A DNA stretch of 37,112 bases from an uncultured bacterium (GTDB lineage: Bacteria > Patescibacteriota > Minisyncoccia > Phycocordibacterales > UBA918). Shown one piece after another: positions 1 to 37,112 of the stretch. Both the position numbers and the translations under genes were made by a program. The notes below the pieces were generated by a model that saw nothing but the letters and a program-made list of their open reading frames with translations, was not told where the DNA came from and ran no database searches. The DNA is taken from the NCBI GenBank assembly GCA_950073265.1, contig CATMPJ010000008.1:1-37112 (forward strand), read 5' to 3'. The stretch's first letter is position 1. Each line of letters opens with the position of its first letter.

Positions 1-846
1 AAAAAAGGACACGAACTAAAAGATTCAGAAGAGATGGTGGTCAGGTCTTTTGAAAAAGAAGCTAACTTAATGTTAAGGAGTGCTGTTGAGTTATATATTG
101 AGAGTTGGAACTTTGCACGAGAAAGTAAAAAAGAAGAAGCAATTCGCGCATACTATTTAGTAAAAACCCTACAGGCTTTCTTTAAGAGAAACAGAAATTC
201 TGAAAAGTATTGTGACTACCCACAGCAAGGAGATATCTTGAATATTGTAGATATTAGAAAAGAGTTGAAAAATCTGACCACCACCTTCTTCTTTTTTGCC
301 AAAGGCAAAAATCTTCAAAAAGATAAAGATGTCATACATCTGACAAAATCATACACGACATTACTTGATGAAGCTCTGAAGCATATGACACCTAGGGAAC
401 GATTTGCTTTAGGTGAATCGTATCAACAGTATGTAAATACAAGTGATTCAATACATGGCTATGCAGGATCTCCCGTATTTGAAATTGATGACGTTCAAGA
501 ATTTATGAAAGTACTTTATGGTGGTGTTTATATACTGGCGGTTTATACTCAAAAAAATCTCACAAAGATTGGATCTGGTGTATTACCTTGCCAGGGTCTA
601 CTTGATGCTTTGGATGGAATTGAGTCAGATGATTTTAACGGAGACTTGAAAATTGATATTGGAGATAGTGTTTTAGTAAAGAGACAAATTAAGGCAGTGG
701 TTAAAAATGTTATGTTCTCAGATTATGGTTGTGCAAGGTACGAAGTAGAGTTTAATGATAAAAGAGGGGACGCTAGCTGGTCTTTTGAGAAGACTTTGTA
801 TCTACGAAAAGATTTGCAGAAATTACCTACAATAGTTACAGAGTAG
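1..846 (+). CDS. Hypothetical protein, 5' end outside window
   Basis: The reading frame is open to the first base of the window, so the true start probably lies upstream; the first in-window ATG is at 34. About 281 residues are visible. The N-terminal half is rich in charged helical segments (many Lys and Glu), with a Phe-rich stretch (TTFFFFAKG) in the middle. The C-terminal 80 residues look like a small beta-rich domain (LKIDIGDSVLVKRQIKAVV). I see no signal peptide, transmembrane helix or catalytic motif that I recognise. The gene is AT-rich like the two genes after it and unlike the pilus block, and it is followed by the first copy of the 48-bp repeat, so it probably belongs to the same accessory patch. 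Function unknown. Confidence 0.6.
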   Translation, partial: KKGHELKDSEEMVVRSFEKEANLMLRSAVELYIESWNFARESKKEEAIRAYYLVKTLQAFFKRNRNSEKYCDYPQQGDILNIVDIRKELKNLTTTFFFFAKGKNLQKDKDVIHLTKSYTTLLDEALKHMTPRERFALGESYQQYVNTSDSIHGYAGSPVFEIDDVQEFMKVLYGGVYILAVYTQKNLTKIGSGVLPCQGLLDALDGIESDDFNGDLKIDIGDSVLVKRQIKAVVKNVMFSDYGCARYEVEFNDKRGDASWSFEKTLYLRKDLQKLPTIVTE

Positions 847-940
847 TGTAACTTTTTTGAATACTGATAAATCTGTCACTTTTGTCACTTTTTCTTGCGC
901 ACGAGGAACTATCGAATTGGTTTATTAATATTAGCTAACT

Positions 941-988
941 GGTCAAGCCCAGCTTGACCGCCCACGGTTCTAGCTCGAGACAGCCCGC
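941..988. repeat. 48-bp intergenic repeat, copy R1
   Basis: R1 matches R2 (2865-2912) at 43 of 48 positions. It starts with a perfect 8-bp inverted repeat, GGTCAAGC-CCA-GCTTGACC, and continues with GGTTCTAGCTCGAGACAGCC. It lies between the unknown first gene and the OLD gene. Half-copies of its CTAGC-CGAGACAG part recur at 1161-1174 (13 of 14 identical) and 2823-2832 (10 of 10). No protein-coding potential is apparent. Confidence 0.85.
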
Positions 989-989
989 A

Positions 990-1190
990 ACGGCCGGCCG
1001 GAAAGCGAAAGCTTTCCGGCCGTTTGCCTGTTACGCGAGAGTAAGGGATTCGAAAGACGGAAGCGGTATACAAGACGAGTGAAGCGAGGGCTTGTCGCTG
1101 AGTCAGGGTCGTGAAAAATTTCGTAGAAATTTATTCCTGACCGAATCCCGCCGTTTAGAGCTAGCACGAGACAGTATATTTCGTGCTGGT
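990..1190. other. Hairpin-rich intergenic segment before the OLD gene (possible structured RNA)
   Basis: This covers most of the 361-nt gene-free gap at 847-1208. Perfect stems are: 12 bp at 995-1006 with 1011-1022 (GAAA loop, followed by TTT); 4 bp at 1031-1034 with 1041-1044; 8 bp GGGATTCG at 1045-1052 with 1142-1149, enclosing 5 bp at 1070-1074 with 1091-1095 and 6 bp at 1102-1107 with 1136-1141, the latter containing 7 bp at 1116-1122 with 1126-1132; and 7 bp at 1163-1169 with 1181-1187, just before the -10 box of the next gene. The first stem could terminate a transcript. The rest could be an RNA or cruciform-forming DNA. Strand is not determined. Confidence 0.6.
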
Positions 1191-1196
1191 TTTGTT

Positions 1197-1202
1197 TATA
1201 AT
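1197..1202 (+). promoter_or_regulatory. -10 box of the OLD gene (leaderless type)
   Basis: Perfect TATAAT with 6 nt between it and the ATG at 1209. Transcription would start at or next to the start codon. No Shine-Dalgarno sequence is present. The box supports 1209 as the start rather than the upstream in-frame TTG at 1092. Confidence 0.7.
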
Positions 1203-1208
1203 GAGTGT

Positions 1209-2819
1209 ATGAAAATAACTAGGATAGAGGTTGAGAATTTTAAATCTATTGAAAAATACGATTTTGGTATTTCTGACTTCAATGTTTTTGTTGGTCAAAA
1301 TAACCATGGAAAAACTAATTTTTTTGAAGCATTGAGTTGGTTTGATTCTGGAAAAGTAACAGAAAAGGATTATCGAAATTACGATAAGCAAAATGAAGTC
1401 AAGGTAAGGGTACATTTTGAGGGTGCTACTGAAGAAATTGCAAGCTTACCTGACGGAACATACAAAACTAAAATGCAGAATACTATAGGTGAAAATGATG
1501 CTTTTATAGTAGAGAAAACTAGTAGTAATGAAAAGCGGGTTCTAATAGTTAGCGGCGAAACTGTTCCTAATCCAACTGGTTTTGATGCAGCACTTAACTA
1601 CTTTTTACCAAAGACTGTATATGTAACCACAAAGCAGAGGTTGAATGAGGTTGCAGGATATAAGTCGAAGTCACCTATTGCAGAAATGCTGGGTGACGTA
1701 CTTAAAGACATGGTTGATAATGAACCGAAGTACCAAGATTTTTTGAATATGTTTGACAAGTTGTTTAACACCAGCGAATCAATATTTAGAGTTTCTGTAA
1801 ATGATCTCCAAGAAAGAGTGAGTTCCTACTTGTCGAAACAATTTGCTGAAGGTGCGGAAGTGACTTTCAGGATAGAAAATCCTGCTGTTGAAGATATGCT
1901 TAAGAAGTTTGAAACTGAAGTTGATGACGGTATCAAAACAAAGGCTGAAGAGAAAGGAGACGGAATGCAAAGGGCTGTTATTCTTGCGATTGTCCAGGCC
2001 TACGCTGATTTTAGGAGAGACAAAGGTATTGCAAGAAGTTTTTTGTTTTTGATTGATGAAGCAGAATTACATCTTCATCCAACAGCGCAAAGGTCTTTAA
2101 AGAACGCTTTGAGAGATATAACCGATAGTGGTGGTCAAGTGCTCATAAGTTCCCATTCCCCAATTTTTGCTAATGAAAACTTTGATAATCAAAAGATTTT
2201 TAATGTAGAAAAAGTGAACGGGAATTCAAAAGTTATCGAAATTACAACACCTCAAGAGCAGATGGATTCCATTTATAACTTATTAGGAGGAAGTCCGAGC
2301 GACATACTGTTACCTAATAACTTTATTATCGTAGAGGGCAAATCAGATTATGAGTTTTTGATGGCAGTTAGAAAAAGATTTTATGCTGACAATCCAAGGT
2401 GTATGGGTATAAAAATATTATTCGCTGGCGGTGATCATGAAAGAGCTGCTTCAACGATGTACAGAGTGCACGATGCGTATACTCCACTCGCAACAAATAG
2501 TGTTTACAGAGACAAGATAGTCTTTTTATTAGATACACCAAGTGCTGAAAAACAAGCAGGGTACGATACTTTCCGAGAAACGTACCCAAGTCTAATTGAA
2601 GATGAACATTTACATATTTTACCTGAACCAGCAATTGAGATGTGTTACCCAGAGCCTTACACAAAAACAGCTGATGAGGTTACTGGAATGACTGATGCTG
2701 GTGTGAAAGTTTCTCTTGCAAGAGAGGTTGGTGAAAACATAACTATGGAACAAATAAGAGAGTCAATGCCAACTATAATTACACTATTTGAACAAGCCAT
2801 TGAAAAATCGTATGAGTAA
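1209..2819 (+). CDS. OLD-family ATPase with C-terminal TOPRIM nuclease domain
   Basis: 536 residues. The N-terminal domain is an SMC/ABC-type ATPase: MKITRIEVENFKSI opening, Walker A GQNNHGKT at 29-36, a signature-like GDGMQRA near 255, Walker B FLIDEAELHLHP near 280, and the H-loop ISSHSP. The C-terminal part has TOPRIM-like features: IIVEGKSDYEF near 372 (metal-binding Glu) and FLLDTPS near 440 (Asp). This order is that of OLD (overcoming lysogenization defect) nucleases, which act in anti-phage defence. GajA of Gabija has the same layout, but no GajB-like helicase lies beside this gene, so a stand-alone (class 1-like) OLD is more likely. The gene is AT-rich, has its own promoter and is flanked by repeats, all consistent with recent acquisition. 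Confidence 0.85.
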   Translation: MKITRIEVENFKSIEKYDFGISDFNVFVGQNNHGKTNFFEALSWFDSGKVTEKDYRNYDKQNEVKVRVHFEGATEEIASLPDGTYKTKMQNTIGENDAFIVEKTSSNEKRVLIVSGETVPNPTGFDAALNYFLPKTVYVTTKQRLNEVAGYKSKSPIAEMLGDVLKDMVDNEPKYQDFLNMFDKLFNTSESIFRVSVNDLQERVSSYLSKQFAEGAEVTFRIENPAVEDMLKKFETEVDDGIKTKAEEKGDGMQRAVILAIVQAYADFRRDKGIARSFLFLIDEAELHLHPTAQRSLKNALRDITDSGGQVLISSHSPIFANENFDNQKIFNVEKVNGNSKVIEITTPQEQMDSIYNLLGGSPSDILLPNNFIIVEGKSDYEFLMAVRKRFYADNPRCMGIKILFAGGDHERAASTMYRVHDAYTPLATNSVYRDKIVFLLDTPSAEKQAGYDTFRETYPSLIEDEHLHILPEPAIEMCYPEPYTKTADEVTGMTDAGVKVSLAREVGENITMEQIRESMPTIITLFEQAIEKSYE

Positions 2820-2864
2820 AGAGCTCGAGACACTATAAAACTGTTTAGGAAATGTTGTTGAAAC

Positions 2865-2912
2865 GGTCAAGCCCTGCTTGACCGACCATGGTTCTAACTC
2901 GAGACCGCCCGC
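2865..2912. repeat. 48-bp intergenic repeat, copy R2
   Basis: Second copy of the element at 941-988, 43 of 48 positions identical, with the same inverted repeat GGTCAAGC-CCT-GCTTGACC. It lies between the OLD and SET genes. A half-copy, GCTCGAGACA, lies at 2823-2832, directly after the OLD stop codon. Confidence 0.85.
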
Positions 2913-2924
2913 TATCGGAATTTT

Positions 2925-2933
2925 TGGTATACT
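2925..2933 (+). promoter_or_regulatory. Extended -10 promoter of the SET-domain gene
   Basis: TGG followed by TATACT (2928-2933), 7 nt before the ATG at 2941. This predicts a leaderless or one-base-leader mRNA. It begins 13 nt after repeat R2. Confidence 0.65.
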
Positions 2934-2940
2934 CAAGGTA

Positions 2941-3330
2941 ATGAAAGACTACACTGACGAATTTTCATTTGTACTCAAGCCTAGCAAGAACGGCGTAGGT
3001 GTCTTCTGTACTCATGCGATTAAGAAAGATACCAAAATGCAGTTATTAGGGAAAAGCCATGATGACTACTGTGAGCGAAAAAGAGAAGACGTTCCTGATA
3101 ATCTTCGTATGTACTGTCTGCAATATGAAAATAAGTTTATTTGCCCAAAAGATTTTGGAAGAATGTCAATGGAGTGGTACGTGAACCACTCGTCAGATGC
3201 GACAATATACACTAAAGATGGCGTTACACATTTTGCAAAACGTGATCTAAACGAGGACGAAGAAATCACGATCGACTACAATTCATTTAAAGAAAGTGAA
3301 TCGGCAAAGGAGGAATACTATTCAAGCTAG
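2941..3330 (+). CDS. SET-domain protein (putative lysine methyltransferase)
   Basis: 129 residues, almost exactly a bare SET domain. Visible features are SKNGVGVF near 15-22 (the N-terminal GxG-type SAM-binding region), EWYVNHSSDA at 78-87 (the NHS motif) and EEITIDYNS at 107-115 (the C-terminal GEEL-x-DY motif with the catalytic Tyr). No post-SET cysteines are present. SET enzymes use SAM to methylate lysines; bacterial single-domain versions have mostly unknown protein substrates. The start at 2941 is chosen because the domain begins there and a -10 box sits just upstream; the frame is open back to 2878. It lies after the OLD gene across a repeat, with its own promoter. Confidence 0.8.
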   Translation: MKDYTDEFSFVLKPSKNGVGVFCTHAIKKDTKMQLLGKSHDDYCERKREDVPDNLRMYCLQYENKFICPKDFGRMSMEWYVNHSSDATIYTKDGVTHFAKRDLNEDEEITIDYNSFKESESAKEEYYSS

Positions 3331-3350
3331 TATATAAATTCTAACATCCT

Positions 3351-3398
3351 CCCACGCTGCCCGCAAAAATCCAGATTCGCCAGGGTTTTTCAAGTGGG
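3351..3398. terminator. Probable terminator after the SET gene
   Basis: Outer stem CCCAC (3351-3355) with GTGGG (3394-3398). Inner stem AAAAATCC (3365-3372) with GGGTTTTT (3383-3390), including one T-G wobble. The inner hairpin has a T-run on the plus strand and an A-run on its other arm, so it could work in either direction. It closes the left accessory patch. Confidence 0.5.
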
Positions 3399-3462
3399 TA
3401 TTTGCGTCTGTTAATTTACCTATGGTAGGGTGAAAAGAGTTACTAAATAACAAAATACATTC

Positions 3463-4473
3463 ATGCGAACAGTAATTTATCTCATACTGGCCGCCGTACT
3501 CATTATTGGAGGAGTTTTCTTCTTCACTAACTCGACTAATAATCAAACGGATACTTCAGAGGAAAACCAACCAATGGATGGCGACCAAAATCAAACGAAT
3601 AATCTTGTAAGTTACCAAACTACCCTGCGCAATAATGTGCGGGTGAGCTTGCAGCATCCCGCTAATAGCACAGTCACGCAGGTTAATGACGCGGTAATTG
3701 AACTCAAGTATGTGGGACCGGGTAGTGAGCCCGCTACTGAAATCACTGATGGCTATTATGCTAGTGTCCAGCTGGTAAACGAAACTGATATTACCGCTTA
3801 CGCGCAATCAGAAAGCGATGATGCGATACAGAATATTGAATTCAACGGTCAATCTGCCGTCAGCTACAGTACAGACGCAGCGTTAGGTAACGAGCAAGTC
3901 ACTCATATTGTCTATCAACCAACCACACTGAGTGACTCAATTGTAAATGTTGGCTACATGATTTCAGCTTCTAGTTCGAATGTGCAAAACGAATATCAAA
4001 CAAGCCTACTAGACGCTCTTTCCAGCTTGCAGTTTTCTGTAAGTACAGAGACCGGTAACAGCGAACAAACAATCATGCTTGCTATGCTTGATTATGATGG
4101 AGTAGGACAAGAGAGTGATGGTCCAATGCGAGGTTGTGATCGGGTAGTGATGGTTGAACGAACAATTCCTGCCACTACGACGCCACTAAACGCCTCGCTT
4201 ACTATGTTGTTTGATTTAGAGAACGATACCGTAGATGGTTGGAATAACTTTATAGCGCAGGTCAACGACACTCTTTCCTTTGATAGAGCTACGCTTAAAA
4301 ATGGTGTGGCTAGCATATACCTCACGGGTGAGCTCAGTGGGCTGGGAGGTGTGTGCGATAATCCGCGAGCTCGGATACAAATAGAAGAAACTGCCTTACA
4401 GTTTGAAACAGTTGATAGCGTAGATCTTTACTTAAACGGAGAAGCAACAGATTTACAACCAGCTGGTGCTTAA
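3463..4473 (+). CDS. Membrane-anchored exported protein with GerMN-like C-terminus
   Basis: 336 residues. An N-terminal hydrophobic segment (about residues 3-21) acts as signal anchor, followed by an Asn/Gln/Asp-rich linker to about residue 48, so the rest should lie outside the membrane. The middle region, about 50-195, is beta-rich and unassigned. The C-terminal region, about 200-336, resembles the GerMN/GerM domain: a TTPLNASLTMLFDL strand, a helix, LKNGVASIYLTGELSG, and a final strand pair with VDLYLNGEATD. GerMN domains occur in surface lipoproteins and their molecular role is unclear. Two Cys residues (MRGCDR and GGVCDN) could form a disulfide, fitting a genome with DsbB. No Shine-Dalgarno precedes the ATG. 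Base composition returns here to that of the core region. Confidence 0.65.
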   Translation: MRTVIYLILAAVLIIGGVFFFTNSTNNQTDTSEENQPMDGDQNQTNNLVSYQTTLRNNVRVSLQHPANSTVTQVNDAVIELKYVGPGSEPATEITDGYYASVQLVNETDITAYAQSESDDAIQNIEFNGQSAVSYSTDAALGNEQVTHIVYQPTTLSDSIVNVGYMISASSSNVQNEYQTSLLDALSSLQFSVSTETGNSEQTIMLAMLDYDGVGQESDGPMRGCDRVVMVERTIPATTTPLNASLTMLFDLENDTVDGWNNFIAQVNDTLSFDRATLKNGVASIYLTGELSGLGGVCDNPRARIQIEETALQFETVDSVDLYLNGEATDLQPAGA

Positions 4474-4493
4474 ACAAATATAACTATAAAAAT

Positions 4494-4736
4494 ATGCCAT
4501 ATAAAAATAGAGAAGACTTACCAGAAAGTGTCCAAAACGCTCTACAAGATGTTCCGCACGCTCAAGATATTTATCGGGAGGCCTATAATAGTGCCCACCA
4601 GGAGTATGAAGACCCTGAATCTAGGAGAGAAGGGAATTCTTTAGAAGAGACTGCGCATGCAGTAGCTTGGAGCGCGGTGAAAGAGAAATACCAAAAGGGT
4701 AACGACGGAAAGTGGCACCCAAAGCCAAGTGATTAG
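4494..4736 (+). CDS. chaB: ChaB-family protein
   Basis: 80 residues, the normal size for the family. The sequence follows the ChaB pattern closely: MPYKNREDLPESVQ at the N-terminus, HAQDIYREAYNSAHQEY, then ETAHAVAWSAVKEKY and a GNDGKWHPK tail. ChaB was named as a regulator of the ChaA cation antiporter in E. coli, but its biochemistry is poorly known and no chaA is visible here. It starts 20 nt after the GerMN-like gene. TATAAC at 4479-4484, 9 nt before the ATG, is a possible own -10 box. Soluble, no membrane segment. Confidence 0.85.
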   Translation: MPYKNREDLPESVQNALQDVPHAQDIYREAYNSAHQEYEDPESRREGNSLEETAHAVAWSAVKEKYQKGNDGKWHPKPSD

Positions 4737-4815
4737 ATCGTTAAGTGATTTAAAACTTCTTGTTTGTACCTTTGCTTAACATCCCACATATGTTTACTGA
4801 TAGCCAGTAATGCAG

Positions 4816-4821
4816 TAGGAT
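4816..4821 (+). promoter_or_regulatory. -10 box (TAGGAT) of the immunity-like gene
   Basis: TAGGAT with 6 nt to the ATG at 4828, the same leaderless spacing seen elsewhere in the window. The box deviates from consensus at two positions. Confidence 0.45.
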
Positions 4822-4827
4822 TGGGTT

Positions 4828-5007
4828 ATGGAAACACATAAAATTTTAGCGATCATTATAGCGCTCCTTTCAGGAGGATACTTACTCCCATTCTCAGTTG
4901 CTTTATGGCGTAATCATCCAGCGACCACTAATATTTTTCTTCTTAACTTATTGTTCGGCTGGACGGTGATTGGTTGGTTGATTGCTCTTATCTGGTCACT
5001 CAAGTAA
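4828..5007 (+). CDS. Superinfection immunity-like small membrane protein
   Basis: 59 residues. Two hydrophobic helices (about 5-25 and 39-57) flank a short loop with WRNHPATTNIFLLNLL. The pattern LLPFSVALWRNH followed by LNLLFGWTVIGWLIALIWSLK matches what is known of the superinfection immunity (T4 Imm-like) family, in which phage versions block DNA injection by other phages. Bacterial chromosomes also carry many such genes with unknown roles. The ORF is real by composition, has a -10 box 6 nt upstream, and is followed 27 nt later by another small membrane protein, possibly in one transcript. Confidence 0.75.
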   Translation: METHKILAIIIALLSGGYLLPFSVALWRNHPATTNIFLLNLLFGWTVIGWLIALIWSLK

Positions 5008-5034
5008 GACGGACCATGTCTCTGGCTAGTCATT

Positions 5035-5337
5035 ATGATTAAAGAATACATTGCGTATCTAAAAGATAACCCAAACCGATACTGGTTTAAAAGGAAACTA
5101 TATGGCTGGGGCTGGGTTCCAGCCACCTGGGAAGGTTGGTCTGTTCTTGGCGTGTACGCTGTTTTGGTTGTCGGTTTTGCGCTGACCGTCGATGAGCGTT
5201 CAACGGCTTCAGAAGTGGCGTTCACCTTTGTCCTGCCACTAATCTTTCTCACCATCACATTATTGCGAATTTGCTACCGTAAAGGTGAAAAGCCAAAGTG
5301 GCAATGGGGTTTACCTGAAAATGACCCTCAGAAGTAG
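5035..5337 (+). CDS. Conserved small membrane protein, function unknown
   Basis: 100 residues. The N-terminal 30 residues are hydrophilic and aromatic (AYLKDNPNRYWFKRKLYGWGWVPATW), followed by two transmembrane helices at about 36-54 and 61-82 and a short basic tail. I recall the YWFKRKLYGWGW...P.TW pattern from a widespread uncharacterised family of two-helix proteins, but I know no function for it. No Shine-Dalgarno and no clear -10 box lie before the ATG. It is most likely co-transcribed with the immunity-like gene 27 nt upstream. Confidence 0.65.
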   Translation: MIKEYIAYLKDNPNRYWFKRKLYGWGWVPATWEGWSVLGVYAVLVVGFALTVDERSTASEVAFTFVLPLIFLTITLLRICYRKGEKPKWQWGLPENDPQK

Positions 5338-5359
5338 CTGGAGTTTTTAACCACTCCCC

Positions 5360-5989
5360 ATGAAAGGTCGCATTGCAGAACAGTATGACAATCTTTATGC
5401 CAGTAAAGATAATGTTTTTAACGACGGATTACCACAGAAAGCGGCAATGTATATACCACAGTACCTTCTTTCGGGAACGGTACTGGATGTTGGAGCAGGA
5501 GAAGGACAAAATGCTTTGTATTTAGCTAAGAAAGGATTTGTGGTCACCGCGATTGATCTGTCTCAAGTTGGTCTCAATAAAATTAAAGCGGCAGCTGAAA
5601 TAGAAAGACTCCATCTAAAGACATGTGTAGCTGATATTGAACATTATCAACATCAAGATAAATTCGCTGCCCATTTATTTTCATTTGTCCTTCATCACCT
5701 AAATACCGAAAACGCGATTCGTGTACTAGAAACGGCAAAGAGACAAACACTACCGGGTGGTATTCATGTCATTGCGACGTTTGCTAACCAAGGCGGGCTC
5801 TATGAGCGAGCGAAAAAATCTGGTCGTTTTTACCCTTCTGTAGAAACACTTGAGAAACTTTACGATGATTGGGAAATTTTAGAGAAAGATGTATTTGAAA
5901 GAGCTTCACTCGCTAAAGATAAACAAGGAAACCATTTAATTAACGAGACCATACTTTTGGTAGCGAGGAAAATACAGAAAACGCCGTAA
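5360..5989 (+). CDS. TehB-like class I SAM-dependent methyltransferase
   Basis: 209 residues. Motif I VLDVGAGEGQN lies at 41-51, the acidic motif II residue in VVTAIDLS, a CVADIEHY motif III region and the FSFVLHHL post-motif. This order and length match the TehB/UbiE-like methyltransferases. TehB proteins methylate tellurite or related substrates; the substrate here cannot be deduced. The first 20 residues (IAEQYDNLYASKDNVF) are typical of these small-molecule methyltransferases. The ATG directly follows CCCC and has no Shine-Dalgarno. The stop codon lies inside the loop of a terminator hairpin shared with the convergent mscS gene. Confidence 0.8.
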   Translation: MKGRIAEQYDNLYASKDNVFNDGLPQKAAMYIPQYLLSGTVLDVGAGEGQNALYLAKKGFVVTAIDLSQVGLNKIKAAAEIERLHLKTCVADIEHYQHQDKFAAHLFSFVLHHLNTENAIRVLETAKRQTLPGGIHVIATFANQGGLYERAKKSGRFYPSVETLEKLYDDWEILEKDVFERASLAKDKQGNHLINETILLVARKIQKTP

Positions 5990-5997
5990 GGCGTTTT
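5978..5997. terminator. Bidirectional terminator between the methyltransferase gene and mscS
   Basis: Perfect 8-bp stem AAAACGCC (5978-5985) with GGCGTTTT (5990-5997) and loop GTAA. The loop holds the TAA stop (5987-5989) of the methyltransferase gene. Both strands end in a T-run, suiting the convergent arrangement. Confidence 0.75.
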
Positions 5998-6025
5998 GTA
6001 CGTAAGTCGTGGCTGCAATCCGTGT

Positions 6026-6886
6026 CTATTTATACTCCACGACAAATCGTTGCACTGCGGCATTGATTTGTTCTTTAAGCTTAAGGCTTGATTTTCGGCT
6101 AGCCAATTCAAGCAAAAAGGTGACCTCATCTTTGTTGGCGATTCGTACCTGTAACTTACTACGATCTAAATCAATAGTATCCGGAAATTTCTTCTGGAGG
6201 TGTTCTAGCAATTGTTTTTCTAGTTTATCGACACTGCGCATTTGATCTCTCAAAATAGAAAATTCTATAGTCATGCGCTTGGGTTTCAACTTACTAAAGT
6301 TTGTGACTTGATGGGTGCGCACAACGCTGTTTGGTACGAACAATAAATCACCGGTTTCGGTCTTTATATGTACTGAAGAAAAAGTGAGCGTGACAATAAC
6401 ACCTTTCTGCATCTCACCGACCTGGATATAATCACCGATTTCATAATCAGTTGAGAACATCATTGAAAAGCCAAAGAGGAAGTTTTTGATGTATTCTTGA
6501 AAAATAAGCGTTAATGCAACCGCAAAAATAGCGATGCTATTGAGGAAAGAGCGAAACTCTATATCAAATACCCAGAACACGACAACAATAAGTGCAATAA
6601 CGGTCGCTGCGTTGACCAATGCATTCATGCCCACTGTAAAGTTGTCTTTGTCGTCGTTAGCAATGCCTCGTTTATTACGATGACGTGAGACGACCAAGAG
6701 ACGAATCGCGTTAGCAAGGATATTTGCCACCAATACCAATATTGATACCGAGAGGGTTTTTGTCACTATGGGGGCTGTTAAGGCGGGTGGTTCTGGTAAA
6801 AGTTGCAATACTAAAAAGAGTGCTAATACAACCAGGGTACTAAGGAAGACGCGTTTGCGCTGTCGTGATACCGCAAGATTGCGCAT
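6026..6886 (-). CDS. mscS: MscS-family mechanosensitive ion channel
   Basis: 286 residues, the size of small-conductance MscS. There are three hydrophobic segments: about 13-30, 42-62 and the long pore-lining region around 89-135. The pore helix continues into the MscS beta domain (DYEIGDYIQVGEMQKGVIVTLTFSS, then LLFVPNSVV, with the conserved PN), followed by the alpha/beta C-terminal domain. It should release solutes on osmotic downshock. A TATACT box on the minus strand (6937-6932) lies about 45 nt before the start, giving a leader of roughly 40 nt, longer than is typical in this window. Convergent with the methyltransferase gene. Confidence 0.88.
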   Translation of the reverse strand: MRNLAVSRQRKRVFLSTLVVLALFLVLQLLPEPPALTAPIVTKTLSVSILVLVANILANAIRLLVVSRHRNKRGIANDDKDNFTVGMNALVNAATVIALIVVVFWVFDIEFRSFLNSIAIFAVALTLIFQEYIKNFLFGFSMMFSTDYEIGDYIQVGEMQKGVIVTLTFSSVHIKTETGDLLFVPNSVVRTHQVTNFSKLKPKRMTIEFSILRDQMRSVDKLEKQLLEHLQKKFPDTIDLDRSKLQVRIANKDEVTFLLELASRKSSLKLKEQINAAVQRFVVEYK

Positions 6887-7044
6887 GGTGATGAGGTTGA
6901 AAAGTTTTTTAATGTTCTTCTATAGACTATAGTATAGTGCAATTCTTACAAACGACGTACAGGTACAAGTCAGGTCGAAATGTCGCAATGGTGTCTCTAA
7001 TCTCAGGGGGTGGAGAAAGGTAGATAGTCAGGAAGAGTTTTGCG

Positions 7045-7050
7045 TATACT
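7045..7050 (+). promoter_or_regulatory. -10 box of the K+ channel gene
   Basis: TATACT, 6 nt before the ATG at 7057. No Shine-Dalgarno. Leaderless spacing. Confidence 0.65.
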
Positions 7051-7056
7051 GTACGC

Positions 7057-7377
7057 ATGACAGACAGACAAACAAATCCCTTGTACAACATTCGGGTGAT
7101 AGTTCTAACACTGGTTCTTCTTATTGTAGGCGGTACTGCGCTGTTTCATTATCTAGAGCCTGAATTTACACTCATCCAGTCTTTTTACTTCACGGTTACT
7201 ACGATGACAACCGTCGGTTACGGTGACCTTACTCCGAGCAACGACGTCACCCGATTGGCAGTTTCTCTCTATATCTTATGTGCCGTCACACTGTACGTGT
7301 CACTAATTACTCACTTCGGCACACACTATCTTGAATATCACCATCGCCGCGCTGAGCGGAAAAGGCAGAAGTCTTAA
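7057..7377 (+). CDS. Two-helix potassium channel (pore only)
   Basis: 106 residues: first helix about 13-31, a re-entrant pore helix, the potassium selectivity filter TTVGYGD at 51-57 with its usual LTP continuation, second helix about 66-86 and a basic His/Arg-rich tail. This is the minimal Ion_trans_2/KcsA-like fold, expected to tetramerise in the cytoplasmic membrane. There is no voltage sensor, RCK or cyclic-nucleotide domain. A separate voltage-sensor-like protein is encoded two genes downstream (7922-8359). Own promoter with -10 box 6 nt before the start. Confidence 0.88.
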   Translation: MTDRQTNPLYNIRVIVLTLVLLIVGGTALFHYLEPEFTLIQSFYFTVTTMTTVGYGDLTPSNDVTRLAVSLYILCAVTLYVSLITHFGTHYLEYHHRRAERKRQKS

Positions 7378-7460
7378 ATGAGGCCGCGTAGCGTCTTTAG
7401 TTTAATCTGTGGTACAGTTACTGTATTCATTACTAACATCACATTAAAACTACATTTTTT

Positions 7461-7919
7461 ATGAAAGTTGTAATTGCTATTGTCGGTCTCATTTTACTAG
7501 CCATAGCTGGATTCTTGGTGACTAGTAACCAAGCCGCTGCTCCGAGTCCAGAAGACGAGATGGTAACGACTGGAGAATCGGAAATGACTACTAATGCAAA
7601 CGAGGCTAAATCAGATACCGGTACTGAAACTGACACAGAAGTACAGGCAATGACTTTTACGATTGATGCGTTTAACTTCGGTTATTCTCAAGAAGAGATC
7701 CGGGTGCCAGTTGGAACTGAAGTCACTATCAACTTAACAAACTCGGGCGGCTTTCATGATTGGGTAGTAGACGAGTTTGGTGCTGCGACGGAAAAAATTA
7801 GTGCTGGAAGCACTACCTCAGTGACATTTATCGCTGACGAATCTGGCACCTACGAATACTATTGCTCAGTTGGTAATCATCGTGCCCAAGGCATGGTCGG
7901 CACACTTGTTGTTGAGTAG
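7461..7919 (+). CDS. Plastocyanin-like cupredoxin, membrane-anchored
   Basis: 152 residues. An N-terminal hydrophobic anchor (about 3-21) is followed by a Thr/Glu-rich linker to about 62 and then one cupredoxin domain. All four type-1 copper ligands are visible: His99 (GGFHDW), Cys135, His140 and Met145 (YYCSVGNHRAQGM). It should bind copper outside the membrane and carry single electrons. No lipobox is obvious, so an uncleaved signal anchor is likely. It is followed by the voltage-sensor-like gene with a 2-nt gap, so the two are probably co-transcribed. The electron donor and acceptor are unknown; a cytochrome b5-domain protein is encoded at 32530-33039. Confidence 0.85.
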   Translation: MKVVIAIVGLILLAIAGFLVTSNQAAAPSPEDEMVTTGESEMTTNANEAKSDTGTETDTEVQAMTFTIDAFNFGYSQEEIRVPVGTEVTINLTNSGGFHDWVVDEFGAATEKISAGSTTSVTFIADESGTYEYYCSVGNHRAQGMVGTLVVE

Positions 7920-7921
7920 AC

Positions 7922-8359
7922 ATGACTAATATTGCGGACCATAAACTCCCGGTGCTCGAGGCGGTTGATCGATCGTTTGACTTAGGCACAAAAGAAAATT
8001 ATATCCTTAACCACATTTTGCTTTTCGTTAACTTGCTCTTAGTGGGTGTATTTGCGATTGATATCGCTGAGTCTTTTAACTACCTTAGTCACAATGATTC
8101 ATTACATGCGTGGATTAGGGATGCTGAAATTATCTTCGGCATGCTGTTTCTGATGGAATTTACCTTGCGGTCAGTCTTTGTATATATACCCGATAAGAAA
8201 TTCTTATCTAGGTACTCAATCATAAACGCCCTCGTAATTGTTTCACTTCTCGCGCCACACTTCATCGGCAATCTGGCAATACTGCGGTTTCTACAAATTT
8301 ATAAGGTGTACAAAGTGTACAGTTTAGGTAAAGATCAGCGCAGCTATCACACGCAGTAA
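7922..8359 (+). CDS. Voltage-sensor-like four-helix membrane protein
   Basis: 145 residues. Helices at about 30-50, 66-86 and 97-112, and a fourth positively spaced segment at about 118-137 carrying Arg122, Lys128, Lys131 and Lys137 (LAILRFLQIYKVYKVYSLGK). Acidic residues in helix 2 (Asp67, Glu69, Glu79) could pair with these. This matches an isolated S1-S4 voltage-sensing module of the Ion_trans superfamily; the protein ends where S5 would begin. The gap to the cupredoxin stop is 2 nt and to the Nudix start 1 nt, indicating an operon. It could be a stand-alone sensor or proton channel, or partner the pore-only channel at 7057-7377. The assignment rests on pattern only. Confidence 0.6.
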   Translation: MTNIADHKLPVLEAVDRSFDLGTKENYILNHILLFVNLLLVGVFAIDIAESFNYLSHNDSLHAWIRDAEIIFGMLFLMEFTLRSVFVYIPDKKFLSRYSIINALVIVSLLAPHFIGNLAILRFLQIYKVYKVYSLGKDQRSYHTQ

Positions 8360-8360
8360 T

Positions 8361-8867
8361 ATGAAAACACTGATGACACTCTGTATCGTTACGCAGAATA
8401 GTCGCGTCTTACTTGGTATGAAGAAGCGTGGGTTCGGCGCCGGTAGGTGGAATGGTTTTGGCGGAAAAGTACATGAGGGGGAAAGTGTGGAGACAGCAGC
8501 TCGGCGTGAACTTGAAGAAGAGGTAGGTTTGCAGGCAAAAGAAATAGAAAAAGTGGCTGTCATCACGTTTACCCACGAAATGGGTCGTGAAGATGTCATC
8601 GAGTGCCATGTGTACCATGTGACTGATTTTTCTGGCCAACCGGTGGAGAGCGAAGAAATGGAACCTGATTGGTTCGGGTATGACGAAATCCCGTACGGGC
8701 AGATGTGGGTTGACGATGAACAGTGGCTTCCGTACGTATTGGTGGGACAAAAATTTACGGCACGTTTTCATATGGATAAACCTGCTACTGTGGAGCATTC
8801 CGGAGTGTTGCTTTCGCACGATATTGATGTTGTTGAGCAGCTGCCTAGTGTGCCAGCGCAAGAGTGA
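8361..8867 (+). CDS. MTH1-like Nudix hydrolase (oxidised purine nucleotide pyrophosphatase)
   Basis: 168 residues. A perfect Nudix box runs from Gly35 to Leu57 (Gly35, Glu41, Arg49-Glu50, Glu53-Glu54, Gly56). Around it are features of the MTH1 subgroup: GAGRWNGFGGKV before the box, and ARFHMD near residue 135. MTH1-type enzymes hydrolyse 8-oxo-dGTP and 2-OH-dATP to monophosphates and so protect DNA from mutation. The last 20 residues are a tail beyond the fold. It starts 1 nt after the voltage-sensor-like gene and overlaps the 3' end of the convergent comF gene by 23 nt. Confidence 0.82.
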   Translation: MKTLMTLCIVTQNSRVLLGMKKRGFGAGRWNGFGGKVHEGESVETAARRELEEEVGLQAKEIEKVAVITFTHEMGREDVIECHVYHVTDFSGQPVESEEMEPDWFGYDEIPYGQMWVDDEQWLPYVLVGQKFTARFHMDKPATVEHSGVLLSHDIDVVEQLPSVPAQE

Positions 8868-9456
8868 TGAGTTTTGTGCTGGGTGGTAAGTGCGGCGCGA
8901 GCGAAGCTCGCGCCGCCGCCATAGTACTGCCAGTTGTGATGACATCATCAACCAATACGATTGTCTTTCCTGAAAGGTCCTTGGGTAGAGTAGCTACTGC
9001 GAAAGCATCTTTCACATTAAGTAGTCGCTCGGCTTTAGATAAAGTTGACTGTGCAGCAGTGTCTCTACTGCGTATGAGAACTGCTCTTAAAATCATTTGT
9101 TTCGGTAGTCCAGGTACTCTTTTTAGCACAGTGTGCACTTGATTGAAGCCGCGCTCTTTTTGTCTCTTGGCACTCAGTGGTATTGGTACAAATATGATTT
9201 CATCAGGATTTTTTGCATACCAGGTTTCGAGTGCGCAAGCTAACAAGAGTTGAGCTTTTTCACTGTTATAAAATTTATTTTCGTGAACCAAAGCTCTCAC
9301 TAGAGGTAATTCGTAGGATAGAAGCGTTGCAGTTTCTTGGTATGAAGAAAAAGATACTAATGATTTAACATCTGAAATCGTAGCGTGACGTACTAGTAAT
9401 TCTGAGTCGCGAACGGGAAATAGTGTATCCAAAATACGATATAACAAGCTGAGCAT
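8845..9456 (-). CDS. comF: ComF-family phosphoribosyltransferase-like protein
   Basis: 203 residues. The PRPP-binding loop IVLVDDVITTGSTM lies near 168-181, preceded by the ComF hallmarks PIPLSAKRQKERGFNQ and LIRSRDTAAQSTLSKAER. ComF takes part in natural transformation; here it lies divergently beside the type IV pilus locus, which fits DNA uptake. The N-terminal Cys4 zinc finger of typical ComF proteins is missing: the first 25 residues contain no cysteine. A perfect 11-bp stem (8892-8902 with 8906-8916, GAA loop) lies inside the 3' end and encodes AAARASLA. The -10 box TATACT on the minus strand (9470-9465) ends 8 nt from the start. Confidence 0.85.
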   Translation of the reverse strand: MLSLLYRILDTLFPVRDSELLVRHATISDVKSLVSFSSYQETATLLSYELPLVRALVHENKFYNSEKAQLLLACALETWYAKNPDEIIFVPIPLSAKRQKERGFNQVHTVLKRVPGLPKQMILRAVLIRSRDTAAQSTLSKAERLLNVKDAFAVATLPKDLSGKTIVLVDDVITTGSTMAAARASLAPHLPPSTKLITLALAH

Positions 9457-9464
9457 TATTAAAC

Positions 9465-9490
9465 AGTATAGCTAACTTGCATGCTAGAAT
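9465..9490. promoter_or_regulatory. Divergent comF / pilM promoters
   Basis: The minus-strand -10 TATACT (9470-9465) serves comF, with 8 nt to its ATG. The plus-strand TAGAAT (9485-9490), preceded by TGC to form an extended -10, serves pilM, with 9 nt to its ATG. Only 43 bp separate the two start codons, so the promoters must overlap and could interfere with each other. Confidence 0.55.
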
Positions 9491-9499
9491 AGTGACAAT

Positions 9500-10582
9500 A
9501 TGGGAATGTTCTCTAAACTTTTTTCGAGCAACAATGAAGCTGTATACAGTGTTGTTGGTATTGATATTGGATCTTCATCAATCAAAGTTGTCGAGCTGCA
9601 AGATAAAAAAGGGGTAGTAACACTAACCACATACGGGGAACTTCAGTTGGGTCCGTACCTCGACAAAAGCGTCGGTGAATCGGTTGTTCTTACTGCCGAT
9701 CAGGAACAAAAAGCTTTGGTTGATGTGTTGCGTGAATCTGCAGTGACCGCAAAGGATGCTGTGTTCGCGATGCCATTGTCATCAAGTTTTGTCACTAATG
9801 TAAGTATTACTGCCGCACCTGATGCAGATCTTGCCCCACTAGTGCGCATTGAAGCACGCAAAGTAATTCCTGCATCCTTAAGTGAAGTGGCGCTTGATTG
9901 GGCGGAGATAGAGAATCTTACTGCTCCAAGCAAAGAAAATGCTGATACTGGTCGGAATGTACTTATCGCAGCTATTCAGAATGTGGCACTTGATCGATTT
10001 AAAGTACTTATGAAATTTGCTGGACTGAAACAACCACCAACAGAGATTGAGTGTTTTAGCACGGTACGGGGTTTGTATGACTCAACAGAAGATACTGTGG
10101 CGATTGTTGACGTGGGGGCTACCGCAAGCAAGTTGTACATTGCGCACAAAGGAGTCCTGATGCGTATCCACCGGGTTAGAGCGGGGGGTGCCATAGCTAC
10201 ACAGCGAATCGCACAACTCTTACAGATTCCGTTTAACGAAGCGGAACTAAAAAAACAGTCTATTGATAGAAAAGAAGCAGAGTTCGGAGAAATCCAGAAG
10301 GCACATCATAGTACCTATGAGCGTACGTTTCGTGAGTTCGCTCAGGTACTAAAAGAGTTTGAAACCAAGAACAAAATCCATTTCGAGCGCGTATACCTGG
10401 CTGGCGGAGGAGCAATTTTCCCTGGCACTGATACTCTGCTTAAGGAAGCGGTCGAGAAAGAAGTGGTATTAGCAAATCCATTTAAAAAAGTTGCTTATCC
10501 TGCCTTTATGCAAGACACTATGAAAGAGATTGGTCCAGCGTTCACGGTTGCGCTCGGGGCGGCTATTCGATCATTTGAATAG
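9500..10582 (+). CDS. pilM: Type IV pilus assembly protein PilM
   Basis: 360 residues, the usual length. The actin-like ATPase fold is seen in VVGIDIGSSSIKVVEL near the start (phosphate 1), VAIVDVGATASKLYI near residue 200 (phosphate 2), and a C-terminal VYLAGGGAIFPGTDTLL adenosine motif followed by a FTVALGAAIRS end. PilM is cytoplasmic and couples the PilN/PilO inner-membrane complex to the PilB and PilT motors. It is the first gene of the pilus block and has its own promoter. About 60 nt separate it from the next gene, which also has a -10 box. Confidence 0.92.
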   Translation: MGMFSKLFSSNNEAVYSVVGIDIGSSSIKVVELQDKKGVVTLTTYGELQLGPYLDKSVGESVVLTADQEQKALVDVLRESAVTAKDAVFAMPLSSSFVTNVSITAAPDADLAPLVRIEARKVIPASLSEVALDWAEIENLTAPSKENADTGRNVLIAAIQNVALDRFKVLMKFAGLKQPPTEIECFSTVRGLYDSTEDTVAIVDVGATASKLYIAHKGVLMRIHRVRAGGAIATQRIAQLLQIPFNEAELKKQSIDRKEAEFGEIQKAHHSTYERTFREFAQVLKEFETKNKIHFERVYLAGGGAIFPGTDTLLKEAVEKEVVLANPFKKVAYPAFMQDTMKEIGPAFTVALGAAIRSFE

Positions 10583-10625
10583 GAGACTGTCCACATGGTC
10601 ATAAGCGGTTTAGATGGCAGAGCCG

Positions 10626-10631
10626 TATAAT
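10626..10631 (+). promoter_or_regulatory. -10 box before the pilN-like gene
   Basis: TATAAT, 13 nt before the ATG at 10645. A second AT-rich hexamer, TATTAT (10634-10639), lies 5 nt before the start. Either gives a leader shorter than 10 nt. Confidence 0.5.
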
Positions 10632-10644
10632 ACTATTATAAAGT

Positions 10645-11367
10645 ATGGGTGGTTCTTCAGACACAAATTCATTTATCCCTAAGCGAGGTCCAGTCAAGCG
10701 GCAGCGCCGAGCCGGTTCGCGTCAGATTTATTTATTTACGGTTATTTCATATGTCCTGTTCTCAGCGACATTAGTAGCGTCTGTGGGAGTGTTTTTGTAT
10801 GAACGCTATATTGAAGATCAGCTTGAAAATGAAGTGGAAGCATTGAACCAACAAATTAATCGTTACCGGGAAGCAGACTTAGAAAAAGTTCGTGCGTTTG
10901 ATAACCGACTTGTTTACACTGCTGAACGGGTAGGGGTAGCAACGTCACTGAGTGCCTTTTTTGCTGCGCTTGAAGAGGCGACAGTGGTGACAGCCCAAAT
11001 TTCAGAACTGTCGATGGAAAGACAAGGGGATGATACGTATATCGTTGATGCCACCATTGAAACGGATTCATTTGACGCTTCGATTAGTCAGCGAGAACAC
11101 CTGGAACGTAGTTCTGTTTTTGCAGACGTTGCTCTCTCCGATATTGATATTGTTTCTGAAAGCGAAGACTCTGAGGCGCTAGGCGATACTATTAAGTTTA
11201 GCGCAACGCTTGGTGTGCCTTTGAATTCCGTTCCTTTTGTAGCAGGACTTGATCCACTGGAGGATGAACCTATTAGTATAGAAGCTGTAGATGAAATTGC
11301 GACAACTACTGAAGAGGATATTCAGGATGATTCGTTAACAGCATCTAGTAGTATTGAAACTATATGA
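10645..11367 (+). CDS. pilN: PilN-like inner-membrane pilus assembly protein
   Basis: 240 residues. The N-terminus is basic (KRGPVKRQRRAGSRQ), followed by a single transmembrane helix at about 28-50, a coiled-coil stretch (YIEDQLENEVEALNQQINRYREADLEK) and a small alpha/beta domain. This is the bitopic layout of PilN, but sequence conservation is low, so the name rests on position between pilM and the pilO-like gene. The C-terminal 60 residues are acidic and low in complexity, probably disordered. The stop TGA overlaps the ATG of the next gene (ATGA). Confidence 0.7.
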   Translation: MGGSSDTNSFIPKRGPVKRQRRAGSRQIYLFTVISYVLFSATLVASVGVFLYERYIEDQLENEVEALNQQINRYREADLEKVRAFDNRLVYTAERVGVATSLSAFFAALEEATVVTAQISELSMERQGDDTYIVDATIETDSFDASISQREHLERSSVFADVALSDIDIVSESEDSEALGDTIKFSATLGVPLNSVPFVAGLDPLEDEPISIEAVDEIATTTEEDIQDDSLTASSSIETI

Positions 11368-12014
11368 TTCCTAGTGGTTTATTTACACAGATTGCTCTTG
11401 TCGTACTATCGGTCGCTGTAGCTTTTACGTATATAAAACCAACCTTCAGTGACATCAGTTCTTCCCAAGAACAAATAAGCGTATATCAAACAGAGCGAGA
11501 TCAGGTAAATTCCTTTAACTCCACGCTTGAGAGCAAATTACAAAAAGTGTCTTCAGTTGCGTCGGATGATGTTGATCGCCTCCTAACATACATGCCAGAC
11601 CGAGTGGATCCATTGGCAGTAATGCGTGACCTTGAGACCATTGGTATTGATTCGGGTGTTGAAATACAAGACATAACCGACGTTGGGCCTGTGGACGACG
11701 AAGTGTCTGATCTTAATGAATTTGACCCATACGCGTACGCTTCAGAAGATCCTTTTGCTAGTCCGGTAGAGGTGAGTACAGGTCCATATGCGTACGTATT
11801 TACTCTTTCAGCTGAGGGCACGTACAGTCAGATAAAGCGACTGGTGGATATAATTGAAAAAAATAACTATCCTTTAGAAATACACAAGCTCAACCTAAAT
11901 GCAACCGAAGGAGGTTTTTTGGCCGCTGAACTAACTTTGTATACATACAGTAAAGACAAGATGGAGCAGCTTGATTCGAGAACTTATGAAGATGTAAATG
12001 TGACGTATGAATAA
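11364..12014 (+). CDS. pilO: PilO-like inner-membrane pilus assembly protein
   Basis: 216 residues: an N-terminal transmembrane helix at about 5-23, a coiled coil (about 30-65, SQEQISVYQTERDQ), then a PilO-type ferredoxin-like region starting with YMPDRVDPLAVMRDLETIG and ending with YPLEIHKLNLNATE and strands. PilO forms heterodimers with PilN and links the motor to the rest of the machine. It starts inside the stop of the pilN-like gene and its own end overlaps the next start by 8 nt, so translation is tightly coupled. Confidence 0.72.
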   Translation: MIPSGLFTQIALVVLSVAVAFTYIKPTFSDISSSQEQISVYQTERDQVNSFNSTLESKLQKVSSVASDDVDRLLTYMPDRVDPLAVMRDLETIGIDSGVEIQDITDVGPVDDEVSDLNEFDPYAYASEDPFASPVEVSTGPYAYVFTLSAEGTYSQIKRLVDIIEKNNYPLEIHKLNLNATEGGFLAAELTLYTYSKDKMEQLDSRTYEDVNVTYE

Positions 12015-12315
12015 CACTCTTAAAAATTTACTGCTAGTTCTAGGATTAGTTACTGTAGGATATGTTGGGTACTACCTGTATTCAATACGAACCAGTACTA
12101 CAGCAACGGATAGTACCGACGATGCCGAGTTTCAAGCGATGTTGACACGAACGCAACTATTTATTCAACGCAGTCAAGATCTTAATGCTATGCAAGTCGA
12201 TCTCTCAGTCCTAGAAGAAGACACCTTTAACAGTTTGCAAAATAACTCGCGTCTGCTTCAGGAAGTTGATGCTGGTCGTAATAATCCGTTTGCCGGGGCT
12301 TCTTCAGGAGGATAA
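12007..12315 (+). CDS. Small pilus-locus membrane protein, PilP-position
   Basis: 102 residues. A hydrophobic helix at about 7-26 is followed by a helical region and a C-terminal end with GRNNPFAGASSGG. The short GRxNPF motif before the C-terminus is common in small proteins at this position of pilus loci and recalls the RDPF segment of PilP, but the protein is too short for a full PilP and lacks a lipobox. It probably works with the PilN/PilO-like pair in the membrane. The GGAGG near its 3' end (12308) serves as Shine-Dalgarno for pilB. Confidence 0.6.
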   Translation: MNNTLKNLLLVLGLVTVGYVGYYLYSIRTSTTATDSTDDAEFQAMLTRTQLFIQRSQDLNAMQVDLSVLEEDTFNSLQNNSRLLQEVDAGRNNPFAGASSGG

Positions 12316-12322
12316 TTAACAC

Positions 12323-14146
12323 ATGGATCCGCTACACCTTCTAAAAGAACAGGGAAAAATTGACGACCAACTTCTCACAAAAGCAGAAGAATTGGTTGCA
12401 ACTGGTGAAGAGTCTTACGAAAGTGCGCTGATAAAATCGGGACTAGACCCTACCGAAGTGAAAAAATTCTTTGCAGAGTATTTTCAAGTGCCTGCGTTTT
12501 CAATTCCTGAAGGATTTTCTGTATCACAAGAAATACTTGCGTATGTACCACAAGACTCTGCCGTGCACTATCGGATTATTCCGCTGGGTGTTGAGGATGG
12601 GATTTTGTTGGTGGGTGCCAGTAATCCAGACGACTTGCAAATGCGAGATGCATTAAATTTTATTGCAAATAAAAATAATATTAGCTACAAGATCGTATAT
12701 TTGCTCGATACTGAAATCACTAAACTGCAAGAATTTTATACCAATCTGAAAGGCGATGTTGGGGATGCGCTTGAAAGTATTGAGAGTGAACTGGATGCAG
12801 AGATTGCCGCAAACTCAGAAGACTCTTTAAATCAAACCAAGCAGCAAATGGAGCATATCGAAGAAGATGCTCCAGTAACAAAGATTGTTGCGACTATTTT
12901 GCGGTACGCAGTTGATGGAAAAGCTTCTGATATTCATATTGAGCCCACTCAAAAAAAGGTTGGTGTTCGTTTTAGAGTCGATGGGGAGCTGTCAACAAGT
13001 CTTGAATTACCGAAGAATGTTCATATGGCCGTGGTGGCACGTATTAAAATTCTTTCTTCAATGCGACTAGACGAAAGGCGAAAACCACAAGACGGTCGCT
13101 TTTCAGCGACATTTGATAATCGAAAAATCGATTTTCGTGTTTCAGTGTTGCCAACAAATAACGGTGAGAAGGTTGTGATGCGTATTCTTGATAACGAAGA
13201 GGGTGTACGTAGTCTCGAAGACGCTGGAATTTCGCCCGAAAATCTTTCAATCATTACTAAAGTCCTTAAGGAGCCGTACGGTATTATTCTTATTTCGGGC
13301 CCAACTGGTTCTGGTAAATCAACGACTTTGTACGGTATGCTCGAAAAAGTCGACCGCGCAACCAAAAATGTAATGTCTTTGGAGGATCCGATTGAATATT
13401 CTATTACTGGTGTCACGCAATCGCAGGTGCAGCCAGAAATCGGCTACACGTTTGCCCAAGGGCTGCGTGCCGCACTTCGCCAAGACCCTGACATTATTAT
13501 GGTGGGAGAGATTCGTGACAAGGAAACTGCACAATTGGCTATCCAGGCAGCACTGACAGGTCACTTGGTGCTTTCAACTATTCACACTAATAATTCAATT
13601 GGTGTTATTCCTCGTTTGATTGATATGGGAGTTGACCCATACTTGATTGCACCAACGCTTAAACTAGCTATTGCACAACGGCTGGCACGGACACTATTTA
13701 ATGACACCGGAAGGGAGGAAGAAGTGGATGCCGCAACTAAGATGATGATTGGTGAGACTTTTAAAACGTTACCGAAGAGGTATCACGCTCGCATTCCTGA
13801 GATCAAAACTATCCTGCATCCAGAACCATCCGCCCAGAGTTCGACTGGCTTGAAAGGACGTACTGCAATATCTGAAGTACTAGAAATTACAGATGAGATG
13901 CAAGAACTTATCTTGCGCAATGCTTCTGAAGAAGAAATGTTCACGTCAGCGCGGAAAAATGGCTTTATAAGTTTGCACGAAGACGCCATCATAAAAGCGC
14001 TGCGTCATGAGATACCGTATGAAGAAATGAACACCTTCAGTAGTAAGATATCGGAAGTTGCCGAAGATGAAGATTATGTCGATAACTCTGAGTCAGCTAC
14101 GACAAATACCGATATAATGGTAAGTAATGAAGATTCTTCTCATTGA
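12323..14146 (+). CDS. pilB: Type IV pilus extension ATPase PilB
   Basis: 607 residues. The N-terminal GspE/MshE-like domain covers about 1-145, with a linker to 180. The ATPase core carries DIHIEPTQKKVGVRFRVDG near 203-221, Walker A GPTGSGKST at 326-334, the Asp box DPIEY and Walker B DIIMVGEIRD followed by the His box TGHLVLSTIHTN. It powers pilus assembly on the cytoplasmic side. The Cys4 zinc site usually found between the His box and the GRxxIxEVL segment is absent; the protein has no cysteine at all. Start chosen by the GGAGG at 12308-12312, one of very few clear Shine-Dalgarno sequences here. Its 3' end overlaps the receiver gene by 20 nt. Confidence 0.93.
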   Translation: MDPLHLLKEQGKIDDQLLTKAEELVATGEESYESALIKSGLDPTEVKKFFAEYFQVPAFSIPEGFSVSQEILAYVPQDSAVHYRIIPLGVEDGILLVGASNPDDLQMRDALNFIANKNNISYKIVYLLDTEITKLQEFYTNLKGDVGDALESIESELDAEIAANSEDSLNQTKQQMEHIEEDAPVTKIVATILRYAVDGKASDIHIEPTQKKVGVRFRVDGELSTSLELPKNVHMAVVARIKILSSMRLDERRKPQDGRFSATFDNRKIDFRVSVLPTNNGEKVVMRILDNEEGVRSLEDAGISPENLSIITKVLKEPYGIILISGPTGSGKSTTLYGMLEKVDRATKNVMSLEDPIEYSITGVTQSQVQPEIGYTFAQGLRAALRQDPDIIMVGEIRDKETAQLAIQAALTGHLVLSTIHTNNSIGVIPRLIDMGVDPYLIAPTLKLAIAQRLARTLFNDTGREEEVDAATKMMIGETFKTLPKRYHARIPEIKTILHPEPSAQSSTGLKGRTAISEVLEITDEMQELILRNASEEEMFTSARKNGFISLHEDAIIKALRHEIPYEEMNTFSSKISEVAEDEDYVDNSESATTNTDIMVSNEDSSH

Positions 14147-14501
14147 TGACGATGCGTTTTTGCGCGACATGTACGCTGCAAAATTTATAGAAGAAGGCAA
14201 CGAAGTAGAATCAGCGGAAAACCCAATTGTTGCTTTGCAGAAATTAGAAACCACACAAGATTTTGATGTGGTACTACTAGATATGATTATGCCGGGAATG
14301 ACTGGTGTCGAGTTAGTAAAAGCTATAAAAGAAAAATATCCAGACTTTGGTGCGACATGTATCGTCTTATCAAATCAGGGACAGAAAGAAGATGTTTCTG
14401 ACGCTATGGCTGCAGGCGCCGATGGTTACATTATTAAAGCCGAGTCAATTCCGAGTGATGTCGTAAAAAAAGTTGTGGAGTTAGTCGATAATAAAAAATA
14501 A
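14127..14501 (+). CDS. Single-domain response regulator (CheY-like receiver)
   Basis: 124 residues, a complete receiver domain with no output domain. The acidic triad Asp7-Asp9, phosphoacceptor Asp52 (VVLLDMIMPGMTG), Ser82 and Lys104 (YIIKAES) are all in place, so it should be phosphorylatable. It starts inside the pilB reading frame (20-nt overlap) and ends 3 nt before pilT, so it is part of the pilus operon. By analogy with PilG/PilH and CheY proteins it may control motor switching between extension and retraction. No histidine kinase is encoded in the window. Confidence 0.85.
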   Translation: MKILLIDDDAFLRDMYAAKFIEEGNEVESAENPIVALQKLETTQDFDVVLLDMIMPGMTGVELVKAIKEKYPDFGATCIVLSNQGQKEDVSDAMAAGADGYIIKAESIPSDVVKKVVELVDNKK

Positions 14502-14504
14502 AGT

Positions 14505-15572
14505 ATGGCAGTAGACTATCGAAAAGAGCTCCAAGCACTCATAGACCTTATTTTGCAAGAAAAGGCATCCGACCTTCATTTTTCGGTTGATGCACACCCA
14601 ATGATTCGAGTTTCTAGCACCTTGGTACCGCTGGTCAAGAAACCGATTTTAAATGAAGCTGACCTAGCTGCTTTCGCAAAAATATTACTTCGACCGGATC
14701 AGATGAAACGCTATGAGGCATTTGAAGAAGTAGATTTTTCATTCGAAAATAGCCAAGGAGTACGTTTTCGTGGTAACGCCTTTTTTCAACGAGGTCGAAT
14801 GGGAATTGCCTTACGCCTCATTCCTAACGTCATTCGCACCATTGAAGAGCTCAATCTGCCGCCAATTTTAGAAAGTTTTGCCTCGCGTACCCAAGGTTTC
14901 TTTCTTTGTGTAGGTCCAGTTGGTCAAGGTAAGTCGACAACACTCGCTGCAATGGTTAACGCCATCAATAAAAGCAGATCTGATCATATTGTAACGATTG
15001 AAGATCCGATTGAATATGTTTACAAAGAAGAAAAAGCGCTTATTGACCAGCGTGAAGTAGGGATTGACACAAAAAGTTTTGAAAAGGCTTTAACAGCGGC
15101 ACTCCGTCAAGATGTTGATGTTATCTTGGTAGGGGAAATGCGCAACCCAGAGACTATTTCCGCTGCCGTAACAGCGGCAGAAACGGGCCATCTTGTATGT
15201 TCAACACTCCACACCAACGATGCCGCTCAGACAATCAACCGTATTGTGGATTCTTTTCCTGCCGCACAGCAGACACAGATACGAGTACAGTTAGCATCTT
15301 CACTTATTGGTATCTTTTCACAACGACTCATTCCTCGCATTGCTGGTGGTCTTGTTCCTGCGTATGAATTGCTTATTAATAATGCCGCGGTTAGCAACCT
15401 TATTCGTGAAAATAGAATTCACGAAATCCCTTCAGTAATTGAGACAGGTTTGGAGCAAGGTATGATTGACATGAATCGTTCACTGGCGCGCTTAGTGCAA
15501 AACGGTGAAATTACAGTCGAGAACGCCTTCAGCTTCTCCGTCAATCCTAAGGGTCTTGAGCGACTTCTTTAA
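14505..15572 (+). CDS. pilT: Pilus retraction ATPase PilT
   Basis: 355 residues, typical for PilT. N-terminal PAS-like domain (SDLHFSVDAHPMIRV), Walker A GPVGQGKST at 137-145 (a variant of the usual GPTGSGKST), Asp box IEDPIEYVY, Walker B DVILVGEMRNPET, His box TGHLVCSTLHTND, and the PilT hallmark NLIRENRIHEIPS near the C-terminus, equivalent to AIRNLIRE. It drives pilus depolymerisation for twitching, host contact or DNA uptake. Encoded directly between the receiver and pilC without a Shine-Dalgarno. Confidence 0.93.
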   Translation: MAVDYRKELQALIDLILQEKASDLHFSVDAHPMIRVSSTLVPLVKKPILNEADLAAFAKILLRPDQMKRYEAFEEVDFSFENSQGVRFRGNAFFQRGRMGIALRLIPNVIRTIEELNLPPILESFASRTQGFFLCVGPVGQGKSTTLAAMVNAINKSRSDHIVTIEDPIEYVYKEEKALIDQREVGIDTKSFEKALTAALRQDVDVILVGEMRNPETISAAVTAAETGHLVCSTLHTNDAAQTINRIVDSFPAAQQTQIRVQLASSLIGIFSQRLIPRIAGGLVPAYELLINNAAVSNLIRENRIHEIPSVIETGLEQGMIDMNRSLARLVQNGEITVENAFSFSVNPKGLERLL

Positions 15573-15577
15573 ATAAT

Positions 15578-16795
15578 ATGTTGTTTACCTATAAAGCTAT
15601 CGATAAGACGAACGTACAGCGAGAGGGTACGGTTGAAGCCGCATCTGTTGACGCCGCTATTGTTGCTGTCCAAAAACGCGGCTATACATTGGTCTCAATC
15701 GATGAGGTGAAAACTGGCGGTGGACTAGGAAATCTCCTCGAAGTAAATCTCTCTTTCTTTAAAAGAATATCAAACAAAGAAGTTGTCATTCTGTCTCGTC
15801 AGATATCAACCTTATTTCAAGCGCAAGTATCGCCACTTCGTATTTTTCGCCTGCTCTCTGCCGAGACCGAGAACCCGCAGCTACAGATTGTTCTGAACGA
15901 AGTTGTTGAGGACTTGCAGGCTGGAACATCTATTTCCCGTGCTCTATCAAATCACCCGGAAGTCTTTTCTTCTTTCTATGTCAACTTGGTTCGTTCTGGT
16001 GAAGAGTCAGGCTCACTTGAAAAATCTTTTGACTATCTCGCTGATTATCTAGATAGAGAGTATGAAGTTGTGTCAAAAGCTCGCAACTCACTGGTCTATC
16101 CAGCTTTTGTTGTTTCGATCTTTTTTGTGGTGATGGGTCTGATGCTCACTCTGGTTATTCCGAGTATTGCGACTATCTTGACTGAATCAGGACAAGAACT
16201 TCCTATCTACACCAAAATAGTTATCTCGATTTCTGACTTTTTTGTACAGTACATTGGGGTAATTTTGGTTCTCATAGCAGGCGCCGGCGCCGGCTACTGG
16301 CGTTTCTCCCGCACCGAAGTTGGGCGGCGTACCATTGATGAGTTTGTTATCTCAATTCCGTATATTGGCGATCTGCAGCAGAAGCTTCTATTGACACGCA
16401 TCTGTGACAACATGGCAACGATGCTTTCAAGCGGTATTTCAATTGTGCAAGCAATTGAAGTAACCGCAGACGTGGTAGACAATACGGTGTACAAAGAAAT
16501 TCTTGAAGCAACCTTGGCAGAAGTTAGGGGTGGACGCTCGTTCGCAGACGCTATTGGCGAATACCGTGAGATTCCTGGTATTCTCTCGCAAATGGCAAAA
16601 GTGGGTGAAGAAACAGGTAGTCTCTCTAACATTCTTACGACCCTCTCTCGATTTTATCGCCGTGAAGTAAACACTGCCGTTGATACACTGATTAGTTTGA
16701 TTGAACCAGCGATGATTGTCTTTCTCGGTCTAGGTGTGGGTGTTTTGCTAGCCTCTGTGCTGATGCCAATCTACAATCTGACGAGTGCGTATTAA
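15578..16795 (+). CDS. pilC: Type IV pilus platform protein PilC
   Basis: 405 residues. A short N-terminal cytoplasmic domain (YKAIDKTNVQREGTVEAAS) is followed by two T2SSF/GspF repeats. Each ends in membrane helices: about 170-195 and 220-245 after the first, and about 372-400 at the C-terminus. The repeat motif RQISTLFQAQVSPLRIF in the first half and the equivalent CDNMATMLSSGISIVQAIE in the second half confirm the internal duplication. PilC is the integral-membrane platform that the PilB and PilT rings act upon. Starts 5 nt after pilT; last gene of this transcription unit. Confidence 0.93.
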   Translation: MLFTYKAIDKTNVQREGTVEAASVDAAIVAVQKRGYTLVSIDEVKTGGGLGNLLEVNLSFFKRISNKEVVILSRQISTLFQAQVSPLRIFRLLSAETENPQLQIVLNEVVEDLQAGTSISRALSNHPEVFSSFYVNLVRSGEESGSLEKSFDYLADYLDREYEVVSKARNSLVYPAFVVSIFFVVMGLMLTLVIPSIATILTESGQELPIYTKIVISISDFFVQYIGVILVLIAGAGAGYWRFSRTEVGRRTIDEFVISIPYIGDLQQKLLLTRICDNMATMLSSGISIVQAIEVTADVVDNTVYKEILEATLAEVRGGRSFADAIGEYREIPGILSQMAKVGEETGSLSNILTTLSRFYRREVNTAVDTLISLIEPAMIVFLGLGVGVLLASVLMPIYNLTSAY

Positions 16796-16836
16796 TAGTT
16801 TTCCCCAAATCTTAAATCAGCTACTTAGTGAAACCG

Positions 16837-16842
16837 TATAAT
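16837..16842 (+). promoter_or_regulatory. -10 box of the major pilin gene
   Basis: TATAAT, 82 nt before the pilin ATG, giving a 5' leader of about 76 nt. No convincing -35 box is seen. The long leader contrasts with the leaderless genes around it. Confidence 0.55.
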
Positions 16843-16847
16843 AAAAA

Positions 16848-16898
16848 TAGCCTCTACAACGAGAGCTACGATTTTGGGTACGCAGCTGATACCTAAAA
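16848..16898 (+). promoter_or_regulatory. Two stem-loops in the pilin 5' leader
   Basis: Stem-loop 1: TAG-CTCT (16848-16855, with bulged C16851) with AGAG-CTA (16862-16868). Stem-loop 2: TTTTGGGTA (16872-16880) with TACCTAAAA (16890-16898), 9 bp including one G-T wobble, loop of 9 nt. They are followed by an A/T-rich single-stranded stretch up to the start codon. A role in mRNA stability or translation is inference. Confidence 0.5.
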
Positions 16899-16924
16899 TA
16901 CATTATTTACTTTAAAAAATAATT

Positions 16925-17401
16925 ATGAAAAAAATGCTACAACGCGGTTTCACCCTCATCGAACTCCTCGTCGTGATTGCGATCATCGGTATTCTTGCTG
17001 CCGTGGTACTCGCTTCACTTAACGATGCTCGTTCAAGTGGTTCAGACGCTGCGATTAAGCAGGGGCTGGGCAACATGCGATCTCAAGCCGAAATTTATTA
17101 CAACAGCAACAATTTCCGATACTACACTTCTGCCACAGCTAATGCATGTGATGATAGTAGCGCGGTTTCTGTACTTGAAGGAGCGCGTAATGCTAGTGGT
17201 GTTGCAACTGCGTACACTGGAGACACGAACGGCACAGCGTCATCAAATGCTCGCGTGACCTGTCATGCAGCCGCGCAAGCCTGGGTAGTAACCGCGCCGC
17301 TTGCCTCAGATAACACCAGGGCATGGTGTGTAGACTCTACTGGTGCTGCGAAAGAAATCGCTGTAGCTGGAGTTGGAACAACAGCCTACGCTTGTCCATA
17401 A
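16925..17401 (+). CDS. pilA: Major type IV pilin
   Basis: 158 residues. A short class III leader MKKMLQRG is cleaved before Phe in RG-FTLIELLVVIAIIGILAAVVLASL, giving the conserved Glu5 and the long hydrophobic N-terminal helix. The globular part is Ala/Thr/Ser-rich with four cysteines, which can form two disulfides (a DsbB gene lies at 35450). A stand-alone transcription unit with its own long leader and strong terminator suggests high expression, as expected for the major subunit. Cleavage and methylation would be done by PilD, encoded next. Confidence 0.92.
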   Translation: MKKMLQRGFTLIELLVVIAIIGILAAVVLASLNDARSSGSDAAIKQGLGNMRSQAEIYYNSNNFRYYTSATANACDDSSAVSVLEGARNASGVATAYTGDTNGTASSNARVTCHAAAQAWVVTAPLASDNTRAWCVDSTGAAKEIAVAGVGTTAYACP

Positions 17402-17407
17402 GGAACA

Positions 17408-17431
17408 AAAAACACCCACGAGGGTGTTTTT
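17408..17431 (+). terminator. Pilin terminator
   Basis: AAAAACACCC (17408-17417) pairs with GGGTGTTTTT (17422-17431), 10 bp with an ACGA loop and a T-run. It lies 7 nt after the pilin stop. Confidence 0.85.
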
Positions 17432-17463
17432 GTATAAGTAACTTGTAACCAGTTGTGAAGAGG

Positions 17464-17469
17464 TATACT
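17464..17469 (+). promoter_or_regulatory. -10 box of pilD
   Basis: TATACT with 6 nt to the ATG at 17476. Leaderless spacing, no Shine-Dalgarno. Confidence 0.65.
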
Positions 17470-17475
17470 TAAGCA

Positions 17476-18312
17476 ATGTATCAGTTGCTGATGGAAACCT
17501 CACCTGTAGTTTCAATGTTGTTCGCTTTTGGTGTAGGGACAATTATTGGTAGTTTTCTAAACGTCGTCATTTATCGTATCCACACTGGAAAATCACTCTC
17601 CGGTAATTCTCACTGTCTTTCGTGCGGTAAAGCACTGGCCTGGTATGATCTTTTTCCGGTTGTGTCTTATATATTTCTGCGCGGTAAATGCCGGCAGTGT
17701 GGCTGTAGATTTACCGCTCGTTATGCAGCGGTTGAATTACTAACGGGAATCCTGTTTGTTGCCGCGGTTTTTGCAACCAGTAACGCGGAGTCCTTATTGC
17801 TCTTGTGGTCAATACTTTCGGTATTGGTAGTGATAACCGTTTACGACTTACGTCACTTTATTATCCCTGATACTCTCACCAGCATTTTAACTGTCTTGGT
17901 AATTGCATACACCATTTTGCCATTTTTACTCAGCTATCAATATTTTGTTTATGCTGAAAACGTGCTTGCCGCCATAGCCGGCTCTGGATTTTTATTTTTG
18001 TTATGGTTCATGTCTCAGGGTCAATGGCTCGGATTCGGTGATGTTAAATTAGCGTTCCCGCTCGGGCTCCTGATTGGGTCTGAATACGTCTTTTCTTTTA
18101 TAGTTTTATCATTTTGGATTGGGGCAGCAGTCAGTGTTGCGCTGCTCGGTTTAGTGAAGGTGACTAATATGGCACGGGGAAAACTGCGCTTACCTTTTGT
18201 GTCACAGAGTCTTACAATAAAAAGTGAGGTTCCTTTTGCACCATTTTTAATTGCCGGTTGTCTGGTCGCATTTTTCCTAAAGATTCATGTTCTCGATCTC
18301 TTTACAGTGTAA
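17476..18312 (+). CDS. pilD: Prepilin peptidase / N-methyltransferase PilD
   Basis: 278 residues with about eight hydrophobic segments. The N-terminal methylation domain keeps its four zinc cysteines (HCLSCGK and KCRQCGCRF). The catalytic aspartates of the GxGD peptidase are in VITVYDLRHFIIPD and LGFGDVKLAFPLG. It processes the leader peptides of the major pilin and the four minor pilins encoded downstream. Its 3' end overlaps the first minor pilin gene by 26 nt, so this starts a pilD-minor pilin-ligA transcription unit. Confidence 0.93.
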   Translation: MYQLLMETSPVVSMLFAFGVGTIIGSFLNVVIYRIHTGKSLSGNSHCLSCGKALAWYDLFPVVSYIFLRGKCRQCGCRFTARYAAVELLTGILFVAAVFATSNAESLLLLWSILSVLVVITVYDLRHFIIPDTLTSILTVLVIAYTILPFLLSYQYFVYAENVLAAIAGSGFLFLLWFMSQGQWLGFGDVKLAFPLGLLIGSEYVFSFIVLSFWIGAAVSVALLGLVKVTNMARGKLRLPFVSQSLTIKSEVPFAPFLIAGCLVAFFLKIHVLDLFTV

Positions 18313-18898
18313 ATTCAAAAAACAGTCAATATGTGGTTTTGGGCTGATTGAATTGATGGTGAGTATCACTATCATGGCTATTATTATGGCAGTTGTTATC
18401 GCCCGACACGATAAATTTAACGGTGCTATTTTATTGCGCAGCCAAGCCTATGAAATTGCTTTACAACTACGTGAGGTACAGCTCAGTGCGGTTAGTGCCA
18501 CGAGTAGATCTGGTAATTATCGCTCGAATCTGGGAATTTATTTTGATACTAGCAGTAAAAATTCTTACATTGTTTTTCAGGATGGAGCAAGTGGAGTCGT
18601 TGGTCGCTACGATTCTGGTGAACAGCTTGGCGCGCAGGGAGTGTTAGATCCACGCTTTGAGATACGTGCCATCCGTCGCGGCGACAATCAGAGTGCCTTA
18701 TCGAATGTTTCAATATCTTTTGCTCGTCCAGATTTTGATGCGGTCTTTACTACCAGTACCGGTTCATTGGGTACGCTACAAAGCGTATTGATTGAAGTTG
18801 GGCGGGTTGGAGCGACTGGAAATGCAACCGATGTGGTACGGTATGTTGAGGTTACGGCCTCCGGGCAAATAACGGTTAAAACAGCGAACGAGTTATAG
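18287..18898 (+). CDS. Minor pseudopilin, GspH/FimT-like
   Basis: 203 residues. The class III signal is CG-FGLIELMVSITIMAII with Glu5, after a rather long leader of 17 residues (the ATG at 18287 lies inside pilD). After the helix come beta-rich segments without known motifs; size and position as first of four minor pilins suggest the GspH/FimT class, part of the priming complex at the pilus tip. FimT proteins can bind DNA in competent bacteria, but no DNA-binding motif is evident here. Confidence 0.78.
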   Translation: MFSISLQCKFKKQSICGFGLIELMVSITIMAIIMAVVIARHDKFNGAILLRSQAYEIALQLREVQLSAVSATSRSGNYRSNLGIYFDTSSKNSYIVFQDGASGVVGRYDSGEQLGAQGVLDPRFEIRAIRRGDNQSALSNVSISFARPDFDAVFTTSTGSLGTLQSVLIEVGRVGATGNATDVVRYVEVTASGQITVKTANEL

Positions 18899-18899
18899 T

Positions 18900-19553
18900 A
18901 TGAGATCAAAAATACTTACACAGTCCGGTTTCACTTTAATCGAAATGATTGTTTCATTGGCACTTTTCTCTGTGGTGGTGACGGTAGCGGTCGGGGCGCT
19001 CCTTATGTTGGTTGGTACCAATGAAGACCTGCAAGGTGAGCAAAGCGTGATGACCAATCTCTCTTTCGTGCTTGATAGTATGACTCGTGAAATCCGTACC
19101 GGAACGCGCTACTACTGCTTATCTAGTGATAATTTCAACACATTTATTCCGGGAGGATCCTTGGAAGGTCTGGGTGAAAATACCCGAGATTGTGAGAACG
19201 GATCAAATAACAGCGTCCGCTTTCATGGTGTTGCATTTATTGAAGCAGGAAACAGTATTACCGGAGCCAGCGCCAGTCGCATCATGTACTTTTATGATCG
19301 AACCCAGCAGCAACTCTTTAGACAGGTTGGCAATAGTGCGCCGCAGTCGATTGTGTCTACGGGACTAGCTATAATAGACGCTGATATGTTTGTCACTGGT
19401 AGTGAAGCGGTCAATATAGCTGATACTACTCCTAATACTACGCAGCCCACAGTAACTATTCATATAGAAGCAATTGACTTGCTCGATACTGGACCCGATC
19501 CAAAATCGTACTTCGTGCAAACTACCGTAACGCAGCGAGCTTTAGATATATGA
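18900..19553 (+). CDS. Minor pseudopilin, PilW/GspJ-like
   Basis: 217 residues. Class III signal SG-FTLIEMIVSLALFSVVVTV with Glu5. The globular domain contains a Cys pair (YYCLSS and TRDCEN). Length and order after the FimT-like protein point to PilW/GspJ. It starts 1 nt after the upstream stop, and its stop overlaps the next start (ATGA). Expected to be part of the tip-initiating minor pilin complex. Confidence 0.75.
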   Translation: MRSKILTQSGFTLIEMIVSLALFSVVVTVAVGALLMLVGTNEDLQGEQSVMTNLSFVLDSMTREIRTGTRYYCLSSDNFNTFIPGGSLEGLGENTRDCENGSNNSVRFHGVAFIEAGNSITGASASRIMYFYDRTQQQLFRQVGNSAPQSIVSTGLAIIDADMFVTGSEAVNIADTTPNTTQPTVTIHIEAIDLLDTGPDPKSYFVQTTVTQRALDI

Positions 19554-20144
19554 TGTACCAAAATGCACAATCAGGTTTCAGTTTAGTTGAGACGCTCGTC
19601 GCCATCACGATTTTGTTGATTGTAATTATTGGTCCAATGACGATTAGTTCGCAATCCGCGAAGAGTACGAGTTTTGCTAGTGAACAGGTAATCGCTTTCT
19701 TCTTGGCCCAAGAAGGGGCTGAGTTAATCCATAAACATCGTGATGATTTCTTTAATCGGAGCTATAGCACCACTACAGCAAGTGTGTATACCAGTTCACC
19801 TTGGGCAGATTTTAAAGCCTCGACAGTCTATAGTCGTTGTGTACTTAGCTCTGGTCGTGGTTGCGGGATACAGATTGATCGAACGAGTATCGGGACAATA
19901 AACGCTATCAGGTGTTCCGGAGAGGCGTGCCCACTATATTTCGATGATACGGTTAACTCTATTTCACGATCTCGCTATACTCATACCAGTACCGCTAACA
20001 CAGAGAACACACCATATCGTAGAGAGATAACGCTTGAACCAATTTCAGCGGACGAGATAAAAGTAACATCAAGAGTGTCATGGAACAGCGGCAATACAAG
20101 AGACGAACAATCAACAACAGTCGAAACATATTTATTTAATACCT

Positions 20145-20155
<11 letters not shown>
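19550..20155 (+). CDS. Minor pseudopilin, PilV/GspI-like
   Basis: 201 residues. Class III signal SG-FSLVETLVAITILLIVIIGP with Glu5. The SLVETLVA start is the pattern of PilV/GspI proteins. Cysteines in SRCVLSSGRGCG and RCSGEACP suggest disulfides. It overlaps both neighbours (4 nt and 11 nt), so translation is coupled. Confidence 0.75.
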
Positions 20156-22732
<2,577 letters not shown>

Positions 22733-22741
22733 CTTCTTCGA

Positions 22742-22750
22742 TGGTATGAT
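22742..22750 (+). promoter_or_regulatory. Extended -10 promoter of gatC
   Basis: TGG followed by TATGAT (22745-22750), 6 nt before the ATG at 22757. Leaderless spacing. Confidence 0.65.
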
Positions 22751-22756
22751 GCCGTC

Positions 22757-23056
22757 ATGAAACGCGAAGACATTACTCACTTGGCTCAATTGTCACGTAT
22801 GACAGTGACGGATGAAGAGCTTGATGCGCTAGCAACTGAATTGCCGAAAATTGTTTCGTATGTGAGTGCGATTTCCGATATTGCTGCTATTGAAGGAGAT
22901 AAAACACCGGTGGTAGGACCGGTACATAACGTGTTTAGAGAAGATGTGATTACCAATGAAGCAGATGGGCATACAGCGGATTTATTGCGTGAGATGCCAG
23001 TTACTGAGGGTCGATATATGAAGGTGAAGAAAATTTTAAAAACTAACACTGATTAA
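22757..23056 (+). CDS. gatC: Asp-tRNA(Asn)/Glu-tRNA(Gln) amidotransferase subunit C
   Basis: 99 residues, the usual size. It starts with the family pattern ITHLAQLSRMTVTDEELDALATELPKI and contains VGPVHNVFREDVI and LREMPVTEGRYMKVKKIL near the end (the conserved P..E..Y..V). GatC wraps around GatA and stabilises the GatCAB complex, which amidates mischarged Glu-tRNA(Gln) or Asp-tRNA(Asn). gatA follows after 6 nt. A tRNA-Gln(UUG) gene is present at 33138, fitting the indirect charging route. gatB is not in the window. Confidence 0.92.
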   Translation: MKREDITHLAQLSRMTVTDEELDALATELPKIVSYVSAISDIAAIEGDKTPVVGPVHNVFREDVITNEADGHTADLLREMPVTEGRYMKVKKILKTNTD

Positions 23057-23062
23057 TCATCT

Positions 23063-24478
23063 ATGCACACAATTGCTGAACTGCGAGCCGCTTACATTAG
23101 CGGAGAGAAGAAACCTTCTGAGGTGATTAAAGAAGTGTTTGCCGTCATCGAAGAAAAAAATGATGACGTATTTGCTTTCTTAGACGTGTTTGAAGATGCA
23201 CTTGCAGCTGCTGAGTTAGCTGATGCTGTTTACGAGAAAAATGGCGCAGGCACGCCGCCATTGCTGGGAATTCCTGTTGCGATGAAGACTAACATTTTAA
23301 TTAAAGATAAACGTGCAACAGCGTCATCTAAAATACTTGAAAATTACACTGCTACTTATGACGCTACGATTGTGCGTCGTTTGCGAGATGCTGGTGCCAT
23401 TTTTGTTGGTGCCACGAACATGGATGAGTTTGCAATGGGTAGTTCAACGGAGTCCTCGGCTTTTGGTGTTACTAAAAACCCCCTTGACACATCGCGGGTG
23501 CCAGGTGGTTCTTCAGGTGGTTCGGCCGCCGCTGTCGCTATGGGCGCCGTGCCAGTAGCTATTGGTACTGACACCGGGGGTTCAATTCGTCAGCCGGCAG
23601 CATATTGTGGTCTGATTGGTTACAAGCCTACGTATGGGGCAGTTTCCCGATACGGACTAATTGCACTTGCTTCTTCGCTTGATCAAGCTGGGCCGTTTGC
23701 AAATACTGTTGCTGACGCAGAGCTTATCCATAATACAATGGCTGGTCAGGACGACATGGACGGCACAACAATCACTGATGACACATATCCAGCTGTGCCA
23801 GTAAAGGAAACGTACACTATCGGTGTACCGCGAGATTTCTTCACAGAAGGCGTTGACGAAGATGTTCTAAGAGCCTTTGACACACATGTCGAAGAGTTGA
23901 AGGCGTTAGGGCATACAATGGTTGATATCTCGCTACCGTTATTTGAAAAAGGGTTAGCTGCCTACTACATCGTTATGCCGGCTGAAGCATCCTCAAATCT
24001 TGCGCGCTATGATGGTATTCGGTATGGGTACTCCGCTCCAGCGGAGAGTTTACTAGAAGTGTATGAAAAAAGCCGTGCCGAAGGCTTTGGTGATGAAGTA
24101 AAACGTAGAATTTTGCTCGGCACGCACGTATTGTCAGCTGGTTATTACGATGCCTATTACGGAAAAGCAGAATTAGCGCGCAAGAAAATGCGTGAAGAAC
24201 TTGATGAAGTGTTTAAGTCTGTTGATTTGATAGTTACACCGACGACACCGACTCCTGCTTTTAAATTCGGAGAAAACACTGATCCGCTAGCCATGTACCG
24301 GCAGGACATTTTTACTGTCCCGGTGAACTTAACTGGGGTGCCTGCAATCACTTTACCAATGGGTACTGTGGAGCGTGACGGCACAGCACTACCGATTGGG
24401 GTACAATATATAGCACCACATGCGGGTGATGCTCGACTGTTTGCGTTAGGGAAGAGACTGTACGACGAGCGCCGCTAG
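23063..24478 (+). CDS. gatA: Asp-tRNA(Asn)/Glu-tRNA(Gln) amidotransferase subunit A
   Basis: 471 residues. Amidase signature with the catalytic triad: Lys in IPVAMKTNI, cis-Ser in GTDTGGSIRQPAA and the nucleophile in PGGSSGGSAAAVA. The GatA-specific TNMDEFAMGSSTESSAFG segment is present. The enzyme releases ammonia from glutamine (or asparagine) and passes it to GatB. Length and motifs are normal. It follows gatC closely and has no own promoter. Confidence 0.95.
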   Translation: MHTIAELRAAYISGEKKPSEVIKEVFAVIEEKNDDVFAFLDVFEDALAAAELADAVYEKNGAGTPPLLGIPVAMKTNILIKDKRATASSKILENYTATYDATIVRRLRDAGAIFVGATNMDEFAMGSSTESSAFGVTKNPLDTSRVPGGSSGGSAAAVAMGAVPVAIGTDTGGSIRQPAAYCGLIGYKPTYGAVSRYGLIALASSLDQAGPFANTVADAELIHNTMAGQDDMDGTTITDDTYPAVPVKETYTIGVPRDFFTEGVDEDVLRAFDTHVEELKALGHTMVDISLPLFEKGLAAYYIVMPAEASSNLARYDGIRYGYSAPAESLLEVYEKSRAEGFGDEVKRRILLGTHVLSAGYYDAYYGKAELARKKMREELDEVFKSVDLIVTPTTPTPAFKFGENTDPLAMYRQDIFTVPVNLTGVPAITLPMGTVERDGTALPIGVQYIAPHAGDARLFALGKRLYDERR

Positions 24479-24489
24479 GTATTCGTACT

Positions 24490-25152
24490 ATGGAACCCAC
24501 ATCACGATTAGAGGCAACCGCTACAATAACGGCCAGCACAACGCCGATTGACGGTATTTCTGAACCATTACCAGCAGTCGGAATTGACCCATTCTCTTTG
24601 ATTTTAAATTTACTAGGGGGCAATGAAACAACCGCCTCGCTTTTTAGTGGCAATGGACTCATTGATTTTCTAGGAATTATTTGGAATATATATGTTCTTA
24701 TTGCCTTCTTGCTTTCGATATTAATGTTGGGTCTCTACGCGTACGCATCGATATGGCGCTGGTTTTACTACAACGATGCAGATAGGCAATTGCGCGAAGC
24801 GGAAGATTTATACGACGCTCAATTTAGGGGGGTGCATAAGAATAGCCGTCTTGATGATATTCAAGCCCATGTTGCTTCCGAAAATCCTAATGATTGGAAG
24901 TTGGCCATTATTGAGGCCGACATTATTCTTGACGGTATCCTAAAAGATCGTGGGTACGCTGGTGCCACATTAGGAGAGCGCTTGCGAAGTATCTCACCCA
25001 ATCAAGTGGTCTCACTTCAAGATGCTTGGGAAGCACATAAAACGCGTAACATGATTGCCCACGAAGGTCCAGATTTTGTTTTAACCAAGCGGATGGCTGA
25101 AGATGCCATCAAGCGCTACCTGCGTGTATTCGCTGAATTTGGCATTACCTAA
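24490..25152 (+). CDS. Membrane protein with C-terminal HEPN-like helical domain
   Basis: 220 residues. A Thr-rich N-terminal region (about 1-60) probably lies outside. One strong transmembrane helix, at about 64-84, is followed by an aromatic basic patch (WRWFYYNDADRQLREAE). The cytoplasmic C-terminus, about 95-220, is all-helical and carries AHKTRNMIAHEG, in which Arg186-Asn187 and His191 form the Rx4H motif of HEPN domains. HEPN domains are often RNases or RNA-binding modules, but in several conserved membrane families the role is unknown. It starts 11 nt after gatA and probably belongs to that unit. Assignment is by motif only. Confidence 0.55.
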   Translation: MEPTSRLEATATITASTTPIDGISEPLPAVGIDPFSLILNLLGGNETTASLFSGNGLIDFLGIIWNIYVLIAFLLSILMLGLYAYASIWRWFYYNDADRQLREAEDLYDAQFRGVHKNSRLDDIQAHVASENPNDWKLAIIEADIILDGILKDRGYAGATLGERLRSISPNQVVSLQDAWEAHKTRNMIAHEGPDFVLTKRMAEDAIKRYLRVFAEFGIT

Positions 25153-25207
25153 CTTGCATGTTTGTGGTGAATGGGGTATTTTGTCACGTACGTTACATGA
25201 CGTTTAT

Positions 25208-25278
25208 AGCGGGGTAGAGGAGAGGTACCTCGGGAGGCTCATAACCTCCAGACCCCGGTTCGATTCCGGGCCCCGCAA
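25208..25278 (+). tRNA. Initiator tRNA-fMet (CAU)
   Basis: All arms fold: acceptor GCGGGG (25209-25214) with CCCCGC (25271-25276), D stem GAGG/CCTC, anticodon stem GGAGG/CCTCC with anticodon CAT at 25240-25242, T stem CCCGG/CCGGG with TTCGATT loop. The first base A1 faces A72, so the end is unpaired, the bacterial initiator hallmark (usually C1-A72). The anticodon stem has A29-U41 followed by two G-C pairs, not the usual three consecutive G-C pairs. CCA is not encoded. Confidence 0.85.
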
Positions 25279-25287
25279 CAAGAAACG

Positions 25288-25317
25288 AAAAGCCATAAGC
25301 AAAGCTCATGGCTTTTT
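25288..25317 (+). terminator. Terminator after tRNA-fMet
   Basis: AAAAGCCAT (25288-25296) with ATGGCTTTT (25308-25316), 9 bp, ending in a T-run. An inner AGC/GCT pairing extends the stem. The -10 box of the next gene starts 3 nt later. Confidence 0.75.
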
Positions 25318-25319
25318 GT

Positions 25320-25325
25320 TATACT
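25320..25325 (+). promoter_or_regulatory. -10 box of the first nucleotidyltransferase gene
   Basis: TATACT preceded by TGT (extended -10), 8 nt before the ATG at 25334. It directly follows the terminator T-run. Confidence 0.6.
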
Positions 25326-25333
25326 CTCCAGAT

Positions 25334-26011
25334 ATGCAATGTGTGATTTTAGCCGCCGGTAAAGGGACAAGGATGCGACCACTAACAGAGGAAAAACCAA
25401 AACCATTAGTAGAAGTCTGTGGTAAGCCACTCTTAGACCATATTGTGGAAGCGTTTCCAAGCGCGATCAAAGAACTAATTATCGTTGTCGGCTATAAAGG
25501 CGAGATGATTCGTGAATACTGCGGTGATGAATTTCACGGACGATCAGTTACATATGTCGAACAGACAGACATAAATGGCCCCGCCAAAGCATTATGGCTG
25601 TGTAAAGATTTGATTAAAGAGCGTTTCTTGTTTATGTTTGCAGATGATATTCATGGAGCGGGTGATTTGGCGAGAGCGGTCTCGTATACACGGTCGATTT
25701 TGGCAACGACAAGCGATGTGCCGGAACGATTTGGAGTGATCGTGCGTAATCCTGATGGAACAATTGCGAACATCGTTGAGAAGCCGGACGCACCTTCTTC
25801 AAACTTGGTAACGACAGGTCCAATGGTGCTCGATAAAAACATCTTTGATTTTCCGCCTGAACAAGATATTAACGGAGAGTATTTTATGCCTGAAATTATC
25901 ATGAGGTACAAGGAACAGTACCCAATTGCAGTAGTTGAGGAGCAGCTATGGCTGGCAATTGGGTATCCTGAAGATATCGATCGTGCAGAGCAATATATTT
26001 GCCCAAAGTAG
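25334..26011 (+). CDS. Sugar-phosphate nucleotidyltransferase, paralog 1
   Basis: 225 residues. The N-terminal signature MQCVILAAGKGTRMRPLTEEKPKPLV (within residues 1-26) is the NTP_transferase family nucleotide-binding loop. It is followed by VCGKPLLDHIVEAF, the FMFADDIHG metal-site segment and IVEKP, with LWLAIGYPEDIDRAE near the end. Such enzymes activate sugar-1-phosphates with NTPs for cell-surface polysaccharides; the sugar and base cannot be told. The frame is open further upstream, but the ATG at 25334 matches the family N-terminus and lies after a tRNA terminator and a -10 box. The second paralog starts 4 nt after this stop. Confidence 0.85.
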   Translation: MQCVILAAGKGTRMRPLTEEKPKPLVEVCGKPLLDHIVEAFPSAIKELIIVVGYKGEMIREYCGDEFHGRSVTYVEQTDINGPAKALWLCKDLIKERFLFMFADDIHGAGDLARAVSYTRSILATTSDVPERFGVIVRNPDGTIANIVEKPDAPSSNLVTTGPMVLDKNIFDFPPEQDINGEYFMPEIIMRYKEQYPIAVVEEQLWLAIGYPEDIDRAEQYICPK

Positions 26012-26015
26012 TATC

Positions 26016-26705
26016 GTGCAATGTGTGATTTTAGCTGCCGGTCTTGGTTCCCGAATGATGCCATTGACGCAGAATACTCCCAAACCCCTATTGCGAGTTA
26101 GTGGTAAGCCCATCTTAGAGCACATTATTACGGCTCTTCCGCAAGAAATTGAAGAGGTAGTACTTGTCGTTGGCTATAAGGGTGAGGTGATTCGCGAATA
26201 CTTCGGAGACTTTTATTGTGGTAAGAAAATGACTTACTATGAACAGACGCATCCTGCAGCGGGGAGTGGTGTTGCACTTTTGTGTGCTAAAGACATATTG
26301 CAGGGACGCTTTATGTTTTTGTATGGTGATGACATCTTAGGAAGAGAAGGCTTGGATGAATTGACGAATCATCAGTATGCAGTATCGACTTACTTCATGG
26401 AAAATCTAGGGCGGTTTGGCTCCGTAATGCAAAATGAAGATGGAACAATGAATAAAATCATGTTAGGGAGATATAATCCGCCCGAGGGCAAATCGGGTTT
26501 CGCGTATATTGGAGGTGCTGTGCTCGATACAAATATTTTCTCGTATGTGAATGAGAGCAATCGTTGCGACGAGACACTTCTGATTGATTTGCTTAATGCT
26601 TTTGCCAAAGAGTATGAAATGTCTGTAGTGGAGCAGGAAATGTGGTTGCCAATTGGTTTTCCAGAAGATATCGAAAAAGCAGAAGCGGTATTGAATGGTC
26701 AGTAA
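26016..26705 (+). CDS. Sugar-phosphate nucleotidyltransferase, paralog 2 (GTG start)
   Basis: 229 residues if read from GTG at 26016. It has the same architecture as the preceding gene: VQCVILAAGLGSRMMPLTQ loop, SGKPILEHIITALP, VVGYKGEVIREYFGD, FLYGDDILG and a matching LPIGFPEDIEKAE ending. The GTG aligns exactly with the ATG of paralog 1, and the next 25 bases differ only once, which supports this start. A gene duplication in tandem is clear; the proteins have since diverged, so the two may act on different sugars or form a heteromer. Probably co-transcribed with paralog 1. Confidence 0.82.
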   Translation: MQCVILAAGLGSRMMPLTQNTPKPLLRVSGKPILEHIITALPQEIEEVVLVVGYKGEVIREYFGDFYCGKKMTYYEQTHPAAGSGVALLCAKDILQGRFMFLYGDDILGREGLDELTNHQYAVSTYFMENLGRFGSVMQNEDGTMNKIMLGRYNPPEGKSGFAYIGGAVLDTNIFSYVNESNRCDETLLIDLLNAFAKEYEMSVVEQEMWLPIGFPEDIEKAEAVLNGQ

Positions 26706-26708
26706 AAA

Positions 26709-26714
26709 TATAGT
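26709..26714 (+). promoter_or_regulatory. Possible -10 box of tRNA-Met
   Basis: TATAGT, 31 nt before the tRNA 5' end, directly after the stop codon of the upstream gene. Confidence 0.4.
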
Positions 26715-26745
26715 ACCCTAGCGCAACCAACGAATAGTTCAAAAT

Positions 26746-26822
26746 GCTGACGTAGCTCAGTTGGTTAGAGCGTAGGACTCATAAACCTAAGGTCGGAGGT
26801 TCAATTCCTCCCGTCAGCACCA
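26746..26822 (+). tRNA. tRNA-Met (CAU), elongator type
   Basis: 77 nt with encoded CCA. Acceptor GCTGACG (26746-26752) with CGTCAGC (26812-26818), D arm GCTC/GAGC, anticodon CAT at 26780-26782, T stem GGAGG/CCTCC. The base 31-39 pair is A-A, a mismatch at the top of the anticodon stem. Its 5' half resembles elongator tRNA-Met (GTAGCTCAGTTGGTTAGAGC). A tRNA-Ile2 with lysidine at C34 cannot be excluded. Confidence 0.85.
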
Positions 26823-26824
26823 AG

Positions 26825-26846
26825 AAAGCCGCCGAAAGGCGGTTTT
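26825..26846 (+). terminator. Terminator after tRNA-Met
   Basis: AAA-G-CCGCC (26825-26833) with GGCGG-T-TTT (26838-26846), loop GAAA, ending in TTTT. It starts 2 nt after the tRNA CCA. Confidence 0.75.
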
Positions 26847-26849
26847 CGA

Positions 26850-26979
26850 CTGCTGACGGCGAAACGATCTGGGGGATTGTTTCGGAGGAATTGAAAAGGT
26901 TGCCAGTATTTTGTGAGCTTGCGAACAAAAGGCGACAACCTGTACTGAATCTGTAAGGTTCAATTCCTCCCGTCAGCAC
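26850..26979. repeat. Folded element made of inverted and direct copies of the tRNA-Met 3' end
   Basis: A 24-nt exact copy of the tRNA-Met 3' end (26797-26820) recurs at 26956-26979. An inverted copy lies between them, split by a hairpin: TGCTGACGG (26851-26859), then CGAAAC...GTTTCG (26860-26865 with 26879-26884), then GAGGAATTGAA (26885-26895). The inverted and direct copies pair over 9 and 11 bp (26851-26859 with 26970-26978; 26885-26895 with 26959-26969), enclosing a second hairpin (GGTTG 26898-26902 with CAACC 26936-26940; TTTTGT 26909-26914 with ACAAAA 26925-26930). Confidence 0.75.
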
Positions 26980-26982
26980 AAA

Positions 26983-27012
26983 ACACAAAAGCCCCAATCG
27001 GGGCTTTTGTGT
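26983..27012. terminator. Bidirectional terminator between the folded element and tRNA-Asp
   Basis: 13-bp perfect stem ACACAAAAGCCCC (26983-26995) with GGGGCTTTTGTGT (27000-27012), loop AATC. It serves convergent transcription from the plus-strand element and minus-strand tRNA-Asp. Confidence 0.75.
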
Positions 27013-27018
27013 AATCTG

Positions 27019-27092
27019 CGCGCCAGACGGGACTCGAACCCGCAACCTCCCGCGTGACAGGCGGGTGCTCTAACCAGTTGAGCTACCAGCGC
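27019..27092 (-). tRNA. tRNA-Asp (GUC)
   Basis: 74 nt. Acceptor GCGCTGG (27092-27086) with CTGGCGC (27026-27020) including two G-U pairs, D arm GCTC/GAGC, anticodon GTC (plus-strand GAC at 27056-27058) in a CCGCC/CGCGG-type stem, T arm GCGGG/CCCGT with TTCGAGT loop, and discriminator G73, the Asp identity base. CCA is not encoded. Confidence 0.93.
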
Positions 27093-27103
27093 AAGTGACC
27101 GAG

Positions 27104-27132
27104 AGTATATATAATTTGTGCAAATTTGGCAA
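27104..27132 (-). promoter_or_regulatory. tRNA-Asp promoter
   Basis: On the minus strand TTGCCA (27132-27127), 17-nt spacer, TATACT (27109-27104), ending 11 nt before the tRNA 5' end. One of the few -35/-10 pairs near consensus in the window. Confidence 0.7.
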
Positions 27133-27161
27133 TCCTTACGCTAGCAAAAGCGAAATTGATT

Positions 27162-27170
27162 TGGTATGCT
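27162..27170 (+). promoter_or_regulatory. Extended -10 before the structured RNA
   Basis: TGG followed by TATGCT (27165-27170). Initiation would fall near 27177, although the first possible stem pairs from 27171. No clear -35 box. Confidence 0.4.
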
Positions 27171-27390
27171 GTGGCGGCTTGTGGAAGTGGGCTGCTACCG
27201 CGGCGACCGTAAGGTAGGCAGCGGCTCATGAAAACTGGCAGGGTGAGGTCATTTTCTAAGCGCGGGTTCTATCCTGCGTTCCGCCTGAAAGCCACTGGTG
27301 GATGACCGTGATGCGGCAAGCTGTTCTGGTGCTGACCTAGGAGGGTCCCAGTGCCACGTGTTGCACAGCTTGCCGCACCACCTGCTCTTT
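27171..27390 (+). ncRNA. Unassigned structured RNA of about 215 nt
   Basis: No ORF fits this 334-nt gap between tRNA-Asp and tRNA-Thr. The sequence folds into two domains. Domain 1 (27171-27295) is closed by GTGGC with GCCAC (27291-27295) or by GGCGG (27173-27177) with CCGCC (27281-27285). It contains GCTGC-TACC (27191-27199) with GGTA-g-GCAGC (27213-27222), and GCAGGGT (27238-27244) with ATCCTGC (27271-27277). Domain 2 is closed by GGTGG (27297-27301) with CCACC (27378-27382) and holds a perfect 12-bp stem GCGGCAAGCTGT (27313-27324) with its complement (27365-27376). A CTTTT follows. I cannot match it to tmRNA, RNase P, SRP or 6S RNA by eye. Confidence 0.6.
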
Positions 27391-27393
27391 TAG

Positions 27394-27420
27394 AAGTAGT
27401 AGTAAACTGTACTACTACTT
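27394..27420 (+). other. 11-bp hairpin between the structured RNA and tRNA-Thr
   Basis: AAGTAGTAGTA (27394-27404) with TACTACTACTT (27410-27420), loop AACTG. It ends 6 nt before tRNA-Thr and is followed by only a weak T-run (AATTTTG), so it may be a processing site or spacer in a joint RNA-tRNA transcript rather than an efficient terminator. Confidence 0.45.
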
Positions 27421-27426
27421 AATTTT

Positions 27427-27502
27427 GCCAATGTAGCTCAGTCGGTAGAGCGCATCCATGGTAAGGATGAGGTCCCCAGTTCAATCCTGGGCATTGGCTC
27501 CA
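27427..27502 (+). tRNA. tRNA-Thr (GGU)
   Basis: 76 nt with encoded CCA. Acceptor GCCAATG with CATTGGC (27492-27498), D arm GCTC/GAGC, anticodon GGT at 27460-27462 in a CATCC/GGATG stem, T stem CCCAG/CTGGG. Discriminator T73. Confidence 0.95.
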
Positions 27503-27543
27503 AAAGAAATAGCCGGCACCGATAGGTGCCGGCTATTTCTTTT
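27502..27543 (+). terminator. Strong terminator after tRNA-Thr
   Basis: 19-bp perfect stem (27502-27520 with 27525-27543), loop GATA, with GC-rich top AGCCGGCACC and a T-rich descending arm. It begins at the last A of the tRNA CCA and ends 2 nt before the prfB -10 box. Confidence 0.85.
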
Positions 27544-27545
27544 GC

Positions 27546-27551
27546 TATACT
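27546..27551 (+). promoter_or_regulatory. -10 box of prfB
   Basis: TATACT preceded by TGC (extended -10), with 6 nt to the ATG at 27558. Leaderless spacing directly after the tRNA-Thr terminator. Confidence 0.65.
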
Positions 27552-27557
27552 CACCCC

Positions 27558-28409
27558 ATGTCAAGTGAGCGCATATCTGAAATAGAGCAAGCGATGCTTC
27601 AGTCCGACTTTTGGAATGATCCGAAACAGGCACAGGCAATGATAAAAGAGCTACAGGAGCTTAAGGATGCTGCCGAAGGGAAGGGAAAATACGATCGACT
27701 CGACGCCGTCTTTACCATTGTCGCCGGCGCCGGTGGCGATGATGCGGAAGATTTTGCTCGTATGCTGGTAGAGATGTACCAGCGCTTTGCTGAAAGCAAC
27801 GGCTGGACGGTTGTTATTCTTGATAGCAACACCAATAATTTAAACGGATACCGAAACATCACGTTTGAAGTGCAAGGCAGAAACGCCTACGGAACACTAC
27901 AACAAGAATCAGGTGTCCACCGCTTAGTACGAATCTCTCCATTTAATGCGAACGGTAAGCGACAGACTTCGTTTGTGCTAGTAGAAGTGTCGCCGCGATT
28001 AGATAATATTGCTGATGCACAACTGCAAGAGGAAGATATTGAAATTTCATTTGCGAAATCTGGGGGTGCAGGAGGTCAAAACGTAAATAAGCGCGAGACA
28101 GCCGTGCGACTAGTACACACCCCAACTAATATTTCAGTTAATGTCTCGTCAGAGCGATCGCAACAACAAAACCGCGAGAAAGCCATGTCGCTTTTGGCTG
28201 GAAAGGTCTTAGCGTTTCAAGAGGCACAACAGACTCGTGAGTTACAGGGACTGTCCGTAGAAAAGACGCTTAAGATAGAGTGGGGTAGTCAAATTCGTTC
28301 CTATGTGTTGCATCCGTATCAACTAGTTAAGGACCATCGTTCTAACACGGAGGTACGAAATATTGAAGCTGTTTTAAACGGTGATCTGAGTGCCTTTATT
28401 GAAAAATAA
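27558..28409 (+). CDS. prfB: Peptide chain release factor 2, shortened domain 1
   Basis: 283 residues. The RF2 anticodon-like SPF motif is at 127-129 ([15 protein letters not shown]) and GGQ at 172-174, 45 residues apart as in other RF2 proteins. The N-terminus ([17 protein letters not shown]) matches the start region of RF2, but then jumps almost at once to [15 protein letters not shown], so about 60-80 residues of the helical domain 1 are missing. SPF recognises UAA and UGA stops and GGQ triggers peptide release, so both essential sites are intact. No programmed frameshift site is seen; the frame is continuous. The stop codon lies inside the terminator stem. Confidence 0.9.
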
Positions 28410-28435
28410 CAGTCAAAAGCTTAAGACTGTTATTT
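28404..28435 (+). terminator. prfB terminator overlapping its stop codon
   Basis: AAATAACAGTC (28404-28414) with GACTGTTATTT (28425-28435), 11 bp, 10-nt loop. The TAA stop at 28407-28409 is in the ascending arm. Confidence 0.65.
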
Positions 28436-28457
28436 ACTTTTCGTGCTCCAGAAACGG

Positions 28458-28472
28458 CGTGATATAATCACG
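28458..28472 (+). promoter_or_regulatory. ftsE promoter with palindrome over the -10 box
   Basis: TATAAT at 28463-28468, preceded by TGA (extended -10), 9 nt before the ATG at 28478. The box is centred in a perfect inverted repeat CGTGAT-ATA-ATCACG (28458-28472), which could be an operator. Confidence 0.5.
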
Positions 28473-28477
28473 GGTAT

Positions 28478-29161
28478 ATGATTTATTTCGATAATGTATC
28501 GAAGCTATACAGCGATGGGCGATCGGCTGCACTTCAAGAAGTAACGTTTCAGGTTGCCCCTAACGAATTTGTATCTATAGTCGGTCACTCAGGAGCAGGT
28601 AAGACTACCTTACTCAAGATGATTATTGCGGAAGACCAACCGTCACATGGAAAGGTGTTTTTTGAATCACTTGATGTACATCAGATTCCGCGCGCTAAGC
28701 TGCCTCATTATCGGCGCAAGATTGGGACTGTGTTCCAAGATTTTAAATTATTACCTAATAAGACTGCGTATGAAAACGTGGCATTTGCAATGGAGGCGAA
28801 TGGTCGAAGCGATGAAGAGATTGCTGAAAACGTACCCCAAGCACTCGCATTGGTTGACCTAGAAGATAAGGTCTGGCATTTCCCGCATGAGTTATCAGGC
28901 GGCGAGAAACAGCGAGTCGCTATTGCGCGCGCGATTGTAAACCAACCGGACATCATCATTGCCGATGAACCGACAGGTAACTTAGATCCGATTGCTACCT
29001 ATGAAATTGTGCAAATTTTACGAAAAATCAATGAGCTTGGTACGACGGTCATTATGACAACCCACAACAAGGGTGTGATTGATGAAATTGATAGACGAGT
29101 CATCACTATGGACAACGGAAAAATTGTTCGTGATGACACTAAAGGTAAATATGTTTTATAG
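28478..29161 (+). CDS. ftsE: Cell division ATP-binding protein FtsE
   Basis: 227 residues. ABC ATPase with Walker [10 protein letters not shown] at 36-44, Q-loop [20 protein letters not shown] (the FtsE-type continuation), signature LSGGEKQR near 139-146, Walker [13 protein letters not shown] and H-loop MTTHN. FtsE dimers power FtsX to activate peptidoglycan hydrolases at the septum. ftsX follows after 3 nt. The start at 28478 is supported by the -10 box and by [11 protein letters not shown], the usual N-terminus. Confidence 0.94.
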
Positions 29162-29164
29162 AGT

Positions 29165-30085
29165 ATGTTAACGGGAATTCGTAGAGTATTTAAGTCTGGG
29201 TTGGTTGGATTTTGGCGCAGCGCATATGTGTCACTGGCGTCGGTATTTGTGCTAACAATTTCTCTGTTTGTTATCGGGGCGACGATGTTTCTCGATCAGC
29301 TCCTCACGGTGTCGCTGCAGACGCTACAGTCCAAAGTGGATATCAATGTCTACTTTGTTCCTGAAGCACCGCAAGAAGAGATTAGTCGTTTGCAAACCGC
29401 ATTGGAGGCGTTACCCGACGTGGAGTCAGTGAGTTTTACTTCCCGTGAAGAATCTCTTGAAATCTATCGTGAGCGTAATCAAGGTGATGAGATTGCTATG
29501 CAAGCACTCGAGGAATTAAATGAAAACCCGCTTGGTGCAACGCTGGCAATCCAGGCTAAAGAAACCTCCCAGTATGAACAAATAGCGCAGTTCCTAGAGG
29601 AACAACAGGCCCAAGAGTCTCCAAACGCTCCGGTTATCGATGAGGTTAATTACAACCGCAACCGTGAATCAATCGACAAACTGACCAGTATCATAGATGC
29701 CGTTGAACAGGCTGGATTTCTTATTCTCGTTATTCTTTTGCTAGCGTCAGTACTCATTACTTTTAACACTATCCGTCTAGCTATATACACCGCACGCGAA
29801 GAGATCTCCATCATGCGTCTGGTTGGTGCGGGCAACATGTTCATTCGTGGACCATTTATGCTGCAAGGAGTGATGTATGGGCTTTTGGCGGCGTTTCTCG
29901 CGGTACTTTTATTTTATCCGTTATTGCTATGGTTGGCGCCGGGCACAGAAGCATTCTTTGAATTTAATCTGCTCGATTACTACACAGCTAATATCGTCTA
30001 CATCTTCTTGGTGCTAGCCGGTATCGGAATTGTCCTTGGGCTTGTCTCAAGTGCTTTAGCAATTGCTCGCTACTTACGGGTGTAA
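29165..30085 (+). CDS. ftsX: Cell division protein FtsX
   Basis: 306 residues, typical size. One N-terminal helix (about 20-45), an extracellular domain of about 120 residues (VDINVYFVPEAPQEEI...), then three more helices (about 181-204, 228-252, 277-300) with the FtsX/MacB-type motif TFNTIRLAIYTAREEISIMRLVGA (split around residues 199-222). It links cytoplasmic FtsE to periplasmic or surface hydrolase activators. Co-transcribed with ftsE; pyrG begins 13 nt downstream. Confidence 0.93.
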   Translation: MLTGIRRVFKSGLVGFWRSAYVSLASVFVLTISLFVIGATMFLDQLLTVSLQTLQSKVDINVYFVPEAPQEEISRLQTALEALPDVESVSFTSREESLEIYRERNQGDEIAMQALEELNENPLGATLAIQAKETSQYEQIAQFLEEQQAQESPNAPVIDEVNYNRNRESIDKLTSIIDAVEQAGFLILVILLLASVLITFNTIRLAIYTAREEISIMRLVGAGNMFIRGPFMLQGVMYGLLAAFLAVLLFYPLLLWLAPGTEAFFEFNLLDYYTANIVYIFLVLAGIGIVLGLVSSALAIARYLRV

Positions 30086-30098
30086 ATCTACTGATAGT

Positions 30099-31763
30099 AT
30101 GAAGAAAACTACAAAAAAGACGTCCCGAAAAAAGACGCCTAAGTTCATCTTTGTTGTGGGCGGGGTGATGAGCGGAGTAGGTAAGGGAGTTGCCTCATCT
30201 TCAATTGCTACGATCTTACAAGCGCGCGGTTTGTCAGTGACAGCCATTAAAATTGATCCGTACATCAACGTTGATGCCGGAACGATGAACCCTACTGAGC
30301 ACGGAGAAGTGTTCGTCCTTAAGGACGGACTCGAGACAGACCAAGACATGGGAAATTATGAGCGGTTCCTGAATACTGATTTACCAGCCATTAACTATAT
30401 GACTACGGGGAGCGTGTACCTTTCGGTTATAGAAAAAGAGCGACATCTGGGTTACCAGGGAAGAAATGTCCAAGTGGTTCCAGATATTCCAGACGAAGTT
30501 ATTCGGCGGATTAAGGCGGCACAGGCTGAAGCTAATGCCGACGTTGTGTTGATTGAGGTTGGGGGAACGGTCGGTGAGTATGAAAATATTCTTTTTATCG
30601 AGGCAATTAGAAGCCTCAAGAGCGATTGTCCCGATGACGTTGCTGTTGTTATGCTCAGTTACTTGCCGGTACCCGGTTCAGTAGGAGAAATGAAGACCAA
30701 GCCAACCCAACACGCGGTGAGAGTGCTTGGATCAAGCGGTGTTGCGCCCGATATCATCATCGCACGAAGCAAGGTAGCGGTGGACGAAAAGCGAAAAGAA
30801 AAGATTGCTAAATTCTGCAATGTCAGAAAAGAGAATGTTATATCAGCCCCGGACATGGACAGTATTTACGATATCCCGGAAGAGTATGAGAAGGCGGGCG
30901 TGTCACGTCGACTTTGTGACATTTTGGGTATTCGTAACCATACGACTGTAGATCTCAAGGCTTGGAAGCGCTTCGTGCGCCAATCAAAAAATACAGGTCA
31001 GACAGTAAAAATAGCGGTAGTGGGTAAGTACTTTAATTCAGGAGATTTTATTTTATCAGATGTGTACATTTCGATTCTTGAGGCGATTAAATTTTCTGCG
31101 TACAAACTCGGCCTTATGCCCCAAATCACCTACCTGTCCGCAGCTGACTTTACCGACAAAAAACAACTCAAAGAGCTTAAAAAATATGATGGTGTGCTGG
31201 TACCGGGAGGTTTCGGTTCGACCGGGATTGAGGGTAAGTTAAACGTCATTGAATACGTGCGTAAACAAAAAATTCCTTATTTCGGTATTTGTTATGGTAT
31301 GAAACTCATGGTGTTAGAGTATGCGCAAAATGTGTTGAAGCTAAAACAAGTTTCTACCGAAGAAATTAATCCTAGAGCCAAACATTTAGTGGTCGGTATT
31401 ATGAATGATCAGAGAGAAAAAGTGCGCAGTGGTGATATGGGTGGTTCAATGCGACTTGGTCAGTATGAAGCAGTGCTTAAAAAAGGCAGTCAAGCGCAAA
31501 AAGCATATAAATCTTATGCTGTCTTAGAGCGGCATCGGCATCGGTATGAAGTAAACAACGAATATGTGCCCGCTTTGCTCGAAAAGGGACTGGTCTTTTC
31601 AGGAACGTCCCCAGATGGTAATCTAATGGAAATTGCTGAGCTGCCAAGTACGCAACACCCATTTTTTGTAGGTGTGCAATTCCATCCAGAGTTGCAGGCA
31701 CGACCACTTGATCCGCATCCGCTTTTTACCGCTTTTGTTAAAGCAAGTTACGAACATAAATAA
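30099..31763 (+). CDS. pyrG: CTP synthase
   Basis: 554 residues. Lysine-rich N-terminal extension (MKKTTKKTSRKKTPK), then the synthetase domain FIFVVGGVMSGVGKGVASSS (P-loop), DPYINVDAGTMNPTEHGEVFV and GGTVGEYEN, and a C-terminal class I glutaminase domain with Cys in FGICYGMKLM (usual form GICLGMQ) and His-Glu in VQFHPELQ. It makes CTP from UTP, ATP and glutamine. The frame is open upstream into ftsX, but the ATG at 30099 after the ftsX stop gives the normal N-terminus. No Shine-Dalgarno. Probably the third gene of the ftsE unit. Confidence 0.94.
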   Translation: MKKTTKKTSRKKTPKFIFVVGGVMSGVGKGVASSSIATILQARGLSVTAIKIDPYINVDAGTMNPTEHGEVFVLKDGLETDQDMGNYERFLNTDLPAINYMTTGSVYLSVIEKERHLGYQGRNVQVVPDIPDEVIRRIKAAQAEANADVVLIEVGGTVGEYENILFIEAIRSLKSDCPDDVAVVMLSYLPVPGSVGEMKTKPTQHAVRVLGSSGVAPDIIIARSKVAVDEKRKEKIAKFCNVRKENVISAPDMDSIYDIPEEYEKAGVSRRLCDILGIRNHTTVDLKAWKRFVRQSKNTGQTVKIAVVGKYFNSGDFILSDVYISILEAIKFSAYKLGLMPQITYLSAADFTDKKQLKELKKYDGVLVPGGFGSTGIEGKLNVIEYVRKQKIPYFGICYGMKLMVLEYAQNVLKLKQVSTEEINPRAKHLVVGIMNDQREKVRSGDMGGSMRLGQYEAVLKKGSQAQKAYKSYAVLERHRHRYEVNNEYVPALLEKGLVFSGTSPDGNLMEIAELPSTQHPFFVGVQFHPELQARPLDPHPLFTAFVKASYEHK

Positions 31764-31773
31764 TTTATCTATC

Positions 31774-32040
31774 ATGATGCATCAAGGAAACTGGACGTGC
31801 GCAAGCTGCGGCAAGGAAATCACTGAGCTACCATTTGAACCACGCGACACCAGTAATCTTAACTGTCGAGATTGTCACCAGAAAAATCGCGGTGATCGAC
31901 CAGAACGACGCGAGCGCCCTCAGCGCCAAATGTACAAAGGTGAATGGACTTGTTCTGAATGTGGTAACACAATCACTGAGCTACCATTCGAGCCTCGTCA
32001 TACAGATGGTCTTAAATGTCGAGACTGTTTGCATAAGTAA
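31774..32040 (+). CDS. Tandem CxxC-CxxC zinc-ribbon protein
   Basis: 88 residues (87 if the in-line second ATG at 31777 is the start... both are in frame). Two nearly identical halves of about 35 residues each contain WTCASCGKEITELPFEPR...NCRDC and WTCSECGNTITELPFEPR...KCRDC, i.e. two CxxC pairs separated by 18 residues. This resembles the CxxC-x17-CxxC zinc-ribbon domain of small bacterial proteins, probably nucleic-acid- or protein-binding. A basic linker (RGDRPERRERPQRQ) joins the halves. It starts 10 nt after pyrG. TTATCT at 31765-31770 could be its own -10 box, 6 nt before the second ATG. Confidence 0.75.
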   Translation: MMHQGNWTCASCGKEITELPFEPRDTSNLNCRDCHQKNRGDRPERRERPQRQMYKGEWTCSECGNTITELPFEPRHTDGLKCRDCLHK

Positions 32041-32043
32041 GCG

Positions 32044-32092
32044 AGCACAATCAAAAAACGCGAGACGTTGTCTCGCGTTTTTTGATTGTGCT
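32044..32092. terminator. 23-bp bidirectional terminator
   Basis: Perfect stem of 23 bp (32044-32066 with 32070-32092), loop GTT, with AAAAAA/TTTTTT flanking a CGCGAGAC core. It ends both the pyrG/zinc-ribbon unit and the convergent cytochrome b5 operon; the TAG stop of the minus-strand gene (32093-32091) overlaps its edge. Confidence 0.9.
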
Positions 32093-32519
32093 AGAGAATA
32101 AAAAATCCGATAGTAGCGGCTCCAATCCAGCAGCAGAATGATAGGGCGCCAGAAATGAACAGGGTCTTTCGTTCTTCTGCGGATAATTCACTAAACGGAG
32201 TGATGCTCGCTTTTTTGGCTATGGCGCCGATTGCAAAAGCATTCATCACGAGAACACCAACAAAGCCCATCTTTACGTAAAATGCCGGTACTGTGAGGTA
32301 GTACTCGTAAGCTGGCAACGCGAGAGCTGCACCAGTTACGATAATAAGCAGTAATCCTATCCACACTAGACGATGCGACCACTCAACAAAGGTCATGGAT
32401 AATGTTTGTTTCTTACCGCGAAAATACAAGTATCCTTGATGGTCAGAATAAGCAATCACTAAAATTGTAATGAAGAAAAGCAATCCGTGAAAGGCGCCAA
32501 GTGCATAAAATAGATCCAT
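32091..32519 (-). CDS. Four-helix membrane protein, partner of a cytochrome b5-domain protein
   Basis: 142 residues with four hydrophobic helices (about 5-24, 50-70, 80-100, 120-141). His11 in helix 1 and His49 at the start of helix 2 are placed where a di-haem-like cytochrome b561 or CopD-type fold would bind haem, but the family is not recognised and this is only inference. It is the second gene of a minus-strand operon, 10 nt after the cytochrome b5-domain gene, which suggests that the two proteins work together in electron transfer or haem sensing at the membrane. Confidence 0.6.
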   Translation of the reverse strand: MDLFYALGAFHGLLFFITILVIAYSDHQGYLYFRGKKQTLSMTFVEWSHRLVWIGLLLIIVTGAALALPAYEYYLTVPAFYVKMGFVGVLVMNAFAIGAIAKKASITPFSELSAEERKTLFISGALSFCCWIGAATIGFFIL

Positions 32520-32529
32520 AAAATAGTTA

Positions 32530-33039
32530 TTATAATAGTGGTCCTATATAGAACCCTTCTAATGTCCGCTCTGGTCGACTTTGACCACCGTGTTGTCTTT
32601 CAAATAATGAGGCACCGTCCTTGCCGCAGATTTTTAATATAGCGCTTTTTCCTCCTGGGTGTCGTGGAATATACGAAGTGATGTCGTAGACGCTACCATT
32701 GATTGTCGTCCAGCAAGAGCTCTGGTCATTATGTGTTGCTACTTCGGTGGTCGTGTATCCATTTTTCGTGACTGGGGATACCTCAGGTTGCATAGGGGCA
32801 CCACTGTCCTTAGAGGACGCTTTTACTGTGTCGGTACTCTTGCTTAACTCTGCTTCTTGAATTTCCCCAGAGTTGTCTAGTGCTTCTTGTTCATCAATCG
32901 TGGTCGTGGCAGCAGTCTCAAGATCCCCTGTAGGGTGTTGAGTGGTTTCTTTTTCTAATATAGGCGGTATTATCTGATACAAAATGACCGCGAAAAGAAA
33001 AATTGCGACTGTACCTGACAGTAATAATTTGTAATTCAT
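32530..33039 (-). CDS. Membrane-anchored cytochrome b5-like haem-binding protein
   Basis: 169 residues. N-terminal anchor helix (about 5-24), long Thr/Glu/Ser-rich linker (about 30-92), then a cytochrome b5-like domain: YTTTEVATHNDQSSCWTTIN, VYDITSYIPRHPGG with haem ligand His127, and the second ligand His150 (LFERQHGG). It ends with EGFYIGPLL. The domain should lie outside the membrane. A Cys pair (Cys109, Cys138) could form a disulfide. First gene of a two-gene unit with a palindrome at its promoter. Confidence 0.85.
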   Translation of the reverse strand: MNYKLLLSGTVAIFLFAVILYQIIPPILEKETTQHPTGDLETAATTTIDEQEALDNSGEIQEAELSKSTDTVKASSKDSGAPMQPEVSPVTKNGYTTTEVATHNDQSSCWTTINGSVYDITSYIPRHPGGKSAILKICGKDGASLFERQHGGQSRPERTLEGFYIGPLL

Positions 33040-33047
33040 ATCACCGT

Positions 33048-33083
33048 ATTATACCCGCCAGAAATAAATTTATTACAGGCGGG
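33048..33083 (-). promoter_or_regulatory. Promoter and 30-bp palindrome of the cytochrome b5 operon
   Basis: Minus-strand TATAAT (33053-33048) ends 8 nt before the ATG at 33039. Immediately upstream, 33054-33083 forms an inverted repeat: CCCGCC (33054-33059) and GGCGGG (33078-33083) share their centre with a perfect AATAAATTTATT (33063-33074), so 13 of 15 positions per arm pair. It lies between the -10 box and the -35 region, a classic place for an operator. Confidence 0.55.
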
Positions 33084-33137
33084 CAGGGAGTAGAGACTTT
33101 CCTAAAAATGTGGTAGTCTGATGACCACAAATTTTAT

Positions 33138-33208
33138 TACCGGATCGTCTAATGGTAGGACTCCAGGTTTTGGTCCTGGCTATCTAGGTTCGAGTCCTAG
33201 TCCGGTAG
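33138..33208 (+). tRNA. tRNA-Gln (UUG)
   Basis: 71 nt. Acceptor TACCGGA (33138-33144) with TCCGGTA (33201-33207), with the weak U1-A72 pair typical of tRNA-Gln, anticodon TTG at 33170-33172 in a CCAGG/CCTGG stem, T arm CTAGG/CCTAG with TTCGAGT. CCA is not encoded. Probably charged through Glu and GatCAB, given gatC and gatA at 22757-24478. An extended -10 TGG-TAGTCT (33111-33119) lies upstream. Confidence 0.93.
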
Positions 33209-33213
33209 CTAGA

Positions 33214-33241
33214 TTGACAACTATTTATTTTATAGTATAAA
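33214..33241 (+). promoter_or_regulatory. Promoter of the 33317-33721 gene
   Basis: TTGACA (33214-33219), 16-nt spacer, TATAAA (33236-33241). Predicted start near 33248, 6 nt after the tRNA-Gln region ends. Confidence 0.55.
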
Positions 33242-33316
33242 ATACTTGTAGCTATTTTGTTACAACTTTCCAACTCGGATGAGTTTAAAGAAGCGGATGC
33301 TTCAGAAAGGTTCTTT

Positions 33317-33721
33317 ATGTTTTCTCGAAAGCCAAGTAAGGCGCCACAGTCATACCTGCAAAAGATGCTCAAGGACTTTCCATGGCTCTGGGCAGTGCGG
33401 CAGAAGTGGGCAGAGGGGGACAACATTGGTGCTGGTACCACAAGCCTGCATGCACTAAAGTTTGGTTTCCAACATCGGCAATTCAGAGGAGGGCAAAAAC
33501 TGTGGGTGGTTGTAGTCTGTGACGAAGAGAGCTTGATCATTCCTCTCGTTGTCGAAGGCTTCTGGTCAGTTTTGTTTATGTTTGACGTTCTGCCGTCAGA
33601 AAAGCACAGCATTACACACCTTGTGATTGATCATCAAGGTGCTGGCCGAAATGAGGTAGAAATATTTCGGATGCCGATCGACTTCTCATATAGCATTGTA
33701 AAAGAGTTTACGGGTAACTGA
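33317..33721 (+). CDS. Hypothetical soluble protein
   Basis: 134 residues from the ATG at 33317, or 154 from TTG at 33257. The TTG is only about 9 nt from the predicted transcription start, so it could be the true start. No transmembrane helix or known motif. The C-terminal half is predicted mostly beta (KLWVVVVCDEESLIIPLVVEGFWSVLFMFDV). The N-terminal part is basic and Trp-rich (DFPWLWAVRQKWAEG). I do not recognise the family. It has its own promoter and terminator, sits right after tRNA-Gln and borders the right accessory patch. Confidence 0.6.
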   Translation: MFSRKPSKAPQSYLQKMLKDFPWLWAVRQKWAEGDNIGAGTTSLHALKFGFQHRQFRGGQKLWVVVVCDEESLIIPLVVEGFWSVLFMFDVLPSEKHSITHLVIDHQGAGRNEVEIFRMPIDFSYSIVKEFTGN

Positions 33722-33737
33722 ACTCTGGGCTCCTAAC

Positions 33738-33784
33738 AAGCCGCTAACCAATTTCATGAAGAAGTCGGTTGGGCGGCTTTTTTA
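33738..33784 (+). terminator. Terminator of the 33317-33721 gene
   Basis: AAGCCGCTAACC (33738-33749) with GGTTGGGCGGCTT (about 33768-33779), followed by TTTTTT. One G-T wobble and a one-base bulge in the descending arm. Confidence 0.75.
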
Positions 33785-33788
33785 TTAA

Positions 33789-33833
33789 AAAAAGTTCCAA
33801 CATCGTCCCAGACGGCCATCTGCCGAACTTTTT
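33789..33833. repeat. Cassette-border repeat B1
   Basis: The first 28 nt (33789-33816) are identical to 34590-34617. The sequence opens with AAAAAGTTCCAACATCG and continues TCCCAGACGGC. B1 also forms an imperfect hairpin: AAAAAGTTC (33789-33797) with GAACTTTTT (33825-33833), with CAGA (33809-33812) and TCTG (33819-33822) inside. Confidence 0.8.
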
Positions 33834-33835
33834 GA

Positions 33836-33841
33836 TATAGT
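33836..33841 (+). promoter_or_regulatory. -10 box of the SDR gene
   Basis: TATAGT with 6 nt to the ATG at 33848. Leaderless spacing, no Shine-Dalgarno. It begins 3 nt after repeat B1. Confidence 0.6.
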
Positions 33842-33847
33842 TTTAGT

Positions 33848-34591
33848 ATGAAAAGAGTTTTTTTAATCACGGGAGCCTCGGGTGAGCTTGGTAAAAGTTT
33901 TGTAAAAAATATTGATTCAAAAGAAATAGTTTATAAATTTTCTCGTAGTGAATTATCTGATAATTCAGATAATAAATGTTTTATCCTAGATCTTTTGGAA
34001 GAAGAAAAAGTCAAAGAAGTGCTTGAATTAACTGATCTTGATTCATTTAACGAAATAGTATTAATACACACTGTTGGTAAATTTAAATTTGAGAACGATG
34101 AATCTAAGATTGAAGACAAGGACGGGGATGGTATCGATGATGAAATATATAAAACAAACGTTATTACGACAAAAAATATTCTTAAGTATGTGAAGCAAAA
34201 TATCAATGGCAGAGCTGAGATAAAGGTGTGCGTATTTGCTTCCGTTAGTGATAAATACAGTATTCCATATTGGAGCTCCTATACGCGAGCTAAAAATATT
34301 TTACGTGGATACCTTCAAACACTTTCAGAGAATCAGATTGTTTCAGCTCTGGTGGTTAATGTTTCTACAGTAGATACTGGGAATGAGAATTTATTGAGAC
34401 CGAATGCTGATAAAACTTATTGGTTAAAACCTGAAGAGATTGTCACTAGAGTTCTGCCTGAGCTAAATGATTTAGATGGTTACACTGAAATAGATATCAT
34501 TAAAGAACATCCGGATTTTAAAAAAGACTATTATATTAATCATGAATCAATTTTAGAAAAATGGCACTCAGAAATGAGAGAGGTGGAGTAA
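33848..34591 (+). CDS. Short-chain dehydrogenase/reductase (SDR)
   Basis: 247 residues, typical for a classical SDR. Nucleotide-binding TGASGELG at 8-15, LIHTVG in place of NNAG, catalytic Ser in ASVSDK (132 or 134) and Tyr145-xxx-Lys149 (YTRAK). Unusual is an acidic EDKDGDGIDDE at 89-99, which has the spacing of a calcium-binding DxDxDG loop, in a region normally variable among SDRs. Strongly AT-rich. The last two bases of the stop codon are the first two of the next repeat copy. Substrate unknown. It looks like a mobile, self-contained gene unit. Confidence 0.82.
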   Translation: MKRVFLITGASGELGKSFVKNIDSKEIVYKFSRSELSDNSDNKCFILDLLEEEKVKEVLELTDLDSFNEIVLIHTVGKFKFENDESKIEDKDGDGIDDEIYKTNVITTKNILKYVKQNINGRAEIKVCVFASVSDKYSIPYWSSYTRAKNILRGYLQTLSENQIVSALVVNVSTVDTGNENLLRPNADKTYWLKPEEIVTRVLPELNDLDGYTEIDIIKEHPDFKKDYYINHESILEKWHSEMREVE

Positions 34592-34617
34592 AAAGTTCCA
34601 ACATCGTCCCAGACGGC
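34590..34617. repeat. Cassette-border repeat B2
   Basis: 28 nt identical to 33789-33816, 801 bp downstream. Its first two bases are part of the TAA stop codon of the SDR gene (34589-34591). The right hairpin arm of B1 is not conserved here. Confidence 0.85.
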
Positions 34618-34625
34618 TAGTTCGT

Positions 34626-34656
34626 AAAAAAAAAGCCACCTCCTGTTAAAGAGGTG
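34626..34656 (-). terminator. Terminator of the minus-strand 57-residue gene
   Basis: On the minus strand CACCTC (34656-34651) pairs with GAGGTG (34642-34637), followed by GC and nine T residues (34634-34626). A textbook intrinsic terminator. Confidence 0.85.
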
Positions 34657-34668
34657 ACGTGACGTTTA

Positions 34669-34842
34669 TCAATCTTCATAGGTCAGTAGACCAATTTTCT
34701 TTCGCTCTTCGACGAGTTCAGCAAATGTCATTCCTGACAATTTATTGTAGAGAGATGAACTTTGATGAGCGTCCGAGTTCTTGAAGCGAGGATGGTTGAG
34801 AATCTGTTCACGCATTGCGTAAGAGCTTGATTGTTCGTGCAT
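34669..34842 (-). CDS. Small hypothetical protein with strong Shine-Dalgarno
   Basis: 57 residues, mainly helical (MHEQSSSYAMREQILNHPRF...FAELVEERKKIGLLTYED). No known motif. The ATG at 34842 is chosen over the in-frame ATG at 34869 because GGGAGGA (34853-34847) precedes it at 4-10 nt, an unusually strong Shine-Dalgarno for this window. It is the only gene of its interval, in reverse orientation, between repeats B2 and B4, with its own terminator. The last 20 residues (GMTFAELVEERKKIGLL) could mediate a protein contact; this is speculation. Confidence 0.6.
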   Translation of the reverse strand: MHEQSSSYAMREQILNHPRFKNSDAHQSSSLYNKLSGMTFAELVEERKKIGLLTYED

Positions 34843-34877
34843 AGTGTCCTCCCGCGAGTAAGTTATCACAACTCCAC

Positions 34878-34902
34878 AAAGTTACAACATCGCACCACCA
34901 GG
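34878..34902. repeat. Degenerate border repeat B4
   Basis: AAAGTTACAACATCG (34878-34892) matches B1 at 14 of 15 positions; the rest (CACCACCAGGG) is only loosely similar. Confidence 0.5.
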
Positions 34903-34944
34903 GTACTTCCACTTTTATATTTCTTTCAGTCATTAAAAATTAGG

Positions 34945-34959
34945 TCGTCCCAGACGGCC
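34945..34959. repeat. Partial border repeat B3
   Basis: 15 nt (TCGTCCCAGACGGCC) identical to 33803-33817 in B1. It is followed by GGCGAATC. With B4 it marks the right end of the accessory patch. Confidence 0.6.
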
Positions 34960-34977
34960 GGCGAATCAAAATAATTT

Positions 34978-35006
34978 TTGACATAATATTTTTAATATTC
35001 TATAAT
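34978..35006 (+). promoter_or_regulatory. Consensus promoter of the cold-shock gene
   Basis: TTGACA (34978-34983), spacer of exactly 17 nt, TATAAT (35001-35006). Both hexamers are perfect. Predicted start near 35013, giving a leader of about 85 nt. Confidence 0.85.
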
Positions 35007-35049
35007 CAAATTTCAAATCAAGGTTGTTCTAGGCATAAGTGTTTATAAC

Positions 35050-35069
35050 ATCTCAAATGGGTTTGAGAT
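35050..35069 (+). promoter_or_regulatory. Stem-loop in the cold-shock mRNA leader
   Basis: ATCTCAAA (35050-35057) with TTTGAGAT (35062-35069), loop TGGG, 8 bp, 28 nt before the start codon. Long structured leaders are known in cspA-type mRNAs, where they act as temperature-responsive switches; here that role is inferred. Confidence 0.55.
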
Positions 35070-35097
35070 TTATTCGTTTATGTAAAGTATTCTAATT

Positions 35098-35298
35098 ATG
35101 GAAACAGGAACAATCGCTCGTCTAAATAACGGGTTCGGATTCATTTCTCGAGAAGGACAAGATAAAGATCTTTTCTTCCATGCAAATGGACTCTCTGGCA
35201 TCATGTTTGACAACTTACGAGAAGGGGACAAGGTCCAATTCGAAGTAGGTGAAGGTCCTAAAGGACCAAATGCTGTCAATGTCAGTGTGGTTGAGTAA
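35098..35298 (+). CDS. Cold-shock domain protein (CspA family)
   Basis: 66 residues, one cold-shock domain. RNP1 is NGFGFISR at 11-18 and RNP2 is DLFFH at 24-28; the C-terminal EGPKGPNAVNVSVVE is the usual ending. It binds single-stranded RNA or DNA as a chaperone and can act as antiterminator. Own consensus promoter, long leader and strong terminator suggest a highly expressed or regulated monocistronic gene. No Shine-Dalgarno is evident before the ATG. Confidence 0.93.
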   Translation: METGTIARLNNGFGFISREGQDKDLFFHANGLSGIMFDNLREGDKVQFEVGEGPKGPNAVNVSVVE

Positions 35299-35300
35299 AA

Positions 35301-35339
35301 CCCGAACAATAAACACCCTCTGGGTGTTTTTTGTTCGGG
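35301..35339 (+). terminator. Cold-shock gene terminator
   Basis: An 18-nt arm (35301-35318) pairs with 35322-35339, with one T-T mismatch and loop TCT. Core AAACACCC with GGGTGTTT, then a T-run within the descending arm. Confidence 0.85.
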
Positions 35340-35435
35340 CGTCGGTACAGGAAATGTCCTGCTCGATAATATCGAGTTGGTCATGATTCTTACAACTTGT
35401 TTCTATCTACCATTCACCTAGAAGGTCTAAACAGG

Positions 35436-35441
35436 TACAAT
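35436..35441 (+). promoter_or_regulatory. -10 box of dsbB
   Basis: TACAAT, 8 nt before the ATG at 35450. No Shine-Dalgarno. Predicted leader of 0-2 nt. Confidence 0.5.
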
Positions 35442-35449
35442 GACTGTAT

Positions 35450-35998
35450 ATGCTCTATTTTTATTTACAGGAATTGAATTTTCTCTTAGCACTGGCTGGG
35501 TTAATTATGCTAGCCGCTACGATTGCGCTACTTACTGACCAGCTCTTTTTTAAGGGGATATATCTTGCGAAACGCATTGGTCTATTCCTCTGGCCGCTCA
35601 TTATTAGCCTCACTGCTGGATCTGTTGCACTATCATTGCTTTATTCGGAGTACTTTGGTTTTGTCCCGTGTTCACTATGCTGGTTGCAGCGGATCGCCAT
35701 TTATCCGCAGATAATTTTGGCGCTTACTGCATATATTCACAAAGACAGAGTGCACTTTCCACTCTACGGAATGGTTTTATCGATCTTTGGTTTCGTGGTA
35801 GCTGTGTATCATTATATATACCAAATGATTCCGAAGGAAAAAATGGCCGCGGGTGTAATGCCATGTTTGGCTGACGGTACTGCAGATTGTGCTGATAAAA
35901 TCATAAATGAATTTGGTTTTATAACTTTTCCGTTTATTTCGGCTGTTACATTTGCGCTGTTAATTACTCTATACAAACAACTAAAGACGAGTAATTAG
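35450..35998 (+). CDS. dsbB: Disulfide bond formation protein DsbB
   Basis: 182 residues with an N-terminal helix plus four DsbB helices. The first redox pair is Cys74/Cys77 in PCSLCWLQR, the DsbB signature, and the second pair is Cys139/Cys147 in the second external loop. It reoxidises a DsbA-like thiol oxidase and passes electrons to quinone or another acceptor. The exported proteins in this window with paired cysteines (major pilin, minor pilins, GerMN-like protein) are plausible clients of the pathway. No DsbA is encoded next to it in the window. Confidence 0.92.
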   Translation: MLYFYLQELNFLLALAGLIMLAATIALLTDQLFFKGIYLAKRIGLFLWPLIISLTAGSVALSLLYSEYFGFVPCSLCWLQRIAIYPQIILALTAYIHKDRVHFPLYGMVLSIFGFVVAVYHYIYQMIPKEKMAAGVMPCLADGTADCADKIINEFGFITFPFISAVTFALLITLYKQLKTSN

Positions 35999-36035
35999 AA
36001 GGGTGATAATTCTGCTTTACATTTTATTCGCGTGC

Positions 36036-36041
36036 TACTAT
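36036..36041 (+). promoter_or_regulatory. -10 box of the last gene
   Basis: TACTAT preceded by TGC (extended -10), 7 nt before the ATG at 36049. Confidence 0.5.
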
Positions 36042-36048
36042 CCAAGTA

Positions 36049-37112
36049 ATGTCTTTGCAAGAGCTATTTAAGACTAAAAAAACTTTTTTGTGGAGCGGCG
36101 GTAGCGGGGTTTTGTTGGCGGCAATGATTCTACTTGTTAATACTCCGTTGTTTGGTGCTATTGAATATGCGAAAGAAAATGCTCAGGCTATTTCTTCTGA
36201 ACACGGTGGTGTTGAGCAGGGTGAGGTCTCTCGGGAAGCGGGGAAAACTGTTTGGCCAGCCACTCTAGATAAAGCTGCGTATGATCAAAAGTTGTTGTCT
36301 TTGGTGCATTATAAAGAACCGGCTCCAACGATCGTAGAAACGACGAATCCTGATGGAACTGTCTCGACTTCAACGAAAATCATTTCAGACTTACGTTACG
36401 CAGATGACACCAACGTGACAGTTGCTGATAAACGCTGGCCACCGTCTGCGGTCTACCCGCATGGCGATGCGCTGCTGCCGTTCAATCGAATTTTGGCCTT
36501 TTACGGAAATTTCTATTCCACACGCATGGGTATTCTCGGAGAATTTTCCCGTGAAGAAGTTTTAGCAAAACTGTTGGCAGAAAAGAAAAACTGGGAAGCA
36601 GCTGATCCTAAGACACCCGTAATTCCAGCTATTGAGTACATTGCAATGGTCGCCCAAGCTGACGCAGGGACTGATGGCATGTATCGGGCGGCGATGCCCG
36701 ATGAGCATATGGAAAGGGCATACGATATGGCTAAAGAGATTAATGGCATTATGATTTTCGATTTACAGGTCGGTCTCAGTACTCTTCAAAAAGAATTGCC
36801 TGCTTATGAGAAGTATTTAAAACGACCAGAGGTACATCTTGCGATTGATCCTGAGTTTGCTATGAAATATGGCAATGCACCAGGGACGGTTATTGGAACG
36901 GTTGATGCCAGTGAAATTAACTGGGTAATTAATTATCTTTCTAAAATTGTTCGTGACAATGAATTACCTCCAAAGGTTTTAATCGTGCATCGCTTTACTC
37001 AAAACATGGTGACAAACGCTAGTGCTATTAAACCCACTCCAGAAGTACAAGTAGTGATGGTGATGGATGGTTGGGGTCCGAAAGATTTGAAACGGGGAAC
37101 ATACAGTCAAAT
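36049..37112 (+). CDS. Large exported protein, 3' end outside window
   Basis: 354 complete codons are visible and the frame is still open at the window edge. A short cytoplasmic N-terminus is followed by a signal anchor (about 13-35, FLWSGGSGVLLAAMILLVN) and a linker. A folded region from about 130 on contains PFNRILAFYGNFYSTRMGILGEF, FDLQVGLSTLQKEL, RPEVHLAIDPEF and PPKVLIVHRFTQNMV. The alternating strand-helix order and the terminal acidic and His motifs resemble a TIM-barrel hydrolase (glycoside hydrolase-like), but the family is not recognised, so catalytic function is speculation. Own promoter, no Shine-Dalgarno. Confidence 0.7.
   Translation, partial: MSLQELFKTKKTFLWSGGSGVLLAAMILLVNTPLFGAIEYAKENAQAISSEHGGVEQGEVSREAGKTVWPATLDKAAYDQKLLSLVHYKEPAPTIVETTNPDGTVSTSTKIISDLRYADDTNVTVADKRWPPSAVYPHGDALLPFNRILAFYGNFYSTRMGILGEFSREEVLAKLLAEKKNWEAADPKTPVIPAIEYIAMVAQADAGTDGMYRAAMPDEHMERAYDMAKEINGIMIFDLQVGLSTLQKELPAYEKYLKRPEVHLAIDPEFAMKYGNAPGTVIGTVDASEINWVINYLSKIVRDNELPPKVLIVHRFTQNMVTNASAIKPTPEVQVVMVMDGWGPKDLKRGTYSQ

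Follow-up and report, generated by a model that had tools for sequence, protein, structure and literature searches.

Most integron gene cassettes hold one gene, whose stop codon is followed by a recombination site; they assemble into arrays, carry mixed adaptive cargo and are free of recombinase genes. Satellites and tycheposons that target tRNA genes use tyrosine recombinases, the gene for which is usually carried by the element itself. The ssrA islands of Dehalococcoides employ a serine recombinase, DsiB, and occupy the 3′ end of a structural RNA gene as tandem elements, about half of which lack the integration module and have been proposed to move via their neighbours (PMC3146451). These islands use the single site ssrA and have a 20-bp direct repeat, several genes and a six-gene module (PMC3146451). 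The SCC/SCCmec elements and the Enterococcus cassette chromosome (ECC) are much larger, target rlmH and depend on the CcrAB large serine recombinases (PMC6222049).

The DNA analysed here, referred to as the window, is a stretch of 37,112 nucleotides and the entire contig C8 of its genome. An earlier note on the window had described a 48-bp repeat on both sides of an OLD-family nuclease gene and had suggested the modular gain and loss of single genes.

Anatomy of the OLD cassette

The two repeats, R1 (941–988) and R2 (2865–2912), are identical at 43 of 48 positions, which reproduces the value given earlier. The best other 48-mer match to R1 on either strand of the window reaches 25/48, and the chance expectation in the window of the 22-nt end pattern of R1 and R2 is 0.00. 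The two half-copies described in the earlier note are likewise present, at 1161–1174 (CTAGCACGAGACAG) and 2823–2832 (GCTCGAGACA). The repeats do lie on either side of OLD but are not a simple flanking pair. R1 and R2 are the 3′ halves of two copies of a ~94-bp right end (RE), at 896–989 and 2820–2913, of which the first terminates a previous element and the second the OLD cassette. A profile of 31 RE relatives, with both window copies among the 31 sequences, scores these copies at 75.7 bits (E 8e-23) and 73.3 bits (E 4e-22), respectively, and detects no third copy in the window; the same two are the only RE copies in the whole genome (703,588 bp, 97% complete). Of the half-copies, the one at 2823 forms the 5′ core of RE2, and the one at 1161 falls within a separate left-end element, LE (60.7 bits with the LE profile). 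It is this short element, not R1, that forms the left boundary of the OLD cassette. The features of the locus are as follows.

1–846, forward strand: open reading frame cut by the contig edge, the last gene of the element ending at RE1 (Pfam DUF5677, E 0.003, below cut-off)
874–889, forward strand: direct repeat TGTCACTTTTGTCAC just 5′ of RE1
896–989, forward strand: RE1, right attachment end of the previous element, including R1, with a terminal CCGC at 985–988
990–1151, forward strand: B unit, comprising a terminator-like hairpin, a tRNA-Ser 3′-end copy in inverted orientation, a structured middle and a tRNA 3′-end copy in direct orientation
1149–1205, forward strand: LE, left attachment end of the OLD cassette, CGC followed by CGTTTAGAGCTAGCACGAGAC...
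1209–2819, forward strand: OLD-family nuclease gene, the cassette cargo (PADLOC Old, E 1e-62; Pfam AAA_15, E 6e-32)
2820–2913, forward strand: RE2, right attachment end of the OLD cassette, including R2, with a terminal CCGC at 2909–2912

LE contains a terminator-like palindrome (1161–1189) followed by a run of T's and by TATAAT at 1197–1202. The PADLOC match covers residues 1–409 of the 536 residues of OLD, and RE2 starts immediately 3′ of the OLD stop codon. Two CNCGAGAC cores, at 2824 and 2898 in RE2, are typical of the RE architecture, in which the cores are spaced by 74 bp and the terminus reads GCCCGC or GGCCAGC. OLD is the sole gene between LE and RE2, and a recombinase gene is absent from the cassette. 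Read from the sequence, LE, promoter, OLD and RE are one cassette of ~1.76 kb, whose limits are LE, at about 1150 and after a CCGC, and the CCGC that closes RE2 (2912). This anatomy is solid. The layout of repeat, promoter, OLD, repeat and next gene that had been described earlier therefore stands, except that the next gene, SET, is not shown to be a cassette because no recognisable RE follows it; SET was considered as a third cassette and rejected, neither RE nor LE being found for it by the profiles.

Exact matches of RE and LE to viral contigs were absent, and neither RE nor the B unit matched an Rfam family. Elsewhere in the window, an identical 28-nt repeat, AAAAAGTTCCAACATCGTCCCAGACGGC, occurs at 33789–33816 and 34590–34617 with a spacing of 801 bp, and a 71% copy lies at 34876.

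Genomic context of the preceding element

The direct repeat TGTCACTTTTGTCAC also precedes many RE of larger elements, some with an integrase gene, and another RE-linked element (L079) likewise has a DUF5677 gene 5′ of its RE. In the genome of the window, a gene for a 430-aa serine recombinase lies at the left end of contig C3 with terminase genes alongside (G000:C3:7028–8320), and a tRNA-Ser(gct) gene with LE is found further inside C3. The window has its right flank in common with three relatives (L126, L059 and L091), in which it is the flank to the right of tRNA-Ser(gct). In one of these (G008, L126), the genes left of tRNA-Ser(gct) on C3 and those right of the cassette region of the window bracket one tRNA-Ser(gct) site; by this synteny, the left end of C3 and that of C8 probably lie opposite one another within one insertion. 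If the two contigs join in this way, as we infer, RE1 would probably be the far, right-hand end of the element with this serine recombinase at tRNA-Ser(gct), split between C3 and C8. A Germane-domain gene was rejected as a flank marker, as it is not conserved. The segment G000:C3:3179–8320 (L157) is a prophage-like block with genes for a DNA methylase, the small and large terminase subunits and a serine integrase.

Distribution and insertion at tRNA genes

The repeat is widespread in related genomes rather than confined to this locus. RE is present in 18 of 38 genomes of the genus by a strict pattern and, by profile, in 25 of 49 genomes of the family and 73 of 297 of the order, which are Kaiserbacteria-like Patescibacteria. 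The named relatives that carry LE are Kaiserbacteria and other Patescibacteria. A 19-nt LE core is also matched exactly in two cyanobacterial genomes (L104, Scytonema; L111, Calothrix), probably by chance.

Among the loci fetched from relatives, LE begins at the exact 3′ end of tRNA-Ser genes in L057, L058, L059, L064, L075, L092 and L093, and it lies directly behind another RE, as an RE|LE array junction, in L059, L064, L149 and L155. RE is also found behind tRNA-Gln genes (L068, L072, L082, L090 and others). Cassettes begin precisely at tRNA-Ser or tRNA-Gln 3′ ends. The terminal bases of RE agree with those of the tRNA, being CCGC where it is Ser and CAGC where it is Gln, and tRNA and RE share a core of just 4 bp. 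Aligned by eye, RE 3′ ends resemble the T-loop and acceptor strand of a tRNA (GGTTC.AA..C...AC...CCGC), a likeness that would account for the insertion of one cassette behind another. Among the relatives' loci compared, none provided an exact empty site at strain level, and neither excision nor a circular cassette was seen; the unoccupied tRNA-Ser(gct) of L093, a site of the same isotype, serves for structural comparison only and is not a strain-level empty site.

Further structures are observed behind tRNA genes. B units occur at 990–1151 of the window and in L060, L066, L076, L088–L091, L120–L122 and L144, preceded by genes for tRNA-Ser, -Gln, -His, -Tyr, -Val, -Phe and -Gly. They consist, in order, of a ~50-nt hairpin, an inverted 3′-end copy of the same tRNA, a structured middle that is conserved (GGTATACAAGACGAGCGAAGCGAG) and, often, the tRNA 3′ end again in direct orientation. 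In the window, the inverted tRNA-Ser 3′ end lies at about 1035–1054 and the direct tRNA 3′ end closes with CCGC at 1148–1151. The middle is 95% identical between the tRNA-Ser-type unit of the window and the tRNA-Gln unit of L089, with the arms following the respective tRNA. At tRNA-Ser genes without an adjoining LE (L080, L091, L093, L095 and L125), a terminator-like hairpin is followed by a short inverted copy of the tRNA 3′ end.

Cargo of the cassettes

The open reading frames before RE encode 56 proteins, among which there are four related pairs, one pair being the same gene fetched twice. In 35 of the 56, no more than 30 bp separate the cargo stop codon from RE. Matches were obtained to OLD, AbiTii, AbiJ N-terminal/PDC-S32, APH, MazG, NUDIX, nucleoside deoxyribosyltransferase, glyoxalase/bleomycin-resistance-like, CYTH, YdjM and DUF5677 proteins, and many of the cargo proteins are unknowns. 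The gene before the repeat differs nearly every time, including at syntenic sites: tRNA-Ser(gga) has the same flank genes and different cargo in L056, L060 and L067, a tRNA-Gln(ctg) site has different cargo in L068, L082 and L090, and L058 and L062 share a right flank with different cargo between them. In L061 and L126, from two species, related APH genes follow an LE, each at a different site. This comparison across species supports the suggestion of the earlier note that single genes, here one for a defence nuclease, are gained and lost as modules; the mobility of the cassettes themselves we infer.

A candidate recombinase and the symmetry of the attachment site

The same RE, together with LE, bounds larger elements that encode a large serine recombinase of 400–500 aa. 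Two of these have the recombinase between the ends: a complete 12.7-kb element (L179) comprising tRNA-Trp, LE, the serine recombinase, a ParB/methyltransferase protein and RE, and a 6.7-kb element at tRNA-Ser (L079). Large serine recombinases are common in these genomes. There are 21 pairs of an RE and a 400–500 aa large serine recombinase within 15 kb, of which 20 are on opposite strands. One geometry, opposite strands with RE on the 5′ side, accounts for 17 of the 21 and is broken by a few pairs (P 1.2e-7, a value that takes four arrangements as equally likely and applies to an arrangement noticed in the data before it was counted). Recombinases longer than 500 aa form two pairs with RE, with 0 in the shared arrangement; they were rejected as the mover, as they overlap many tRNA genes but not with RE or LE ends.

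A serine recombinase was not found in 10 of 40 RE-bearing genomes, and across whole genomes the occurrence of the enzyme and that of RE show hardly any association (about 30/40 against 25/40). The argument therefore rests on physical linkage. It is complemented by the rejoined RE–LE junction (attP), which is dyad-symmetric exactly about the crossover dinucleotide CC/CA. Symmetry extends to 0.53 of 22 positions at this centre, compared with 0.30 ± 0.02 for shuffled LE, a contrast that is inflated because the counts use related sequences, and with at most 0.41 at other centres.

Two side observations follow. Genes for large serine recombinases of ~500–590 aa overlap tRNA genes antisense with their 3′ ends in L162, L164, L165, L166, L168, L172, L173, L174 and L176; the tRNAs are Glu, Ala, Asn, Tyr, Gln and Leu, and in this clade such enzymes apparently make up a family of serine integrases that target tRNA genes. 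In L074 (4231–5235), a reverse transcriptase gene (RVT_1) near the RE of a serine-recombinase element is a possible defence gene.

Proposed mechanism

Our main reading, to which we assign a probability of about 0.7, is that these units are non-autonomous single-gene cassettes that use the att sites of serine-integrase elements directed to tRNA genes and depend on an enzyme supplied in trans for their movement. A serine recombinase would join attP (RE–LE) with an attB provided by the 3′ end of a tRNA or of another RE, with strand exchange at the central dinucleotide. Where a cassette lacks a recombinase gene, it would borrow the enzyme of a resident element in trans. The predicted circle junction of RE2 and LE is ...CTCGAGACCGCCCGC + CGTTTAGAGCTAGC..., and since RE re-presents a target, cassettes would pile up into short arrays.

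Alternative explanations

The strongest alternative, which we nonetheless regard as unlikely, is that the units are decayed remnants of serine-integrase elements inserted at tRNA genes, deleted down to one cargo gene and two ends, with cargo that varies by ancestor and not through mobile single-gene units. Full elements with the same ends do exist, and some genomes have RE with no detectable recombinase. The units are, however, very uniform, usually with one gene, their own LE promoter, a stop codon a few bases from RE and intact LE and RE. The related APH genes that follow LE in two species, at different sites, and the exactness of the RE|LE array junctions also argue against decay.

Considerably less probable are integron-like cassettes with folded attC-like sites, on which a tyrosine recombinase, IntI or else the chromosomal Xer, would act to move them. 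The plan of integron cassettes is indeed seen here, with a single open reading frame and a 3′ recombination site, arrays and variable, mixed cargo, and one Xer-like gene is present in most genomes. The earlier note had suggested looking for a tyrosine recombinase, but such an enzyme is not the likely mover: the only PF00589 protein of this genome is Xer-like and adjoins rpsO, away from the cassettes, and a large serine recombinase is likelier. No PF00589 match was obtained in RE-bearing G153 (a single contig), G245, G317 or G319. As it is neither adjacent to the cassettes nor detected in several RE-bearing genomes, the chromosomal Xer was rejected as the mobiliser. RNAalifold on 31 RE yields 7 pairs at −0.9 kcal/mol, with one pair changed on both sides; RE thus has no conserved hairpin past a four-pair stem. 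With no conserved fold and with the Xer-like protein as the only PF00589 member, an attC fold acted on by IntI was rejected as well. The core common to tRNA and RE, at just 4 bp, likewise speaks against this explanation.

Least probable of all is that homologous recombination after DNA uptake swaps the cargo, with RE and LE as short homology and terminator/promoter modules, for although LE resembles a terminator plus promoter, such exchange does not predict exact tRNA 3′-end junctions, target-matched end bases or attP symmetry.

Implications

Returning to cassettes moved in trans by serine integrases, a broader and more tentative proposal, on which we are slightly more doubtful than confident, is that a lineage-wide pool of promoter-bearing, recombinase-free single-gene cassettes, which enter behind tRNA genes and behind other cassettes, may be the serine-recombinase counterpart of integrons, with the integrases of resident prophage-like elements moving them in trans. 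The tiny genomes of Patescibacteria would thereby gain a modular route to swap single adaptive genes, such as those for OLD, AbiTii, AbiJ-like, NUDIX, APH-like and glyoxalase/bleomycin-resistance-like proteins. If the in-trans model is true, integron-like gene collecting would operate on a different enzyme class. The RE profile offers a simple handle for new defence genes and other cargo beside tRNA genes. No published description of these cassettes was found in the open-licence papers searched.

Comparison with known systems

Similar to integron cassettes, the units described here combine a characteristic layout with a mix of cargo and the absence of a recombinase from the cassette. The main differences are that no IntI was found, RE is not of the attC type, the cassette has its own promoter, and insertion is at tRNA ends. 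With the satellites and tycheposons the cassettes share insertion at tRNA genes and defence and niche cargo, whereas the recombinase of those elements is a tyrosine recombinase and usually self-encoded. Elements mobilised by serine integrases have an attP with dyad symmetry about a short core common to attB, as is seen here, and a recombinase between their ends, as in L179 and L079 but not in the OLD cassette.

In chemistry and site choice, the closest systems are the Dehalococcoides ssrA islands and SCC/ECC. The cassettes resemble the islands in the proposed serine recombinase, the 3′ end of a structural RNA, the tandem arrangement and the proposal of help in trans; they differ in the use of many tRNA genes, a ~4-bp core, a single gene, the promoter in LE and an RE of ~94 bp. 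SCC/ECC elements likewise have large serine recombinases, dyad-symmetric att sites, insertion at the 3′ end of a gene and variable cargo (PMC6222049). The OLD cassette has no recombinase gene, and the two recombinases ccrA and ccrB of SCC/ECC are replaced in the present system by one type of 400–500 aa, with insertion at tRNA genes in place of rlmH.
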